Below are positions 1-64,000 of a DNA stretch of 64,000 nucleotides, piece by piece. Both the position numbers and the translations under genes were made by a program. The notes beneath the pieces were generated by a model, which saw only the letters and a program-made list of their open reading frames with translations, made no database searches and was not told the DNA's origin. Origin of the DNA: Bacteroidales bacterium (GTDB lineage: Bacteria; Bacteroidota; Bacteroidia; Bacteroidales; F082); assembly GCA_017477425.1 (NCBI GenBank), contig JAFUVT010000033.1, forward strand, positions 124,001 to 188,000. The letters are read 5' to 3'. Numbering within the stretch: position 1 is the first letter of the stretch; every line of letters begins with the position of its first letter.

Positions 1-1
1 A

Positions 2-352
2 TCGGGTAAGGTGATCAATATCAACGAAGAACGTTGCACGTTTTTGGAAGCTTTGGCCATGTCGGGTGGTTTGAGCCTTTACACGCGACGTGACCGCATT
101 GGCGTGATGCGTGAGGTGAATGGCAAGATGGTCATCCACTATTTGGATCCGCGTTCCACCGAGATTTTCAACGATGAGTTTTTCTTGCTGCAGCAAAATG
201 ATATCATCTTTACTGAAGTGGGTTCACGTCGCTTCCTGAAGGAAGGCTATTCGAATTGGACCTGGGTGCTGTCGGGAGTGTCATCCATTATTACCGCCAT
301 TACATCATATCTCACTTTGCAGAAATTGCTCAGCAAATCAACGACGCGTTAA
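2..352 (+). CDS. Polysaccharide export protein (Wza-like), C-terminal part
   Basis: Only the C-terminal ~117 residues are present; the frame is open to the left edge, so the true start lies outside the window. The visible part resembles the last SLBB-type domain of outer-membrane polysaccharide export proteins (Wza/BexD family): a segment on an upcoming 'EALAMSGGLS' helix, a strand-rich stretch ending in 'LLQQNDIIFTEV', then a hydrophobic C-terminal helix (about the last 30 residues). In Bacteroidota this lipoprotein-type export channel normally precedes a Wzz/BY-kinase gene, which is what follows 42 bp downstream. Family assignment rests on the domain pattern plus context; a GTG at position 11 is an internal codon rather than a likely start. 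Confidence 0.8.
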   Translation, partial: SGKVININEERCTFLEALAMSGGLSLYTRRDRIGVMREVNGKMVIHYLDPRSTEIFNDEFFLLQQNDIIFTEVGSRRFLKEGYSNWTWVLSGVSSIITAITSYLTLQKLLSKSTTR

Positions 353-394
353 CGATAATAACACATGAAATAATTCGGTTCAATTTTTAAGTAA

Positions 395-2911
395 ATGGAT
401 ACCAATAAAACAAATACCACCAACAACGAAGCTGCTTTTTTTGATGAGGATACCAATAGCGGCTTCAAGTTTAAAGACGTGGTCTTCCTAATCCTTCGTA
501 ATCTGCACTGGTTTATCTTGTGTGCCGCGATTGGCGGCGTTATTACCTATTACAAGGTTAGGAGCCAGGAACGGATCTATGCCAGCCGCGCTTCCATCAT
601 GGTCAAGACGGCAGCGAGCGGCGGTACGGAGACCTATCGTGGCTCGGCGGCCATTAATGCCATCATGGGACAAGGATTGGTGGTGAGTTCGGTGAACAAT
701 GAGATGATGGTGCTGAAGTCACAGACCAACATGGAGAATATGGTGCGTCAACTGGGATTGAACACTACGTATTCCTACAAGACAAAAGTGGCCAAACGAA
801 ATCAAGACCTGTATAAGTCATCGCCGGTAGAGGTGAGTTTCCCGGATATGGACGAACAAACAAGTGTGTCGTTTACTATCCGTCCGGTTGACGATAATTA
901 CGTGGCGATAGAAGATTTGGGCGGCAACGCCCCATCCATGCGGGTGAAGTTGAACGACACGGTGGCCATCCCGCAAGGGAAAATGGTTGTATCCCCCACG
1001 TGGCTCTATAAAGACTACAAGAATGTTCCTGTTAAGGTGGCCCATAGGCCTGTTTCGTCGGTGGCAGCCAACTATAGGAACCGCATCCGCGTTGCCCGCG
1101 ACAACGACCGCAACTCCATCCTGCGCCTGTCGCTGCAAGACACATCCCCTTTGCGTGCTGCGGATGCATTAAATACACTTATCGAAGTTTATAACCAAGA
1201 ATCCATCGACGACCAACAGCGAGTTTTGGACTACACAGAAGCCTTCATCAACAATCGTATCGATTATCTGATGAACGACATCCAGGACTACGAACAGGTC
1301 TTTGTGGATTTCAAGCGTTCGCATAATCTGATTGATACCAAGTCGTTCGGTCAAAGTTACCTTGCCAGTAGCGCTGCCTCAACTGAAGAAGCCAAGAAAT
1401 TGAGAGGCCAAGCAGCCAACATACGTTTCTTGATCAACTTTATCGAGAACAACGAAGGACAGGTTATCCCTATTGGTGCCACGAGTGTCGGTGGTGATGC
1501 AGCTGAGATTATCAAGAAATATAATGCCAACCAGACAACCTTGGATGGCTATAAGGCTGATGGAACCAGCAACAACCCCGTTGCCGTGAATTTGCAGGAG
1601 TCGCAGAACACCCTTCGTTCATCGATCTTGGCCATGCTGGAGAGCAATCTGCAAGGTCTTGAAACCCGCATCGATGCGGCCGACCGCGAGCGTAGTATCG
1701 CCAATGCACAGATTCAGTCGGTGCCTACCCAACAGCTTGAGTTGAATGAGGTGGGACGTATGCAAAACATCAAAGAGAAGCTGTACCTCCAACTGCTCAC
1801 CAAGCGTGAGGAGATGCTGTTGACTACGCCACAGTTGGAGTCAACATGTCGTGTGATAGATTATGCGCATCCCAACAACAAACCAGTGGCACCCGATGAG
1901 AAGAAGTCGCTGATGATGGGCATCCTCATCGGTTTGGCTGTACCTGCCGTCATCATGCTGTTGCGTAAGCTTCTTGATACGTCAATCCACGACAGGACAG
2001 ACGTCCAGAAGAACACCAAAGTGCCTTTCTTGGGCGATGTGCCCTTCAAAAAAGGCGTTCCTGACCATACCATCATGGTGCGTGAGAACGGTCGTGACTC
2101 GCTTTCCGAGTCGTTCCGCCTGATTCGCTCGAGCTTGGACTATATGAAAGACAAGAAGGACGGCGCACATGTCATCATGTTCACTTCATTTATGGTGTCA
2201 TCGGGAAAGACCTTCGTGTCGTCCAACTTGGCTACGAGCTTTGCACAGGCGTCCAAAAAGGTGGTGTTGGTCGACTTGGACATCCGTAAAGGTACGCTGT
2301 CGAAGGTGTTCGACTCCAACGTCCGTGTAGGTGTTTCCAATTACCTCTCTGGTAAGACCGACAATATCGATGACATCATCCATGGCGAGACCAGCGTGCC
2401 CAACCTGGATGTCATCTTCTCGGGTCCTATCCCGCCCAACCCCGCTGAGTTGTTGATGAACGACCGTCTCGATGTGCTTGTCGCGGAGTTGCGCAAACGC
2501 TACGACTATGTCTTCCTCGACAATGTGCCTGTGGGCATGGTGGCCGACTCCGACATCGTGAAACGTGTGGCCGACACCACTATTATGGTGCTTCGCGCTG
2601 GCAAGACCGACAAACGCTTGCTCTTCGATGTGGATAAATTCTACCAGGACGGCAAGTTCCCGAACCTGTGCGTCATCCTTAACTCGGTCAACAAGAAAAA
2701 ACGCGGATATGGCTATTACGGCTATGGCTATGGTTATGGCTACGGTTATGGCTATGGCTACGGTTATGGCTACGGTTATGGTTACGGCTATGGTAATGAG
2801 GAGGAGACGAAAAAGAAGTGGTATCAACGCATCTTCAAGAGCCGCAAGCATAAGCATCACCATCATCACCACAGCAGCTCAAGCACGACACACGACGACG
2901 GTAAAGAATAA
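395..2911 (+). CDS. Polysaccharide chain-length determinant fused to BY-type tyrosine kinase
   Basis: 838 residues with the usual Wzz-BY-kinase order: N-terminal cytoplasmic tail, TM1 (about residues 30-50), a periplasmic Wzz domain with coiled-coil stretches, TM2 (about 505-522) and a cytoplasmic kinase domain. Kinase motifs are a Walker A of the form VSSGKT (about 601-606), Walker A' VVLVDLDIRKG (about 623-633) and Walker B YVFLDNVP (about 705-712). It should control chain length and export of capsule or exopolysaccharide by cyclic autophosphorylation of its C-terminal tyrosines. The tail is extreme: 15 tyrosines alternate with glycine (coding bases 2705-2794), followed by an acidic/basic linker and six consecutive histidines, then serines. 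The PHP-type phosphatase gene follows almost immediately. Confidence 0.93.
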   Translation: MDTNKTNTTNNEAAFFDEDTNSGFKFKDVVFLILRNLHWFILCAAIGGVITYYKVRSQERIYASRASIMVKTAASGGTETYRGSAAINAIMGQGLVVSSVNNEMMVLKSQTNMENMVRQLGLNTTYSYKTKVAKRNQDLYKSSPVEVSFPDMDEQTSVSFTIRPVDDNYVAIEDLGGNAPSMRVKLNDTVAIPQGKMVVSPTWLYKDYKNVPVKVAHRPVSSVAANYRNRIRVARDNDRNSILRLSLQDTSPLRAADALNTLIEVYNQESIDDQQRVLDYTEAFINNRIDYLMNDIQDYEQVFVDFKRSHNLIDTKSFGQSYLASSAASTEEAKKLRGQAANIRFLINFIENNEGQVIPIGATSVGGDAAEIIKKYNANQTTLDGYKADGTSNNPVAVNLQESQNTLRSSILAMLESNLQGLETRIDAADRERSIANAQIQSVPTQQLELNEVGRMQNIKEKLYLQLLTKREEMLLTTPQLESTCRVIDYAHPNNKPVAPDEKKSLMMGILIGLAVPAVIMLLRKLLDTSIHDRTDVQKNTKVPFLGDVPFKKGVPDHTIMVRENGRDSLSESFRLIRSSLDYMKDKKDGAHVIMFTSFMVSSGKTFVSSNLATSFAQASKKVVLVDLDIRKGTLSKVFDSNVRVGVSNYLSGKTDNIDDIIHGETSVPNLDVIFSGPIPPNPAELLMNDRLDVLVAELRKRYDYVFLDNVPVGMVADSDIVKRVADTTIMVLRAGKTDKRLLFDVDKFYQDGKFPNLCVILNSVNKKKRGYGYYGYGYGYGYGYGYGYGYGYGYGYGYGNEEETKKKWYQRIFKSRKHKHHHHHHSSSSTTHDDGKE
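2705..2794 (+). repeat. Gly-Tyr hexanucleotide repeat in the kinase tail
   Basis: In-frame alternating GGY-TAY codons encode 15 tyrosines, nearly all as Gly-Tyr pairs. Third positions alternate irregularly between C and T, so it is not a perfect microsatellite, but the repeated six-base unit could still slip and change the number of phosphoacceptor tyrosines without shifting the frame. Confidence 0.9.
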
Positions 2912-2916
2912 CTGTG

Positions 2917-3648
2917 ATGTTTGGCTGGGGTAAACATAGACTGCCTGAAGATTTCTTCCAAGGCGCCTGCGATGTGCATTGCCACCTGTTGCCAGGTGTT
3001 GACGACGGCTTTGCCACCGTTGAGAAATCGTTGCATGCCTTGAGGAAACTTGAGGAGAAAGGCGTTCGGAAGATGATCCTTACTCCGCATTTTATGAAGG
3101 ATTATCCCGAGAATGATCGGGAACGCATCACGGCCAAGTTCGTGGACTTCAAGGCAGAAGCAGCTGCGGCCTGCGGTATCGAGCTTCGTTTGGCGGCAGA
3201 GTATATGCTCGATGCGCGTTTCCCAGAGCATTTCAAGCAAGGATTCCTGACATTGGACCAAGCTGGCACACATGTGTTGTGCGAGACGTCCTACCTGATG
3301 TACGAACATGGTATCACGGAGATGTTGTACGACATCATGTGCGACGGTCTGCAGCCCGTCATTGCCCATCCAGAGCGGTACCAATATGCCAACAAGGCCA
3401 ACTACATCCGCTGGAAGGACAAACGCTATAAGTTCCAACTTAACTTACTATCGCTCGGTGGAGCCTATGGCGACCCAGCCTATGCCAAGTCGCATGAGAT
3501 GCTGAAGGAAGGAATGTATGACTATGTGGGCTCCGACATGCACGGCTTGAGCAACTTCAAGCATTTCTTGCCTGAGATTAAGCTCAGTACGAAGGAAATG
3601 GACCAATTGCTGATCTTGAAGGAAAACAACAAGAAATTGTTCGTCTAA
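2917..3648 (+). CDS. CpsB/YwqE-type protein-tyrosine phosphatase (PHP fold)
   Basis: About 243 residues. Metal-binding motifs of the PHP family are visible: DVHCHLLPGVDDG near the N-terminus, TPHF, AAEYMLD, IAHPERY and SDMHG near the C-terminus. These match manganese-dependent CpsB/YwqE phosphatases that dephosphorylate the tyrosine tail of the cognate BY-kinase. The gene starts 5 bp after the kinase stop, so the two are almost certainly co-translated. An in-frame GTG at 2914 directly precedes the ATG at 2917; I chose the ATG. The gene ends before a strong bidirectional terminator. Confidence 0.93.
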   Translation: MFGWGKHRLPEDFFQGACDVHCHLLPGVDDGFATVEKSLHALRKLEEKGVRKMILTPHFMKDYPENDRERITAKFVDFKAEAAAACGIELRLAAEYMLDARFPEHFKQGFLTLDQAGTHVLCETSYLMYEHGITEMLYDIMCDGLQPVIAHPERYQYANKANYIRWKDKRYKFQLNLLSLGGAYGDPAYAKSHEMLKEGMYDYVGSDMHGLSNFKHFLPEIKLSTKEMDQLLILKENNKKLFV

Positions 3649-3670
3649 TCAAGCATAATTATATGAATAA

Positions 3671-3699
3671 AAAAGGCCACCAATTGGTGGCCTTTTTTT
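3671..3699. terminator. Bidirectional rho-independent terminator
   Basis: The perfect stem GGCCACC/GGTGGCC (3675-3681 and 3686-3692) has an AATT loop, with an A-run on its left and a T-run on its right. It lies between the convergent phosphatase and M3 peptidase genes and would serve both strands; its T-run overlaps the M3 stop codon. Confidence 0.93.
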
Positions 3700-5848
3700 A
3701 TTTCAGCCCTCGGGCTCTCAGATAAGGTTCGTTGTCAGGGTCTTGACCACGGAACTTGCGGTATTGCACCATGCCTTCGTCGTTGCCACATTCCTGCAGG
3801 CAGTTCTTGCGGAACGAGGCGGCCAACTCGGGATTGAACAAGTCGCCCGACGACTTGAAGTAGTTGAAGGCATCCTTGTCTAGCACCTCGGCCCAAGTGT
3901 AGGCATAATAGCCGGCGCTGTAGCCACCGTTGAAGATGTGGCTGAAGTTGGTGCTGCGGTAGCGCGGCAGGATTTCGCGCATCAGGCCGATGGCATCCAT
4001 CTGTTGCTTTTCGAAGGCGTCCACGTCGAGGTCTTGAGGCTCGGTCAGCTCGTGGAACTTCATGTCGAGGATGGAGGCGGCGATGAGTTCGGTGGTCATG
4101 AAGCCTTGGTTGAACAGGGCGCTGTTCTCGATTTTGGCGATGAGGCTGTCGGGCATGGGTTCGCCGGTCTCATAATGCTTGGCGTACATACGGATGACTT
4201 CAGGCTCGGCCACCCAGTTTTCCATGATTTGCGAAGGCATTTCCACATAGTCGTGGGGCACATTGCCGCAGGTGCGGGTGTAGAGGCCGTCGCTGAAGAA
4301 GGCGTGCAGCGAGTGGCCAAACTCGTGCCACATCGTCTCGGTCTCGTCCCAAGTGAGCAGGGCAGGGACGTTGCCCGAAGCGGGCGTGAAGTTCATCACG
4401 AGCGAAACGACAGGGTAGATTTTCTTCCCGTTGATGTCGTGGCCGCTGGTGCGGAATTCGGTGCACCAAGCGCCGCCGCTCTTCGACTCGCGCGGATAGT
4501 AGTCCATATAGAGGATGCCGAGGAAGTCGCCGTTGGCTTCCTTCACTTCGTAGGTCTCCACGCCGGGATAATAGACGGGCAGGGTGGTGTTTTTCGTGAA
4601 GGTCACGCCATACAACTTGTTGGCTGCCATAAACATACCGTTGCGCACATTGTCCACAGTGAGGTAAGGCTTGATTTGGTTTTCGTCGAAGTCGTATTTG
4701 GCCTTGCGGAGTTTTTCGGCGTAATACCACCAGTCCCAACCTTGAAGCAAGACCTGCTCGTCCGTGTGCGGATTTTGTGCCATCTTCTCTGCGTCGGCAA
4801 TGGCTTGCATTTCAGCGAGTTCCTTCTTGGCCAATTCCTGTGCAGGCTTGAAAATGTCGATGAGGAACTTATCAACCGTCTTGGAGTCTTGGGCCATATT
4901 GACGGCCAATACATAATCGGCATAGTTCTCATAACCAAACAGATGCGCTTTTTTCACACGGAGGTTCACCATCTCGTTGATGAGTTTCTTGTTGTCGTAT
5001 TCGTTGTTATTATCGCCACGGTTGTAGTAGGCCTTGTACATCTGCTCGCGCAGGTCGCGGTTGTCGGCGAATTGCAGGAAGGGGATGAGGCTGGGCTTGC
5101 TCAAGGTGAACACCCACTTGCCTTCCATACCGTCGGCCTTGGCTTGCTCGGCAGCGGCATCGATGCTGGTTTGGGGCAGGCCGGCGAGGTCTTGCTTATC
5201 TTCGATGACGAGTTTGAAGTTGCTGTTCTCTTTCAGCAAATTATTGCCAAATTGCAGGCTCAAGGTGGAGAGTTGCTCGTTGATTTGGCTCAACTCGGCT
5301 TGCTTGTCGGCGGGCAGGGCGGCACCGTTGCGCACGAAGTCCTGCTCGTACTTCTCGACGACGCGGATCTGCTGGTCGTCCAAGCCCATTTCGTTGCGGT
5401 GCTGATACACATAGTCGATGCGCTCGAAGAGTTTCGGGTTCATCATGATGCTGTCGCTGTGCTTCGAGAGCAGGGGCAACACCGTTTCGGCGATTTTCAC
5501 CATCTCGTCGTTGGTGAGGCATTCGTTGAGGTTGAAGAACACGTTGCTCACGCGGGTGAGGATTTGCCCCGACTTGTCGTAAGGCAGGATGGTGTTCTCG
5601 AAAGTGGGCGTTTCGGCATTGCTGACGATGGCTTCCACTTCGGCCAGTTGTTCTTTCATACCCGCCTCAAAAGCAGGCAGATAGTGCTCGTTCTTGATTT
5701 GGTCGAACGGCGGCACTTGGAAGGGCGTTGTGTATTCCGTGAGGAACGGATTCGGGGTTTCAGTCTCGGCCTGAGGCTCGTTGTTCGAGGTGCACGAGGC
5801 CATGGTGATGACGCTTAAGGCAATCATGTTGATGAGTTTTTGGGACAT
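3698..5848 (-). CDS. M3 family metallopeptidase (Dcp/oligopeptidase-type), lipoprotein
   Basis: 716 residues. The N-terminus carries a lipoprotein signal with lipobox ITMASC, so the mature enzyme would be membrane-anchored outside the cytoplasm. The zinc site WHEFGHSLHAFF is at about residues 505-516, with the downstream family motif YVEMPSQIMENW supplying the third ligand region. Length and motif order match peptidyl-dipeptidase Dcp and related M3 oligopeptidases, which remove dipeptides or short peptides. The gene is monocistronic, convergent with the capsule genes and divergent from the glycogen cluster. A long plus-strand open frame over 3938-5818 is its antisense shadow. Confidence 0.93.
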   Translation of the reverse strand: MSQKLINMIALSVITMASCTSNNEPQAETETPNPFLTEYTTPFQVPPFDQIKNEHYLPAFEAGMKEQLAEVEAIVSNAETPTFENTILPYDKSGQILTRVSNVFFNLNECLTNDEMVKIAETVLPLLSKHSDSIMMNPKLFERIDYVYQHRNEMGLDDQQIRVVEKYEQDFVRNGAALPADKQAELSQINEQLSTLSLQFGNNLLKENSNFKLVIEDKQDLAGLPQTSIDAAAEQAKADGMEGKWVFTLSKPSLIPFLQFADNRDLREQMYKAYYNRGDNNNEYDNKKLINEMVNLRVKKAHLFGYENYADYVLAVNMAQDSKTVDKFLIDIFKPAQELAKKELAEMQAIADAEKMAQNPHTDEQVLLQGWDWWYYAEKLRKAKYDFDENQIKPYLTVDNVRNGMFMAANKLYGVTFTKNTTLPVYYPGVETYEVKEANGDFLGILYMDYYPRESKSGGAWCTEFRTSGHDINGKKIYPVVSLVMNFTPASGNVPALLTWDETETMWHEFGHSLHAFFSDGLYTRTCGNVPHDYVEMPSQIMENWVAEPEVIRMYAKHYETGEPMPDSLIAKIENSALFNQGFMTTELIAASILDMKFHELTEPQDLDVDAFEKQQMDAIGLMREILPRYRSTNFSHIFNGGYSAGYYAYTWAEVLDKDAFNYFKSSGDLFNPELAASFRKNCLQECGNDEGMVQYRKFRGQDPDNEPYLRARGLK

Positions 5849-5879
5849 ATCTTCTGTTTTTTATCTTTTTACGAGACTG

Positions 5880-5887
5880 CAAAGATA
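5880..5887 (-). promoter_or_regulatory. Bacteroidota -7 box for the M3 peptidase
   Basis: TATCTTTG on the minus strand, about 30 bp upstream of the M3 start codon; it matches TAnnTTTG. No clear -33 box. Confidence 0.65.
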
Positions 5888-5925
5888 AAAAATGTTGTTT
5901 TTTTGGGTGCGTGAAATAAAAACAT

Positions 5926-5933
5926 TATTTTTG
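5926..5933 (+). promoter_or_regulatory. Bacteroidota -7 box for the glycogen cluster
   Basis: TATTTTTG, with a TTTG (-33-like) at 5902-5905 about 20 bp upstream, 35 bp before the debranching enzyme start. It is divergent from the M3 promoter, so both lie in the same 120-bp region. Confidence 0.7.
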
Positions 5934-5968
5934 TAGTCACTTTCCGCTGAAAAATAACACAGAAATAT

Positions 5969-7936
5969 ATGAGTTACATTTCCTGGGACAAAAAGAAACT
6001 GGTCAATCTGGAGTTCACACTTAACCGTGAAGTGCTGCGTTCCAATGCGTTAGGTGCATTCCTCGCCACCACGGTGATTGGCTGTAACACGAGAAAATAC
6101 CACGGCCTGTTGGTGGTGCCGCAGCCGCAACTCGACAACAACAACCACGTTTTGCTTTCGAGCCTCGACGAAACCATCATCGAGAACAAGGAGGAGTTCC
6201 ACCTTGGTGTGCACATGTATCCCGATGGCGTGTTTGCACCGCGTGGCCACAAATACATCCGCGACTTCACCGCCGACCCGATGCCGAAGCTGACCTATCG
6301 CATTGGCAATGTGGTGCTTGACAAGGAGTTGATTTTCTCGTCCACCGAGGCACGGCTCTTTGTGCGCTACACGCTGCGCGAGGCCGTGGTGCCCATAACG
6401 CTGCGCGTTTTGCCTTTCTTGGCCTTCCGCAATGTCCACATGCTGACGCACGAGAACTACGACGCCAGCCGCAAGGTGGAGTTGGTGAAAAACGGCGCGT
6501 CGTGGCAACTCTACAAGGACTATTCGCGGCTCTTCCTGCAATTTTCGAAGACGGCGAAATACACGCATGTGCCGCATTGGTACTACAATATGTTCTACAT
6601 CCGCGAGCAGGAACGCGGCTACGAAGCCGTTGAGGATCAGTTTGTCCCGGGATTCTTCGAGCTTCAGATGAAACAAGGCGACTCGGTGATTCTGTCGGTG
6701 AGTTTGCAGGAAGCGAATCCGGCGGCCATCAAGCGGCAGTGTGAGGCGGAAGTGAAGCGTTTGCTGCCGCAGACGAGCTACGAGGACTGTCTGCTGAAAG
6801 CCGCGCAGCAGTTCATCATCCGCGACGCGAAGGGGACACGCCTCTGGGCAGGCTTCCCGTGGTTTGGCTCTTGCAGCCGCGACACCTTCCTGGCCTTGCC
6901 CGGCATCACTTTGGCGCAAGGCGACGAAAAGACCTTCACGGCGGCCATCGACTACCTCGTTTCGCGGATGCAAGGACCGTTCTTCCCGCATAGGTATTAC
7001 CAGAAGAGCCTGTATTTCACTGCTGTAGACTCGCCACTATGGTTCTTCTATGTGTTGCAACTCTACGAAAAAATGCTCGGCAAGGAGAAGAAGGACATTT
7101 GGAAGAAATACAAGAAACCGATGACGACCATCTTGGAGAGTTTCATTGCTGGCACGGACTTCAATGTGCACGTGTTGGACAATGGCCTGCTTTACGCCGG
7201 CAACCGCGATTTGGCTCTCACTTGGATGAACGTCTTTGCCCAAGGCAAGCCTTGGACGCCGCGCACGGGCTTGGCGATTGAGGTCAATGCGTTGTGGTAC
7301 AATGCCTTGTGCTATGCCGTTGAATTGTTGAAAGTGGCGGAACCCAAGAGTCCGTTGTTGCAGAAATGGCAGTCTGTGGCCGACAAGGTGAAAGTCGCGT
7401 TTGCAGACACCTTTATTAATAAGGACAACGGCGGATTCTACGATTTCGTGAACAGCAACGAGCGCAATGTGCAAGTGCGCCCCAATATGATGTTGGCGGC
7501 GGCTTTGCCCTTCACCCCAATGAGCGACGAAATGCAGAAACGCGCTTTCGACATCGCTCACTCTGAGTTGTTGACCACCAGAGGCATACGCTCTTTGTCG
7601 CCGAACGACGAAGGCTATAAAGGCATCAGTATCGGTAACCACAGCGAGCGCGAAAGAGCGTATCATAACGGTACGGCATTTCCTTGGTTGATAGCGTTTT
7701 ATGCCGACTTGTCGGTGAAGTTGTTTGGGAAGACCTCGTTGCCGTATCTGGAAGACCTCTACAACGGCTTTGAGGAGGCCATCAAGGAAAATGGAATCGG
7801 CACGGTATCAGAGATTTACGATGGTAATCCGCCTTTCGAGGCACGCGGTTGCATCTCGCAGTCGACGAGCGTGGGCGCCTTGCTCTATCTCAAGTATTTG
7901 ATTGACGAACTAAATAAGAAAGGAGGCTCAAAATGA
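5969..7936 (+). CDS. Glycogen debranching enzyme (amylo-alpha-1,6-glucosidase, GH133-type)
   Basis: 655 residues. The N-terminal domain begins with the pattern of bacterial/archaeal GDE N-terminal domains (NREVLRSNALGAF, TRKYHGLLV). The C-terminal (alpha/alpha)6 GDE_C domain contains FPWFGSCSRDTFLALPG at about 296-312, which corresponds to the conserved catalytic-region motif WFG..RD.F..LPG, and a C-terminal NGTAFPWLIAFYADL segment. It should hydrolyse alpha-1,6 branch stubs during glycogen breakdown. The stop overlaps the start of the next gene by 4 bp, so translation is coupled. Confidence 0.92.
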   Translation: MSYISWDKKKLVNLEFTLNREVLRSNALGAFLATTVIGCNTRKYHGLLVVPQPQLDNNNHVLLSSLDETIIENKEEFHLGVHMYPDGVFAPRGHKYIRDFTADPMPKLTYRIGNVVLDKELIFSSTEARLFVRYTLREAVVPITLRVLPFLAFRNVHMLTHENYDASRKVELVKNGASWQLYKDYSRLFLQFSKTAKYTHVPHWYYNMFYIREQERGYEAVEDQFVPGFFELQMKQGDSVILSVSLQEANPAAIKRQCEAEVKRLLPQTSYEDCLLKAAQQFIIRDAKGTRLWAGFPWFGSCSRDTFLALPGITLAQGDEKTFTAAIDYLVSRMQGPFFPHRYYQKSLYFTAVDSPLWFFYVLQLYEKMLGKEKKDIWKKYKKPMTTILESFIAGTDFNVHVLDNGLLYAGNRDLALTWMNVFAQGKPWTPRTGLAIEVNALWYNALCYAVELLKVAEPKSPLLQKWQSVADKVKVAFADTFINKDNGGFYDFVNSNERNVQVRPNMMLAAALPFTPMSDEMQKRAFDIAHSELLTTRGIRSLSPNDEGYKGISIGNHSERERAYHNGTAFPWLIAFYADLSVKLFGKTSLPYLEDLYNGFEEAIKENGIGTVSEIYDGNPPFEARGCISQSTSVGALLYLKYLIDELNKKGGSK

Positions 7937-9219
7937 GAGTCTTGATGTTTGGCTGGGAGTTTCCGCCGCATATTACGGGCGGTCTCGGCACGGCTTGCTT
8001 CGGCATGACCAAAGGCTTGGCCAAGAACGGTGTTGAGGTGCTTTTTGTGGTGCCGCGCGCCTACGGCGATGAGGACGAGACCAATGTGCGTCTGCTCAAC
8101 GCCAGCGATGTGACCATCGACATCGACCACGAGGCCGACCGCAGTTATTGGGAACGCGTGCAATATATGGAGATTGGCTCCAACATCATTCCGTATGTCG
8201 GGCCGGAGGAGTTTGCCAACGTGCTTGAATACGACCGCCATGTGGTCGAAAACTTCAACCGAAGCGGCTCAGTGTTTGCGCGCAACTACCAGTTTTCGGG
8301 CAAATACGGCATGAACCTGATGGAGGAGGTGTCGCGCTACGCCTTGATAGGCTCGTCGTTGGCCACGAAATACGACTTCGATGTCATTCACGCCCACGAC
8401 TGGCTGACCTATTCTGCGGGCATTGCGGCCAAGGAGACCACGGGCAAACCGCTCGTCGTCCACATGCACGCCACCGAGTTTGACCGCTCGGGCGAGAACA
8501 TTAACACGGACGTCTATGCCATCGAGCGGCGCGGTATGGAAGCCGCCGACCGTGTCATCACAGTGAGCAACCTGACACGCAACATTGTCATTGAGAAATA
8601 CGGCATCGACCCCGCCAAGGTCGTGACGGTGCACAACGCCGTGGAGCCTAACGACAAACCCAAGTCGGAGTACGAGCGCAGCGGCTTGGATGCCAAGGTG
8701 GTGACGTTCCTTGGGAGAATCACCTACCAGAAAGGACCGGAATACTTCATCGAGGCGGCCTATAAAATCCATCAGGTCGATCCGAGCATCCATTTCGTGA
8801 TGGCGGGCACGGGAGACATGTTGGAAAAGATGATTCGCCGTGTGGCGCAACTTGGCATGGGCAGTCATTTCCACTTCACGGGCTTCCTGAAAGGCGAGGC
8901 GGTGGACCAGATGTTTGCCATGACCGATGTGTTCGTCATGCCATCCATCTCCGAACCATTCGGCATCGTGCCGTTGGAGGCCATGCGCTTGAATGTGCCG
9001 GTGGTCATCAGCAAGCAGTCGGGCGTTTCGGAGGTCGTCAAGCACGCCTTGAAGGTCGACTTCTGGGACATCAACGGCCTCGCCGACGCCATCTACGGCC
9101 TCTGCCATTACCAACCTTTGGCCGACTGCTTCAAAGACGAAGGCAAGGACGAAGTGGACAGCCTCAAGTGGGAATTAGCCGCTAAGAAGATTAAGGCGGT
9201 GTATGAGTCGGTGGTTTAA
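7933..9219 (+). CDS. GT4 family glycosyltransferase (starch/glycogen synthase-like)
   Basis: 428 residues of GT-B fold. The N-terminus MFGWEFPPHITGGLGTAC contains the glycine-rich acceptor loop, HAHDWLTY is a conserved His-containing segment, and SISEPFGIVPLEAM at about 338-351 is the EX7E donor-site motif of retaining GT4 enzymes. It is embedded between the debranching enzyme (4-bp overlap) and a GH57 enzyme, a grouping seen in Bacteroidota glycogen loci, so a role in alpha-glucan elongation is likely. The exact donor (ADP- or UDP-glucose) cannot be read from the sequence. Confidence 0.88.
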   Translation: MRVLMFGWEFPPHITGGLGTACFGMTKGLAKNGVEVLFVVPRAYGDEDETNVRLLNASDVTIDIDHEADRSYWERVQYMEIGSNIIPYVGPEEFANVLEYDRHVVENFNRSGSVFARNYQFSGKYGMNLMEEVSRYALIGSSLATKYDFDVIHAHDWLTYSAGIAAKETTGKPLVVHMHATEFDRSGENINTDVYAIERRGMEAADRVITVSNLTRNIVIEKYGIDPAKVVTVHNAVEPNDKPKSEYERSGLDAKVVTFLGRITYQKGPEYFIEAAYKIHQVDPSIHFVMAGTGDMLEKMIRRVAQLGMGSHFHFTGFLKGEAVDQMFAMTDVFVMPSISEPFGIVPLEAMRLNVPVVISKQSGVSEVVKHALKVDFWDINGLADAIYGLCHYQPLADCFKDEGKDEVDSLKWELAAKKIKAVYESVV

Positions 9220-9245
9220 TTAGCGAATAATAAAAAATACACGAT

Positions 9246-10457
9246 ATGAGCAAATCAATCTGTTTCTATTTCCAAGTGCATCAGCCCTATAGGCTCCGCA
9301 CTTATCGTTTCTTCGAAATCGGGAAGAAACATTACTATAGCGACGACTACAACAACCGCATGATCATGCGGCGCGTGGCCGAGAAGTGCTATCTGCCCAT
9401 GAACGCACTGTTGATGCGGCAAATCGAGCAGTGGGGTGGCAAGATGAAACTTGCGCTCTCGTTCTCGGGCATCGTGCTCGAACAGATGGAGCAGTTTGCG
9501 CCGGATGTGCTTGAGAGTTTCCAGAAGTTGGTCGCCACAGGCCATGTGGAGGTGCTTTCCGAGACCTACGCCCACTCGCTGGCCTCGCTGGCTTCGCCTG
9601 ACGAGTTTAAGCGGCAGGTGACGGCGCACAAGCACAAGATGAAAGAGGTGTTTGGCGTCACGCCGAAGACTTTCCGCAACACCGAGTTGATCTACAGCGA
9701 CGAAATCGGGGCGGCAGTGGCCGACATGGGCTACAACCTCATCCTCACCGAGGGTGCCAAGCACATCTTGGGCTGGAAGAGTCCCAACTATATGTACGCC
9801 AACGCCATCAACCCGAAACTGAAGGTGCTGCTGCGCAACTTCAAGTTCAGCGACGAGATTGCCTTCCGCTTCGTGCAGGACGTCTTCCGCACCGAGGACT
9901 TCGTCAACTGGCTGAATGCCTTGCCCGAGGACGAGGAGGTGGTCAACATCTTCATGGACTACGAGACCTTTGGCGAGCACCAGTCGGCGGAGACGGGCAT
10001 CTTCGACTTCATGGAGCGCCTGCCCGAAGCCATTCTGACGGGCACCAACTTCAAGTTTGCCACGCCGCAGGAGCTGGCGAAGAAGTTGCAGCCGGTGGGC
10101 ATGGTGCATGTGCCCAATGTGCTCTCGTGGAGCGACGAGGAGCGCGACCTCACGGCTTGGCTCGGCAACCCCTTGCAGGACGATGCCTACCGTGCCTTGT
10201 ACGAACTCGCGCCCAAGGTGCGCCGCATCAAGGACGAGGACCTTCAACAGGATTGGCTCCAGTTGCAGACCTCCGACCACTTCTATTACATGTGCACGAA
10301 GTGGCTTTCCGACGGCGTGGTGCACAAGTATTTCAGCCCTTATGCCTCGCCGTATGACGCCTACGTCAACTACATGAATGTACTCACCGATTTTGCCGAC
10401 AGGGTGAAGAACCTTTCGAAGCGAAAAAATGAAGTACAGAAAGTTGTTGAGAATTAA
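9246..10457 (+). CDS. GH57 family glycoside hydrolase (alpha-amylase/branching-type)
   Basis: 403 residues. The GH57 (beta/alpha)7 fold is indicated by the start FYFQVHQPYRLR, the segment SETYAHSLASL, RNTELIYSDEIG (about 144-155, nucleophile glutamate region) and IFMDYETFGEHQ (about 234-245, catalytic aspartate region). It is shorter than typical GH57 branching enzymes (about 500 or more residues) and fits the ~400-residue alpha-amylase-like proteins that sit in Bacteroidota glycogen clusters. Likely intracellular because no signal peptide is seen. It lies 26 bp after the GT4 gene, in the same apparent operon. Confidence 0.9.
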   Translation: MSKSICFYFQVHQPYRLRTYRFFEIGKKHYYSDDYNNRMIMRRVAEKCYLPMNALLMRQIEQWGGKMKLALSFSGIVLEQMEQFAPDVLESFQKLVATGHVEVLSETYAHSLASLASPDEFKRQVTAHKHKMKEVFGVTPKTFRNTELIYSDEIGAAVADMGYNLILTEGAKHILGWKSPNYMYANAINPKLKVLLRNFKFSDEIAFRFVQDVFRTEDFVNWLNALPEDEEVVNIFMDYETFGEHQSAETGIFDFMERLPEAILTGTNFKFATPQELAKKLQPVGMVHVPNVLSWSDEERDLTAWLGNPLQDDAYRALYELAPKVRRIKDEDLQQDWLQLQTSDHFYYMCTKWLSDGVVHKYFSPYASPYDAYVNYMNVLTDFADRVKNLSKRKNEVQKVVEN

Positions 10458-10475
10458 ATGGTTATAAAAAAATAA

Positions 10476-10558
10476 CTTTTGGAAAAGTGAAAATTGATAC
10501 AAAAATCGCTTTTGGAAAAGTGAAAAATTGAAGAAAATCGCTTTTGGAAAAGTGAAAA
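10476..10558 (+). repeat. Three direct repeats with internal dyad upstream of the AAA ATPase
   Basis: The 18-base unit CTTTTGGAAAAGTGAAAA occurs nearly unchanged at 10476-10493 (first base in a slightly different context), 10509-10526 and 10541-10558, at 33- and 32-bp spacing (about three helical turns). Each unit contains the dyad CTTTT-GG-AAAAG. The last copy ends 4 bp before a -7 promoter box. The layout suggests an operator or recognition array. Confidence 0.9.
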
Positions 10559-10562
10559 TGCG

Positions 10563-10570
10563 TATCTTTG
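10563..10570 (+). promoter_or_regulatory. -7 box for the AAA ATPase gene
   Basis: TATCTTTG, 19 bp before the ATG at 10590 and immediately downstream of the third repeat. The gene can therefore be transcribed independently of the glycogen genes. Confidence 0.7.
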
Positions 10571-10589
10571 CAGCGTTAAAGTTGAAAAT

Positions 10590-11795
10590 ATGAGTCAAGA
10601 CGAGTTACAGGCCCTGCACGCGAAATACCTCAGGAAGTTGTCCGCCGTTGACATGACTTTCAGGCGTTATCTCTACGACCAAATCAATTGGGAGGTACGC
10701 ATGATTGGCATCAAGGGGGCGCGTGGTGTGGGCAAGACGACTTTGCTGCTGCAACGCATCAAGTTGGCTTTTGCCGACCCGAACGAGGCTTTCTATGTCT
10801 CGTTGGACGATTTTTGGTTCCAAAGCCACACTTTGGACGAGTTGGCGCAATGGCTCAATAGCCGTGGCGTGATGCATCTTTTCCTGGACGAGGTGCACAA
10901 GTATCCCAAATGGAGCCAAACCTTGAAGAACCTCTACGACGATTATCCCGAGATGCGCATCGTTTATACGGGGTCGTCGATGCTCGAAATCGACCACTCG
11001 AAGGCTGATTTGTCGCGCCGTCAGACGCTATACACGCTGAATGTTCTGTCGTTCAGGGAATTCCTTGCTTTTGAGGGCGTTCTCCAGATGCCTGCTTTGA
11101 CTTTGGAGGAGGTGCTCAAGAACCATGTCGTCAAGGCGATGGAAATCACGAAGGAAATAAAGGTGATGCGCTATTTTGAGGACTATCTGCGTCGTGGCTG
11201 CTATCCTTTTTATAAGGAGTCGGGTGACGATTTCCTGCTGCGTTTGGACGAAACAGCCAAGGTGGTGATGGAAATGGATTTGCCTGCCGTCGAGGAGGTG
11301 ACCTATCAGACCATCCAAAAGGCGAAGTCGTTGCTGATGATTATCGCGAAGAATGTGCCTTTGGAGCCTAATATCCAAACCCTCGTCAATGAGTTGGAAA
11401 CCACGCGCGACCTCTGTCTGAAGCTACTTTACGCCCTCGACCGAGCGGGACTACTTCTCCTGCTGACAGACGAACCTAAAAGCTACAAGCACTTGGTAAA
11501 GCCCAGAAAAATCTTTTTGGGTAATCCGAATTTGATGCACGCCTTTGCGACTTCAATCGAGGTAGGGACGATGCGCGAGACCTTTTTCCTGAACCAAGTG
11601 GGGGCGATGGCCGAAGTGGTCATGCCGAAGCAAGGCGATTTTAAGGTGAATGGACGCTATTTGTTCGAGGTGGGTGGAAGCGGTAAGTCGTTTGACCAAA
11701 TTGCCGATGTGCCAGATAGTTATCTCGCCGTTGACGACATCGAAACCGGCTGCGGCAACAGAATACCCCTTTGGATGTTTGGAATGCTGTATTAG
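10590..11795 (+). CDS. AAA_14-type ATPase of the DUF4143-like family
   Basis: 401 residues. The N-terminal P-loop domain has Walker A GARGVGKTTLLLQ (about 43-55) and Walker B LFLDEVHKYPKW (about 97-108), followed by the sensor-like IVYTGSSMLEI. The second half is a helical, winged-helix-like region (LIIAKNVPLEPNIQTLVNELE) ending in a basic, restriction-enzyme-fold-like region, as in the large family of single-gene ATPases common in Bacteroidota. Function is unknown. It interrupts the glycogen cluster, carries its own promoter and repeat array, and may be an independently mobile or selfish cargo gene. Confidence 0.85.
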   Translation: MSQDELQALHAKYLRKLSAVDMTFRRYLYDQINWEVRMIGIKGARGVGKTTLLLQRIKLAFADPNEAFYVSLDDFWFQSHTLDELAQWLNSRGVMHLFLDEVHKYPKWSQTLKNLYDDYPEMRIVYTGSSMLEIDHSKADLSRRQTLYTLNVLSFREFLAFEGVLQMPALTLEEVLKNHVVKAMEITKEIKVMRYFEDYLRRGCYPFYKESGDDFLLRLDETAKVVMEMDLPAVEEVTYQTIQKAKSLLMIIAKNVPLEPNIQTLVNELETTRDLCLKLLYALDRAGLLLLLTDEPKSYKHLVKPRKIFLGNPNLMHAFATSIEVGTMRETFFLNQVGAMAEVVMPKQGDFKVNGRYLFEVGGSGKSFDQIADVPDSYLAVDDIETGCGNRIPLWMFGMLY

Positions 11796-11824
11796 TTATG
11801 AGTTGATAGTGAATATTTGTAGTT

Positions 11825-11865
11825 GGGACTTGTCCCGCGTCTCGCGTCCCGAAGTCCCGTGTCAA
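11825..11865. repeat. GTCCCG-rich dispersed repeat, copy 1
   Basis: This intergenic, self-complementary GC-rich stretch lies between the AAA ATPase and the synthase-phosphorylase gene. Its last 23 bases (11843-11865) are identical to 23053-23075, which form one arm of a longer hairpin, so the two are copies of one dispersed family. Confidence 0.8.
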
Positions 11866-11899
11866 TATGAAAATCTTGAAATAATAAATACCTAAATAA

Positions 11900-14800
11900 A
11901 TGAAAAACCCCGAATACCTTTTTGAAACCAGTTGGGAAGTGTGTAATATGGTGGGCGGCATCTATACGGTGCTTTCCACGAAGTCGAATGTGGTGCGTCA
12001 AATGCTTGGCGACCATTACATTACGGTCGGTCCCGATGTGGTGAAGGAAGCACACGAAACGCTTTATTTTGTTGAAGACAATGAACTGTTCCCCGAATGG
12101 CGCGAGCGGGCTCTGGCGCAAGGCCTGAAGTTCCGCATCGGCCGCTGGAAGATCGAGAGTAGCCCGATTGCCATTTTGGTGGATTATACACCACTTTATC
12201 AAACCAAAAACGAAATCCTAGGCCATCTTTGGGAGCAATACGAACTCGACAGCATCCGTGGCCAGTGGGACTATATCGAACCCGTGTTGTTCGGCTATGC
12301 TGCGGGCCAGGTAATTGAGAGTTTTGTCAACTTCAACCTTCCTCAAACGACCAACATCGTGGCACATTTCCATGAGTGGATGTCGGGCTCGGGCGTGCTT
12401 TACCTGAAGGAGCATTGCCCGCAGGTGGCCACGGTATTCACTACACATGCCACCTATCTTGGTCGAGCCATCTCAGGTAACGGAATGGCGCTTTACGAGA
12501 ATCTGAAGTCCTATCTGCCTTCGGTGATGGCCTTACAGTTCAACGTGGTTTCACAGCAGTCGATGGAACAAAAGGCGGCCAAAAACGCCGACGCTTTCAC
12601 GACGGTGAGTGATATCACGGCACAGGAATGCGAGCAATTCCTCTATCGCAAGCCTGACGCAATTACGATGAATGGCATCGACCATGCCCTTCGCAAGGAT
12701 GCCAAACTTTTTGGCGAGAGACGAAACACGACGCGTGAGAAGATCCTCAAGATCGCTGAAACGCTTTGTGGCGAACCCATCGACCGCAATTGTCTGATGG
12801 TCATCAACAGTGGTCGTTACGAGTTTAAGAATAAAGGCATCAACCTGTACATCGAGGCCTTGCGCCGCTTGAACGAGGACAAGAATTTGAAGCGTACGGT
12901 GTTGGCCGTGATTGCCGTGCCAGGCAACATCGCTGGCCCGTCAAAAGACCTGCAACACCGCCTTGACGGCTCGAATCCCATCATGGGTCACACCGACTTC
13001 CCAGCTACGCACCATATCTTTGAATATGAGAACGATGCGATTTTGAACACCTTACGTAATTCGGGGCTTCAAAACGACGCCAACGACAAGGTAAAAGTGA
13101 TGTTTGTGCCCGCTTATCTCAATGGCGACGACGGCATCTTCAATATGACCTATTCCGAGTTTCTCGCTGGCTTTGATTTCTCGGTTTTCCCATCCTACTA
13201 TGAGCCTTGGGGCTACACTCCGCTCGAAAGCGTCTCGTTGGGTATCCCGACTTTGACCACTGACGTGGCGGGTTTTGGCCGTTTCGTGGAGAAGGAATGT
13301 GGTGACACCGAGGCAGTTATCGTTGCCCGTCGACATGATGGCGATGACAACACGTTGGTAGACGCTATCGTGGCTTCGTTGCGTCGTTTCCTTGAGACGG
13401 ATGAGAAAGGCATGGTACGCATCTCGGATGCTGCTTTGCAGGTGGCCGACAAATTGTTGTGGAAAGACTTGATTGTCAACTATCAAAAAGCTTGGGATGT
13501 GGCGCTTGAAAAGTCGGGGGGACGGCATTATATGCTCGAACCAGTCCCTTATGCCGACATGATGCACGAGGTGGTCTATCAGAAAAACGATTCACCGAGT
13601 TGGAAAAAGGTGCTGGTGCAACCCGTCTATTCTGAGGAGATGAAGAAATTGCAGTCCTTGTCGCGCAACATATGGTGGTGCTGGAACGTGGATGCCATTG
13701 AACTCTTTGAGAGCATCGACCCCGTGGCTTGGAAAGCTACCGAAAACAATCCCGTCGCACTGATGGAAGGCCTTTCCGTCGAGCAAATTGCTGATTTGGA
13801 GAATAATGAAGATTTCATCGAGCGTTTGAACAAGGTCTACGAGCAGTTCAAGAACTATATGGCACAACCGACGAAGCAGAAGGACCTCATCGCCTATTTC
13901 AGCATGGAATACGGCCTGATGAAGAGCCTCAAGATTTATTCGGGCGGTTTGGGCATTCTTGCCGGAGACTATATGAAGCAGGCCTCTGACTCCAATGCCA
14001 ATATGGTGGGCATAGGCTTGCTGTATCGTTATGGTTATTTCGCACAAGAAATCTCCGTATCGGGTGAGCAACGCGCCGAATACATCCCGCAGAAATTCTC
14101 TCAGTTGCCTTTGCAACCCGTGTTCGACGACAAGGGTGAATGGGTGAAGGTAAGTATCGCCTTCCCAGGCCGTTCGGTCTATGCCAAAGCATGGCGTGTT
14201 AATGTGGGTAGGGTAGGACTCTACCTGCTTGATACCGACATCGAGGAGAACTCGCCTGAGGACCGTGGCATCACAGGACGTTTGTATGGCGGCGACAGCG
14301 AAATGCGCATCAAGCAGGAGATGTTTCTCGGCGTGGGAGGCATCCGCTTGCTCGAAGCGATGGGCATGAAACCCACGATATACCACTGCAACGAAGGTCA
14401 CGCGGCCTTCAGCGGATTGGAGCGTTTGCGCGTTTACATCAACAAGCACAACCTCGATTTCGACGTGGCGTTGGAGTTGGTCAGGGCGTCAACCTTGTTC
14501 ACGACGCATACGCCGGTGCCCGCGGGTCATGATGCCTTTGAGGAGCACCTGATTCGTACCTATATGCCTCACTATGCCAACCGCATGAACATCAGTTGGG
14601 AACGCTTCATGGGTTTGGGCCGTTTCAACCCCAACAACCCGAACGAAAAGTTCTCAATGAGCGTGCTGGCCACCAACCTCAGCCAGGAGGTGAATGGCGT
14701 GAGCAAGATCCATGGTCGCGTGTCGCGCGAGATGTTCCAATCGTTGTGGCCAGGCTATTTTGCTGAAGAAAACCACATCGGCAGTGTCACCAATGGCGTG

Positions 14801-16126
14801 CATCTGCCCACATGGAGCAACCGGCTGTGGCAACGACTTTACAAGGAGACCTTTGGCCCCGATTACATCGACCATCAGTCGGATGTCGAGATGTGGAGCA
14901 AGATCAACGAAGTGCCGGATGCCACAATTTGGAATATCCGCAAGCAGCTGAAGCATGAGCTGATCGTCTATCTCGGCGAAAAGCTGAAGGAGGACATGCG
15001 GCAACGGCAAGAAAGCCCGAAGCTGATTATGCAGACAGTCAACAACTTGAACGAGAACGCTTTAATCGTTGGTTTCGCACGTCGTTTTGCCACCTACAAG
15101 CGCGCCCATTTGCTCTTTGGCAACTTGGAACGGCTGTCGCAGTTGGTCAACGACCCGAAGCGTCCCGTCATCTTCCTCTTTGCCGGCAAGGCCCACCCCA
15201 ACGACAAGGCAGGTCAAGACCTCATCAAGATGATTATCGACATTTCGCGCCGACCAGAGTTTGTCGGAAAGATTCTGTTTGTCAGTAACTACGATATGGA
15301 ATTGGGCGGACGTTTGACGAACAGTGTTGATGTATGGCTCAATACGCCTACACGTCCCCTGGAAGCCTCTGGAACAAGCGGTGAAAAGGCCGTGATGAAT
15401 GGCGTACTCAATTTCTCCGTCCTCGATGGTTGGTGGGCCGAAGGCTATCGTCCTGATGCTGGCTGGGCCATTCAGGAAAAGCGCACCTATCAAGACCAAC
15501 GCTATCAGGACGAGATGGATGCCGAGACGATTTACAACACGCTCGAGAACGAAATCGTGCCGCTTTATTATGCACGCAATATGCAGGAAGTGCCTACGGG
15601 ATGGGTGGCCGCGATGAAGAAATGCCTCAATGAGATTTCGCCACGTTTCACGATGAAACGCATGATGGACGACTATTTTGAGTTGTATTACAACAAGTTG
15701 ATTGAGCGTACCAACTGGATGCGGGCCAACCGTTACCAAAAGGCCTTCGAGATCAACGCGTGGAAGAGCCGTGTGCGCAATGCTTGGGATAAGGTGGAGG
15801 TGAAGTCCATCATCTTGCCCGATACCAACGTGCGTCCGCTGACATTCGGCGAGCAATTCATTGCCGAAATCACTTTGCTTACACCCGATTTGAATCCTGG
15901 CGACATTGCCATCGAATTGCTTTTCGGCAACAAGAACAACGATGTGGTGAACGAAATCACTGCTGTCGAGAAGATGAAGCTCGTCGATAGCGGCGACGGC
16001 TGGGTGAAGTATTATATTAAGGTGCCGATTACGCGCGCAGGAGTATACAATTTCACCTTCCGCGTCTATCCCACCAATCCGATGCTGCCGCATCGGCAGG
16101 ACTTCCCATTGGTGAAGTGGATCTGA
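11900..16126 (+). CDS. Glycogen synthase (GT3) fused to alpha-glucan phosphorylase (GT35)
   Basis: 1408 residues. The N-terminal ~550 match GT3 glycogen synthases of the eukaryotic type: VGGIYTVLSTK near residue 18, HFHEWMSGSG near 155, FTTHATYLGR near 180 and VFPSYYEPWGYTPLE near 430. A DUF3417-like linker (KLQSLSRNIWWCWNVDA) starts near 575, then a GT35 domain of the short alpha-glucan phosphorylase type. EASGTSGEKAVMNG holds the predicted PLP lysine at about K1163; the residue before it is glutamate where methionine is common. One continuous frame thus joins an enzyme that builds glycogen with one that degrades it. It is the last gene of the glycogen cluster and ends at a strong terminator. 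Confidence 0.93.
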   Translation: MKNPEYLFETSWEVCNMVGGIYTVLSTKSNVVRQMLGDHYITVGPDVVKEAHETLYFVEDNELFPEWRERALAQGLKFRIGRWKIESSPIAILVDYTPLYQTKNEILGHLWEQYELDSIRGQWDYIEPVLFGYAAGQVIESFVNFNLPQTTNIVAHFHEWMSGSGVLYLKEHCPQVATVFTTHATYLGRAISGNGMALYENLKSYLPSVMALQFNVVSQQSMEQKAAKNADAFTTVSDITAQECEQFLYRKPDAITMNGIDHALRKDAKLFGERRNTTREKILKIAETLCGEPIDRNCLMVINSGRYEFKNKGINLYIEALRRLNEDKNLKRTVLAVIAVPGNIAGPSKDLQHRLDGSNPIMGHTDFPATHHIFEYENDAILNTLRNSGLQNDANDKVKVMFVPAYLNGDDGIFNMTYSEFLAGFDFSVFPSYYEPWGYTPLESVSLGIPTLTTDVAGFGRFVEKECGDTEAVIVARRHDGDDNTLVDAIVASLRRFLETDEKGMVRISDAALQVADKLLWKDLIVNYQKAWDVALEKSGGRHYMLEPVPYADMMHEVVYQKNDSPSWKKVLVQPVYSEEMKKLQSLSRNIWWCWNVDAIELFESIDPVAWKATENNPVALMEGLSVEQIADLENNEDFIERLNKVYEQFKNYMAQPTKQKDLIAYFSMEYGLMKSLKIYSGGLGILAGDYMKQASDSNANMVGIGLLYRYGYFAQEISVSGEQRAEYIPQKFSQLPLQPVFDDKGEWVKVSIAFPGRSVYAKAWRVNVGRVGLYLLDTDIEENSPEDRGITGRLYGGDSEMRIKQEMFLGVGGIRLLEAMGMKPTIYHCNEGHAAFSGLERLRVYINKHNLDFDVALELVRASTLFTTHTPVPAGHDAFEEHLIRTYMPHYANRMNISWERFMGLGRFNPNNPNEKFSMSVLATNLSQEVNGVSKIHGRVSREMFQSLWPGYFAEENHIGSVTNGVHLPTWSNRLWQRLYKETFGPDYIDHQSDVEMWSKINEVPDATIWNIRKQLKHELIVYLGEKLKEDMRQRQESPKLIMQTVNNLNENALIVGFARRFATYKRAHLLFGNLERLSQLVNDPKRPVIFLFAGKAHPNDKAGQDLIKMIIDISRRPEFVGKILFVSNYDMELGGRLTNSVDVWLNTPTRPLEASGTSGEKAVMNGVLNFSVLDGWWAEGYRPDAGWAIQEKRTYQDQRYQDEMDAETIYNTLENEIVPLYYARNMQEVPTGWVAAMKKCLNEISPRFTMKRMMDDYFELYYNKLIERTNWMRANRYQKAFEINAWKSRVRNAWDKVEVKSIILPDTNVRPLTFGEQFIAEITLLTPDLNPGDIAIELLFGNKNNDVVNEITAVEKMKLVDSGDGWVKYYIKVPITRAGVYNFTFRVYPTNPMLPHRQDFPLVKWI

Positions 16127-16131
16127 TATGG

Positions 16132-16162
16132 AAAGGCAATCCTTTGGGATTGCCTTTTTTTT
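16132..16162 (+). terminator. Rho-independent terminator after the glycogen cluster
   Basis: The 11-bp stem AAAGGCAATCC / GGATTGCCTTT (16132-16142, 16147-16157) is followed by a T-run. Confidence 0.93.
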
Positions 16163-16213
16163 GTGGCTTTGGTGAAAATAATTAGAAACTACGTCGAAAT
16201 TGAAAATAATTAG

Positions 16214-16221
16214 TATATTTG
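16214..16221 (+). promoter_or_regulatory. -7 box for the NfeD-SPFH operon
   Basis: TATATTTG, 19 bp before the NfeD start codon; no clear -33 box. Confidence 0.65.
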
Positions 16222-16240
16222 CGCAATCAAAATACAGATT

Positions 16241-16672
16241 ATGGCAATCTATCAAATTTGGCTTATCGTAGCTATTGTGTTGGTTATATTTGAGATCTGT
16301 TCCGCCACTTTTGGCGCCATTTGCTTTGCCATCGGTGCTGGCTTTTCCGCCTTGGCTGCTGGACTGGGCGCCAATATCACTTGGCAAATAGTCATTTTTG
16401 CCATTGTGTCCTTGCTGACCTTTGTTTTCTTGCGCCCCTTTATGCTGAAATTCTTGGATAGGAAGTCAAAAGATACGAAAACCAATGCCGATGCGCTCAT
16501 CGGACGCAAGGGTGTCGTCTCGGAACGTATCGATGCAGAACAGCACACGGGTCGTGTCGCCATTGATGGCGATGATTGGAAGGCAGTTTCTGAAGACGGC
16601 TCCATCATAGAGAAAGGTGTTTCGGTAGAAATCGTCAAAATGGATAGTATCATAGTAACCGTTAAACAATAA
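16241..16672 (+). CDS. NfeD-like membrane protein
   Basis: 143 residues: two or three N-terminal membrane segments (about 5-75), then a C-terminal OB-fold domain with the typical pattern IGRKGVVSERIDAEQHTGRV and a final VEIVKMDSIIVTV strand. Short NfeD proteins act together with SPFH/stomatin proteins in membrane microdomain organisation; here the SPFH gene starts 5 bp downstream, which is the standard pairing. Confidence 0.9.
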   Translation: MAIYQIWLIVAIVLVIFEICSATFGAICFAIGAGFSALAAGLGANITWQIVIFAIVSLLTFVFLRPFMLKFLDRKSKDTKTNADALIGRKGVVSERIDAEQHTGRVAIDGDDWKAVSEDGSIIEKGVSVEIVKMDSIIVTVKQ

Positions 16673-16677
16673 CCATC

Positions 16678-17634
16678 ATGAACACATTCAACATTGTTCT
16701 CATCGCCATTGTGGCTCTTGTCGTGATATACATTCTCAAGGGAATCAAGATCGTCTCGCAGTCAGAAACCATGATTGTCGAGCGCTTGGGCAAGTACAAC
16801 CGTACACTCAATGCGGGCATCAATGTCATTTTACCCATCGTTGAGAAGGCCAAGGAAACCATCTCCCGCCGCCAGAATGGCCAGCTTAGAGGCACTGACC
16901 GCATTGATATGCGTGAGCAGGTGTATGACTTTGACAAGCAAAGTGTTATCACAAAGGATAATGTAATGACCGAAATCAACGCCCTGCTTTATTTCCAAAT
17001 CGTCGACCCGATGAAGGCTGTCTACGAGATCCAAAACCTGCCTGTCGCTATCGAAAAGCTCACCCAAACCACGCTCCGTAACGTCGTTGGCGAGATGGAA
17101 CTCGATGAGACCCTGACCTCGCGCGACACCATCAACTCGAAGCTGCGCAACGTGCTTGACGATGCCACCAACAAATGGGGTGTGAAGGTAAATCGTGTTG
17201 AACTCCAGGATATTACGCCTCCTGAGAGCATACGTCGCACGATGGAACTCCAGATGCAGGCCGAGCGTAACCGTCGTGCCGAAATCCTGAAGGCCGAAGG
17301 TGAGAAACAAGCCCAAATCTTGAACTCCGAGGGCGAGAAGCAAGCCGAAATCAATGCTGCCGAGGCCGAAAAGCAGGCCAACATCCTGAGAGCTGAAGGT
17401 GAGGCTCGCGCTAAAGTGTTGCAAGCCGAGGCCGAGGCTGCTGCCATCAGCAATATTGCTGCTGCCGTGGCCGACCGTGGTGCCGATCCAGTCAATTATC
17501 TGTTGGCAGTGAAATATATCGAGACCCTTAAGGAAGTGGCTGGAGGACAACAGAATAAGACCGTCTATCTGCCTTACGAGGCCAGCAATTTGCTCGGTTC
17601 GCTGGGCGGTATCAAGGAATTGCTCGGAAAATAA
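16678..17634 (+). CDS. SPFH/Band 7 (stomatin/prohibitin-like) protein
   Basis: 318 residues: one N-terminal membrane anchor (about 4-20), the band 7 domain opening with IVSQSETMIVERLGKYNRTL, then a long Ala/Glu-rich coiled coil (about 195-265) with repeated EGEKQAEINAAEAEKQ-type heptads and a glycine-rich C-terminus. It is the stomatin-like partner of the adjacent NfeD protein and is expected to form large oligomers at the inner membrane. Confidence 0.93.
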   Translation: MNTFNIVLIAIVALVVIYILKGIKIVSQSETMIVERLGKYNRTLNAGINVILPIVEKAKETISRRQNGQLRGTDRIDMREQVYDFDKQSVITKDNVMTEINALLYFQIVDPMKAVYEIQNLPVAIEKLTQTTLRNVVGEMELDETLTSRDTINSKLRNVLDDATNKWGVKVNRVELQDITPPESIRRTMELQMQAERNRRAEILKAEGEKQAQILNSEGEKQAEINAAEAEKQANILRAEGEARAKVLQAEAEAAAISNIAAAVADRGADPVNYLLAVKYIETLKEVAGGQQNKTVYLPYEASNLLGSLGGIKELLGK

Positions 17635-17646
17635 GGGAGCTTTGTA

Positions 17647-17874
17647 ATGAAAGACTTTTCGTATAAGAAAGACCTCCATATCGGTCACTTGATTCAGCAG
17701 GAATTGAGCCGACAGGGGAGGAGTGCCTCGTGGCTTGCCAAGTCGATCTATTGTGAAAGGTCCAACATCTATAAGCTGTTCCAGCGGGAGAGTATCTCCA
17801 TCGACCAGTTGATGCGCATATCCGAAGTGATGGAACACGATTTTTTGAGGGACTGCTACAACAATGTGGATTGA
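17647..17874 (+). CDS. Small HTH (XRE-like) protein, copy 1
   Basis: 75 residues, basically one helix-turn-helix: LIQQELSRQGRSASWLAKSIYCERSNIYKLF, then a region IDQLMRISEVMEHDFL. It is a paralog of the protein encoded at 20009-20233, sharing the HIG.(L/M)IQ(Q/E)EL.RQGR and CE(R/K)SN(I/V)YK motifs. It starts 12 bp after the SPFH gene, so is probably the last gene of that operon. Likely DNA-binding; the target is unknown. Confidence 0.8.
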   Translation: MKDFSYKKDLHIGHLIQQELSRQGRSASWLAKSIYCERSNIYKLFQRESISIDQLMRISEVMEHDFLRDCYNNVD

Positions 17875-17922
17875 TAATCCTTTAATATTGGAATAAAAAT
17901 CCAAAATTAAAGGATTATTTTT
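17875..17922 (+). terminator. Terminator after the small HTH gene
   Basis: The stem TAATCCTTTAAT / ATTAAAGGATTA (17875-17886, 17906-17917) has an inner TTGGA/TCCAA pairing and is followed by T-residues. Confidence 0.85.
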
Positions 17923-17952
17923 CAATTATTCGGTTTTTCTTTCATTATCTTT

Positions 17953-17960
17953 TACTTTTG
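17953..17960 (+). promoter_or_regulatory. -7 box for the TPR-HTH regulator
   Basis: TACTTTTG, 25 bp before the start codon at 17986. Confidence 0.65.
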
Positions 17961-17985
17961 CCATTATTTTTGGATTTTTCAAGTC

Positions 17986-19791
17986 ATGAATCAATGGCAT
18001 TTCGTTCTTATTGGTGTATCGCTCCTTTTGGCTTCATGCAATAATGCTTCAAACAATGAGCCATCTTTGTGCGACCATCCTGATTTTGCTCGCGTCTATG
18101 CGTTGGAGGATTCTCATCCCGATAGCGCATTGTCGGTTTTCAACACCTTGTCCGATACGTTTGACGGACAGTCTTTACTTCGATATTCTGTTTTTCAATA
18201 CGCAGATTATCAAATACTTAAAGCTGAATTGAATTATAAGAACTACCGTCCGATTACTAACGATAGCTTGGTTCTCCAGGCCTATTCCCTCTATGACTCA
18301 GCTTTCGCTTTTGCCCCTGCGCTATACAAAAACGAGTCTTTGGCTTTCCGGTATGCGCGGGCTTCCTATTACAAGGCCGTGGTTGAGGAATGGAATGCGG
18401 AAACCCAATTGCAGTCTTTTTCCGATTACCTGAGGTCGCTTTGGATTATGGATGGACTGACAAAAAAACGGCGTGTTTTTGCTTCTAAGACTAAAAATCT
18501 TGAATATGAACATTTTACTGGGCTGATTTACGACCGCTTGGCATGGTTTCTCTATAATCATGATGCTTGGAGTGTTGCAGTTGAATGTCTTGAGCAGTCC
18601 AATGCGTGTTTTGCCGAAGAGGACCATCAGTTGGGCATTGCTTCAAATTTCGACCTCATGGGGGATGTCATGTTGGCCCAGGAAATCCGCGATTCCGCTG
18701 TTTATTATTATCAACGAGCGGATAGCGTTTATTCGATTCTGCAAATCGAAAATCCGTACATGAATTTTACGAGTATGTTGCATCAGGCGCTGCGTTTCTC
18801 GAGTTCGGGCGACAAGGAGACGGCAAAGCACTTGTTGCTGCACTCCCTCAACGATTCGATACGCCCGTGGATGACGCGCAGGGCTCACTTTGGCCTGGGC
18901 TATCTTTATTACGACTTGGAGGAATTGGATTCAGCCTTGTATCATTATGAGCGCAGCTATCCTTTGCTGCCCCGCCAAACCATCAAGTCGTATAGCAACA
19001 TCGTGCAGATTTCCAGTCGGTTGGGCGATACCGAAAAAGCCGCATGTTATGGAGCCTTGCTCGCTGATTATTATGACGATCAAATACGCCTCAGCGGTCG
19101 AAAGACCCAAATGATTAGTTTATATGAGGTGCACAAGTCGGAGAGCAAGGACGAACGCAACAAGGATGTTTTCCTTTTCGTGTTGGTGCTGATGGTCATC
19201 TTGGCTGCATTGGTTGTTCTTGACTCCATCTTCATCCAACATCATAAGCGCCGCCGCCGACGCGATCGTGAAGTGCATGAGAAGATCAAGGCAACTTTGG
19301 AGGATGAGATAGAGTCTACCAAACAAGCCTCGAGACGAAGGGACGCGAAAATCAGGGATTTGGAGTCGCAGCTCAACAAGGTTGTCAATAATCCGGATTT
19401 CCAACAGCTGCCTTTCGACCAGAAGATGGAAACGCTCTATGAAATGCCCATATGCAAGCGCGTTAGGAAGGTGATGGATGCCAACGTGAAAGCCTTTTCT
19501 TCTTATCCCGAGATGGTCCTTTCGGAAAATCAGTTTACGATGCTGGTCAATGCTGTGGATGCCGTCTTCCCTAAGTTCTCCGTGCGTATCATCGAGATGT
19601 TTCCACGCCTGAAACGCTCCGACGTCGTCTATTGCTGTCTTTATATCTTGGGAATCACCGAGGTGCAGGCGGCCGCTTTGACGGGAAAGACCTATCAAGC
19701 GGTATGGAGCAGATCGCTGAAGCTGCATGAAATCTTTGGCAACAAGTCAAATCTGCAACTTGTTCTTCATGGATTTCTAAAAGATTGGTAA
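17986..19791 (+). CDS. Lipoprotein-TPR-transmembrane-HTH regulator
   Basis: 601 residues. A lipoprotein signal (SLLLASC) is followed by a TPR-rich region (about 30-380; repeated A..Y...D.A..F motifs), one strong membrane helix at about 393-415, a very basic stop-transfer (HHKRRRRRDR), a coiled coil (about 425-465), and a C-terminal LuxR-like HTH (FPRLKRSDVVYCCLYILGIT, KTYQAVWSRS). The topology implies a periplasmic TPR sensor coupled to a cytoplasmic DNA-binding domain. TPR-TM-HTH proteins are common in Bacteroidota, generally uncharacterised. It sits between two paralogous small HTH genes. DNA binding is inferred from the fold pattern only. Confidence 0.8.
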   Translation: MNQWHFVLIGVSLLLASCNNASNNEPSLCDHPDFARVYALEDSHPDSALSVFNTLSDTFDGQSLLRYSVFQYADYQILKAELNYKNYRPITNDSLVLQAYSLYDSAFAFAPALYKNESLAFRYARASYYKAVVEEWNAETQLQSFSDYLRSLWIMDGLTKKRRVFASKTKNLEYEHFTGLIYDRLAWFLYNHDAWSVAVECLEQSNACFAEEDHQLGIASNFDLMGDVMLAQEIRDSAVYYYQRADSVYSILQIENPYMNFTSMLHQALRFSSSGDKETAKHLLLHSLNDSIRPWMTRRAHFGLGYLYYDLEELDSALYHYERSYPLLPRQTIKSYSNIVQISSRLGDTEKAACYGALLADYYDDQIRLSGRKTQMISLYEVHKSESKDERNKDVFLFVLVLMVILAALVVLDSIFIQHHKRRRRRDREVHEKIKATLEDEIESTKQASRRRDAKIRDLESQLNKVVNNPDFQQLPFDQKMETLYEMPICKRVRKVMDANVKAFSSYPEMVLSENQFTMLVNAVDAVFPKFSVRIIEMFPRLKRSDVVYCCLYILGITEVQAAALTGKTYQAVWSRSLKLHEIFGNKSNLQLVLHGFLKDW

Positions 19792-19972
19792 TCAGTATTA
19801 TCTGATTGTCCTTTGAGTCAATCAACCATTTCAATCAAAATTCCTGCTAGGATATTGATTTGTTTTGATTATTCTGTTATATCATTGATTGTCAATATAA
19901 TAACTCTTATTTATTTTGATATTGTTTGATTGGGTTTTTCTGCTGCTTTTTTAGGTTTTTTCTTGTGGGTTG

Positions 19973-19980
19973 TACTTTTG
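19973..19980 (+). promoter_or_regulatory. -7 box for small HTH copy 2
   Basis: TACTTTTG, 28 bp before the ATG at 20009. It overlaps an upstream in-frame TTG, which argues that the TTG is not the start codon. The AT-rich leader before it also holds a dyad ATTGA-TTG-TCAAT at 19884-19896. Confidence 0.7.
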
Positions 19981-20008
19981 CGGGCAAATTTCAAAACACA
20001 ATAATGCT

Positions 20009-20233
20009 ATGGCTACAAGATTTATCATGAAAGAAGTGCACATTGGCCAGATGATTCAAGAAGAGCTTAATCGTCAGGGTCGCACGGTCAATTGGTTTGC
20101 TAGAGAAATATATTGCGAAAAGTCCAATGTCTATAAGATGTTTAAGAGAAGGAGTATCGATATGGCACAGCTGATGAAGATCTCTGAGGTGTTGGACCAT
20201 AACTTTCTTGTTGATTGCTATGAGGAGCCGTGA
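20009..20233 (+). CDS. Small HTH (XRE-like) protein, copy 2
   Basis: 74 residues starting MATRFIMKEVHIGQ. The start was chosen because it gives the same N-terminal length as the paralog at 17647 and lies just downstream of a -7 box. The HTH core reads EELNRQGRTVNWFAREIYCEKSNVYKMF and is followed by MAQLMKISEVLDHNFL. A monocistronic gene between the TPR-HTH regulator and the Nudix gene, it ends before a terminator hairpin. Confidence 0.82.
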   Translation: MATRFIMKEVHIGQMIQEELNRQGRTVNWFAREIYCEKSNVYKMFKRRSIDMAQLMKISEVLDHNFLVDCYEEP

Positions 20234-20266
20234 TGGTTTTCCTCTGATTTGGTTAATAATGTTTCC

Positions 20267-20299
20267 GGCTGCAAATTTTCGAATTTGCAGCCATTTTTA
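20267..20299 (+). terminator. Terminator with TTCG loop
   Basis: The 11-bp stem GGCTGCAAATT / AATTTGCAGCC (20267-20277, 20282-20292) encloses a TTCG tetraloop and is followed by ATTTTTA. Confidence 0.88.
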
Positions 20300-20322
20300 T
20301 ATGTGATTTGGCTGGAATTATG

Positions 20323-20330
20323 TATTTTTG
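20323..20330 (+). promoter_or_regulatory. -7 box for the Nudix gene
   Basis: TATTTTTG, 26 bp before the ATG at 20357. Confidence 0.65.
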
Positions 20331-20356
20331 CGCATTCATAGTTTGATATTGACCGA

Positions 20357-20854
20357 ATGGAAATCCTCGATTTGTACGACAAAGACATGAAGCTTACGGG
20401 CTTGACCATTGAACGTGGCAAGCGTATCCCTCCTGGTTTCATGATTCCTATCGTAGCGGTTTATGTCTATAATGACAAAGGCCAGTATCTGATTCAGAAG
20501 GTGGCGCCCCAGAAGGGAAACTATTATTCAACGACAGCCGGTCATGTGCAAAGTGGTGAACACGATTTTGCTTTGGCCATGTTGCGCGAGATGAAGGAAG
20601 AAATCGGTCTTTCGGCTACCAAAAGCGAACTTAAGTTGGTCAAAATCAGGCGTTACGATTATAAGTTCACCTTTTTGTATATGTTGAAAAGTAACGTGCC
20701 CGCGGAGATGCTTCGTATCCAAAAAGACGAGGTGGAGTCGGTGATGTGGATGAGCCATGAAGACATTGATTTGCTGTGCAAAATGGGCCTTTTCAATCGT
20801 TATCACTATCAGTTCCTCCTCGATTGCGAAGAAAGATTGCAAAACAAACGCTAA
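20357..20854 (+). CDS. Nudix hydrolase
   Basis: 165 residues. The Nudix box is GHVQSGEHDFALAML-REMKEEIGL (about residues 62-85), preceded by the substrate-binding strands (MIPIVAVYVYNDKGQYLIQK). The spacing between the first Glu and the REMKEE helix is eight residues, one more than the canonical seven. It resembles the YfcD/isopentenyl-diphosphate isomerase-like branch by its opening 'DLYDKDMKLTG' and GHV motif. The substrate is unknown; it presumably hydrolyses a nucleoside-diphosphate-linked compound. Confidence 0.85.
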   Translation: MEILDLYDKDMKLTGLTIERGKRIPPGFMIPIVAVYVYNDKGQYLIQKVAPQKGNYYSTTAGHVQSGEHDFALAMLREMKEEIGLSATKSELKLVKIRRYDYKFTFLYMLKSNVPAEMLRIQKDEVESVMWMSHEDIDLLCKMGLFNRYHYQFLLDCEERLQNKR

Positions 20855-20880
20855 TCCTGCCTTTGTTTCCCAAAATATCC

Positions 20881-20888
20881 TATATTTG
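20881..20888 (+). promoter_or_regulatory. -7 box for the acyl-CoA synthetase
   Basis: TATATTTG, 38 bp before the ATG at 20927. Confidence 0.65.
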
Positions 20889-20926
20889 CAGCATGTTTAT
20901 CTAGTTGCAACAAATACCTTATTAAT

Positions 20927-22999
20927 ATGATAGCAAGAGAATTACTCGACCCGAAAAGCATCGTCGTGTGCGGTGCGTCAAGTGACATCCACAAACCTGG
21001 TGGAAAAGCATTGAAAAACCTATTAGAGAGTCCTTTCAGTGGCCCCATTTATGCCGTGAACCCGAAAGAGACGGAGGTGCAAGGCGTGAAATGTTACGCC
21101 AAAGTCGACGACCTGCCGCAGGTTGAATGCGCCATCCTTTGTATCGCCGCCAAATTCTGCGCCCAGACGGTGGATGTGCTGGCCAAGGAGAAAGGCTGCA
21201 GAGGTTTCATCATCATCAGCGCCGGTTTCTCAGAGGAAAGCCATGAGGGTGCTGAAATCGAGAAGCACATTGTCGACACCATCAACAGCGTGGGTGGCTC
21301 GCTCATCGGCCCCAACTGCACGGGCTTCCTCAACGTGAACTACGCCGGTTGCTTCGATACGCCCATCCCGCCATTGAATCCCCAAGGTGTGGATTTCATC
21401 ACCGGTTCAGGCGCCACCGCCGTGTTCATCAAGGAATACGGCATGAGCAACGGCCTTCAGTTCAACAGCGTTTGGGCTGTAGGTAACAGCGCGCAGCTGG
21501 GTATCGAAGACGTCTTGGAGCACCTCGACGAAACCTTCGACCCCGATAAGTCGTCACATGTCATCATGCTCTATATGGAGAAGATCGGCGACCCGCAGCG
21601 TCTGCTCAAGCATAGCCGTAGCCTGATCAATAAGGGCTGCCATATCGCCGCCATTAAGAGTGGCAATAGTGCCGCTGGCTCACGTGCCGCTTCTTCCCAC
21701 ACAGGTGCTTTGGCCACGAGTGACGCTGCTGTCGATGCCTTGTTCCGCAAGGCTGGTATCGTGCGTTGCCAGAACCGTCAGGAACTGACCACCGTCTGTG
21801 CCGTCTTCATGCATCCTGAAATCAAGGGCAAGCGTTGTGCCGTCATCACCCATGCCGGTGGCCCTGCCGTGATGCTTACTGACGTGCTCAGCAACGGTGG
21901 CATGGAAGTGCCTTCGCTGAAAGACCATCCCGCCAGCCCGGCGCTGCTCGCGAAACTCTTCGGAGGCTCCTCGGTGGGCAACCCTATTGATTTCCTTGCC
22001 ACGGGTACAGCCGAACAACTGGGTTATATCATCGACACGGTTGAGAACGAGTACGACGAGATTGACTTCTCCGTCGTTATCTTTGGCTCGCCTGGACTGT
22101 TCAGCAACAAGGAGGTTTACGACCTGCTGGATGAGAAGATGAAGACTTGCAAGAAGCCCATCTTCTCTGTGCTGCCTTCCATCATCAACGTGAAGGACGA
22201 AATCAACGACTTTATCGCCAAAGGCCGTATCAACTTCCCTGAAGAGTGCGTGCTGGGTAACGCCATTTGCAAGGTGTATAACACGCCCAAGCCGCAGCCC
22301 GAGCATGTGGAACTGCCTGAGATTGACGTGGCACGCATCCGCAAGACCATCGACCGCTGCAAGGACGGCTACCTTGAGATTGCTGACTACAACGAGTTGC
22401 TTGACGCAGCCGGCATCAGCCGCAAGAAAAGCGTCGAAGTCTCGAAGAAAGAGGATGCGCTGGCCTTCGCCAAGGAGGTTGGCTGCAGCAAGGACGTGCC
22501 GTTGGTGATGAAGGTCGTAGGTCCGTTGCACAAGAGCGACGTGGGCGGTGTGACCCTTGGCGTGAAAGACCTCGACACCGTTGCCAAGGAGTTCGACCGC
22601 TTGATTGCCATCAAGGATACTTACGCTGTGGAGATGTACCCCATGCTGGACGGCTTGGACGTCTACATTGGTGCCATCAAGGATGCCAAGTTCGGCCATC
22701 AGATCTTCTTCGGTCTCGGCGGTATCTTCATCGAGGTGCTGAAGGATGTACAGAGCGCGTTGGCACCCATCACCGCTGCCGAAGCCAAGGAGATGCTCAA
22801 GCAACTCAAGGGCTATAAGATTCTTCAAGGTGTGCGTGGCCAAGAAGGTCTTAATATCGACCTCTATGCCGACCAGGTGGCTCGTGTCAGCGCCTTGGTA
22901 CAGGCTGCTCCCGAGATTGCCGAGATGGACCTCAACCCGCTGTTGGGCAACCCGCGTTATGTAACGGCTGTGGATGCACGTATTCGTATTGAGAAATAA
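20927..22999 (+). CDS. Acetyl-CoA synthetase (ADP-forming), fused alpha and beta subunits
   Basis: 690 residues. Order: CoA-binding domain (SIVVCGASSDIHKPGGKAL), succinyl-CoA-ligase-like domains with the phosphohistidine region SRAASSHTGALATSD (His at about 258), and a C-terminal ATP-grasp domain from about 475 (VGCSKDVPLVMKVVGPLHKSDVGGV, then EMDLNPLL near the end). It would convert acyl-CoA, ADP and phosphate into the acid, CoA and ATP, giving substrate-level ATP at the end of fermentation. No GNAT domain is present, so it is not a Pat-type acetyltransferase. It is transcribed alone and ends at a hairpin repeat. Confidence 0.93.
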   Translation: MIARELLDPKSIVVCGASSDIHKPGGKALKNLLESPFSGPIYAVNPKETEVQGVKCYAKVDDLPQVECAILCIAAKFCAQTVDVLAKEKGCRGFIIISAGFSEESHEGAEIEKHIVDTINSVGGSLIGPNCTGFLNVNYAGCFDTPIPPLNPQGVDFITGSGATAVFIKEYGMSNGLQFNSVWAVGNSAQLGIEDVLEHLDETFDPDKSSHVIMLYMEKIGDPQRLLKHSRSLINKGCHIAAIKSGNSAAGSRAASSHTGALATSDAAVDALFRKAGIVRCQNRQELTTVCAVFMHPEIKGKRCAVITHAGGPAVMLTDVLSNGGMEVPSLKDHPASPALLAKLFGGSSVGNPIDFLATGTAEQLGYIIDTVENEYDEIDFSVVIFGSPGLFSNKEVYDLLDEKMKTCKKPIFSVLPSIINVKDEINDFIAKGRINFPEECVLGNAICKVYNTPKPQPEHVELPEIDVARIRKTIDRCKDGYLEIADYNELLDAAGISRKKSVEVSKKEDALAFAKEVGCSKDVPLVMKVVGPLHKSDVGGVTLGVKDLDTVAKEFDRLIAIKDTYAVEMYPMLDGLDVYIGAIKDAKFGHQIFFGLGGIFIEVLKDVQSALAPITAAEAKEMLKQLKGYKILQGVRGQEGLNIDLYADQVARVSALVQAAPEIAEMDLNPLLGNPRYVTAVDARIRIEK

Positions 23000-23075
23000 T
23001 TGACACGAGACGCGAGACTACGAGACGCGAGACGTTGGCCGGTCCCGTGTCCCGCGTCCCGAAGTCCCGTGTCAA
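23000..23075. repeat. 76-bp imperfect palindrome (dispersed repeat, copy 2)
   Basis: Arms 23000-23033 and 23042-23075 are complementary over most of their length if G-T wobbles are allowed, with perfect ends TTGACACG/CGTGTCAA. The right arm shares 23 identical bases with 11843-11865. It sits just after the acyl-CoA synthetase stop and before the next gene; it may stabilise or terminate the upstream transcript. Confidence 0.85.
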
Positions 23076-23086
23076 ATAAAAGAATC

Positions 23087-23380
23087 ATGATTACCGAAAA
23101 AGCGACCTATTATCTGGTCTACGCCGCCTTGGTGCTTGCCTCCTTTTTGTTGGACAACCTGCTACTGAAAAAGACGGACAAGACCTCACGCGCCATCGGC
23201 TATTTGCTCAGCATCATCACTGACTTGGGCATTTTCGGCTATGGCATCTATCTCTATAAAGCCAAGGGGGAGGACCAGACCGGTTTCGTGCTCGGCGGCA
23301 TCCTTTGTGGTGTGTGCCTGTTGTGCCTCCTGGGCCGTTATTGGCAGAACAAGGAACTCGACAAAAGAAACATGGAATGA
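23087..23380 (+). CDS. Small three-helix membrane protein, unknown
   Basis: 97 residues starting MITEKATYY. Three hydrophobic helices are visible (about 8-25, 38-58, 67-86), the last ending before a charged tail. An upstream in-frame ATG would place the start inside the palindromic repeat and encode Arg-rich residues, so the ATG at 23087 is preferred. The stop overlaps the next start (ATGA). No family recognised. Confidence 0.72.
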   Translation: MITEKATYYLVYAALVLASFLLDNLLLKKTDKTSRAIGYLLSIITDLGIFGYGIYLYKAKGEDQTGFVLGGILCGVCLLCLLGRYWQNKELDKRNME

Positions 23381-24066
23381 AGAAGTCTGACATCATCACA
23401 ATTTGTATCGTGGCCGCTGTCATCTGCGGCTTCGCTTTCATCCCCAGGGCCTGGGATTGGTTCAACACGACCACTAAGAACCATGGGCTGCTGATGAGCT
23501 TCTTCAAGTTCGCCATTCTCGGCACGTTCGGTGAGATGTTGGCTTTACGCATTCGCGAAGGCGTTTACATCAAGAAAGGATTCGGCCTGCTGCCTAAGAT
23601 GCTCATTTGGGGCGTGTTGGGTGTGGTCATCGCCTCGGCTATGACCATCTTCAAGACGGGAACGGTGAAGTTGCTAGATGGTGGTTTCCACCTCGATGGC
23701 AAGGCTGCCGAATGGTTTGCTGGCGACCTCAGCTGGGGCAAGTTCTTCGTCGCGCTGTGCGTCAGTGTGCTGATGAACACGCTGTTTGCGCCTGTCTTTA
23801 TGACTTTCCACAAAATCACGGACATCCATATTGCCGAAACGGGAGGGACGCTGAAAGGCTTTTTCAGCCATCCGCTGAATATCCGTGAGAAGATGAGCAA
23901 AAAAATCAACTGGGATATCCAATACGGCTTTGTCTTTGCCAAGACAATACCGCTGTTCTGGTATCCTGCACATACCATCACGTTCCTGTTGCCGCCAACG
24001 CTTCAAGTGCTGTTCGCCGCCTTCCTTGGCGTAGCTTTGGGCGTAATTTTAAATATTAAGAAGTAA
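23377..24066 (+). CDS. Multi-pass membrane protein, unknown
   Basis: 229 residues starting MKKSDIITI, overlapping the upstream gene by 4 bp, which supports this start over an earlier in-frame ATG at 23305. About four to five hydrophobic segments are separated by aromatic-rich loops (AEWFAGDLSWGKFFVALC, FAKTIPLFWYPAHTITFLLP). The C-terminal layout faintly recalls Mpv17/PMP22 proteins, but this is weak. It probably functions with the 97-residue partner. Confidence 0.75.
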   Translation: MKKSDIITICIVAAVICGFAFIPRAWDWFNTTTKNHGLLMSFFKFAILGTFGEMLALRIREGVYIKKGFGLLPKMLIWGVLGVVIASAMTIFKTGTVKLLDGGFHLDGKAAEWFAGDLSWGKFFVALCVSVLMNTLFAPVFMTFHKITDIHIAETGGTLKGFFSHPLNIREKMSKKINWDIQYGFVFAKTIPLFWYPAHTITFLLPPTLQVLFAAFLGVALGVILNIKK

Positions 24067-24093
24067 ATTTTTTCAAAAAATCTCACTTTTTTC

Positions 24094-24123
24094 TTGACAG
24101 TAAAGAATTTTGTTGTACTTTTG
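24094..24123 (+). promoter_or_regulatory. Canonical Bacteroidota promoter for the ABC operon
   Basis: A -33 TTG at 24094-24096 and a -7 TACTTTTG at 24116-24123 are separated by 19 bp, the consensus spacing. This is one of the two best promoters in the window. Confidence 0.82.
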
Positions 24124-24166
24124 CAGCGTACTAATCAACTAATACACTACAACAAAATACAACAAC

Positions 24167-24991
24167 ATGATTGAAATCAAGAACTTAGACTTCGGTTACA
24201 AGACGCAACCCGTCTTCAAGAACATCAGCCTCAGCTTCGAGAAAGGCAACATCTACGGGCTGCTTGGCGAAAACGGAGTGGGGAAGACCTCCCTGCTGAA
24301 ACTCATCAGCGGCTTGCAGAAGCCCACCGCAGGCAGCTGCGAGGTGGACGGCATCGCCGCCTTCAACCGCTGGCCCGAAACCCTCCAGAAGATTTTCTTC
24401 ATCTCCGAGGATTTCGCCATTCCGGAAGGCACACCTATTAATAATGTGCGCGAGTTGGGCGTGTTCTACCCCAACTTCGACGAGAGCCTTTTCCGCGAAC
24501 TCTGCAAGGAAATGGAAGTGGATCCCGAGCGCAAATACGCCGAGATGTCGTTCGGTCAGCAGAAAAAGTGCCTGATTGCCACGGCCTTGTCGCTCAACAC
24601 GGACTATCTGCTCCTCGACGAACCCACCAACGGCCTCGACATCCCCTCCAAGACGCTCTTCCGTCAGGTCATTGCCAAGTACGCCACCGACGAGCGCACC
24701 ATCATCATCTCCACCCACCAGGTGAAGGATGTGGAAAACCTCATCGACCCCATCATCATCCTCGACCACGACGAGGTGTTGCTCAAGGCCTCGTTCCGTG
24801 AAATCACCGACAAACTCTATTTCAGCTATGGCATGGAGCAGGACGACAACGCGCTCTACAGCGAGATGATGCCCGGCGGCTTCGTCAGCGTGACGCGCAA
24901 CACGGGAGGCCTCGACAGCAAGGTGAGCATCGAGGCGCTGTTCAACACCGTGATGAAAAACAAGGAAACCATCAAACAAATCTTTAGCTAA
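24167..24991 (+). CDS. ABC transporter ATP-binding protein
   Basis: 274 residues: Walker A GLLGENGVGKTSLLKL (about 31-46), signature MSFGQQKKCLIATAL (about 126-140), Walker B YLLLDEPTNGLD (about 146-157) and switch histidine in ISTHQVKDVENLID. The signature has FGQQ in place of SGGQ, as in many YtrB-like proteins. It is followed by a permease and a YtrA-type GntR regulator, a layout typical of cell-envelope-stress or drug-responsive ABC systems. Confidence 0.92.
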   Translation: MIEIKNLDFGYKTQPVFKNISLSFEKGNIYGLLGENGVGKTSLLKLISGLQKPTAGSCEVDGIAAFNRWPETLQKIFFISEDFAIPEGTPINNVRELGVFYPNFDESLFRELCKEMEVDPERKYAEMSFGQQKKCLIATALSLNTDYLLLDEPTNGLDIPSKTLFRQVIAKYATDERTIIISTHQVKDVENLIDPIIILDHDEVLLKASFREITDKLYFSYGMEQDDNALYSEMMPGGFVSVTRNTGGLDSKVSIEALFNTVMKNKETIKQIFS

Positions 24992-25006
24992 TAGGAGGAC
25001 AAAATC

Positions 25007-25843
25007 ATGAATAACACATTCAGTTTCAATCGTTTCAAGAACCTCTTGCTAAAAGACGGCAAAGTGTACTTCCGCAACTTCGGCACTGGGCTTATTGTTG
25101 TGTGCTGCTTGAACGCCATCTTTTGGATTGGCAATCTGCTGTTTGGCACGACATCACATGAGATTTTCCGTTTTGGTATGCTTTGCGCCTGGTCGGGTAT
25201 CGCCATGATGATGGTGCCAGAGAAGGTTTACGGCAAAGCAAACCTCTCTCGTGAGGGTGTGGGCTTCGCCATGTTGCCCGCCTCCTCTTTGGAGAAGTTC
25301 ATCTCCATGTTCCTCTACTGCGCTATTGTCACCCCAATCATCGTCTTCTTCGGCGGTTACTTGGTTGACACGCTGCTGTCGCTGTTCCCCTTCGGTGGCT
25401 TCGAGAAGCCGATACACCTTTACACGATGAACGAAATTGGCCGCATGATTGATGATACGAAAGGCGTGGTTCAGGCAGGCGACATGAGTGTTGCCTTTAC
25501 GGATGTGTTTCCCATCGGCGTGATGCGCACTTCCTTATACATGGGCATCATCCAATGGGCGGCCATCTTCATGTTGGGCAACATGCTCTTCAAGAAGCGC
25601 AAAACCGGCAAGACTTTCGCCTGCTATCTTGGCCTCGGTTATGTGCTCTCCATGATTTTTGGATTGACGTTCCTCACGAGCGGTCGTATGGTACAATGGA
25701 TAGAAACCCTTGAAGATTTCCCTGCAGATGAAATGCTTCGTTTGACGCACAACGCCACGATTTGGGGCATGATTTTCGGTATCATCATCACCACCGTGCT
25801 GCTCTACTTCACCTATCGTAAAATCAAGACGCAAAAATACTAA
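25007..25843 (+). CDS. ABC transporter permease-like membrane protein
   Basis: 278 residues with about six membrane helices (first at about 26-45, last at about 244-267). There is no signal peptide and no recognisable catalytic motif. Its position directly between the ATPase (15 bp) and the GntR gene (3 bp) makes it the membrane component of this ABC system. The sequence resembles the ABC-2-like permeases accompanying YtrA regulators only in general character. Confidence 0.82.
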   Translation: MNNTFSFNRFKNLLLKDGKVYFRNFGTGLIVVCCLNAIFWIGNLLFGTTSHEIFRFGMLCAWSGIAMMMVPEKVYGKANLSREGVGFAMLPASSLEKFISMFLYCAIVTPIIVFFGGYLVDTLLSLFPFGGFEKPIHLYTMNEIGRMIDDTKGVVQAGDMSVAFTDVFPIGVMRTSLYMGIIQWAAIFMLGNMLFKKRKTGKTFACYLGLGYVLSMIFGLTFLTSGRMVQWIETLEDFPADEMLRLTHNATIWGMIFGIIITTVLLYFTYRKIKTQKY

Positions 25844-25846
25844 ACC

Positions 25847-26197
25847 ATGGAATTTAACGCACACAAACCCATATACTTGCAGATTTGCTCGCAACTCTAC
25901 GAACAAATCCTGCGCGGCGAGCTGAAGGCCGACGACCGCATCCTTTCGGTGCGCGACTACGGCATCCAACTCGGCGTGAACCCCAACACCATCATGCGCT
26001 CCTACGAGACCATGACCAATGCGGGCATCATCTACAACAAACGTGGCATCGGCTATTTCATCGCGCCCGAGGCCAAGGACATCGTGCTCCGCCAAATGCG
26101 TGCGGAGTTCCTCGAAAAGGAGCTGCCCGAGGTGGTCAAGAAGATGAAACTCCTAGGTGTTAGCCTTGATGACATAAAAAATGCTTACGGGTTGTAA
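25847..26197 (+). CDS. GntR-family regulator, YtrA subfamily
   Basis: 116 residues: a winged HTH (KPIYLQICSQLYEQILRGELKADDRILSVRDYGIQLGVNPNTIMRSYETM) with the GntR wing (GIIYNKRGIGYFI) and only a short helical C-terminal dimerisation tail, as in YtrA proteins that lack a ligand domain. It is probably an autoregulator of the preceding ABC genes; unusually, it is the last gene rather than the first. Its target is likely near the 24.1-kb promoter. Confidence 0.92.
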   Translation: MEFNAHKPIYLQICSQLYEQILRGELKADDRILSVRDYGIQLGVNPNTIMRSYETMTNAGIIYNKRGIGYFIAPEAKDIVLRQMRAEFLEKELPEVVKKMKLLGVSLDDIKNAYGL

Positions 26198-26250
26198 CTT
26201 TTTCGGCACAAATCCGTATTAATTGAAAGTAAATCTCTTTTTCATACCTT

Positions 26251-26290
26251 GTGAAAACGGCTGGCCAAATTGCTTGGCCAGCCGTTTCAC
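26251..26290. terminator. Intergenic hairpin between convergent genes
   Basis: The stem AACGGCTGGCCAA / TTGGCCAGCCGTT (around 26256-26268, 26274-26286) extends outward to GTGAAA/TTTCAC. There is little T-run, so it may be a weak bidirectional terminator for the GntR gene and the C25 protease gene. Confidence 0.7.
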
Positions 26291-26310
26291 ATTATCGCAA
26301 ATTGCGTGAT

Positions 26311-29300
26311 TTATCGAATCACGCTCACACGCTTCACACCCATGCCGTTTTCGGTGTAGATGCGAATCATATAGACACCCACTCCGAATGGACTCATGTT
26401 CAGGGTGGCTTCGTCACCGTTGGTTTCGGCATCGTAAACCACCTGACCGAGTTCGTTCACCACGGTGAGGCGTTGCATACCCTCGGCGGCCACGGTCACG
26501 TTGCCGTCGGTCGGGTTGGGATAGACGCTGGCGTTGATGCTGTATTCGCTGACATCGGTGGAGTTCTTCACAACGATGTTCAGCGTGCCGTTGCCGTTGT
26601 TGCATTCCGCAACAGGAGTGGCGGTCAGCACGACTTGGCCTTTGTATTCGTTGCTCCAGGTGACCACCACCGACTTGCCATCGTTGGCAGGGACCAGCGT
26701 GCCAGCTTCTTCAGGCTCGATGCCGTAAGCGACTTCCACATCGTTGCCGATGGTGTAGGTCGTGGTGGGCGTGAGGCGCACATCCAGCTCGGTGTCGCCA
26801 CTGATTTCGGGTTGGGCAGCGTAAGGCTCAACAAGGATGTTGATGGCTTGCTCAAGCGAGGTCTCACAGCCATTGGCGTCGGTGACCTTGGTGATGGTGG
26901 CATTCACCGTCTCGGTTGGGATAAATGTCATTGTGTAGCTTTCGCTTTCGGCAGTGAAGCCTTCCATGCCAGTGGCCTCCACGACGAACGGAGCTATGCC
27001 CGTGAAGCCGAAGTCGACACTTACTTCTTCGCCTTCGCAAATGCTTTCAGGTACTTCGCCGATGGTCATCGTTGGGGCGGCATTCACCGTGACGGTGAAG
27101 GTGCGTTCGCCTGTCTCATAATAAGTAGTACATGTGATGTTTGAAACCCAACTGACATTGAATTCATGCGTGCCGACTTCGAGTATGCCTAAGTCAAGTG
27201 CGTTGGCACCAGAATGGGCGTTTTGGTAAGGATGACCGGTAATGCCAAAGTTGAATTCGGGTTCGGCACCCCATGTTCCAGCTGAGCCACTCATGTTGAA
27301 GTTCATGATGGCATTTTCGCCTTCGCAAATCTCGATGGCATTGGTGGCTAAGGTCAATTCAGGCATTGGGTGCATTTCGAAAAGGTATGCAAATGACACT
27401 GGACCGCAACCTTCGCTTTGTGCGGTGGCAGTCAAAGTGACACCGTTTTCGATATCTTGGGGACCAGGAGTGTAAGTGGTGCTCAAAGCAGAAGCATCTT
27501 CAAATTCACCATCACCAGGAGTGCTCCAAGTGAAAGTCGAATAGTCGCCATTGACCGTAACGGCAATTTCTTGAGGCTGGCTGACAGCGCAATAGTAAAC
27601 ATCGAATAGCGCTTCATCTATACTTACATTCTCAGTGATGAACACCGTCATCTCGTCCGTCATCGTCTCGCCATTGCCGTTGATGGTAATCGTCAAAATG
27701 GCTTGGCCGTTGGCGATGTCTTGTGCTCCAGGCGTGTAAATCGGCATGGCAATAGTGGCATCGTCGAAGGTGCCGTCGCCGGAGGTGGTCCATTGCAGGT
27801 TGTCGTAGTTGGTGGCGTAGCCCACGATTTGGGCACCGCTGCCTTCGCAAATGGTGACGTCGTAGCCAGCAGTACCCGCCATGATACGAGCAGCCGGCAG
27901 GCTGAGGTAGTCAATCCAGCCGCAGTCGCTACCATTGTTCACGCTGCCGTCCTTGGTGTACGACCACTTGTAGGTGTGTCTGCCAGCGCTGACAGCGTAG
28001 GTGGCTTTGGTCCAACCCACCGTGCCCGACCATGAGCCTTGCTCGGCGTTGTCGATGTAGAAGTGGAGCTTGTCGTAGCCGCTTTCCGACGACACCTTAT
28101 AATAGAAGGAGATGGTGTCGTTGGATCCGGCTTCGTGGGTCAGGGTCAGGTCGGAGGACATGTTGCTCACGCCAGCACCACCGCTCTTCAGGCAGTATTG
28201 GCCTTCGTAAGGATCTACCATCACGAAGGTCCAAGGATACGAGGCGCTGTTGGTCCAGCCCTCGCCAAATTCGCCCGATTCAAAGTCTTCGAGGATGAGG
28301 CCGACTTTCACGCTATAGTCTTTCGCTTCGGAATAGCGTCCCGACGTGACATTCAGGATCATCGGGCAACTATAACCCAATGGCGTTTCGTCACTGATGG
28401 TAATGTCGTAGACTGCCGTTTGGGTTTCGCCTGCGTTCACGTTGTCGAAGTTAATCGCATTTTCGGCCAAAGTGATGTAAGGCGACAGAATTTGCATGGT
28501 GGCTGTGGTGGTCGCTGCATCGGCATGGCCGGTGTTTTGGATGCCGAAGCTGAGTTGTGCGGTTTCGCCAGCATCGAGACGTCCATTGCCGTTACCGTTC
28601 ACTTCGGTGATTTGAAGGTTGCCCAGCTTGAACACGGGTGCATAGGCTTTCATCGCCAAATTGCTGACATAACTCTCTGTGCCATTGGTGACAGTGATGG
28701 TGAAGCGATTGCTCGTATTGTCGGGCACGTTGTCGGCCACGGTGAATGCAAAGGCGTTCTCAAGGGTCTGTGTGGCGTTGGGGGCCATGCCGTCATATTG
28801 AGCCGTACCATTGGTGATGGTGATGTATTCCGATTCGGTCTCAAGCACGGCTTCGAAGGCTTCCATCGGGTCGCTACCCACGTTCTTCAGCGTGACGTCG
28901 AGATTGATGGTTTCGCCAAAGTCGAGTTGACCGTTGCCGTTTTGATCGTGGAGTACCTTGTCGTCGTAAACGATATACGGGCCATCGGCAGGGATGACAC
29001 CCATGACGGCTTCATAGCGCAGGTAGTTCTGGCCTGTCACTACGAGGTTGATTTCGGTAGGAGGCACTTGGGGCTCAAACTCGATGGTCTGAGGGTCGCC
29101 AGTGGCTTCAGCCACAGCGAGGATCTTCCATCCACCATCGCCGTCTGACTTCACGAGGCTGATCATGCAGCCTTCGGGAGCGGTGATGGTGATTTCACCT
29201 AAACCGGCGATGACGACCTCGGGATGGACAACTTCCATATCTTGGGGCACTTGCGTATAGATACGCAGGAACGCATCGCAGTGGGCGGTGAACATCGTAT

Positions 29301-31176
29301 AGGTGATGTCTTTCTCGGAAGGATTGCTCGGCCAGTTGCTTTGGGCCAAGAAATACTTGCCAGCCACATTACCGAAAGCCGGCATCCAGTTACCCGTGTT
29401 GCCAGCGTAGGGACCGAAGGTGGGCAGGAAGTCGCCGTCGAAGAGGTCATAAACGCCCCAAACATAAGCGTCGTTGACGAAGGAGTAGGAAGTTTCAGTA
29501 GGGCAGAGCACGCCGACGGCACCGGCATTCTCGCCGTTATAGGTGCGGCGCATCCATGCTTCACAGAAGCAGGTGGAGCCGTAGTTGAACTTACCCGTAA
29601 GGCAGTTGATGGACATCACGAAAGGCAGCTTGCCGACATTGTTCATTAGGTTGACGTGGGAGTTGCGCACTGCAGGTTCTCCCCAGCCTTCTTCCAAACC
29701 GTGGTCGCGGTGCTGCAACCAGAACGAGCCTTCGTTGACGGCTTGCACCACCTTTTCAGGAGTTCCGTTGTTCCAGTCGCCAAGTTCGCTTGGCGAGGCG
29801 GGGATGTAACCTACACCGTTGGGGCCGAAGTAGTTGACGACCATCGAGGTGTTTTGGTTCGATGACCAAATGCTGCCAGGTGTGCCTTGGTAGATGCAGT
29901 TGATACGATTGGTGTCATAGCCTTTGTTGCGCATGTAGCCGCCGAACACCTCGGAGCAAAGCTGGAACCAACGTTCGGTTTGCCAACCCAAAGCAGTGAT
30001 GGGACGAGCGTAGAAGCTGTGATCCAAATTGGGATTGGTATACTCGTATTCGATTTGTTTTCCAACGAAAACGGGCAGTTCATTGGCATTCTGCGCAATC
30101 AGGCGCGAGAAGACCATGTCGGGCAGGTTGTCGTTGCCCACGGCGTCGGCGTACCGGTTGTCAGTGATGCAGCTGCCTTGGTAGGGATGGGGGACGACCT
30201 CGGCAGGAATGTATTGGCCCATGTTGGAGCCGTGGTCACCGAGCAGGCAGACGGCAACAGGGGCGATTTCCCAGGTGTTGTAGGCATTGTGGAACCAGCT
30301 CTTCATCATTTCCGTGGTGGTGGCGGGCATCTCATCCAGGCGGTAAACCTTGGTGACGATGCCTTGACGGGTGCGGTATTCCTTCAGCTGGTTGGCATAG
30401 GGAGCCCAATCATCGTTGTTGGGCGTGACGATGATATACTCGGCACCTTCTTTGTCATCGCGCAGCCATTCTTGCATACGTTTTTCATAGTCGATGACGG
30501 GCAGCTGGTCGTAATTGAGCAACTCAGCGGCCAGGATGGGGTCCCAATAGGGCGAACGCAGACGGTCGTCACCGAAATGGTCAGTGCCGCCTTCAAAGCG
30601 CACCTCAAGCTCGATGTTGGTGTAGACCACCAAATCCTTGGTGACGGGATTGTATTGGAAGGGGGAAATGGTCACGGTCACAGCATCCACACCACGGATG
30701 TAGGAGTTGCCCAGGGTGAAAGGCTCGGCCGGATAAAGGGCGTTCTTGCTGTAGACGGTCACGTCCTTCACGTAGTTCAAGTCAGGCTCTTCGTTCTCTG
30801 TCTGGATGCGAAGGGCAGGGGCAATGTTCACGTTGTGGACGACTTCGGTCTCAAAGCTCACCACGCTGAGCGAGGCCGTGGCGCCTTGCGGAATCGCCAT
30901 CATGCGGCTCTCCATGGGGAGGTTGGGCAAGCCCGCGTCGTTGGGCAGGGTGATGGCAGAGATGCTGATTTCCGACATCTCCTCGCCGCGATAGTTGAGT
31001 TGGTTGAGCGACATCTGGCCGAGATTGTAGCTGATGTGCAATCCGCCACGGGTCTTCTCTGTCAGGTTGAAACCTTGCTTCCCTTTGAGGGGATAGCTGA
31101 AAGTCTGTGCCATTGACGTGTTGCCCATAAAAGCAAGCAACACAATGGCTAACGCAATTGGTAATGATCTTTTCAT
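26311..31176 (-). CDS. Gingipain-like C25 cysteine protease, T9SS cargo
   Basis: 1621 residues. A signal peptide ends GNTSMAQ. A C25 propeptide-like N-terminus (about 25-240) is followed by the protease domain with LLGDHGSN, QHRDHG (catalytic His near 490) and SINCLTGKF (catalytic Cys near 525). After it come Ig-like/CARDB-like modules, a 'cleaved adhesin'-type beta sandwich (ILEDFESGEF...GWIDYLSLP, about 950-1100), several Ig-like repeats and a C-terminal T9SS sorting domain (VYPNPTDGNVTV...VGVYMIRIYTENG...VSVIR). It should be secreted through the outer membrane and attached to the surface. It has its own promoter and lies downstream of the surface-protein operon. Confidence 0.92.
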   Translation of the reverse strand: MKRSLPIALAIVLLAFMGNTSMAQTFSYPLKGKQGFNLTEKTRGGLHISYNLGQMSLNQLNYRGEEMSEISISAITLPNDAGLPNLPMESRMMAIPQGATASLSVVSFETEVVHNVNIAPALRIQTENEEPDLNYVKDVTVYSKNALYPAEPFTLGNSYIRGVDAVTVTISPFQYNPVTKDLVVYTNIELEVRFEGGTDHFGDDRLRSPYWDPILAAELLNYDQLPVIDYEKRMQEWLRDDKEGAEYIIVTPNNDDWAPYANQLKEYRTRQGIVTKVYRLDEMPATTTEMMKSWFHNAYNTWEIAPVAVCLLGDHGSNMGQYIPAEVVPHPYQGSCITDNRYADAVGNDNLPDMVFSRLIAQNANELPVFVGKQIEYEYTNPNLDHSFYARPITALGWQTERWFQLCSEVFGGYMRNKGYDTNRINCIYQGTPGSIWSSNQNTSMVVNYFGPNGVGYIPASPSELGDWNNGTPEKVVQAVNEGSFWLQHRDHGLEEGWGEPAVRNSHVNLMNNVGKLPFVMSINCLTGKFNYGSTCFCEAWMRRTYNGENAGAVGVLCPTETSYSFVNDAYVWGVYDLFDGDFLPTFGPYAGNTGNWMPAFGNVAGKYFLAQSNWPSNPSEKDITYTMFTAHCDAFLRIYTQVPQDMEVVHPEVVIAGLGEITITAPEGCMISLVKSDGDGGWKILAVAEATGDPQTIEFEPQVPPTEINLVVTGQNYLRYEAVMGVIPADGPYIVYDDKVLHDQNGNGQLDFGETINLDVTLKNVGSDPMEAFEAVLETESEYITITNGTAQYDGMAPNATQTLENAFAFTVADNVPDNTSNRFTITVTNGTESYVSNLAMKAYAPVFKLGNLQITEVNGNGNGRLDAGETAQLSFGIQNTGHADAATTTATMQILSPYITLAENAINFDNVNAGETQTAVYDITISDETPLGYSCPMILNVTSGRYSEAKDYSVKVGLILEDFESGEFGEGWTNSASYPWTFVMVDPYEGQYCLKSGGAGVSNMSSDLTLTHEAGSNDTISFYYKVSSESGYDKLHFYIDNAEQGSWSGTVGWTKATYAVSAGRHTYKWSYTKDGSVNNGSDCGWIDYLSLPAARIMAGTAGYDVTICEGSGAQIVGYATNYDNLQWTTSGDGTFDDATIAMPIYTPGAQDIANGQAILTITINGNGETMTDEMTVFITENVSIDEALFDVYYCAVSQPQEIAVTVNGDYSTFTWSTPGDGEFEDASALSTTYTPGPQDIENGVTLTATAQSEGCGPVSFAYLFEMHPMPELTLATNAIEICEGENAIMNFNMSGSAGTWGAEPEFNFGITGHPYQNAHSGANALDLGILEVGTHEFNVSWVSNITCTTYYETGERTFTVTVNAAPTMTIGEVPESICEGEEVSVDFGFTGIAPFVVEATGMEGFTAESESYTMTFIPTETVNATITKVTDANGCETSLEQAINILVEPYAAQPEISGDTELDVRLTPTTTYTIGNDVEVAYGIEPEEAGTLVPANDGKSVVVTWSNEYKGQVVLTATPVAECNNGNGTLNIVVKNSTDVSEYSINASVYPNPTDGNVTVAAEGMQRLTVVNELGQVVYDAETNGDEATLNMSPFGVGVYMIRIYTENGMGVKRVSVIR

Positions 31177-31220
31177 TTGGTTATTGATTAAGTTTTGGTC
31201 AGTAATGTATTAATAAGATG

Positions 31221-31228
31221 CAAATTTA
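31221..31228 (-). promoter_or_regulatory. -7 box for the C25 protease
   Basis: TAAATTTG on the minus strand, about 45 bp upstream of the protease start. Confidence 0.65.
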
Positions 31229-31257
31229 GGAAAAAAAGTTTTTTTATTCGCCAAAAA

Positions 31258-31288
31258 CAAAAAAAAAGACGCGATTTCTCGCGTCTTT
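31258..31288 (-). terminator. Terminator of the seven-gene surface-protein operon
   Basis: The stem AAAGACGCGA/TCGCGTCTTT (31265-31274, 31279-31288) is followed on the minus strand by a run of T residues. It separates the last barrel gene from the C25 protease. Confidence 0.92.
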
Positions 31289-31312
31289 AACTCTTAACAC
31301 TACACTCTCAAC

Positions 31313-32191
31313 TCAATCATACTCTCCCCACTTCATGCAAGCGCCCTTCAGCTGCTTCTTCAGCGGGAACATGAGGGTGAGTTTCACGGTGGCATCAGTG
31401 TTGTACCTTTTGCCGAGCAGATAGGGGTCGATGTAGGCGGCGCCAATCACATGGCTGGCTTCGCCGTTAATCTCTTCTTTTGCGAACGAGTTGAAGACGG
31501 CGGCATGGGCGGAGGCATCCAGCTTGAGAAGCAGGTAATAGTTGCCCGTGTTGATTTTGAAAAGCACTCCGGCACCTGCCACAAGGCCCACATTCCAGTC
31601 GCGCAGGCTATGCGCATTCATGGCAACGGTGTCGATTGTGGCTCCCGTTTCGCTGAATTGTTGCTCGGGTGTGCCATAGTTCAGGATTTCTTTTTTTTGC
31701 CAGACCATCTTTCCAGAGAGGGGCAGGCTGAATCGCGGCCCGAGAAATACGTATGGCCTAACCTTGCCATCGCTTAGGTAGAAGGTCACGGGAACTTGCA
31801 CGTCGACTTCTTGATAGTCAACTTCATATTGCCTGTAATAGTCCTTGTTTTGGTTGAGCGCGACGGGAAAATTGAGCACGTCATAGTTGAGCTGCATGTT
31901 ACGCATTGCGAAGAGTCCTTCGAGGGCTACTGAGACATTGCGGCTCAGCATGCGCTCAAGGGCGAGGCCTGCCGTTGGTCCGTAATTGAACGAATAGTTG
32001 AAATCGGTCTCAGTACCACCAAAATGTATCCATTGGGTCATGGAGGCTCCGCCGATCAGCCCGATGTTGTATTTGGCCTCAGTGGTCATCAGATTCGAGC
32101 TCGAGTTGCTCAAGGGCTTGGCGAACTGCGCTCTGACAGGGCTGCTGACCAGGCCCATTGCGAATAGGATGATAAGGATATGGCGTTTCAT
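31313..32191 (-). CDS. PorT-like outer-membrane beta-barrel protein, paralog 1
   Basis: 292 residues. A signal peptide ends SSPVRAQ, followed by FAKPLSNSSSN and alternating amphipathic strands: EAKYNIGLIGGASMTQWIHF, GLALERMLSRNVSVALEGLF, RPYVFLGPRFSLPLS. It ends KGACMKWGEYD. This is the PF13568-like (PorT family) eight-strand barrel pattern. It is a clear paralog of the protein encoded at 35899 (shared AQF.KPL, EAK(Y/F)NIGL.GG, PYVF..PR and the C-terminal KGAC(M/I)KWGEYD). It is the last gene of the operon, 13 bp after a lipoprotein gene. Confidence 0.85.
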   Translation of the reverse strand: MKRHILIILFAMGLVSSPVRAQFAKPLSNSSSNLMTTEAKYNIGLIGGASMTQWIHFGGTETDFNYSFNYGPTAGLALERMLSRNVSVALEGLFAMRNMQLNYDVLNFPVALNQNKDYYRQYEVDYQEVDVQVPVTFYLSDGKVRPYVFLGPRFSLPLSGKMVWQKKEILNYGTPEQQFSETGATIDTVAMNAHSLRDWNVGLVAGAGVLFKINTGNYYLLLKLDASAHAAVFNSFAKEEINGEASHVIGAAYIDPYLLGKRYNTDATVKLTLMFPLKKQLKGACMKWGEYD

Positions 32192-32204
32192 GATAGGTTA
32201 AAAC

Positions 32205-33002
32205 TTAAGGTGCTGGAGTAGGACTGATGCGTAGCGTATCGCAGTCATAGACGACCAGGTCGCCAGGATAATTGTATAAAGGAAAGTCTTCGGGCAGGCT
32301 GGCACAATAACGCATGGTCTCAAACCCGAATTTGCAGTCGACCAGAATGGGCTGAATGAGTGTGTCGGCAGTTTGGCTTATCGTGTCTTGTTGGATCACC
32401 TGCACCGCCGATTTCCTTCCAGAAAGCACGATGGCATACAATGGCTTCAACTCAGTGTCGCGAATCTCATAGTAGTAAATCGTGAACCAAGGGTCATCGC
32501 CCATGATGTAAACGGTACCGAAGTCGTCAAGGCTGTGTTTGCCGTCTTTGAAATAGGATGGGGCAATGGTGTCTTCAGCAAAGGCATCCACTTGGTTTTT
32601 CATGAAGGCTTTGGTGGCTTGTGTGCTGTTGTGTTGGATGATGTTGTAAGTGTTCGTAAACTCAAGCTGTGCAATGCCGAAATGCTGTTCAAGTATGTCG
32701 AAGTAGATGTCGGAGGGAGGGACGGGAGTCGATGGCTCCCATTGGCTCTCGGCAACCGTGTCGAAGGTGTAGAGCTCGCGTTGCTTCGAGAGGAACAAGC
32801 CTTCGATTCTCGGCGGGTTGTCGCCATAATGGAGATACTCGTCGCCAAAGGCTTGCAGTAGCCTTTGGGGCATAAACTCGTTGATGTTGGGGATGTGCTG
32901 ATGGCTATAGAAGACGGTCGTGTTGGGGTCGTCTTTTAGGCAGGAGCTGAGAAGCATCGCACCGAAAAAGATGGTTACTATGCAGATACTGTGTTTTTTC
33001 AT
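32205..33002 (-). CDS. Lipoprotein of the T9SS-cargo operon, paralog 1
   Basis: 265 residues with lipobox MLLSSC. No named family recognised. It is a paralog of the lipoprotein encoded at 39266: both have I(N/H)E(F/V)MP..L near residues 40-50, an absolutely shared GDNPP motif, a central (Y/F)IMG..P(W/Y)FT.Y segment and a later (V/I)LSG segment. It starts 5 bp after the 935-residue T9SS protein, strongly suggesting co-translation and a shared function on the outer membrane. Confidence 0.78.
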   Translation of the reverse strand: MKKHSICIVTIFFGAMLLSSCLKDDPNTTVFYSHQHIPNINEFMPQRLLQAFGDEYLHYGDNPPRIEGLFLSKQRELYTFDTVAESQWEPSTPVPPSDIYFDILEQHFGIAQLEFTNTYNIIQHNSTQATKAFMKNQVDAFAEDTIAPSYFKDGKHSLDDFGTVYIMGDDPWFTIYYYEIRDTELKPLYAIVLSGRKSAVQVIQQDTISQTADTLIQPILVDCKFGFETMRYCASLPEDFPLYNYPGDLVVYDCDTLRISPTPAP

Positions 33003-33007
33003 TGTCC

Positions 33008-35815
33008 TTATTTTGTTAAGACGACTTTTCGTGTTATGGTTCCTTCTTTGCCTGAGGCGATGAAGAAGTATACTCCGTTGGACCGATGGCTCATGTCGTA
33101 GCTTCGCGCGTTGATGCCGTTGCCTATCCGAATCTCGTCGACGAGGATGCCGTGCATGTCATATACTTTGACGTCGACCTCACTGGTGAATTGTTCGAAA
33201 CGGAGTTCCATCTGTCCATTATTGGGATTGGGAAGTACGGTGAAGTTGGCTCGGGCGTCAAGGTTCTCGTCCACGTCATAGAACGAGCATCTCAGCCAAT
33301 AGTCGTTGATGGTCACCCCTCCAGTTGAGCAGCCGTTGTAGAGTGTAGCCCTCAGCCACACAAGGCCGTCGGTGTGGTTGAAGACGTATACCTTGCAGGT
33401 GTCGTTCTTGGCTCCGCTAGTTACCAGTCGCCAATTGAGGCCACTTTCCGTAAACTGACCCGTGATGGAGTCGTATTTGTTGAGTTGCCATGTCACGCTG
33501 TCGTAATCGGAGTGTTCAGGGTGCAAAGCATTTTTCTTGATGGCAAAGGTATAGGCGTTGGTTTGGAACTCATTGCCAGGGATGACCCATGGGGCAGTGG
33601 TGTTGTACAGCGCATGCACACGGCATGAGTCGGGCTCGTAAAGGATGGTGAGGTCGAGGTGCTTGATTTCGTAGCATCCGGTCTCGGGGTCGGCAATCGT
33701 GTCGCTGACCATTTGTGACTCATAATAGGTCTGGCCTGTCACGTCCCAAGTGTAGGAAAGGCAGGCATCCAGTACCTCGGGCTCGGTTTCGACAACGTTG
33801 CCCACGTTGAGGATGACTTCCGTGTAGCTATCACAGCCGTATTCACCAGGGAAGGCGACGATGGTGTCGTAAACCCCTGGATGGTCATAAGGAATGGTGA
33901 TGCCATACCCTTCATAAACATCGGGCCCAGTGAAGCAAACATGGGCTTCGAAGGGACCCATGTAGCCTGCCTCATGGGCGAGGATGTGGACGATGACGTT
34001 GCCTTTGCAGTTCTCAGGTAGGTTCGAATCGATAGGCCGGATGAGGATGGTGTCGCCAACAATGGGCACGTCAACAAAGCCGTGTCCCGTATAGGTCCTG
34101 CCGATGCAAGCGTTGTCGGTATATTCCTCGTCGTCTTCGCGACGGGCGTCGATGTAGAACGTGGTGACTTGCTCCGTTGAGGATGTGCAGGCTGTCTCGG
34201 CAGTGCGCACGGTGATGTTGACGGTATAGAATCCGTTGTCCGCGTAACTGTGTTGTACGACGCTTTCATTGCTGGTGTTGCCATCGCCAAAGTCCCAAGT
34301 GACGTTGTAGTTGCTATAGTTGACCTCGGCCCTGAAGACGATAGGCTCCAAAGTGCAGTTGACCACGGTGTCGCCTTCACTGACGCTGATGTCGTCGATG
34401 ATGATGGAGGTGCTGAGGTTGGCCGCCTTCGAGCCAGCCATGTAGGCGTAGCCACGGGCCATGCTGTATCCATAGATGTGGGCGTTGAATCCGCCTGGAC
34501 AGGAGATGTGATGAACCCCGTGTGTGATTTCTTTCCTGTAGAACTTGTATTCGTCGGTGCCATTGACGGCCTCGAAGAGGTTGGCGGCAATCTGTTCGTC
34601 GTCGAGGGTGACGTTGTCGGCATCATCTGCCTTGACGATGATGTTGACGAATTGGTGTTCAATGTCAGTATCGTGCTCGCTCTCGTAGTTGAAAGTCGAA
34701 AATGTCAGCTGATTGATACGTTGTTCCACAGGGGCAATCCACACCATGCTCGGCGCGCCTTGCCCTAAATTGAAATAGTCGTTGTCTTTTGAGTGGTTGT
34801 ACATGTACACGGCACAACTTTGTTCTGCGTCGATGAAACAGGAGGAGTTGTTCATTTCAAAAATGACGGACTCGCCGGCACTTAAAGTGTAGCTTGGCTG
34901 GCCGTTGATACTGATGCTGTTGTTGTCGTGAGCCGACGTGATTTTTACGAAGTCGTTGAGCTGTCGTCCCATCGAGGAGGTCGCCACGAACTGTTTTCCC
35001 CAGGCTTGCAGGGGCATGGCTTGCTCGAATATGCAATCGGAATCGGAACCGCTTGAAGGCACCATGGTCAGGTTGTTGCCATTGAAAACGGCAATTTTCT
35101 TGCAATCGCGGGCGGTGACGCGTGAACCGCTCAGGTCACGGCTGCCGTAGCTGTTATGGGAACGTATCTGATAGACTTCACCCTTGTGCAACGTGATGTT
35201 GAATTCTTGGTTGGCAGGATGTCCATCAAGGGTGTTGACACTCGGAGTGATGTCGACGGTGGTCTCGCCATCTTCGGCGGCAATGATAAGGATGGAACTA
35301 GTGTAGTAGTCGTCGTAATACAGACTCGATCCCGTTGATTGGTCGTAGGTTTGGATGAGGTAATCGTCGGCCAGGGCATGTATGGGGAGCACATAGGAGG
35401 CATCAAATGACATCTCGGCGATGTTGGCGCAATACACCGAAATGGAGTCGTTGGAGGTGATGACCAGGCCTTTGCCTAGGATCTGGCCATATTCGCTCAA
35501 TTCCATATAGGCCTCTTCCTCTGGGATTTCAAAGGTGTAGGTGTCGTTGGCCTCCACGGTGAAGTTGTCTTGATAGGCGGTATTGGGATTCTTGATTTGG
35601 CAATGCGTCTGTCGCTTTGCGCTGATAATCAGTTGGGTCCTGATCCATGTAAAGTCAATTTCTCCAGTCCAGGGGTCATAACGGTCCTTAAATCCGTTCC
35701 CCATGAACGAGACCCAAAACTCGGTGCCTTCGGTTGTGACGTCTTGGGCCACGACAGGCATCGAGCTGAAGAGGGCCGTCAAGGCCATCATGATGATAAA
35801 AACTCGTCTCTTCAT
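33008..35815 (-). CDS. T9SS cargo protein with IgGFc-binding-like and PKD domains
   Basis: 935 residues. A signal peptide ends SSMPVVAQ. The N-terminal ~430 residues resemble IgGFc-binding N-terminal domains (GTEFWVSFMGNG start, YVLPIHALADDYLIQTYDQ, ILIIAAEDGETTVDITPS). A PKD domain carries VTWDFGDGNTS (about 500-512), followed by CHU-type repeats, and a C-terminal T9SS sorting domain (LPNPNNGQMELRFEQF...NGVYFFIASGKEGTITRKVVLTK). It is probably a surface-attached adhesin or binding protein. It is first in the downstream module cargo, lipoprotein, barrel. Confidence 0.87.
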   Translation of the reverse strand: MKRRVFIIMMALTALFSSMPVVAQDVTTEGTEFWVSFMGNGFKDRYDPWTGEIDFTWIRTQLIISAKRQTHCQIKNPNTAYQDNFTVEANDTYTFEIPEEEAYMELSEYGQILGKGLVITSNDSISVYCANIAEMSFDASYVLPIHALADDYLIQTYDQSTGSSLYYDDYYTSSILIIAAEDGETTVDITPSVNTLDGHPANQEFNITLHKGEVYQIRSHNSYGSRDLSGSRVTARDCKKIAVFNGNNLTMVPSSGSDSDCIFEQAMPLQAWGKQFVATSSMGRQLNDFVKITSAHDNNSISINGQPSYTLSAGESVIFEMNNSSCFIDAEQSCAVYMYNHSKDNDYFNLGQGAPSMVWIAPVEQRINQLTFSTFNYESEHDTDIEHQFVNIIVKADDADNVTLDDEQIAANLFEAVNGTDEYKFYRKEITHGVHHISCPGGFNAHIYGYSMARGYAYMAGSKAANLSTSIIIDDISVSEGDTVVNCTLEPIVFRAEVNYSNYNVTWDFGDGNTSNESVVQHSYADNGFYTVNITVRTAETACTSSTEQVTTFYIDARREDDEEYTDNACIGRTYTGHGFVDVPIVGDTILIRPIDSNLPENCKGNVIVHILAHEAGYMGPFEAHVCFTGPDVYEGYGITIPYDHPGVYDTIVAFPGEYGCDSYTEVILNVGNVVETEPEVLDACLSYTWDVTGQTYYESQMVSDTIADPETGCYEIKHLDLTILYEPDSCRVHALYNTTAPWVIPGNEFQTNAYTFAIKKNALHPEHSDYDSVTWQLNKYDSITGQFTESGLNWRLVTSGAKNDTCKVYVFNHTDGLVWLRATLYNGCSTGGVTINDYWLRCSFYDVDENLDARANFTVLPNPNNGQMELRFEQFTSEVDVKVYDMHGILVDEIRIGNGINARSYDMSHRSNGVYFFIASGKEGTITRKVVLTK

Positions 35816-35841
35816 CTTGTATAGAATATGTATATTATATT

Positions 35842-35858
35842 AGGTGCATGTTGCACCT
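35842..35858. other. Small intergenic hairpin inside the operon
   Basis: The perfect stem AGGTGCA / TGCACCT has a 3-nt loop and lies in the 83-bp gap between the upstream barrel gene and the 935-residue cargo gene. No T-run follows on the minus strand, so it is not a terminator; it may be a processing or stabilising structure. Confidence 0.6.
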
Positions 35859-35898
35859 GATTCTTAACAGGCACAACAAAAAAAATACAGTTTCATGC

Positions 35899-36762
35899 TT
35901 AATCGTATTCTCCCCACTTGATGCAGGCGCCCTTGAGACGTTTCTTGATGGGCAGCATGAAGGTGAGCGTCACGTTTGCGTCGCTGATATAGCGCAAGTG
36001 GTTGAACTCGTTTTGCAGGTCGGTGGGGGTGAAGGTCGAAATGCCGTACATGCTGGCCGACACGTCGAGCTTAAAGATAAGGTAGTAATTGGCTGTGTTG
36101 ATCCTGAACTGGGAGCCGGCTCCCAAGGTGAGGCCCACATTGAGCATCTTGAAGGTGCTGTCGTTGATGAATGCGCTAGTCGTCCTCGAACTGATGGTGT
36201 CGAGGGTCTCGACATTCAGGTCGGTGGTGTTATACGTCATGAAGCCGTCGTTGAGGAGGTATGAAACACGAGGCGCGACGAAGACATAAGGCAGAATTGT
36301 CCTTTTCGAATTGATGGGGAAATAGAAAGTGAACGGTACGTAGGCTTCGATGGCACGGTAGCTCGCGGTCAACTCATAGTTGCGCTTGACGTACTGGTTG
36401 ATGCCTGTTGGGAAATGCTCGTTGTAGTAGGCAATACCCATGTTGTGCTGGGCGTAAAGGACATTCAGGCCGACTGACTGGTTGAGGCCATACATGTATT
36501 CCAACGCTAGTCCACCAAAGAATCCAAGTTCATCCAACTTGAGTTGTGGATGATAGTTGGCGAGATACCAATCCGATGCTTCTGCACCATGGAAATGCAG
36601 CATGGTGGTGAAGCTGCCTCCGCCAAAAAGGCCGATGTTGAACTTTGCTTCGCTGGATTGCACCCTGTCTCGGGGCGAAGTCAGAGGTTTCCTGAATTGT
36701 GCCGAAGCGCTGAAGCTAATCAAAGTGAAAAGGCTGAATGCCAGTATGATTCTTTTGTTCAT
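35899..36762 (-). CDS. PorT-like outer-membrane beta-barrel protein, paralog 2
   Basis: 287 residues from the ATG at 36762 (MNKRIILAFSLF). The signal peptide ends FSASAQ and the next residues are FRKPL. A GTG six codons upstream at 36780 would overlap the preceding stop (GTGA) but adds charged residues before the signal, so the ATG is preferred. Strands and C-terminus match the paralog at 31313, including the final KGACIKWGEYD. It follows the 814-residue cargo gene directly; in this module no lipoprotein gene stands between cargo and barrel. Confidence 0.85.
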   Translation of the reverse strand: MNKRIILAFSLFTLISFSASAQFRKPLTSPRDRVQSSEAKFNIGLFGGGSFTTMLHFHGAEASDWYLANYHPQLKLDELGFFGGLALEYMYGLNQSVGLNVLYAQHNMGIAYYNEHFPTGINQYVKRNYELTASYRAIEAYVPFTFYFPINSKRTILPYVFVAPRVSYLLNDGFMTYNTTDLNVETLDTISSRTTSAFINDSTFKMLNVGLTLGAGSQFRINTANYYLIFKLDVSASMYGISTFTPTDLQNEFNHLRYISDANVTLTFMLPIKKRLKGACIKWGEYD

Positions 36763-36776
36763 TGTAGTTTGTTTTC

Positions 36777-39221
36777 TCACTGAATAATGACGACTTTGCG
36801 GGTGATGGACCGACGGCTGTCGGAGATGACGAAGAAATAGATGCCCTGGGCAGAGGTCTTCATTTGATAGTCGAAGCCGTAGCTGTCGGGGTTGACGATA
36901 GTTTCGAAGGTGTCAACTTGGTTTCCGCTCATGTCGAAGACTTTGACGTTGACTTTCCCTTCCATCTGTTCGAAGCTGAGATGCATTTGGCCGTTGTTGG
37001 GGTTGGGTATGATGCTGACGTTGGCATCGTCACCGTGTTCGTCGACGCCGACATACGACGACTTGAGGTAGATGGTGAAGCTTCGATATTCTCCTTCGTC
37101 GAGGCAATCGTTCCTAACTTTGCAATTGAGCTCAACGAGGGCTTCGTCGCGGTCGGCCACATAAACTGTGCATGTGCTACTCCTCCTGTCGTTGCTCATG
37201 GACTGCTCAATGCGCCAGCTTTCTTTGCTGATGCTCCATTCACACTCGTCCCAGATGCTGCTCCCGACTTCGCTGACGGTAAAATCATAGTTGAACGAGA
37301 AAAACTCGGTTTCGGTAATCACCGCCACGATGTCGCCGTCTCTCAGGTAGAAGTCTTCGTTGCAACGGATTGAAGCAGGATTGGGGGTGAATTGCATGTC
37401 CTGCACCACGACGCGCATGGTGCTGTCGCAGCCATGAGTCGTGAGTCCGTTCAGAATCGCAACCGTGTCGTGGGTGAAGGTCAGAGTGTTGCCAAACCAG
37501 TCCATCAACGCTTCGTCGCAGCTGGGCGGGAGGATGCGTTCGTCGGAACCATTGGGATGGACGATGAAGCTCACGCTGGGATATTGGTCGATGATGCCGT
37601 CGCTGACATGGCATGTGTAGGTGTAGGAACCAGCGTCGAGTGAGACCATGGGATTCTGTGAAGAGGGATTGCCGAGGCCTGTGGTGGGAGTCCAGCTGTA
37701 TGTGTAGTTCCCTGTGCCTCCAGCAGGCAGGGCATGTAGGGTCGTGAATTCGCCTTCGCAAATATCGTTGTCGTCGACAACGGCTGTGGCGGTCAGGTTG
37801 GAGCCTGCCATAACGACGGTGAGCTCGGTCGAGTTGACGCAGTCGCCGTCGACGTTGGTGACGGTCACGGTGTAGATTTGGGTCTCAATCAGTTGGACGG
37901 TCTGGGTGGTTTGGCTGTCGGGGTCGGTCACCATGTCGGCGGGTTCCCAATGGTAGCTGAAGTTGCCTTCAGCGCCCGGGTCGACGGTGATGGTGGCCAC
38001 GCCGCCATATTGCACCGAGGCAGGAGTGGCGCTGGCTTCGGGTTCGGGCGTGGCATAAATCACGACCTCGGTGGAGCCCGAAGTGGTTTGGTTGTCGACG
38101 GTGGTGACGCAGGTGTAGGTGCCTGCCATGGCCATGGTGCAGTCGGAGAGGACGGGGTTCTGTTGGTTGGAAGTGAATCCGTCGGGACCAGTCCAGCTGT
38201 AGGTGGCGCCGGCTTGGGTGGTCACCGTCAGGCTGATGGTCTCGCCAGTGCAATAGGGGCCGTCGTTGGTGGCGATGCCGGGCAAAATGCCACAGTCGGT
38301 GGTGCCTGGACCAGAGCCCTCGGTTTTAGTGAACGAAATGGTACAAGGTTGGCGCGAATAGTTGGTAATCATCAGGATGAAATACTCACCCATTTCAGGC
38401 ATGTGCTCGTTGATGGTTTGGTGGTCTGCTTGGTGATGGTGTTCACTTTCGGGATAACCCAAATAAATGTCTTCGGAATAGGAAGAAGAATAGTTGCAGT
38501 CGATGATTTTGTCTGTTGTCAATTGGGCCACACAGGGGGAAATGGGGTCGTCGTAAGGGCCCCACATGCAGAAGTCAATGTCTCGATCGTAGTTGGTGGT
38601 GGGATCATGACCTTCCATGTGGATAATGAATTGTCCAGGCGTGTTGATTCTCATGTGGAACCAGGCTGGACTATAGGAAGAACCGATGCAACCATCTTCC
38701 AGCGTAGTACCTTCAAGTTGGTTCGCTGTTTGTTCGGAAGTGGCGGCGTCGAAGGTGATGACATCTGACGTGCAGAAGGGGTCGGAATCGACGCAATGGT
38801 TGTTTTCGCGAGTGGCACGGCTGAGCGAGATGTCCAACATGATTGAGGTGAAGGCAGTGGGCGGTACGCTGGATTTCCATAGGGGGAAGAGGTCGATGAT
38901 ATCCTGTTTCGTCAAGAACGAGAAACCGTCGAGTGTGTTGTCGTAGAACGCATCGAAGGCGTCCAAGAAACCGTTGTTGGGTTGGTCGTCGACGGAGGTG
39001 ACGACAAACTGCCCGTTTTCTCCCTCAGGAATCAAGGCGAAACGGTCTTCTTGGCTCAGTTGGTATAACAAATAGAGTCTGAAGTCGACGTTGTCGATTT
39101 CAAAGAAGTTGAGCTGAACACCGTCGTTTGAATAGGCATGGTAGGGCGATTGTGCTGTCATCTTCAGTGAAGTGACCATCAGCATCAGTGTAGCGATGAG
39201 AAGTATTTTGGATTTTTTCAT
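36777..39221 (-). CDS. T9SS cargo protein B with Ig-like/CHU domains
   Basis: 814 residues with a signal peptide (MVTSLKMTAQ). The N-terminal ~330 residues are paralogous to the 1146-residue protein upstream: shared REN(N/T).C...DPFC, DIDFC.WGP..DP.SPC, GEYFILMITNYSRQPCTISFTK and an Ig-like PYCTGETISL domain. It has one HGCDST repeat near 560 and a C-terminal block (SIWDECEWSISKESWRIEQ, CTVYVADRDEALVELNCKVRN) almost identical to the paralog, then a T9SS sorting domain (IIPNPNNGQMHLSFEQME...IYFFVISDSRRS). It is presumably surface-exposed. Confidence 0.88.
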   Translation of the reverse strand: MKKSKILLIATLMLMVTSLKMTAQSPYHAYSNDGVQLNFFEIDNVDFRLYLLYQLSQEDRFALIPEGENGQFVVTSVDDQPNNGFLDAFDAFYDNTLDGFSFLTKQDIIDLFPLWKSSVPPTAFTSIMLDISLSRATRENNHCVDSDPFCTSDVITFDAATSEQTANQLEGTTLEDGCIGSSYSPAWFHMRINTPGQFIIHMEGHDPTTNYDRDIDFCMWGPYDDPISPCVAQLTTDKIIDCNYSSSYSEDIYLGYPESEHHHQADHQTINEHMPEMGEYFILMITNYSRQPCTISFTKTEGSGPGTTDCGILPGIATNDGPYCTGETISLTVTTQAGATYSWTGPDGFTSNQQNPVLSDCTMAMAGTYTCVTTVDNQTTSGSTEVVIYATPEPEASATPASVQYGGVATITVDPGAEGNFSYHWEPADMVTDPDSQTTQTVQLIETQIYTVTVTNVDGDCVNSTELTVVMAGSNLTATAVVDDNDICEGEFTTLHALPAGGTGNYTYSWTPTTGLGNPSSQNPMVSLDAGSYTYTCHVSDGIIDQYPSVSFIVHPNGSDERILPPSCDEALMDWFGNTLTFTHDTVAILNGLTTHGCDSTMRVVVQDMQFTPNPASIRCNEDFYLRDGDIVAVITETEFFSFNYDFTVSEVGSSIWDECEWSISKESWRIEQSMSNDRRSSTCTVYVADRDEALVELNCKVRNDCLDEGEYRSFTIYLKSSYVGVDEHGDDANVSIIPNPNNGQMHLSFEQMEGKVNVKVFDMSGNQVDTFETIVNPDSYGFDYQMKTSAQGIYFFVISDSRRSITRKVVIIQ

Positions 39222-39265
39222 GGCTCAAAGATTATGATTAAAACACATGAGTAATAATAAGCCGA

Positions 39266-40024
39266 CTATTGCTCCAGGTGCATGTTGTAATAAGCCGTGT
39301 CATAAGGCAGGATATTGCGGGCGTCATAGATGAACATGTCGTGAATCTCGGGTAGACCGCTGATGCCTTGTTGCGGCGATGTGTAGCTGTATCCTTCAAC
39401 ACGCATGCCCATGCGGAATTGTTCGATGCCTTGCGGTGTCACCTTTCCTGAGAGGATGATACTCTCGTTCATTTCGATCTCGTAATCAGTGATATAGGGT
39501 ATCATAGATTCATTACCCACCTCACGTTTGACCACTTGATTAAAGTACGCGGTAAAATAAGGGGCTTCGCCCATGATGAATATGTCGTTGTTCACGTTGG
39601 CATATTCATGGAAATAGGTGCCTAAGTATGGCTCATAACGGTAGTCGCGCACATAGGAGTACTTCTCGGCGACACCGCGGTGTTGTCCAAAAAAGGCATA
39701 GCTGAATCGGTTTTCGTATGAAGCCGATTCTTTGAAATAGGGACTGTTGGGATTGTAGTCGGTGTTGTGGATGAAGGCGGTCAGATACAGCGAGTCGATA
39801 TAAAATGGGGTGGTAATCACAGGTGGGTTGTCGCCAAAGTAGAGGTGAGCCGAGTCCATGGCCATGATCAGGTCAAGAGGCATCACTTCGTGGATGTCGG
39901 GGATGACCTGAAGGGCGTAGTCCAAAGGATGGTTGCCTGCATTATCCGGAGCTTCTTTCTGGCAAGCTGTGAAGGCAAGTGCGGCTACAAGACAGATGGA
40001 AATCAGATGAAGGTAAGTTTTCAT
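39266..40024 (-). CDS. Lipoprotein of the T9SS-cargo operon, paralog 2
   Basis: 252 residues with lipobox LAFTAC. It is paralogous to the lipoprotein encoded at 32205 (IHEVMPLDL, GDNPP, FIMGEAPYFTAYF, IILSG). The family is unnamed to me. It lies 21 bp after the 1146-residue cargo gene and 44 bp before the 814-residue one. Pairing with a T9SS cargo gene in both modules suggests it binds, anchors or assists that cargo. Confidence 0.78.
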   Translation of the reverse strand: MKTYLHLISICLVAALAFTACQKEAPDNAGNHPLDYALQVIPDIHEVMPLDLIMAMDSAHLYFGDNPPVITTPFYIDSLYLTAFIHNTDYNPNSPYFKESASYENRFSYAFFGQHRGVAEKYSYVRDYRYEPYLGTYFHEYANVNNDIFIMGEAPYFTAYFNQVVKREVGNESMIPYITDYEIEMNESIILSGKVTPQGIEQFRMGMRVEGYSYTSPQQGISGLPEIHDMFIYDARNILPYDTAYYNMHLEQ

Positions 40025-40045
40025 TCGTTCGTAAAATTAAAGAGA

Positions 40046-43000
40046 TTACTTGGTGACAACGACTTTTCTCGTAACCGAACGCTGGTTGTCGGAAATAACG
40101 AAGAGATAGAGGCCTTCGGCATACCGCTTCATGTTGTATTCGTAGCTGTGTTGGTCACTGTTGACATTGGTCTCGAAGGTGTCAATCATGTTACCCTTCA
40201 TGTCGAACACCTTGACGTTGATACGTCCTCTCATCTGTTCGAAGTTGATCCACATTTGGCCACTGTTGGGGTTGGGTATGATGTTCACCATTGTGTTGTC
40301 GGCTGCGAGTTCCTCAACGCCGACGTACGACGACTTGAGGTAGAACGTCTGGATCTTGTATTCGTTAGGTTCCATGCAATTGTTCCTGACCTTGCAGACG
40401 AGCTCAACCAGGTTGTGGTCGCGCTCGGCCACATATACCTTGCAGGTGCTGCTCTTGTGGTCGAGGCTCATCGTTGGCTCGATGCGCCACGAGGGCTTGC
40501 TGATGCTCCATTCGCATTCGTCCCAGATACTACGGCCTTGTTCGGCGATGAAGAAGTCGTAGTTGAAGGAGAAGAACTCGGTCTCGGTGATCACGGAGAT
40601 GGTGTCGCCGACGACCATGGCGTTGGCGTCGGTCGACTGAATATGGGTCGGGTCGGGCGTGTATCTCATGTTTTGCACCACCACACGCATGGCCGTGTCG
40701 CAGCCGAAGGTCGTTGTGCCCTCGCTGAAATTGTACGTGCCGTTCTCGACGATGTGCGGATTGGAGCCGAACCATTCGAAGGGCACTTCATCGCATTCGT
40801 TGTTGAATTGCAGCACAGCGTTGGTGTGCGAGTTGTGGAGCGTCAGGTGGAGACGGTATTCCTGCGAGCACGGATAGGGTGCCATCGAGACGGAATGTGA
40901 ATACTCGCCAGAGCTGGTGTAGGTTTGTCCGTTGACGGGCCAGTAATACGAGTCGCACGCGTCGTCGACGTAGGTGTGTTCCGCTTCGGGAATCTGTTGG
41001 AAATGCAGGTCGAGACGATAGATGCCGTCGCAATCGTTATACGGAAGGGTGTCTTGCACGAAGATGTCGTCATGATAGGTGACTCCGTTGACGTCCCATG
41101 TGAACGAAGGCGTGTCTTGGTAGCAAACGTATTCCGTCTGGACGGGTGGGATGTAATAGTCGCTGACGCTCAGGATAACGATAACGGTGCTGTCGCAACC
41201 GTGCACGTCGTCCAAGTGGAAGTAGTGGAAGCCTTCATACAATGGTATTTCGTAGGGGTCTTCTTCGTAGTAATAGGGCAGCTGGCTCGGACAGACGGTC
41301 ACAGGGTGCTCCGTCTCGCCGTTGTTGTCCCAAACGGTCAGGTTGAGGCGCACGATACTGTCGCACCCGTGGATGGTTTGGTCGGTGTGGGAAGTCACGA
41401 TGGAGCTGTTGTAGGTCGTGCCGTAGAAGGTGTATGTCTCGCCAAAGCAAATGGCAGTGTCGATGACGGTTTCATCGAAAGTGGGGTAGTTGTCCAAATG
41501 GAGGTAAATGGTCTTTTCACAGCCTTGGTCGGTGACGGTGTCAAAACTGTAGACTCCAGTGCCAGTATAAGGCGAGCCGTGCCATTGATAGATTTCGTCA
41601 GGGCAGATGGTGGCATATTCGTCTTCGACGATGATGTCGTTGACGACGACGGTGACTGAAGCCGAGACGGTTTGGTTGGTCTGCGGGTTGGTGACCGTGC
41701 AGGTGTAAGTGGTGGTTTGTGTTGGGCTGGCAATAGGGTTGTAGATGTTGGGGTTGCTGAGGCCTGTAGTGGGCGTCCATGAATAGGTGGAGTTGCCCAT
41801 GCCGCCGCCCGCATTGGCGGTGAGTTGGGTGCTGCCGCCCATGCAGATGCTACTCGGATTGGCGTTGACCGAAACAGTAAGGGCGCCACCGTTGATGTGT
41901 ATCGTCACTTGGTCGGAACTGGTGCAGCCGCCTTGCGAGTTGGTCACGGTGAGGGTGTAGGTCTGGTCGGCAGTAAGTGCTACGGTTTGCGTGTTTTGAG
42001 CGTTGGGGTTGACCACCATGTTGGCGGGCTCCCAGTGGAAGCTGAACGAGCCAGCGCCACCGCTACCGCTCAGTTGGGTCGACGTGTTGTAGGGGATGGT
42101 TTGGTCGGGACCGGCATTGGCATTAGGAGAAGCGTAAACGGTGACTTGCTTGGTAATCGAGTTGGTGCAGTGACCATTGCAGTTGACGGTGAGGGTCACC
42201 GAGAACGTGCCGGCGTTGTTGTAAAGGTGTGTGGGGTTTTGTTGTGTCGAGGTCTGTCCGTCGCCAAAGTTCCATTGGTAGCCGCTGATGGTCTGTCCCG
42301 AAGGATTGGTGGTAGAAGTGCTCGTGAACTGTGTGGCCGTGCCTTGGCAAACGGTAGTGAAGTTGAAGTTGGCCGTGGGTTGGGGGTGGACCACCACTTC
42401 GGTAGTGGCGCTGTTGGTGGCGCTGCCCAAGGTGATGGTGCAGGTGTAGGTGCCGGCCATGGCCATAGTGCAGTTAGGACGCGTGGGGTTTTGTTGGTTC
42501 GAGCTGAAACCGCCAGGACCAGTCCAACTGTAGGTAGCACCTGCTTGACCGTTGGCGGTCAGGTTGATGGTTTCGCCCACGCAGTAGGGGCCGCTGTTGT
42601 CGACCAAAGGAGGCAGGATGTCGCAGTTGGTGGTGCCAGTGCCTGCCACCTTACTGAAGGAAATGTTGCACGATTGGTTGGAATAGTTGGTAATCACCAA
42701 AATGAAATAATCACCCGTTTGTGCCGAGGCCGGAATCAGGCAGTGTTCGGTGGCACTGGCAGAGTAGCTGCAACTCACCACTTTGTCACTCGTCAGGCCG
42801 TTGGGGCAAGGTGAGGTAGGGTCGGCAAAGGGTCCCCAGCAGCAGAAGTCGATGTCGTGGCTCGGCGTGCTGTACATATAGATGTCGATGTTGCCTGGGT
42901 TGTCGATTTGAAGGTAATACCAAGCGGGATTGGGCTGTGAATAGAGGCAGCTATAGTCAGGCCCCGCTTCACCAGATCCGGCATTCACGCCAGCAGGGAA

Positions 43001-43486
43001 TTGGTACATGCCGTTGTCGGTGCAGAAGGGGTCGGCGTTGGCGCAAGTGTTGTTTTCCCTCGAGCGGATGTAGATATCCATCATCATCGATGCTGTAAAT
43101 TCGTTGGGTAACGCGTTTTTGTATTCGCGAGCAACTACAGCGGCTTGTTCCTTGTCCATCCTTGAAAAATCGATGGCGTTCTGATGACGGAAGTCGGCAA
43201 ATGAAGCTCCCAAGTCAATGCCTTCATAGGCCTCGTCGGCACTGATGACGAAAACACCGTCGCGTTCACCGTTGATGACATCGAAACGTCCGTCAGTCAC
43301 CAAATTGTATATAAAAAAGACTCGTTCGTCAAAAATGGCTATGTCGGTCACATCAAACTCGATGACGGATTGATTTTGAAGGACTCGTGGCTGTTGTGCG
43401 AAATGCCTCGTGGGCAACAGCATGGAAAACATAACTAGCAGAATTACTTCCGCGAATCTGTTCTTGAACAAGGATTTAGTATTCAT
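40046..43486 (-). CDS. T9SS cargo protein A, large multi-repeat surface protein
   Basis: 1146 residues. A signal peptide ends RHFAQ. The N-terminal module shared with cargo B includes DIDFCCWGPFADPTSPC and DYFILVITNYSNQSC. Then come an Ig-like domain (PYCVGETINL), a PKD domain (YQWNFGDGQTS, about 398-408), CHU-type Ig domains (TYSWTPTTGLSNP), and four roughly 70-residue repeats ending in (H/Q/F)GC(D/E)(S/K/T). A block SIWDECEWSISKPSWRIEP is shared with cargo B, followed by the T9SS sorting domain (IIPNPNSGQMWINFEQM...KVVVTK). It is the first gene of the operon and likely an adhesin-like protein. Confidence 0.88.
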   Translation of the reverse strand: MNTKSLFKNRFAEVILLVMFSMLLPTRHFAQQPRVLQNQSVIEFDVTDIAIFDERVFFIYNLVTDGRFDVINGERDGVFVISADEAYEGIDLGASFADFRHQNAIDFSRMDKEQAAVVAREYKNALPNEFTASMMMDIYIRSRENNTCANADPFCTDNGMYQFPAGVNAGSGEAGPDYSCLYSQPNPAWYYLQIDNPGNIDIYMYSTPSHDIDFCCWGPFADPTSPCPNGLTSDKVVSCSYSASATEHCLIPASAQTGDYFILVITNYSNQSCNISFSKVAGTGTTNCDILPPLVDNSGPYCVGETINLTANGQAGATYSWTGPGGFSSNQQNPTRPNCTMAMAGTYTCTITLGSATNSATTEVVVHPQPTANFNFTTVCQGTATQFTSTSTTNPSGQTISGYQWNFGDGQTSTQQNPTHLYNNAGTFSVTLTVNCNGHCTNSITKQVTVYASPNANAGPDQTIPYNTSTQLSGSGGAGSFSFHWEPANMVVNPNAQNTQTVALTADQTYTLTVTNSQGGCTSSDQVTIHINGGALTVSVNANPSSICMGGSTQLTANAGGGMGNSTYSWTPTTGLSNPNIYNPIASPTQTTTYTCTVTNPQTNQTVSASVTVVVNDIIVEDEYATICPDEIYQWHGSPYTGTGVYSFDTVTDQGCEKTIYLHLDNYPTFDETVIDTAICFGETYTFYGTTYNSSIVTSHTDQTIHGCDSIVRLNLTVWDNNGETEHPVTVCPSQLPYYYEEDPYEIPLYEGFHYFHLDDVHGCDSTVIVILSVSDYYIPPVQTEYVCYQDTPSFTWDVNGVTYHDDIFVQDTLPYNDCDGIYRLDLHFQQIPEAEHTYVDDACDSYYWPVNGQTYTSSGEYSHSVSMAPYPCSQEYRLHLTLHNSHTNAVLQFNNECDEVPFEWFGSNPHIVENGTYNFSEGTTTFGCDTAMRVVVQNMRYTPDPTHIQSTDANAMVVGDTISVITETEFFSFNYDFFIAEQGRSIWDECEWSISKPSWRIEPTMSLDHKSSTCKVYVAERDHNLVELVCKVRNNCMEPNEYKIQTFYLKSSYVGVEELAADNTMVNIIPNPNSGQMWINFEQMRGRINVKVFDMKGNMIDTFETNVNSDQHSYEYNMKRYAEGLYLFVISDNQRSVTRKVVVTK

Positions 43487-43568
43487 AGTTTGTTTATTTG
43501 TTGATTATCAATATTATATATTGTTGTTGCGGTGGTTATAGCCTTAAAATCACCTAATTATCAACCGA

Positions 43569-43576
43569 CAAATATA
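43569..43576 (-). promoter_or_regulatory. -7 box for the T9SS-cargo operon
   Basis: TATATTTG on the minus strand, 82 bp upstream of cargo A. It is the only TAnnTTTG I found upstream of the seven-gene run, so the operon probably starts here. Confidence 0.65.
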
Positions 43577-43614
43577 CAGAAAATCCTCAATAAATAACTC
43601 TTTGATGAAAAAAA

Positions 43615-43648
43615 AACGAAAAAAAGCGACGTAAAGCCGCTTTTTTTT
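43615..43648 (-). terminator. Terminator of the rnf operon
   Basis: AAAAGCG/CGCTTTT-type stem (around 43620-43628 and 43638-43646) with a 9-nt loop and a T-run on the minus strand, 26 bp after the rnfA stop. Confidence 0.8.
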
Positions 43649-43673
43649 CGATTATAATTCAGAGGTCCTTCTC

Positions 43674-44276
43674 TTACACCACACCCGTGAAGCCCATGAA
43701 GGCCATGGCTAAGATGCCAGCGGTGATGAGGGCAATCGGGGTGCCTTTCATGCCCTTGGGCGGCTCCATCAGGTCGATGTGCTCGCGGATGCCGGCGAAA
43801 ATGATCAAGGCCATCGCGAAACCGAGGGCGATGCCGACGGCATAGACCACCGACTCGCCGAGGCTCAGCATGTGGGCCACGCCGCCATAGTTGAACTCCT
43901 TCGTGACCACGGTCAATGAGACGCCCAGCACGGCGCAGTTGGTCGTAATCAGCGGAAGGAACACGCCCAAGGCGGTGTAGAGCGACGGGCTGATTTTCTT
44001 CAGGATAATCTCCACCATCTGCACCAAGGCGGCGATGATAAGGATGAAGGCGATGGTTTGCATGAACTTGTCCAAGCCAAGCGGCATCAGGATGTAACGG
44101 TTCGTCAGCCAGGTTACCAGCGTGGCCAGCGTCAGCACGAAGATGACGGCGGCGCCCATACCCAAGGCCGTTGAAGTCTTCTTTGAAGTGCCCAAGAAGG
44201 GGCAGATACCCAGGAACTGGGAGAAGATCACGTTGTTGACCAAGATGGTCGATAGGATGATAATGAGGTATTTCAT
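43674..44276 (-). CDS. rnfA: Rnf complex subunit RnfA
   Basis: 200 residues, six membrane helices. Family signatures: VNNVIFSQFLGICPFLG near the N-terminus and LPLITTNCAVLGVSL in the second half, carrying the conserved cysteines that hold an Fe-S site in the membrane core together with RnfE. The Rnf complex couples electron flow from reduced ferredoxin to NAD with sodium or proton export. It is the last gene of rnfBCDGEA, 6 bp after rnfE. Confidence 0.96.
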   Translation of the reverse strand: MKYLIIILSTILVNNVIFSQFLGICPFLGTSKKTSTALGMGAAVIFVLTLATLVTWLTNRYILMPLGLDKFMQTIAFILIIAALVQMVEIILKKISPSLYTALGVFLPLITTNCAVLGVSLTVVTKEFNYGGVAHMLSLGESVVYAVGIALGFAMALIIFAGIREHIDLMEPPKGMKGTPIALITAGILAMAFMGFTGVV

Positions 44277-44282
44277 GGCTGA

Positions 44283-44876
44283 TTAATGATTTTCTTTCTT
44301 GAATCTGTTGACGATAGCGATAAGGAAGCCGAGGCAGATGAAGGCACCTGGAGGCAGGATGAACACCAGGATGTTGGCCGTCTCGGGCAGGATGTGCAGG
44401 CCGAACACCGAGCCGCTGCCGAGGAACTCACGGATGCAGCCCAGCACGGTCAGGGCCAAGGTGAAGCCCAAGCCCATGCCGGCACCATCGAGGATGGAAG
44501 GCCAAACGGGGTTCTTCGAGGCAAAGGCCTCGGCACGACCCAGGACGATGCAGTTCACCACGATGAGTGGGATGAAGAGGCCCAAGGTCTCGTAGATGTC
44601 GGGCACGTAGGCTTGCATGGCCAGTTGCACGATGGTCACGAACGAAGCGATGACCACGATGAAGCAGGGGATACGCACCTTGTCGGGGATGAAGTTCTTG
44701 AGCAGCGAAATCACCAGATTCGACATGATGAGGACGAAAGTGGTGGCCAGGCCCATCGACATGCCGTTGATGGCGCTGGTGGTGGTGGCCAAAGTGGGGC
44801 AGCAGCCCAGCAGCAGCACCAGGATCGGGTTCTCCTTGATGAGGCCCTTGGTAAAGGTTTTCAGATGGTTACTCAT
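44283..44876 (-). CDS. rnfE: Rnf complex subunit RnfE
   Basis: 197 residues, six membrane helices, homologous to RnfA in inverted topology. Motifs: ENPILVLLLGCCPTLA and LIVVNCIVLGRAEAFA, with DGAGMGLGFTLAL in a late helix. The start overlaps the rnfG stop by 4 bp (ATGA). Confidence 0.96.
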   Translation of the reverse strand: MSNHLKTFTKGLIKENPILVLLLGCCPTLATTTSAINGMSMGLATTFVLIMSNLVISLLKNFIPDKVRIPCFIVVIASFVTIVQLAMQAYVPDIYETLGLFIPLIVVNCIVLGRAEAFASKNPVWPSILDGAGMGLGFTLALTVLGCIREFLGSGSVFGLHILPETANILVFILPPGAFICLGFLIAIVNRFKKENH

Positions 44877-45463
44877 TGTACGTTCCCTCCTTTCATGAAT
44901 TCGGATTTATGGGCTTCGAAGGTGTCGCAAGCCAACTTGACGGCACCCGTGAAAGCGCGCGAGCTGATGGTGGCTGCCGTGATGGCGTCCACGTCACCGC
45001 CGTCTTTCGTGACTTTCAGGTTGTAGCCCGCGTTGGGATTCTTGCCGTTGAATTGGTCCTTGAACTTCGGGTTCACCATGTTGGCGCCCAAGCCAGGCGT
45101 CTCGCTCTGCGAGAGCACTGAGACGGCATTGATGGTGCCGTTGGCGAGGATGCCGACCATCAGCTCGATGCGGCCGTTGAAGCCGGCGTTCGAGTAGGTC
45201 TTGACGGCGGCGCCAAGCAGGTTGCCTTGCGCGTCGTAGGCGAGGTTACAGGGCAACTCGTCGACGACGGTCTCTTCAAGGTGGTCGATGGGCGTGCCGC
45301 ATTGCAGCACTGCTTCGATGGCCGCTTGGTTTTTCTTCAGGTCGACCTCAGCGATGGCGTCTTTGGTCATGCCATAGACGAGGCCCAGCAGTCCGCCCGA
45401 AATCGCCGTGATGACGAGCAAGGCGATGAGCATATTCTTTAATGAAGATTCTTTCTTTGCCAT
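44873..45463 (-). CDS. rnfG: Rnf complex subunit RnfG (covalent FMN protein)
   Basis: 196 residues: one N-terminal membrane helix, then a periplasmic FMN-binding domain. The flavinylation site reads ITAATISS (threonine near 165) in place of the textbook SGAT-type motif; the acceptor threonine and following Ser are kept. SETPGLGANMV is the other conserved motif. It lies 5 bp after rnfD. Confidence 0.94.
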   Translation of the reverse strand: MAKKESSLKNMLIALLVITAISGGLLGLVYGMTKDAIAEVDLKKNQAAIEAVLQCGTPIDHLEETVVDELPCNLAYDAQGNLLGAAVKTYSNAGFNGRIELMVGILANGTINAVSVLSQSETPGLGANMVNPKFKDQFNGKNPNAGYNLKVTKDGGDVDAITAATISSRAFTGAVKLACDTFEAHKSEFMKGGNVQ

Positions 45464-45468
45464 GGCGC

Positions 45469-46464
45469 TTACTTTTTAGAAGGTTTGACGACACCGAAGA
45501 CATACGGCTTGAAGGCCTTGTTGATGAGCGGCGTGAGGGCGTTCATGATGAGGATGGCGAACGAAACGCCTTCGGGGTAGGCGCCCCATAGACGAATCAC
45601 CACCGTGATGACGCCGATGCCGAAGCCAAACAGCATCTTGCCACGCAGGGTCATGGGCGAGGTCACCATATCGGTCGCCATGAAGAAGGCACCGAGGATG
45701 AGACCGCCATAGATGAGATGATACCACGGGGCGATGTACTGGGCTGGGTTGATGAGGTGGCAGATGCCGGTGAAGATGAACACGGTGAGCAGGATGCTCA
45801 GCGGCGTGACGAGGTCGATGACCTTGCGGCAAATGAGGTAGATGGCGCCCAACAGTAGGGCAATGGCGCACACTTCACCGAAGGCACCACCACGGTTGCC
45901 CAGCACCATGTCCAAGAATTGCATGTCGCCCATCTCGGCCAGCGTGCCTACGCCGGATTCCTTCAAAATGCCGAGCGGGGTAGGCCCCGTGACGGCATCA
46001 GCGAAGAAGCCTTTGTCGAAAATGGGTTGGGCCTGCGGCCAGGTGGTCATGGCGGTCGGGAACGACACGAGCATGAACACGCGGCCTACCAAAGCTGGGT
46101 TGAAGGGGTTCTTGCCCAAGCCGCCAAAGGCCATCTTGCCGACGCCGATGGCGAAGACGCTACCCACGATGGCCATCCAAATGGGAAGGTTGGCGGGCAC
46201 GTTGAAGGCAAGGAGCAGACCCGTGAGGGCGGCCGAGCCGTCGTTGATGGTCAAAGGCCCCTTGATGAGGAATTTCTGAATGAGCCATTCGGTCAGCATG
46301 CAGGCGGCCACCGAGACGATGGTGAGGCGCAACGCATACCAGCCGAAATAGTAAATGGCCACAAGCAAGGCCGGAACCAGCGCCAGAATCACACGATACA
46401 TGATTTTCTGCGTGTTTTCCGTCGAATGCACATGCGGCGAACCGGATATTGTGTATTTGTTCAT
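45469..46464 (-). CDS. rnfD: Rnf complex subunit RnfD
   Basis: 331 residues with about nine to ten membrane helices. Motifs: SGSPHVHSTENTQKIMYRVILALVP-type N-terminus, GLLLAFNVPANLPIW, GKNPFNPALVGRVF, VTGPTPLGIL (probable FMN-threonine region) and MATDMVTSPMT. It carries part of the membrane electron path and ion channel. Confidence 0.95.
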   Translation of the reverse strand: MNKYTISGSPHVHSTENTQKIMYRVILALVPALLVAIYYFGWYALRLTIVSVAACMLTEWLIQKFLIKGPLTINDGSAALTGLLLAFNVPANLPIWMAIVGSVFAIGVGKMAFGGLGKNPFNPALVGRVFMLVSFPTAMTTWPQAQPIFDKGFFADAVTGPTPLGILKESGVGTLAEMGDMQFLDMVLGNRGGAFGEVCAIALLLGAIYLICRKVIDLVTPLSILLTVFIFTGICHLINPAQYIAPWYHLIYGGLILGAFFMATDMVTSPMTLRGKMLFGFGIGVITVVIRLWGAYPEGVSFAILIMNALTPLINKAFKPYVFGVVKPSKK

Positions 46465-46482
46465 TGTTGAATTGTTTACGGT

Positions 46483-47838
46483 TTATTTTTGGTTTCTTGC
46501 ACGGATGATGGCGCCCGTCTTGGCCTTGCCGTAACGGATGTAGTCCAGCAGCGGGATGTTGGCGGGGCAGGTGAACTCGCACGAGCCGCATTCGATGCAG
46601 TCCATGATGTGGTTCTTCTCCGTCTCGTCAAAGTCGTTGTGCTTGGCAACCTTATGCAGCAGGAAGGGCTGCAAGCCCATCGGGCAGGCCATGGCGCAGC
46701 GACCACAGCGGATGCAGTTGGTCACGCGACGGTCTTGGGCTTCGTGCAAGGTCATCAGCAGGATGCCCGAAGTGCCTTTCATGACAGGGAAACTGGTGAC
46801 CGACACGGACTTACCCATCATCGGGCCACCGTTGATGACATCGGTGATGTCGTCGGGCAGACCGCCAGCGGCCTCGATGAGGAGGTCGGCGGGTGTGCCG
46901 AAACGCACGCGGAAGTTGCCAGGGCTCTTGACCGACTTGCCCGTGACGGTGACGATGCGTTCAATCAAAGGCTTGTTCTTTTGGACGGCCTCGTAGATGG
47001 CGTAGGTTGAAGCCACATTGACCACGACGCAGCCTGTCTCGATGGGCAGCTTGCCTGACGGCACTTCGCGACCTGTCACGGCCTTGATGAGTTGTTTTTC
47101 GCCGCCTTGCGGATATTTGGTCTTCAAAGGCTGCACCTCGATGCCCTTGTAAAGGTCACGATGTTCGTTGATGGTCTTGTTGAGCAGTTCGATGGCTTCC
47201 ATCTTGTTGGCCTCGATGCCGATGACGCCTTTGTCGGTGCCGACGGCTTTCATAACGATTTTCACGCCCATCAGGAACTCTTGCGTCTTCTCCAAAAGGA
47301 GGCGGAAGTCGCAGGTGAGGTAAGGCTCGCATTCAGCCGCGTTGATGATGACATATTCGGCTTTCTTGCCTTCGGGAATCATCAGTTTGACGTGGGTGGG
47401 GAAGGTGGCGCCGCCCATGCCGACGATGCCGCATTCCTTCACCTTGTCGATGATGGCTTTGCCGTCGAGTTTGATGTCGGTGAGCAGCTCGTTAGTGACG
47501 ATGATGCCTTCGGCCCATTCGTCTTGTTCCTCACGGTCGATGAAGACAGCGGGTTTGTAGTAGCCCGTGTGGTCCATCACCACGTCGACTTTGGCGACGG
47601 TGCCGGTGGCAGGCGAGTGGACGTTGGCCGAGACGAATCCCTTGGCCGTGCCGATGAGTTGTCCCGTCAGCACGCGGTCGCCTTTCTTGACGATGCAGTC
47701 GGCCGGTGCGCCAAGGCATTGTCCGAGCGGGACGATGATCTGCTTGGGCATCGGGAAGTCTTGTATGGGCATGTGCGCCGAGAGTTTGTTTTCCTCGGGA
47801 TGCACGCCGCCCTTGCTAAAGGTCTTTATCGGGTTCAT
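46483..47838 (-). CDS. rnfC: Rnf complex subunit RnfC (NADH/ferredoxin module)
   Basis: 451 residues. Order: barrel-sandwich N-terminal domain, an NADH/FMN-binding Nuo51-like domain (GMGGATFPTHVKL, INAAECEPYLTCD), an SLBB-like segment, and two 4Fe-4S motifs near the C-terminus (CIRCGRCAMACPMG and CIECGSCEFTCPAN). It is a peripheral cytoplasmic subunit. The start overlaps the rnfB stop by 4 bp. Confidence 0.96.
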   Translation of the reverse strand: MNPIKTFSKGGVHPEENKLSAHMPIQDFPMPKQIIVPLGQCLGAPADCIVKKGDRVLTGQLIGTAKGFVSANVHSPATGTVAKVDVVMDHTGYYKPAVFIDREEQDEWAEGIIVTNELLTDIKLDGKAIIDKVKECGIVGMGGATFPTHVKLMIPEGKKAEYVIINAAECEPYLTCDFRLLLEKTQEFLMGVKIVMKAVGTDKGVIGIEANKMEAIELLNKTINEHRDLYKGIEVQPLKTKYPQGGEKQLIKAVTGREVPSGKLPIETGCVVVNVASTYAIYEAVQKNKPLIERIVTVTGKSVKSPGNFRVRFGTPADLLIEAAGGLPDDITDVINGGPMMGKSVSVTSFPVMKGTSGILLMTLHEAQDRRVTNCIRCGRCAMACPMGLQPFLLHKVAKHNDFDETEKNHIMDCIECGSCEFTCPANIPLLDYIRYGKAKTGAIIRARNQK

Positions 47839-48779
47839 GCTGTGACGGTGTTTTCGGGTTTGACTTCAATTTTGGCCTCAACAGGTTGTGCCTGAGGCTT
47901 CACGGGCTCGGCACCTTGCAGGGGCTTCGGGTCGTTGATGGGACCTTCGGGCTTGGGAGCCGGGAAGTTGATGGCGTGGATGGCGCCGCGCGGGCACACC
48001 TTCACGCACTTGCCGCAGGCCTTGCACTTGGCCGGGTCGATGTAGGCCAGGTTGCCGCGCATCTCGATGGCCTCGAAGGGGCATTCCTTCAGGCACTTCT
48101 GGCAGCCGATGCAGCCCACCGAGCAGTTCTTGATGACCAAGGCGCCCTTGTCGGTGTTGGAGCAGCACACATACACGCGACGGTCTTTCTTGCCACGCGG
48201 CCGGATTTCGATGATGCCACGCGGGCAGGTCTTGGCGCAGATGCCGCAGCTCGTGCACTTGTCGGGGTCGACGACAGGCAGGCCCGTCGTTTCGTCGATG
48301 TGGATGGCATCGAACTTGCAGGCCTTCACGCAGTCGCCAAGGCCGAGGCAGCCTTTCGAACAACCACCTTCGCCCGCGTAAAGCGTGTTGGCGAAAGCGC
48401 AGATGTCGGCGCCTTCGTAATGCACTTTGGAAGGCGAATTCTGGCAGCTGCCGTTGCAGCGCACCACAGCGATTTTGGGTTCGGCTGCTGCGGTGACAAG
48501 GCCGAGAATCTTGCCCACCTTGCTCATGTCGGAGCCAGGGCAGGCGAGGCCGTCGAGGTGGCCTTTTTCGGCGGCTTGCTTCACGCAGGCTTCGGCCAAG
48601 GCACGGCAGCCGGCAAAGCCGCAACCGCCGCAGTTGGCGCCCGGCAAGCAGGCTTCCACCTCGTCAATCATGGGGTTCTCTTCCACCTTGAACTTCTGTG
48701 CCACGAAGTACAGAATCACGGCCAAGACGCCGCCAAGGATTCCGAGAACCGCAAGGGAAATAAGTAAAGTGTTACTCAT
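47835..48779 (-). CDS. rnfB: Rnf complex subunit RnfB (ferredoxin-like)
   Basis: 314 residues. An N-terminal membrane helix is followed by the Fe-S domain motif CLPGANCGGCGFAGC and several ferredoxin-type clusters (CTSCGICAKTCP, CIGCQKCLKECP, CKACGKCVKVCP, plus an upstream variant). The C-terminal ~45 residues are Pro/Lys/Glu-rich and low-complexity. It is the likely ferredoxin entry point and the first gene of the operon, with its own promoter. Confidence 0.96.
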   Translation of the reverse strand: MSNTLLISLAVLGILGGVLAVILYFVAQKFKVEENPMIDEVEACLPGANCGGCGFAGCRALAEACVKQAAEKGHLDGLACPGSDMSKVGKILGLVTAAAEPKIAVVRCNGSCQNSPSKVHYEGADICAFANTLYAGEGGCSKGCLGLGDCVKACKFDAIHIDETTGLPVVDPDKCTSCGICAKTCPRGIIEIRPRGKKDRRVYVCCSNTDKGALVIKNCSVGCIGCQKCLKECPFEAIEMRGNLAYIDPAKCKACGKCVKVCPRGAIHAINFPAPKPEGPINDPKPLQGAEPVKPQAQPVEAKIEVKPENTVTA

Positions 48780-48819
48780 TTGAATAGAATTTTGAGTTTG
48801 TTTTCAATTTTAGAACCTG

Positions 48820-48850
48820 CAAAGATACAGAATCTCGTTTTTTCGGCAAA
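48820..48850 (-). promoter_or_regulatory. Canonical promoter for rnfB
   Basis: On the minus strand, -33 TTTG (48847-48850) and -7 TATCTTTG (48820-48827) are spaced 19 bp apart, about 40 bp upstream of rnfB and just downstream of rseC. Confidence 0.85.
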
Positions 48851-48866
48851 GGATTTTTTTCGATTT

Positions 48867-49283
48867 TTACTCGATGCTGTATTCAAACTGCTTCTTGAGT
48901 TTGTCGCGTCGCGAATAGAGTACTATATAATAAGGTATCAGAGCGACGATGCTGATGAGGGCCGAAAGACCGTCGTTGAGACCTAGCCCGAGGCAGACGA
49001 ACAAAACGGCCAAAAGCAGGAGAATGGGAATCAGATAAGCGAGGACGGCCGCTTTGTTGCCTTGCCCGATGGCCATTTTCACGTTGACTTTCTGGAACAA
49101 CTGGAATTCCTGTCCCTCGGGACGGGGCACGGTGAGGATCTTTTCGGCTTGTTCACCCATGCCGCAGGCACTTTTGGCGTGGCAGGCCGCGCACGCGCTT
49201 TGCGCCAGTATCTTGATTTCCAGTTCGTCGTCGGTGATTTTGGTGACGACACCTTCGTGGGAAATGGTCTCTTTCTCGCTCAT
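48867..49283 (-). CDS. rseC: RseC/MucC-like SoxR-reducing system protein
   Basis: 138 residues. The N-terminal domain has the cysteine motif C-AAC-HAKSAC-GMG typical of RseC family proteins, followed by two membrane helices (about 77-120). RseC proteins accompany Rnf/Rsx complexes; here the gene directly precedes rnfB. Function in Bacteroidota is not established, but association with the Rnf complex is consistent. Confidence 0.9.
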   Translation of the reverse strand: MSEKETISHEGVVTKITDDELEIKILAQSACAACHAKSACGMGEQAEKILTVPRPEGQEFQLFQKVNVKMAIGQGNKAAVLAYLIPILLLLAVLFVCLGLGLNDGLSALISIVALIPYYIVLYSRRDKLKKQFEYSIE

Positions 49284-49299
49284 GTAAGTCAGTTATTTG

Positions 49300-50541
49300 T
49301 TAGAATATCAAAGTTAGTAGTACGTATAGCCAGTGTGCCGCGATGCCAGCGCAAAGGCCGCCGATGGTATGGGCGCCGATGGCCTTGCCGATGAGCTTGC
49401 GATAGCCCAGCGAGTCGAGCATGGCTGCATGGGTGCTCAGGAAACCGCTCCAGCACATGCCGATGGCAGTGAACACAGCGATGGCGTTGTTGTCGATGAT
49501 GCCTTCGGTGATGAAACGTGGCACCAGACCGATGGCGGCACCCACAGCGCCGAGAGCGGTCATGGGGAAGGAGATCAAGGCACCGTCCTTGAAGCCGAAG
49601 AGCCAGTCGAAGATGAAGTTGACCTTGTTGGCTAGCCAGCTGATGACGGGCACGCCTTCGTAGGCCACGCCGAGATAAGCACCATCATCACCCGAAGGAC
49701 CGAAGGTGAGCATCATCACGATGGTGGAGATGCACAGCACGCCCGGGATGATGGCGAAACCGATGCTGACGCCGTCTTTGCCGCCGTCGAGCAACGAGTT
49801 GAGGAAACGCAGGAACACGCCACCTTCGCTCTTGAAGGTGATTTGCTGCTCGTCGCCGCCAAATTCTTCATCGACGGGAGCGTCCAACTCGGGATAGGTC
49901 TTCAAGGTGGAGCGTTGCATCAGCCGTGTTGAGACGATGCTGCCGACCACCGCGCCAGCCAAACCGATAAGGGCGCCCTTGCCGAAGCCCAGGCCTGTCA
50001 TAAAGGCCACCACCACCAAGCCCATGCCGAAGGCCGTGCCGAAATTAGTGAGCGAAACGAGTTGGTACTTCTTGAAATAGCGGTTGAAGTTCTTGTCGTG
50101 CGCCAAGGTGATGATGGCGGGGTTGTCGCTGAGGAAGGTCATGATGGCGCCCAAGGCCGCCACGCCAGGCAGGTTGTAGAGCGGCTTCATCAGCGGGCGG
50201 AGCAGGTTCTCCAACAAGCGCACCACACCAAATTCGGTGAGCAGCTTGCTGATGGCGCCCATCAGCACGCAGATGGCCATGATGTAGAACACGGTCTCCA
50301 GCAGCAGGTGGTAGGCCGTTTGCATGAAGGTGTTCAGCATCCTCGGCAGGGTCATCTTGTAGGCCAACAGCCCAAAGAAGGCGAAGAAAAGAATAAGGAA
50401 CACGATGGCCTCGAAGCTGCGTTTGGTGGTGAACTTCAGCGGTCGTTTCAGCTTGTCTTCAAAGCGTTTGAAGAGGCTTTCCACCCTGTGGTGATAGTTG
50501 AGGGTGCTGCGTTTTTCGGTGTCGTATTTGGTTTTTGCCAT
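49300..50541 (-). CDS. Nucleoside-recognition (Gate) domain membrane protein
   Basis: 413 residues with about nine to ten membrane helices and two Gate-like segments (FYIMAICVLMGAISKLLTEFGVV...LSDNPAIITLAHDKNF and FIIDNNAIAVFTAIGMCWSGFLSTHAAML-like). It resembles spore maturation A/B and YjiG-type proteins. The substrate is unknown. It sits 6 bp after a porin gene and 16 bp before rseC, probably co-transcribed with them. Confidence 0.8.
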   Translation of the reverse strand: MAKTKYDTEKRSTLNYHHRVESLFKRFEDKLKRPLKFTTKRSFEAIVFLILFFAFFGLLAYKMTLPRMLNTFMQTAYHLLLETVFYIMAICVLMGAISKLLTEFGVVRLLENLLRPLMKPLYNLPGVAALGAIMTFLSDNPAIITLAHDKNFNRYFKKYQLVSLTNFGTAFGMGLVVVAFMTGLGFGKGALIGLAGAVVGSIVSTRLMQRSTLKTYPELDAPVDEEFGGDEQQITFKSEGGVFLRFLNSLLDGGKDGVSIGFAIIPGVLCISTIVMMLTFGPSGDDGAYLGVAYEGVPVISWLANKVNFIFDWLFGFKDGALISFPMTALGAVGAAIGLVPRFITEGIIDNNAIAVFTAIGMCWSGFLSTHAAMLDSLGYRKLIGKAIGAHTIGGLCAGIAAHWLYVLLTLIF

Positions 50542-50547
50542 GATGGT

Positions 50548-51591
50548 TTATTTTTTGATTGCATGAAGCAGGTCGATTTTCCAGGTGAGGCCGAGGTTGG
50601 CTTGGAACTTGCTGGCGCCGTCCACGTTGGTGTGCGAGCCGCAAAGGTGCAAACGCAAACTGCGGTCGCCCATGGGATAATACTCGAAGCCGAGGCTCTC
50701 GAAGTCGACTTTCTTGCCGGGTTCCACATAGGTGTCGTAAGGGTTGGTGGCAGTGGGCAGTTGCGCTTTGTTGAAGTCGTAGCCCGCCTTGGCGAAGACA
50801 ATCCATTTCTCGCCGATGTCGACGCCGATGCCGTAGATGGCGGTGATGTCCTGACCGAAGAACTGCTCCTGCTCGAAGGAAGCACGATTGGTGACATCGA
50901 GATACATCTCCACGCCGTTGAATTGCAGCTTGTTGCCCAACGAAATGTAGTTGATGAACTGCCCTGGTTGGCTTTCGATCATGTTGACGGAATAGGCGGT
51001 CTTGAAAATGCCGAAGTTGCCGTACCACATCAAGTTGTAGGCATAGATGCTTTGCATGGCTTGGTTGATGAAAGGCGAGTTGCACACTTGGAAAAGCAGG
51101 TGGTTCTTGCCCGTGTTGTCCTTGAAGTTGAGTGAGGCGCCCATTTCATAGCAGCATACATGGTTCCAGAACTCGGTGCCGTAGTAAATGTCGATAGGGT
51201 TGGAGTCGTATTCCCAGCCTCCGATGGCAACTACTTGTTTACCAGCGGAAAGGAAGAAATTGTCCGTGAAGTTCCAGTTGAGGTAAGCCCAGTCGGTGCC
51301 TTGGAAGAAGGTGTTGGCGAAGCCGATGTTGGGCGAGTTGATGCGTTGGCGCAGGTGATAGCTGAACTTGTTGCCGATGGTGCCATCCAAGGCGACGACC
51401 AGATATTTCCCCGCAAAGCCGTGGTCGGCACTGGGTGCAACGCTGTCGTGACCCAAATTGTAGTCGACGGTGAAGTCGGCGCGGGTGTTCAGATGCAGGT
51501 TGTCGAGGGTGACAAGCGGCTTTTTGTCTTGCGAAAAGGCCTGGAGAAAAACGCAAAGGCTTAAGAATGTGATGAGTAACGCTTTTTTCAT
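50548..51591 (-). CDS. Outer-membrane porin-like protein
   Basis: 347 residues. A signal peptide (LCVFLQAFSQ) is followed by alternating strands of a barrel: ADFTVDYNLGHD, KFSYHLRQRINS, WAYLNWNFTDNFFLSAGKQ, and it ends with a beta-signal-like strand LTWKIDLLHAIKK. It resembles phosphate-selective porin O/P-type proteins. First gene of a probable operon with the Gate protein and rseC. Confidence 0.82.
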   Translation of the reverse strand: MKKALLITFLSLCVFLQAFSQDKKPLVTLDNLHLNTRADFTVDYNLGHDSVAPSADHGFAGKYLVVALDGTIGNKFSYHLRQRINSPNIGFANTFFQGTDWAYLNWNFTDNFFLSAGKQVVAIGGWEYDSNPIDIYYGTEFWNHVCCYEMGASLNFKDNTGKNHLLFQVCNSPFINQAMQSIYAYNLMWYGNFGIFKTAYSVNMIESQPGQFINYISLGNKLQFNGVEMYLDVTNRASFEQEQFFGQDITAIYGIGVDIGEKWIVFAKAGYDFNKAQLPTATNPYDTYVEPGKKVDFESLGFEYYPMGDRSLRLHLCGSHTNVDGASKFQANLGLTWKIDLLHAIKK

Positions 51592-51609
51592 ACGCTATGG
51601 AATTTGCCG

Positions 51610-51617
51610 CAAAAGTA
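51610..51617 (-). promoter_or_regulatory. -7 box for the porin operon
   Basis: TACTTTTG on the minus strand, about 20 bp upstream of the porin start. Confidence 0.65.
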
Positions 51618-51651
51618 AGGAATAAAAGCGTTGGAATTGGAGTTTCTGGCA

Positions 51652-51713
51652 ACAAAAAAACGAAATGCCCCTGCCATGTCATTCCCGTAGGAATCTATGG
51701 CAGGGGCGTTTCG
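51652..51713 (-). terminator. Terminator of the hsp20 gene
   Basis: The 17-bp stem (51661-51677 with 51697-51713; core TGCCCCTGCCAT/ATGGCAGGGGCG) is followed on the minus strand by seven T residues. The loop contains a small second stem, ATTCC/GGAAT. Confidence 0.9.
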
Positions 51714-51732
51714 TCGCTTTCAACCAAAAGCT

Positions 51733-52152
51733 TTATCCGATTTCAATGGTCTGCACAGCTTGCTTTTTCTCTTCGACGGTCACCTTGGGGATGACGATGT
51801 CGAGGATGCCGTTTTCGACCTTGGCGCTGATTTGGTCCTTGTGGATGTCGTCAGGCAGCATCACGGTCTGGCGGAAGTGCTCCACCGAGAACTCATGGCG
51901 CAGGTAGCGCACATCGTTGCTCTTTTCTTCGTGCTTGGTTTCCTTGGTCATCTCGACGACAAGGTTGCCTTCGGCATCGATGCTCAGTTTCACGTCTTCC
52001 TTGGTCAGGCCAGGGATGCAGAGTTCGAGTTTGTAGTTGTCCTTCGTCTCCATGATGTTCATACGAGGGGTTGAGTAAGTCGTGTCGTTCCAGTTCATCA
52101 GTTCGTTGAACAGTGTCGGCATGAAGTCTTGGTTTCTTCTAGTTACTAACAT
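51733..52152 (-). CDS. Hsp20/alpha-crystallin family small heat-shock protein
   Basis: 139 residues. The alpha-crystallin domain runs from TYSTPRMNIMETKDNYKLEL to VENGILDIVIPK, with the conserved LCIPGLTKEDVKLSID and the C-terminal IPKVT anchor motif. It is an ATP-independent holdase that keeps unfolded proteins soluble. Transcribed alone; no clear TAnnTTTG box was found upstream. Confidence 0.95.
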   Translation of the reverse strand: MLVTRRNQDFMPTLFNELMNWNDTTYSTPRMNIMETKDNYKLELCIPGLTKEDVKLSIDAEGNLVVEMTKETKHEEKSNDVRYLRHEFSVEHFRQTVMLPDDIHKDQISAKVENGILDIVIPKVTVEEKKQAVQTIEIG

Positions 52153-52458
52153 GGTTTTGATCTCCTATTTTTAGTTGTTTGTTGTTTGATTGTTTACTTT
52201 GTTGGCGCAGGGACTTACGTCGCCTGCTTATTGGCTGTCGCCCCTTCGGGGCTTTTTGTCCGTCCTTTCGCTCGGACGACCATCTCTTGTCAAATTCTTT
52301 GCCAAGGCCAAAAACGGGTTAAAAGATGTGTTTTTCGTGACAAAATTTCCGATTTTTGAAAAATTGGACTGTTTTTAATGACAAAATTTCCGAATTTCAA
52401 TGTTTTTTGTGTGCTATTATTCCGTACCTTTGCCGTCCCAAATCGAGCCTAATTAACC
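52153..52458. other. 306-bp intergenic region between hsp20 and the MFS gene
   Basis: It holds a GCCCC-TTC-GGGGC hairpin with T-run (52240-52257), a second hairpin GTCCG/CGGAC around 52258-52278, two 15-base direct repeats TGACAAAATTTCCGA at 52338-52352 and 52379-52393, and a -7 box TACCTTTG at 52425-52432 for the MFS gene. A 62-codon open frame here looks like a translated repeat rather than a gene. Confidence 0.8.
52425..52432 (+). promoter_or_regulatory. -7 box for the MFS transporter
   Basis: TACCTTTG, 26 bp before the ATG at 52459, downstream of the two TGACAAAATTTCCGA repeats. Confidence 0.65.
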
Positions 52459-53652
52459 ATGGAAGAAAAACTGTTCAATAAGAATTACCTCTGCCTCTGT
52501 GCGGCCAACTTCTTGTTTTTCTTTTCGTTCTATCTGTTGTTGCCCGTGCTGCCTTTCTTCATCAAGGAACAGTTTCAGTCGGGCAATGCCGTTGTCGGCA
52601 CGGTGATTTCGTGCTACACTTTGGCGACGCTCGTCGTGCGTCCGTTTTCGGGTTACATGATGGATACCTTCAAGCGCAAACCATTGTATGTGTTGGCGTT
52701 GGCGATATTCACTGCGGTGTTTTGCGGCTATCCGTTTGCCACTTCCATCACCATCCTCATCGTGATTCGCGTCTTGCACGGCCTCGCTTTCGGGCTCACT
52801 TCGGTGGGTGGCAATACGCTGGTCATCGATGTGGTGCCGTCCGAGCATAGAGGAGAGGGCATTGGCTATTTCGGCGTGGCCAATAACATCGCTATGGCGG
52901 TCGGCCCGATGACGGGGCTGTTCGTCTATGATCATTTCAGCTACAATGCCATCTTTATGGGTTGCATGGCTTGCAGCCTTTTGGCGGTTCTGTTTGCGTC
53001 TCAAATCAAGCATCGGGTGCGTCCGCCCGTGAAGCGCCCTCCGATTTCGTTGGACCGTTTCATCTTGCTCAAAGGGTTGCTGGCGGGCGTGTCGTTTATG
53101 CTGTTGGCCTTTGCATACGGCCAGATTTCCAACTATATTGCCCTCTATGCCAAGGAGATGAACTTGAGCATCAGCAGCGGACTGTTCTTTACCGTCTATG
53201 CCGTCGGACTCATCACTTCGCGACTTTTTGCAGGCAAGATGGTCGATAGGGGCAGGGTGACGCAGACCATCACTTTGGGTCTGGGAATCGTGGTGTTGGC
53301 TATGTTTGGTTTGGGTATGTGTCAACATTTCAACAAGATAGGCTCAGAGGTGACGGCAGTCGCCTTTTTGATCGTCGCTTTGACTTGTGGTTTGGGCTTT
53401 GGAGCGGCTTTTCCGGCTTTCAATGCCTTGTTCATCAACTTGGGCACCAACGCGCAGCGCGGTACGGCCACTTCCACCTACTTGACCTCTTGGGACTTGG
53501 GTCTCGGCATCGGCATTTTCTCGGGTGGTATGCTCTCGGAGCATTTCTCGTTCTCGGCCGCCTATCTGGTCGCCGATGTGGTGGTGCTGCTTTCGCTCAT
53601 CTTCTTCGTGCTTGTGGTGACGCCTCATTATCAACGAAATAAATTACGCTAA
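52459..53652 (+). CDS. MFS transporter
   Basis: 397 residues, 12 predicted membrane helices. The loop 2-3 motif reads RPFSGYMMDTFKRKPLYV and the matching motif between helices 8 and 9 is RLFAGKMVDRGRVTQ; both are the G-x-x-x-D-R-x-G-R/K-like MFS signature. Acidic residues are scarce in the helices, consistent with drug or organic-solute export, but the substrate cannot be assigned. Confidence 0.9.
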   Translation: MEEKLFNKNYLCLCAANFLFFFSFYLLLPVLPFFIKEQFQSGNAVVGTVISCYTLATLVVRPFSGYMMDTFKRKPLYVLALAIFTAVFCGYPFATSITILIVIRVLHGLAFGLTSVGGNTLVIDVVPSEHRGEGIGYFGVANNIAMAVGPMTGLFVYDHFSYNAIFMGCMACSLLAVLFASQIKHRVRPPVKRPPISLDRFILLKGLLAGVSFMLLAFAYGQISNYIALYAKEMNLSISSGLFFTVYAVGLITSRLFAGKMVDRGRVTQTITLGLGIVVLAMFGLGMCQHFNKIGSEVTAVAFLIVALTCGLGFGAAFPAFNALFINLGTNAQRGTATSTYLTSWDLGLGIGIFSGGMLSEHFSFSAAYLVADVVVLLSLIFFVLVVTPHYQRNKLR

Positions 53653-53655
53653 TTT

Positions 53656-53680
53656 GTAGGGACGCATCGAATGCGTCCGC
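53656..53680. repeat. REP-like palindrome 1 (single)
   Basis: The stem GGACGCAT / ATGCGTCC with a 3-nt loop is followed by a T-run. It lies between the MFS and GNAT genes and ends 8 bp before the GNAT start codon, so it may act as terminator for the MFS gene. Confidence 0.85.
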
Positions 53681-53688
53681 ATTTTTTT

Positions 53689-54270
53689 ATGGAAACAAAG
53701 CCAATCATTCGTAACGCAACAATTTTTGATGCACCTTTCATCGCCCGCGTCGTGCTGGCGGGCATCGATATGCTGGAAATTGAGGCCGAACTGCCCGAAG
53801 AGCAGCAACTCATTTTCAATCAATTGGTTGACATCTGCCGCATGGACGACACCTTATATAGTTACCGCAACACCCGCATCGCCGAGGTGGGTGGCCAAAT
53901 CGTTGGCGCTTTGATTGGTTATGACGGTGGTCGTTATGCCACGATGCGCGAGAAGACTTTTGGCATTGTGGCGAAGCAATCCGGCATGAACCTGAGCCAA
54001 AACGCGATGGAGACCGGCGATGGCGAATTCTACCTCGACAGTATGGCCATCCTGCCCGAATTCCGAGGCCGCGAAATCGGCAAACAACTGATGCTCGACC
54101 GTATGGAATGGGCAAGGAACAACGGCTTCGCTTCCGTGACCTTGCTCGTTGACAAAAGCAAACCGCGCCTGCGGAAATACTACGAAAGCCTCGGCTTTGG
54201 CTTTAGGGAGGCCTTGTTTGTGTTTGGAGCTTGGTATGATAAATTGGTTTGCCTCATTTCGAATGTTTGA
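53689..54270 (+). CDS. GNAT family N-acetyltransferase
   Basis: 193 residues, starting at ATG 53689 directly behind the palindrome (an in-frame ATG-like extension would run through it). The acetyl-CoA motif is SMAILPEFRGREIGKQLM (about 114-131), followed by GFASVTLLVDKSKPRLRKYYESLGF. It resembles RimI-like small-molecule or protein acetyltransferases; substrate unknown. Confidence 0.87.
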   Translation: METKPIIRNATIFDAPFIARVVLAGIDMLEIEAELPEEQQLIFNQLVDICRMDDTLYSYRNTRIAEVGGQIVGALIGYDGGRYATMREKTFGIVAKQSGMNLSQNAMETGDGEFYLDSMAILPEFRGREIGKQLMLDRMEWARNNGFASVTLLVDKSKPRLRKYYESLGFGFREALFVFGAWYDKLVCLISNV

Positions 54271-54276
54271 TTTGTT

Positions 54277-54299
54277 GTAGAGACGCATTGAATGCGTCT
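54277..54299. repeat. REP-like palindrome 2 (single)
   Basis: GTAGAGACGCAT arm with TTGA spacer and AATGCGTCT return arm, 7 bp after the GNAT stop. Confidence 0.88.
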
Positions 54300-54315
54300 T
54301 CTGGATTTTTCGTAT

Positions 54316-54395
54316 CCCGTTGTAGAGACGCATTGCATGCGTCTCATAATCATGTTTGATTTCCTGTATGAGAGACGCATTCAATGCGTCTCTAC
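54316..54395. repeat. REPIN-like inverted REP pair upstream of the RAYT
   Basis: Two palindromes of the GTAGAGACGCAT family, 54322-54345 and 54372-54395, lie in opposite orientation within 80 bp. The sequence, including the CCCGTTG edge and the CATAAT segment, is repeated with few changes at 55052-55132 on the other side of the transposase gene. Confidence 0.9.
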
Positions 54396-54439
54396 AGATA
54401 AAACCGTTTCAAAACGACCTAATGAATTGAAAAAATGCC

Positions 54440-54447
54440 TATATTTG
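54440..54447 (+). promoter_or_regulatory. -7 box for the RAYT
   Basis: TATATTTG, 22 bp before the ATG, so the RAYT has a promoter inside its REPIN-bordered unit. Confidence 0.7.
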
Positions 54448-54469
54448 TCAACGGAAACCAATTGGAATC

Positions 54470-55042
54470 ATGGACGAGACAAAATACAAAGGCCGTTACC
54501 GCATACCTTCAGCGCGGGCATGGTGGCATCAATACAATGGTGGTACCTATTTCGTCACCATTTGTACGAAGAATCGGGAACATTTTTTCGGTGAGATAAA
54601 GGATGGCATGATGAGCTTGTCGGAGATTGGGGGATGTTTGAACCAACAAATCCTTTTGACCCCTCATGTGCGTCCGGATATGAATCTTGAGATTCCTGTT
54701 TTCACGATAATGCCGAACCATGTGCATTTGTTGGTCGTCATTGGCGAAAATGTGTATAACACGCCTGTGGATTTTTCCAGTGAACAAAAATGTATGGAAA
54801 GCATCGACACAACAGAGAATGCGTTTTCTCCCCAAAGGAAGAATTTGGCATCCATCATCAGAGGCATAAAGACGGCAACTACATCATTTGCCTTGAAGAA
54901 TGGCATTTGGTTCGGTTGGCAAACCCGTTTTCACGACCATATTGTTCGAGACATTGATGAATTGAATGCGATTGCCAATTATATCGATAACAATGTCGCC
55001 AATTGGACGGAAGATGAATTTTATGACGGGAAAAAACCATAA
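54470..55042 (+). CDS. REP-associated tyrosine transposase (RAYT, Y1_Tnp)
   Basis: 190 residues. Single-strand-DNA HUH-type transposase: the start RYRIPSARAWWHQYNGGTYFVTICTKNREHFFGEI, HUH motif MPNHVHLLVV (about 83-92), and a late Y-containing helix LNAIANYIDNNVANW with the catalytic tyrosine (IAxYI-DNN-W). RAYTs bind and cleave REP hairpins and are found with REP/REPIN elements; here matching hairpins flank the gene on both sides. The length is typical of the shorter RAYT groups; no frameshift seen. Confidence 0.92.
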   Translation: MDETKYKGRYRIPSARAWWHQYNGGTYFVTICTKNREHFFGEIKDGMMSLSEIGGCLNQQILLTPHVRPDMNLEIPVFTIMPNHVHLLVVIGENVYNTPVDFSSEQKCMESIDTTENAFSPQRKNLASIIRGIKTATTSFALKNGIWFGWQTRFHDHIVRDIDELNAIANYIDNNVANWTEDEFYDGKKP

Positions 55043-55051
55043 ATCCCGTTT

Positions 55052-55132
55052 CCCGTTGTAGAGACGCATTGAATGCGTCTCATAATAATGGTTGAAATCT
55101 CCTTATGGGAGACGCATGCAATGCGTCTCTAC
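55052..55132. repeat. REPIN-like inverted REP pair downstream of the RAYT
   Basis: Palindromes at 55058-55081 and 55107-55132 are inverted relative to each other. It is the second copy of the composite element at 54316-54395, starting 10 bp after the RAYT stop. Confidence 0.9.
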
Positions 55133-55171
55133 AATTTTGACCATGAATACTGGTTGTGTTGAGGTTTTTCC

Positions 55172-55179
55172 TATTTTTG
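55172..55179 (+). promoter_or_regulatory. -7 box for the EEP hydrolase
   Basis: TATTTTTG, 21 bp before the ATG at 55201. Confidence 0.65.
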
Positions 55180-55200
55180 CCCCAACAAAACCCTTTTCTA

Positions 55201-56160
55201 ATGAAAAAACTATTCCCACTCTTCTTCCTTTTCTTGGCTTTCCAACTGAATGCCCAGGAAATGCTTGTCGGCTCCTACAACATCCGTTACAAGAACGCCA
55301 ACGACAGCCTCCAAGGCGAGGTGTGGCAAAAACGCTGCCAAGTCATCTGCGACCAGGTGAACTTCATGTCGCCGGACATCTTCGGCGCGCAAGAGGTTTT
55401 GTATGAACAACTTGGCGATATGCTGAAAGCCCTCGACGGCTATGATTACATCGGCATTGGGCGCGACGACGGCAAGCACGGCGGCGAGCACGAAGCCATT
55501 TTCTACAAGAAAGACCGTTTGACCCTGCTCGACAACGGCGATTTCTGGCTCAACGAGACGCCTGACCGTCCCGCCTTGGGTTGGGATGCGGCCTGCATCC
55601 GCATCTGCACTTGGGGCAAGTTCTGTCACAAAAACCAGCCGCTGCAGCGTCACGGGCTTTTCAACAAGAGGAAGCCGCAGCGCGACGATTTCTATTTCTT
55701 CAACCTCCATATGGACCACGTGGGCGTGGTGGCACGGCGCGAGGCGGCCAAACTCGTCGTGCAAAAGATTCGTGAGATTGCGAAAGGTTGCCCCGTCATC
55801 GTCACGGGCGATTTCAATGTGGACCAAACCAACGAAATCTATACGATTTTCACAGAATCGGGGCTACTGAAGGATTCCTATGATGCCGCGAGGATTCGCT
55901 TTGCGGAGAATGGCACTTTCAATGCCTTCAAAACCAATTACTTCACCACGAGTCGCATCGACCATGTGTTTGTGTCGCCCGTCATGAATGTGGAGGCCTA
56001 CGGCGTGCTGACCAACAGCTATTGGACACCCGACGAATCCGACGACCTCCTCAAGTCAGCCGACGCACCGCAGGAAATCTCGTTCGATACCCACATCCGC
56101 CGCAATCCTTCGGACCATTATCCGGTGTTTGTGAGGATAAAGTTTAAGCCCCAAAACTAG
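55201..56160 (+). CDS. Endonuclease/exonuclease/phosphatase family hydrolase, secreted
   Basis: 319 residues from ATG 55201 (signal peptide FFLFLAFQLNAQ). Catalytic motifs in order: SYNIRYKN (metal/Asn), GAQEV (Glu), HMDHVG.ARREAAK, VIVTGDFNVD (Asp-Asn), SRIDHVF and SDHYPVFV (Asp-His). The family includes sphingomyelinases and DNase I-like enzymes; substrate unknown. An earlier in-frame start would place the promoter inside the gene. Its stop codon overlaps, by the palindrome CTAG, the stop of the converging EamA gene. Confidence 0.9.
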   Translation: MKKLFPLFFLFLAFQLNAQEMLVGSYNIRYKNANDSLQGEVWQKRCQVICDQVNFMSPDIFGAQEVLYEQLGDMLKALDGYDYIGIGRDDGKHGGEHEAIFYKKDRLTLLDNGDFWLNETPDRPALGWDAACIRICTWGKFCHKNQPLQRHGLFNKRKPQRDDFYFFNLHMDHVGVVARREAAKLVVQKIREIAKGCPVIVTGDFNVDQTNEIYTIFTESGLLKDSYDAARIRFAENGTFNAFKTNYFTTSRIDHVFVSPVMNVEAYGVLTNSYWTPDESDDLLKSADAPQEISFDTHIRRNPSDHYPVFVRIKFKPQN

Positions 56161-57059
56161 TTTTTGGCATTTTGTGTTTTCCTTCGCCTGATTTCGAATA
56201 TGGTCTGCAGCACCACTGAAATAATAATCAGCGCAATGCCGATGCAGAACGAGAAATTCAGCTCCTTGTATTCGTTGAAGATGAACATCGAAAGGATGAT
56301 GCTGTAAACGGGTTCCAGGTTATAGGTCAGGTTAACGGTGAAGGCTGGAATCTTCTGCAAGACAATGATTTGCAGCAGACAAAGCCCGATGGTGCAAATC
56401 ACGACCATGAAAGCCAGATAAGCATAATCCATCCCAACGGGATAGATGTGTCCGACGGGGATGAAGCTATTATATAAAGGTATGAGGCAAGTCAGCCCGA
56501 CAAGGCCGCCCACCATCTCCCAAAGCAGCATGTTCTTGGCTTCGTAATGCTTGCCAACCCTTTGATTTGCAATGGCGAACAAGGCATATAGCGCCGACGA
56601 AACCACACCCAAGGCAATGCCTAAACGGTAACGAGAGTCGAATTGGAAAATCAAATAGATGCCCAGCAAGGTGAGCAGGCTGAACAGGAATTCGCGCCCC
56701 GAAAAACGGTGCCTGTTGATGATAGGCTCAAACAAGGCGGTGAAAAACCCGACCAACGAGAAACACACCACGCCAATGCTGACATTGCTGGCCTTGATGG
56801 AGGCATAGAAAAACACCCAATGCAGGCACAATAACATACCCACGCCACCCATCTGCAAGATGTCCCTAAATTTGTATCGCTGTAGAGACGTGCCATGGCG
56901 CGTCTCTACAAAACGCAAATAAACAAACATAATCACAGCCGCTGCTGCCATCCGCCACCATACCAAAATGGCGGAATCCAGCGAAATCAACCGCCCCAGC
57001 ACGCCCGTGAAACCGGCGATGAAGACAGAGAGATGCAGCAAAAAGTAGTCTTTTTTCAT
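56157..57059 (-). CDS. EamA/DMT family transporter 1
   Basis: 300 residues, ten membrane helices in two five-helix EamA repeats. The start overlaps the TrmH stop by 4 bp. The loop near residues 51-59 is encoded by a near-perfect 28-bp palindrome of the REP-like family (bases 56882-56909), giving FVETRHGTSLQ in frame. Substrate unknown; the family exports or imports metabolites such as amino acids. Confidence 0.88.
   Translation of the reverse strand: MKKDYFLLHLSVFIAGFTGVLGRLISLDSAILVWWRMAAAAVIMFVYLRFVETRHGTSLQRYKFRDILQMGGVGMLLCLHWVFFYASIKASNVSIGVVCFSLVGFFTALFEPIINRHRFSGREFLFSLLTLLGIYLIFQFDSRYRLGIALGVVSSALYALFAIANQRVGKHYEAKNMLLWEMVGGLVGLTCLIPLYNSFIPVGHIYPVGMDYAYLAFMVVICTIGLCLLQIIVLQKIPAFTVNLTYNLEPVYSIILSMFIFNEYKELNFSFCIGIALIIISVVLQTIFEIRRRKTQNAKN
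56882..56909. repeat. REP-like palindrome inside the EamA transporter gene
   Basis: GTAGAGACGT-GCC arm and its return around CATG; it pairs over all 28 bases with one G-T wobble. It has the family's GTAGAGACG/CGTCTCTAC ends but a different centre from the ACGCAT copies and is translated in frame in the transporter. Confidence 0.9.
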
Positions 57060-57826
57060 TTCGTTCTGCGTTGACGGACAGCCTCAAAGGTGACGATGGC
57101 GGTGGTCACCGACACGTTGAGCGAGTCGGCGATGCCGTTCATGGGGATGATGATGTTCTGGTCGGCGGCCTCGACCCAAGCCTGCGAGATGCCCGTAGCC
57201 TCGGTGCCCATCACGAGGGCTGTGGCTTTGCGGAAGTCGGCGTCGAGGTAGTCGATGGAGGCCTTCAGGTAGGTGCAATAGATGGTGATGCCATTCTGTT
57301 TCAGCCAAGTAATGCATTCCTCGGTGGAGCAAGTATAGACGGGCACACTAAAAATACACCCGATGCTGGCTCGTATGGCGTTGGGGTTGAAGATATCCGT
57401 GGCGGGGTCAGCGATGATGACAGCGTCTACGCCGGCGGCGTCGGCGGTGCGCATCACGGCACCGAGGTTGCCGGGTTTCTCGACGGTCTCCAACACGATA
57501 ATCAAAGCGTCTTTCCGTGGCTTGAACTCGCTGAGGCTCTTGTATTTGGGCTTGGCCACAGCCAACAGCCCGTCGCTGCCTTCGCGGTAGGCGATTTTTT
57601 CGAAGACCTCTTCGCTGACGGTCTCGGTTACATTCGCCTTGATGCCGACAGGCTCGCGCAGAAGTGCCTCGCACACAAACAGTTGCTCAATCTCGAAGCC
57701 GCATTTCTGTGCGCGTTCAATCTCGCGCTGCCCCTCGATGAGGATGCGATTTTGCTCGCGGCGCTCCGAGGCCTTTTGCAGGCGCACGAGGTTCTTTATC
57801 TTTTCGTTGGTTTTGCTCGTAATCAT
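57056..57826 (-). CDS. TrmH/SpoU family RNA 2'-O-methyltransferase
   Basis: 256 residues. SPOUT motifs: EKPGNLGAVMRTADAAGVDAV (motif 1 with conserved N and R), LVMGTEATGIS (motif 2) and IIPMNGIADSLNVSVTTAI (motif 3), with a small N-terminal substrate-binding domain containing RREQNRILIEGQREIERA. It methylates ribose in tRNA or rRNA; the exact site is not readable. Overlaps the EamA genes on both sides by 4 bp. Confidence 0.93.
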   Translation of the reverse strand: MITSKTNEKIKNLVRLQKASERREQNRILIEGQREIERAQKCGFEIEQLFVCEALLREPVGIKANVTETVSEEVFEKIAYREGSDGLLAVAKPKYKSLSEFKPRKDALIIVLETVEKPGNLGAVMRTADAAGVDAVIIADPATDIFNPNAIRASIGCIFSVPVYTCSTEECITWLKQNGITIYCTYLKASIDYLDADFRKATALVMGTEATGISQAWVEAADQNIIIPMNGIADSLNVSVTTAIVTFEAVRQRRTK

Positions 57827-58710
57827 TTCGTTTTCCCTTTCATTTGCGAAAACACCAATCCCAACACCACCAGCACAATGCCGATAATCTTGTTCACCGT
57901 CAGGCTCTCATGGATGATGAAATAGCTGAAAATGGCTGTGAAGACGGGAATCAGGTTGGTATAGACGTTGGCTTTCGAGGCACCGAGTTTGCTGTAGGCA
58001 AAAGCCCACAAGGCGTAGGCCGTTGCACTGCAAAACACGCCGAGGCAGACCAACGGGACGATGTAATCCTTTACGTTGCCGAAGCTCGAAGGCTCAAAAT
58101 GCTCCATTATGACGACCATAGGGATGAAATACAGCATCCCGATGATGTTTTGCATCCAAGTGATAGTCAGTGGTTTGTAGAGTTTTGTCAACCGTATTAA
58201 GGCGATGGAATAGCCGACGGCCACCAACACGCAACCACTCAAGAAGAGGATGCCTTTGGGCGAGGCCGTGAACTCTAAATTTTTGTTCAACAGCATGACA
58301 ATCACGCCGATAAACGACACGATAAGACCAACGATGTTCATCGCGGTAAGATGTTCCTTTAGGAAAATCCTTGCGGCAATGGGCGTGACCAAGGGAATCA
58401 AGGCCACGATGGCGGAGCCGATGATGGGGGAGGTGTTCTTCAGGCCGTAGCCTTCAAAGATGAAGTAAAGGAAAGGCTCAAACATGGCCGCCAAAGCGAA
58501 AAGCCCGAGGTGCTCTTTCTTTATTTTTTCGTTGAGACGGAATGCAAAAAGTATGGCCGTGAAGAAAATCGTAGCCACCACAAGGCGCAGGAAAATGGTC
58601 GCCGTAGGGTTGAGACTTTGGTAGACTTGCGTCGACCAAACAAACGAGATGCCCCAGAAAATCATGGCGACGACGCCAGCAAGATGAACAATGTATTTTT
58701 TGTCTTTCAT
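57823..58710 (-). CDS. EamA/DMT family transporter 2
   Basis: 295 residues, ten membrane helices, two EamA repeats (VVAMIFWGISFVWSTQVYQSLNP opening; SKLGASKANVYTNLIPVFTAIFSYF in the second repeat). First gene of the overlapping EamA-TrmH-EamA operon. The stop overlaps the TrmH start by 4 bp. Substrate unknown. Confidence 0.9.
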   Translation of the reverse strand: MKDKKYIVHLAGVVAMIFWGISFVWSTQVYQSLNPTATIFLRLVVATIFFTAILFAFRLNEKIKKEHLGLFALAAMFEPFLYFIFEGYGLKNTSPIIGSAIVALIPLVTPIAARIFLKEHLTAMNIVGLIVSFIGVIVMLLNKNLEFTASPKGILFLSGCVLVAVGYSIALIRLTKLYKPLTITWMQNIIGMLYFIPMVVIMEHFEPSSFGNVKDYIVPLVCLGVFCSATAYALWAFAYSKLGASKANVYTNLIPVFTAIFSYFIIHESLTVNKIIGIVLVVLGLVFSQMKGKTK

Positions 58711-58714
58711 GCTG

Positions 58715-58722
58715 CAAAATTA
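58715..58722 (-). promoter_or_regulatory. -7 box very close to the EamA start
   Basis: TAATTTTG on the minus strand, only 4 bp before the ATG at 58710. With a start site about seven bases past the box, the mRNA would be leaderless or nearly so. Confidence 0.55.
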
Positions 58723-58773
58723 CGGTTTTTTGAGATTGTTTTTCCCAATTGGAATATTTCGGCAAGATTTTTG

Positions 58774-58781
58774 TAGCTTTG
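58774..58781 (+). promoter_or_regulatory. -7 box for the collagen-like lipoprotein
   Basis: TAGCTTTG, 51 bp before the ATG at 58833, divergent from the EamA promoter. Confidence 0.65.
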
Positions 58782-58832
58782 CAGCGCAAATAGGAATTCA
58801 AATCAAAGTCTAATAATTTAAAATCTACCGAA

Positions 58833-59369
58833 ATGAAAAAGTTAAGTGTTATTTGCATGACGATTCTGGCCGTCTCATTCTTAGCCTCCTGCCGTGGTCC
58901 TATGGGTCCTCAAGGCCCTGCTGGACATGACGGAAATGATGGCAACGCCAACGTGGCCTCTTCAACCGTGACCGTTAGGTCGAACGATTGGACGTGGAAC
59001 GACTACAAAGGTAACTGGACGGTGACCATCGACTATCCGGCCATCAACAACAACGTCTACAACTATGGCGCGGTACTCGTCTACATGGACGTGGAGGGTG
59101 CTTGGAGCCAAGTGCCGCTGACGTATTATTATCAGGATGAGCTGGAAAACGGAGACATTATCAATTGTGCGGCATCCATCGAAGTGGCCACGCTGAACGA
59201 CGGTGGTGTGCGCCTCTTCTGGACCGAGAGCGACTTCTACGACGGCATGCGGCCTGCCACTCACGACTTCAAGATTGTGGCTATCGAAGCAGCCGTCTAC
59301 AGCGATCGCAGTGATGTGGACTACAGCAGCTACGAGGCTGTGAAGACCGCCTTCCAGTTGGCTGATTGA
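58833..59369 (+). CDS. Collagen-like lipoprotein
   Basis: 178 residues. The lipoprotein signal with lipobox SFLASC is followed at once by six collagen-type G-x-y triplets (GPMGPQGPAGHDGNDGN), then a beta-rich domain (WNDYKGNWTVTIDYPAINNN onward) of unknown family. Probably exposed on the outer membrane. It is followed directly by a perfect palindrome plus T-run that would terminate it. Confidence 0.85.
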   Translation: MKKLSVICMTILAVSFLASCRGPMGPQGPAGHDGNDGNANVASSTVTVRSNDWTWNDYKGNWTVTIDYPAINNNVYNYGAVLVYMDVEGAWSQVPLTYYYQDELENGDIINCAASIEVATLNDGGVRLFWTESDFYDGMRPATHDFKIVAIEAAVYSDRSDVDYSSYEAVKTAFQLAD

Positions 59370-59393
59370 TTGGAAATCAAAGGAAAATGTTTT

Positions 59394-59428
59394 GTAGAGA
59401 CGTAGCGCGCTACGTCTCTACGTTTTTT
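59394..59428. terminator. Perfect 28-bp palindrome used as terminator
   Basis: Bases 59394-59421 form a perfect inverted repeat (arm GTAGAGACGTAGCG) with no loop spacer, followed by seven T residues. It has the GTAGAGACG ends of the REP-like family and lies between convergent genes (the collagen-like lipoprotein and the exchanger), so it probably works as a terminator for the lipoprotein. Confidence 0.88.
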
Positions 59429-60390
59429 TATTGCATCGCCAAAGAGAACCACATGAACCCCACATAGCCCAAGGTGAGCAAGGCACCTTCCCAACGCGAA
59501 ATCTTGCGGCCTTTTCCCGTGAAGACGAAAAGAAGCATCAGGATGTTGGCGGCAAAGAGGATCATCAGTTGCTTGTTCATCATCGGCTCGAAAGGCAAAG
59601 GTGTGATGAGCGCACTGACGCCCAAAACCATGAAGATGTTCAAGATGTTGGAACCCAATACATTGCCGATGGCGATGCCCGAGTTCTTCTTGGTGGCGGC
59701 CACGATGCTGGTGATGAGTTCGGGCAGGGAGGTGGCCGTGGCGACCACGGTCAGGCCGATGGTGCTTTCGCTCATGCCCCAGTTGCGGGCGAGGATTTGG
59801 GCGTTGTTGGAAACGAGTTCGCCGCCCAAATACAACCCGATGATGCCGAAAACCATCGAAAGGATGGTCTTGCCCCACGGCATGGCTTCCTGAACGTCTT
59901 CGGTTTCCTCTTCGGGATTGTTTTTCAACATGGTAAGGAGCAGATACGCAACGCCAAGCACCAAAAGCACGATGCCTTCCATCCAATTCACGTCAATGGT
60001 GGCGTCTTTACTCATGAAGAAGTCGTTGGCCATCAGCGCGATGGCGAGGGTGGCGATGAAACCCGCAGGGATGTCGCGGCGGATAGAGACACGGCTCACA
60101 TCGATGGGCCAAATGAGCGCACTCACACCCAAAATGAGCAGGATGTTCATCGTGTTGCTTCCGATGATATTACCAATGGCCAAGCCTGGGCTGCCTTTGA
60201 TGCACGAAAAGATGTTGACAATCAGTTCGGGCAATGAAGTGCCGAAAGCCACGATGGTGAGGCCGATGATGAGCGGCGACAGCTTGGCGCGGATGCCCAC
60301 GCTGGAGGCCCCGTTGACGAGCCAGTTCGCGCCCAAAATGAGGGCCACGAAACCGAGGGCGAGTAATAATAAAGGTATTAAGGATTCCAT
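59428..60390 (-). CDS. Calcium/sodium exchanger (CaCA family, YrbG-like)
   Basis: 320 residues, ten to eleven membrane helices. The two inverted alpha-repeat motifs are visible: FGTSLPELIVNIFSCIKG with GNIIGSNTMNI in the first half, and TATSLPELITSIVAATK with GNVLGSNILNI in the second. These form the ion-binding centre of cation exchangers. An acidic loop (PEEETEDVQEA) lies between the halves. Monocistronic. Confidence 0.94.
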   Translation of the reverse strand: MESLIPLLLLALGFVALILGANWLVNGASSVGIRAKLSPLIIGLTIVAFGTSLPELIVNIFSCIKGSPGLAIGNIIGSNTMNILLILGVSALIWPIDVSRVSIRRDIPAGFIATLAIALMANDFFMSKDATIDVNWMEGIVLLVLGVAYLLLTMLKNNPEEETEDVQEAMPWGKTILSMVFGIIGLYLGGELVSNNAQILARNWGMSESTIGLTVVATATSLPELITSIVAATKKNSGIAIGNVLGSNILNIFMVLGVSALITPLPFEPMMNKQLMILFAANILMLLFVFTGKGRKISRWEGALLTLGYVGFMWFSLAMQ

Positions 60391-60406
60391 TTTTTTTAGG
60401 TCGGTG

Positions 60407-60471
60407 CTTCGACAGGCTCAGCAACCTTCACTTTTGCGTTTGCCAAAGGTCCCTGAACTTGTCGAAGGGCC
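60407..60471. repeat. CTTCGACAGG-type inverted intergenic repeat
   Basis: Arm CTTCGACAGGCTCAGCAACC at 60407-60426 and, 21 bp later, GGTCCCTGAACTTGTCGAAG at 60448-60467, with one centred gap and a few mismatches. This is a different family from the GTAGAGACG palindromes. It lies in the space between the exchanger start and the yggS stop. Confidence 0.85.
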
Positions 60472-60481
60472 GAAAATTTAG

Positions 60482-61153
60482 TTAAACATTGTAATTCCGC
60501 GCTCCAAAAATCTTGCTTCCCACGCGCACCAAGGTGGCGCCTTCCTCGACGGCAATCGGGTAATCCTCCGACATGCCCATCGAAATCTCCTTGAACTGCG
60601 GCTGGTCGGCGAAGTACTCTTTTTTCAGGGTTTCGAAAATCTCCTTCAAGTGCTTGAATTCCTTGCGCACTTCGACCTCGTCGTCGGTGAAGGTGGCCAT
60701 ACCCATCACGCCGCAGATGCGGACGTTTTGCATTGCCTTGAAAGCTTCGGAATCCAGCAGCTGTCGGGCTTCGTCCATGTCAAGGCCGAATTTGGTTTCC
60801 TCTTGCGCAATGTGGAATTGCAGCAGGCAGTCCACCACGCGCTGGCGCTTCGCGGCTTCCTTGTTGACGGCTTCCAAGAGATTGGCCGAGTCGATGCTGT
60901 GGATGAGCGTGACGAAGGGGATGATGTATTTGATTTTGTTGGTCTGCAGGTGGCCGATGAAGTGCCATTGGATATCTTGCGGCAGCACTTCGTGCTTGTC
61001 GCGCATCTCAAGGGCGTGATTCTCGCCGAAGATGCGTTGTCCGGCATCATAGGCTTCCTGCAAGTCGCTGACGGGCTTGGTTTTGCTGACGGCCACCAAG
61101 GTCACCGTTTCGGGCAGCGTCTCCCTGATTTTTTCGAGGTTTTCTTTAATCAT
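60482..61153 (-). CDS. yggS: YggS family PLP-binding protein
   Basis: 223 residues of the PLPBP/COG0325 family: VAVSKTKP (PLP-lysine near residue 26), GQRIFGENHALEM, WHFIGHLQTNK, SIDSANLL, ICGVMGMATF and EISMGMSEDYPIAVEEGATLVRVGSKIFG. It regulates pyridoxal phosphate levels rather than catalysing a known reaction. Promoter TATTTTTG at 61176-61183 on the minus strand. Confidence 0.96.
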   Translation of the reverse strand: MIKENLEKIRETLPETVTLVAVSKTKPVSDLQEAYDAGQRIFGENHALEMRDKHEVLPQDIQWHFIGHLQTNKIKYIIPFVTLIHSIDSANLLEAVNKEAAKRQRVVDCLLQFHIAQEETKFGLDMDEARQLLDSEAFKAMQNVRICGVMGMATFTDDEVEVRKEFKHLKEIFETLKKEYFADQPQFKEISMGMSEDYPIAVEEGATLVRVGSKIFGARNYNV

Positions 61154-61175
61154 ACTCGGGATGTTTTTGATGGCG

Positions 61176-61183
61176 CAAAAATA
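61176..61183 (-). promoter_or_regulatory. -7 box for yggS
   Basis: TATTTTTG on the minus strand, 22 bp upstream of the yggS ATG; back to back with the lipoprotein promoter. Confidence 0.65.
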
Positions 61184-61217
61184 AGCATTTTATTGTTCTT
61201 GGTTTCTAAAATAGTTG

Positions 61218-61225
61218 TACTTTTG
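61218..61225 (+). promoter_or_regulatory. -7 box for the small lipoprotein
   Basis: TACTTTTG, 25 bp before the ATG at 61251; supports the ATG at 61251 over upstream in-frame starts. Confidence 0.65.
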
Positions 61226-61250
61226 CAGTATATTTCAAGACCAAATTATT

Positions 61251-61712
61251 ATGAAAGGAAACAAATTTGTCGTCGCGTTTTTCGCTTTGTCGCTTTTCTG
61301 TCTCAATTCGTGCGTGTATGAACCGTATTTCATTGATGATTATTACATTATGAATAATACCGAAAGTCCGGTAATGTATCGTATTCGTGGGATGCAGACA
61401 GATTCGATTGTCCAACCCAATGAAAGGATTTTTATGTATGAGCAGCAAATGGATAGAAATCCTTCGCCTTTCGATAACGATGAGGAATATCTTTATTTTT
61501 CTGCCTGTGCCTTTGCAACAATTCAGTTTAATGATAGCGTGTCTGTCACCTATCAATCAGAGGATACCTTTGCCAAAAGCACCTTGTTGAAGTCGTGTTG
61601 GGAGGTTACGAAGCAGCACAAAACTATGGGCAGTTCAACCCACGAGGTGCTTTACACCATCGACGAGCAAGACTATCAGAATGCGCTCGTCCAGTGCGGT
61701 TATCGAAAGTAA
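61251..61712 (+). CDS. Small lipoprotein, unknown function
   Basis: 153 residues, start MKGNKFVVAFFALSLFC with lipobox CLNSC. The rest is a soluble domain rich in Tyr, Ser and acidic residues (YEPYFIDDYYIMNNTESP near the N-terminus, DEQDYQNALVQCGYRK at the end); no family recognised. Monocistronic, with its own promoter and a terminator. Confidence 0.8.
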   Translation: MKGNKFVVAFFALSLFCLNSCVYEPYFIDDYYIMNNTESPVMYRIRGMQTDSIVQPNERIFMYEQQMDRNPSPFDNDEEYLYFSACAFATIQFNDSVSVTYQSEDTFAKSTLLKSCWEVTKQHKTMGSSTHEVLYTIDEQDYQNALVQCGYRK

Positions 61713-61735
61713 AAACAAGGGCTCAAAAACGGAAT

Positions 61736-61766
61736 GCCTCAATCCTCACTGGGTTGGGGCTTTTTT
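61736..61766 (+). terminator. Terminator after the small lipoprotein
   Basis: Stem GCCTCAATCC / GGGTTGGGGC (61736-61745, 61751-61760; contains one wobble and one mismatch) with six following T residues. Confidence 0.82.
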
Positions 61767-61843
61767 CTTGTCCAATCCACACAATTGACCACGTCGAATT
61801 ATCATTTCAACAATTAAACAACTCAACAATCAACATAAATTCC

Positions 61844-61851
61844 TATCTTTG
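61844..61851 (+). promoter_or_regulatory. -7 box for ffh
   Basis: TATCTTTG, 19 bp before the ATG at 61871, which fixes that ATG as the start rather than the much longer upstream open frame. Confidence 0.7.
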
Positions 61852-61870
61852 CACCCAAATTTTTGAGATT

Positions 61871-63205
61871 ATGTTTGAAGGATTAAGCGAAAAACTTGAA
61901 CGCTCGTTCAAAGTCCTTAAGGGACAAGCCTATATCACCGAGGTGAATGTGGCCGACACGATGAAGGAAATCCGCCGCGCCTTGCTCGACGCGGACGTCA
62001 GCTACAAAATCGCCAAGGATGTCACGAATAATATCAAGGAAAAAGCGCTGGGGCAGGAGATTCTCACCTCCGTGAAACCCGGCGAGATGATGGTCAAGAT
62101 TGTGCACGACGAACTGGCCGACCTGATGGGCGGCGATGCCGTCGACATCAACCTGAAAGGCCAGCCGAGCATCATCCTGATTGCCGGTCTGCAAGGCTCG
62201 GGTAAGACCACTTTCTCGGCCAAGTTGGCTTCCTACCTGAAGCGTAAACGCAGCAAGCAGGTGCTGTTGGTGGCTGGCGACGTGTATCGTCCCGCCGCTA
62301 TCGAGCAGTTGAAGGTGCTGGGCCAACAGGTTGAGGTTGAGGTATATAGCGAAGACGGCAACAAGAATCCCGTGCAGATTGCCCAAAACGCCATCAACCA
62401 CGCCAAGGCGCAAAACAAGAACGTGGTCATCATCGATACCGCCGGTCGTTTGGCCGTTGATGAGGAGATGATGAACGAGATTGCCAACATCAAGGAGACG
62501 GTGAAGCCGCACGAGACCTTGTTTGTGGTGGATGCCATGACGGGTCAGGATGCCGTCAACACGGCCAAGGCCTTCAACGACCGCCTCGACTTCGACGGCG
62601 TGGTACTCACCAAGCTTGACGGCGACACCCGTGGCGGCGCAGCCCTCACCATTCGCACGGTGGTGGAGAAGCCCATCAAGTTCGTCGGTATCGGCGAGAA
62701 GATGGACGCCCTCGACGTGTTCCACCCCAAGCGTATGGCCGACCGTATCCTTGGTATGGGCGACATCGTCAGCCTCGTGGAACGCGCCCAAGAGCAGTTC
62801 GACGAAGAGGAAGCCAAGAAGTTGCAGAAGAAACTCGCCAAGAACGAGTTCAACTACAACGACTTCCTGAAGCAAATCCAGCAAATCAAGAAGATGGGCA
62901 ACCTGAAGGACTTGGCCAGCATGATTCCCGGCATGGACAAGGCGCTGAAGGGCGAGGAAATCGACGACGACGCTTTCAAGAGCATCGAGGCCATCATCTA
63001 TTCGATGACGCCCGCCGAGCGCGAGAACCCGAAGCTGCTCAACGGCACGCGCCGCAAGCGCATCGCCGATGGTAGCGGCACTAGCATCGTTGAGGTGAAC
63101 CGCCTTGTGAAGCAGTTCGAGGAAACCTCCAAGATGATGCGCATGATGACCACTGGCGGTGGCAAGAAATTGATGCGCATGGCTAGCAATATGAAACGAC
63201 GTTAA
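61871..63205 (+). CDS. ffh: Signal recognition particle protein Ffh
   Basis: 444 residues from the ATG at 61871 (MFEGLSEKLERSFKVLKG). N domain (helical, ADTMKEIRRALLDADVSY), G domain with GLQGSGKTTFSAKLA, DTAGRLAVDEEM, TKLDGDTRGGAAL, and a methionine-rich M domain (SMIPGMDKAL, MMRMMTTGGGKKLMRMASNMKRR). It binds 4.5S/6S RNA and targets nascent membrane proteins to FtsY. An open frame extending upstream to 61595 would run through the terminator and promoter and is not real. Confidence 0.97.
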   Translation: MFEGLSEKLERSFKVLKGQAYITEVNVADTMKEIRRALLDADVSYKIAKDVTNNIKEKALGQEILTSVKPGEMMVKIVHDELADLMGGDAVDINLKGQPSIILIAGLQGSGKTTFSAKLASYLKRKRSKQVLLVAGDVYRPAAIEQLKVLGQQVEVEVYSEDGNKNPVQIAQNAINHAKAQNKNVVIIDTAGRLAVDEEMMNEIANIKETVKPHETLFVVDAMTGQDAVNTAKAFNDRLDFDGVVLTKLDGDTRGGAALTIRTVVEKPIKFVGIGEKMDALDVFHPKRMADRILGMGDIVSLVERAQEQFDEEEAKKLQKKLAKNEFNYNDFLKQIQQIKKMGNLKDLASMIPGMDKALKGEEIDDDAFKSIEAIIYSMTPAERENPKLLNGTRRKRIADGSGTSIVEVNRLVKQFEETSKMMRMMTTGGGKKLMRMASNMKRR

Positions 63206-63209
63206 ATCT

Positions 63210-63234
63210 GTAGAGACGCATCGCATGCGTCCGC
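63210..63234. repeat. REP-like palindrome 9 between ffh and folD
   Basis: GTAGAGACGCAT arm with CGC spacer and ATGCGTCC return arm, 4 bp after the ffh stop and 16 bp before folD; no T-run, so it may be a processing or stabilising hairpin in a shared mRNA. Confidence 0.85.
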
Positions 63235-63250
63235 AATAAAATTAGAATTA

Positions 63251-64000
63251 TGGACAATAAGATTATCGATGGCAAAGCCATCTCCGAACAAATAAAGAAA
63301 GAAATCGCCGCTGAGGTGGCCAACATGATTGACCATGGACAGGATGCGCCGCATTTGGCAGCCGTCATCGTGGGCGAAGACGGTGCCAGCAAAACCTATG
63401 TGGCCTCGAAAGAGAAAGCCTGCCATTCGGTGGGCATGACCTCGTCTGTCTATCGTCTGCCCGAGCGCACCACCGAAAAGGAAATGCTCGACATGGTCGA
63501 ATTCCTCAACAACGACCCCGAAATCGACGGCTACATCATCCAACTGCCATTACCTAAGCACATCAACGAAGACAAAATCATCGGTGCCATCGACCCCAAG
63601 AAGGACGTGGACGGCTTCACGAGTGTCAATGCAGGTCGCATGCAGCTCGGTCAGCCTTGTTATGTCCCCGCTACGCCCAATGGCATCATGGAACTCATCA
63701 AACGTTCTGGCATTGAGACGGTGGGCAAGAACGTGGTCGTGATTGGTCGCTCCAACATCGTCGGCACGCCGATGGCCATCCTCATGTCGCGCAAGGGCAT
63801 CGATTCCACGGTGACCTTGTGCCACAGCCGCACCAGGAATTTGCCTGAAATCACCCGTCAGGCCGACATCCTCGTGGCCGCCATCGGCAAGCAAGGTTTC
63901 GTGACTGCCGACATGGTGAAGCCGGGTGCCGTGGTCATCGACGTAGGCATCCACCGCATCGAGGACCCGACCAGCCCGAAGGGTTACAAGATTATGGGTG
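63251..64000 (+). CDS. folD: FolD (methylenetetrahydrofolate dehydrogenase/cyclohydrolase), partial
   Basis: The first 250 residues are present; the right edge cuts the gene (full length is about 290). Motifs: YVASKEKAC (catalytic lysine/tyrosine region), IIQLPLPKHINEDKI, DPKKDVDGF, and the NADP-binding VVIGRSNIVGTPMAILM with CHSRTRN. It interconverts 5,10-methylene-, methenyl- and 10-formyl-tetrahydrofolate. It starts 45 bp after ffh with only a palindromic hairpin between. Confidence 0.96.

Follow-up and report, generated by a model that had tools for sequence, protein, structure and literature searches.

The question raised by this locus is what a lipoprotein and a predicted outer-membrane barrel do beside a T9SS cargo, since all three kinds of protein are encoded together in one operon of the window (the whole 64,000-nucleotide stretch of DNA that was analysed). 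Type A cargos of the T9SS are thought to be released or joined to lipopolysaccharide. An earlier note on this DNA had described seven consecutive minus-strand genes from 43486 to 31313 with gaps of 83 bp or less, and the list of open reading frames confirmed both the place and the spacing; from cargo A to barrel 2 the gaps were 21, 44, 14, 83, 5 and 13 nt. The operon and its borders were mapped as follows.

43619..43647, minus strand: terminator-like hairpin plus T, at the end of the upstream rnf operon
43569..43576, minus strand: TAnnTTTG promoter-like box, TATATTTG, exact match, 82 nt before cargo A
40046..43486, minus strand: cargo A, 1146 aa, with signal peptide, N-terminal block common with cargo B, Ig/PKD repeats, pre-CTD domain and type A CTD
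39266..40024, minus strand: lipoprotein 1, 252 aa, lipobox FTAC followed by QKEA
36777..39221, minus strand: cargo B, 814 aa, with pre-CTD domain and type A CTD
35899..36762, minus strand: barrel 1, 287 aa from ATG (an alternative GTG start is possible at 36780), PF13568, C-terminal tail GACIKWGEYD
33008..35815, minus strand: cargo C, 935 aa, with IgGFc_binding (PF17517), PKD, pre-CTD domain and type A CTD
32205..33002, minus strand: lipoprotein 2, 265 aa, lipobox LSSC followed by LKDD
31313..32191, minus strand: barrel 2, 292 aa, PF13568, predicted 8 strands, C-terminal tail GACMKWGEYD
31265..31288, minus strand: terminator-like hairpin plus T, after barrel 2
26311..31176, minus strand: neighbouring C25 (gingipain family) peptidase with type A CTD, from Pfam and the maps of relatives' loci

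The terminator proposed past the last gene was recovered as the hairpin-plus-T at 31265-31288. The two border hairpins had the longest stems, and terminator-like sites in total did not exceed the number expected by chance. The box proposed before the first gene was an exact TAnnTTTG match, but as a promoter signal it counts for little, because such boxes were over-represented in the 64-kb window (47 against 25.6 expected) and no TTTG was found at the usual -33 spacing upstream of it; a promoter before cargo A is plausible. An Rfam search of the window gave no match. In many relatives the C25 peptidase gene was the next gene after the barrel of the module locus, with a gap of 18–21 nt in some; the peptidase is possibly an associate of the module, co-transcribed with it in relatives where the gap is short.

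The T9SS sorting domains ascribed to cargos A, B and C were found by PF18962 and TIGR04183 above cut-off. The sequence blocks that A and B had been said to share were borne out by 59% identity over the last 249 aa and by N-terminal similarity; the N-terminal block (about 150–290 aa, with FCT, PAW and DIDFC.WGP motifs) has no Pfam model. Cargo C, for which the earlier note reported no such likeness, matched A over the last ~190 aa (31% identity, E 1e-23), a similarity made up of the CTD plus a domain of about 100 aa directly before it. This pre-CTD domain, likewise absent from the earlier note, is common to all three cargos and is without an existing family model; a sequence search of solved structures with it gave no match. 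The domains lie at the following positions, the bit scores being those of a module CTD model trained with the window and its closest relatives held out.

40310..40597, minus strand: pre-CTD domain of A, profile E 1e-28, from the alignment
40055..40282, minus strand: type A CTD of A, module-specific subtype, 106 bits
37035..37325, minus strand: pre-CTD domain of B, profile E 6e-27
36786..37013, minus strand: type A CTD of B, 105 bits
33263..33589, minus strand: pre-CTD domain of C, profile E 1e-26
33020..33235, minus strand: type A CTD of C, 93 bits

On the held-out model the next best of the ~25 other source-genome CTD cargos compared scored 48 bits. The source genome has a second module locus, on C23, consisting of two cargos, a lipoprotein and a barrel, and its cargos scored 37 and 39 bits, as ordinary CTDs do; the CTD subtype therefore belongs to the lineage of the window and not to every module. 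PF18962 gave 133 CTD matches in the source genome (a 2.98-Mb assembly of 39 contigs), in which a single type B CTD and a single PorP exceeded the cut-offs. Seven proteins among the ~130 T9SS cargos matched the pre-CTD profile, five of them at the two module loci, while the other two (C12:260-263 kb, L100) had no lipoprotein or barrel adjoining. This orphan pair (L100:7993-13085; C12:260-265 kb) stands near porU/porV, and a similar pair in L197 stands beside the same flippase-like gene. Among 393 genomes sampled from the order, the pre-CTD domain was present in six, five of which had the lipoprotein too; over so few, kin-related families this co-occurrence gives support and not proof.

The two lipoproteins are paralogous, as had been proposed (26% identity, E 6e-14). 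Pfam matched none of 23 members of the family that were scanned. The predicted structure of lipoprotein 1 is a beta-rich domain (pLDDT 88), for which the best hit of the fold search was not a confident one (nitrobindin, E 0.05) and the sequence search of solved structures gave nothing credible. The lipoprotein export signal of Capnocytophaga canimorsus is C-X-K-(D/E)2-X (PMC5080379). Lipoprotein 2, with CLKDD, fits C-X-K-(D/E)2 fully and lipoprotein 1, with CQKEA, in part, the signal being that of C. canimorsus and perhaps not that of this genus. Lysine at position +2 after the lipidated cysteine was present in 53 of 66 module-type lipoproteins compared with 5 of 23 other lipoproteins at the same loci. 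To judge from this export-signal-like N-terminus, which the earlier note had not remarked on, the lipoproteins are likely surface-exposed.

In the order sample the lipoprotein family occurred in 33 of 393 genomes and 21 of 206 Bacteroidales genera, and the family search found it mainly in the genus of the source genome. Outside that genus it was seen with barrel and cargo (L102, L106), with a barrel only (L103, L105, L108) and alone. A spread so far beyond the genus, often without cargo, indicates an old and wide family, whose pairing with T9SS cargo is typical of the genus and a few relatives. The domain was also seen at the C-terminal end of an astacin-like protease (L126:8535-10370), joined to DUF4988 (L110:9088-10407), preceding an Lcl_C domain (L115:9055-10611) and as the last part of a 696-aa lipoprotein without Pfam match (L107:9254-11344). 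Lipoprotein matches in L063 and L064 were discarded as profile drift, as the first search had matched mainly the signal peptide and there was neither a barrel nor a pre-CTD cargo. L050, where a lipoprotein has a short CTD protein as its neighbour and there is no barrel, was not accepted as a full module and was taken for a remnant or another kind of use.

The barrels proved paralogous (38% identity, E 3e-62), but their description as PorT-like did not carry over: against Pfam and NCBIfam both gave generic PF13568 matches only and no NCBIfam match, in libraries that possibly hold no PorT-specific model. Barrel 2 was predicted to have 8 long strands (pLDDT 81), its fold search returned OmpW, OmpA and OmpX, and a sequence search of solved structures with the barrel gave no match. 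The last strand of barrel 2 ends near residue 276 and is followed by a tail of ~16 residues predicted to be disordered. In this tail, and in that of barrel 1, lies a cysteine that had escaped the earlier note.

35923..35925, minus strand: codon of the C-terminal tail cysteine of barrel 1, Cys280, sole cysteine of the mature chain
31337..31339, minus strand: codon of the C-terminal tail cysteine of barrel 2, Cys285, sole cysteine of the mature chain

All 63 distinct barrels that are complete and have no OmpA domain had a cysteine in the last 24 residues, where ~6% would be expected from the frequency of cysteine in the rest of the chain; since the 63 rows are kin, the count is one of conservation and not of independent events. 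In 40 of the 63 no cysteine but this one, usually within C-x-x-W, occurred beyond residue 25. In L106 the cysteine sits in the last strand, which leaves 62 proper tail cysteines. By inspection, PorV, PorP, porin O/P, a PagL-like protein and three small barrels had no cysteine after the last strand; this control set, small and chosen by a simple filter, comprised outer-membrane proteins in ~0.46 Mb of the source genome. Five relatives (L104, L105, L108, L115 and L117) were of 414–449 aa and lacked the cysteine tail. An OmpA domain was present in the three that were scanned (L104, L108, L117), and L105 and L115 were assigned to the OmpA type from their length and similar C-terminal ends.

Linkage of the three genes was followed by a public-genome scan with the barrel clade ending in WGEYD. 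It yielded 39 loci, and they all stem from uncultured Bacteroidales or Bacteroidia, for the most part of rumen or gut and including Candidatus Limimorpha equi. A lipoprotein gene lay just upstream of a barrel in 39/39 of these loci and a pre-CTD T9SS cargo was adjacent in 38/39, the exception being a 3.9-kb contig. The finding method, which used the barrel, has no bearing on the presence of lipoprotein and cargo beside it; when the lipoprotein was used instead, nearly all loci had an adjoining barrel and T9SS cargo. The module is thus conserved across the genus. The association of lipoprotein with T9SS cargo on which the earlier note had staked its module stood within the genus (38/39 loci) but did not extend to the family outside it, whose members are often without cargo or barrel.

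Of the 78 barrels in all fetched loci, 68 had a lipoprotein no more than 400 bp upstream and 66 a pre-CTD cargo at a distance of up to 3.5 kb. Ten barrels had no near-upstream lipoprotein. In one, L053, the called start of the barrel overlaps the lipoprotein ORF, which was read by hand from 9858; six belong to multi-module operons, including barrel 1 of the window, whose lipoprotein is one gene further upstream; and in three of the OmpA type (L104, L115, L117) the lipoprotein follows the barrel or is separated from it by one gene. Gene order was cargo(s), lipoprotein, barrel at several chromosomal positions, the neighbours (named by inspection) being rnf/C25 peptidase, lpxB to a 703-aa gene, gdhA to a Bat-like gene, lepA, and alaS. 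In L154:9941-14684 extra barrels are each paired with a pre-CTD cargo and have no lipoprotein of their own; one lipoprotein may there serve several barrels.

In the trees barrel 1 and barrel 2 belong to separate clades, each of 11 rows and well supported (98 and 99), and lipoprotein 1 and lipoprotein 2 to two clades (99 and 95) that largely match those of the barrels. Most relatives have a locus of one type only; both types are joined in the operon of the window and in the relatives L045, L156 and L158. The matching clades, with one type in most relatives, uphold the earlier proposal that the set arose by duplication of a module. On these trees, the operon of the window is a joining of two diverged module lineages and not a recent duplication. 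Mirror-tree comparison of lipoprotein and barrel distances gave r = 0.79 over 36 pairs, and 0 of 2000 permutations reached this r; at the level of sequence, the correlation shows that the pair moves together and says nothing on physical contact.

The source genome encodes PorV and two copies of PorU, the latter as tandem sortase genes between GldJ and PorV (C12:248939-255717, L191), each of which keeps His and Cys (YIGHGG/GTCEFS and YVGHGG/ATCEFS). It also encodes PorK (GldK/PorK), with cysteines in RAFC and NAKGC whose spacing is that of GldK Cys285/Cys343 within two residues and which are probably their equivalents. GldJ (TIGR03524; C12:246.7-248.1 kb, L199:1072-2562) scored 459.9, just above the curated cut-off of 458.2, and hints at a track of the gliding type; an oral survey recorded GldJ from just 3 genera (PMC11705866). 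Liu et al. (2025) found the C-terminal tail cysteines of SprF and PorG disulfide-bonded to GldK Cys343 in the moving track of F. johnsoniae; PorG is predicted to be 8-stranded and in P. gingivalis has one tail cysteine only, and the cysteine of GldK/PorK is invariant (PMC12635249).

Taken together, these results were read as two co-located copies of a surface anchoring module for type A T9SS cargo. The T9SS would export A, B and C, as their signal peptides and type A CTDs and the encoded PorV and PorU suggest. PorU would then cut off the CTD, as in the known type A pathway, and leave the pre-CTD domain as the new C-terminus. This domain would dock on the lipoprotein, itself flipped to the surface by way of its export-signal-like N-terminus, and the 8-stranded barrel would hold the lipoprotein; from the operon, the gene order and the co-evolution we infer that cargo, lipoprotein and barrel are together in one complex. 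In the last and least certain step, the periplasmic tail cysteine of the barrel would link the complex by a disulfide to PorK/GldK, so that the cargo is held firmly and perhaps moved; in other families an OmpA peptidoglycan-binding domain, fused to this barrel, would anchor it to the wall instead. For this explanation we estimate a probability of roughly 0.55. A surface complex that holds type A cargo and is neither of the SusCD nor of the PorP kind is, as a claim on its own, quite probable. Against the anchoring and track model count the orphan C12 cargos, the ordinary CTDs of the C23 cargos, the strand cysteine of L106, the partial signal of lipoprotein 1, the lone lipoproteins and the absence of a specific barrel match to PorG or SprF.

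Since PorG and SprF are bonded to GldK through their tail cysteines and PorK and GldJ are encoded here, the tail cysteine of the module barrel may bind the track. By this analogy a disulfide from barrel to PorK/GldK is a tentative proposal, and the same caution applies to a second, independent track-linked surface complex made up of type A cargo, lipoprotein and PorK/GldK-bonded barrel, while in sister lineages the barrel is fixed to peptidoglycan by way of its OmpA domain. It is doubtful, though to be taken seriously, that the complex is instead a static anchor at the surface, its tail cysteine forming barrel-barrel or other disulfides with no link to the track. Disulfide-linked OmpA oligomers are known in Bacteroidota, from P. 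gingivalis and T. forsythia (PMC12635249), related barrels bear OmpA peptidoglycan-binding domains, and these uncultured bacteria may not be motile; the tail position, the lone cysteine and the 8 strands, however, are closer to PorG, and PorK and GldJ are both present in the source genome. Type B systems are either mobile (SprF) or static, the latter with the peptidoglycan-binding PorE (PMC12618676; PMC9143113), and the Cys-tailed and OmpA-fused barrels look like this choice repeated in another protein family.

The distinct CTD subtype of A, B and C would also suit a role in secretion and not in anchoring, in which the barrel (with the lipoprotein) replaces PorV as a dedicated shuttle. Side-by-side pairs of cognate CTD and shuttle are the rule for type B (PMC12618676), PorP/SprF serving type B CTDs. 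Known shuttles, however, are 14-stranded FadL-type barrels (PMC9143113), whereas the module barrel is predicted to be 8-stranded and has no TIGR03519 match; the ordinary CTDs of the C23 module cargos and the presence of PorV in the source genome also speak against a shuttle, and this explanation is unlikely. Least probable is that lipoprotein and barrel are co-regulated envelope factors for regulation or folding outside any surface complex, which would agree with the many lipoprotein relatives that stand alone, but not with the adjacency of lipoprotein at 68 of 78 barrels, the co-evolution of the pair or the export-signal-like lipoprotein N-terminus.

If the anchoring module is real, a subset of type A cargos would have a lipoprotein-barrel holder as a third fate. 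Should the tail cysteine bind PorK/GldK, a further family of outer-membrane proteins would join SprF and PorG in the disulfide-to-track mechanism described in 2025, and uncultured rumen and gut Bacteroidales could carry mobile, mechanically driven surface proteins; a true track link would raise the question of whether uncultured gut Bacteroidales glide or move surface proteins. The module also points to a lipoprotein domain outside every Pfam model.

A limited literature search found no published description of the combination of cargo, lipoprotein and barrel. The combination was compared with its nearest known parallels. SusC/SusD likewise pairs a surface lipoprotein with an outer-membrane protein, but the module has a small barrel in place of a TonB-dependent receptor and its lipoprotein lacks a SusD fold or Pfam match; SusCD was ruled out on the lack of a TonB receptor or SusD Pfam match in the operon. 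In SprB-SprF of Flavobacterium johnsoniae a large T9SS-exported surface protein stands, as here, beside a dedicated barrel with a C-terminal tail cysteine. The CTD of SprB, however, is of type B, and SprF is a 14-stranded barrel of the PorP family with a Cys-X-Cys tail, whereas the module has type A CTDs, a PF13568 barrel predicted to be 8-stranded with one tail cysteine, and a lipoprotein as a regular member. TIGR04131 (type B CTD) matched none of A, B and C, which matched TIGR04183 only, and TIGR03519 (PorP/SprF family) matched neither barrel; on these results membership of PorP/SprF was ruled out. The Pfam and NCBIfam models gave no specific match of the barrels to PorG or SprF beyond the generic PF13568. 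PorG resembles the module barrels as an 8-stranded outer-membrane protein with a cysteine in its periplasmic C-terminal tail, and their single-cysteine tail is that of P. gingivalis PorG and not the twin-cysteine motif of F. johnsoniae; PorG is a single core component of the T9SS, whereas the module barrels are multi-copy and linked to cargo and lipoprotein genes. PG1035-PorP-PorE of P. gingivalis is likewise an anchoring complex of cargo, barrel and lipoprotein (PMC9143113). It differs in its type B CTD and in the FadL-type barrel PorP, and PorE is periplasmic with TPR, propeller and OmpA domains, unlike the module lipoprotein with its surface-export-like signal; the OmpA domain of PorE nevertheless parallels the OmpA-fused relatives of the module barrel (PMC9143113).
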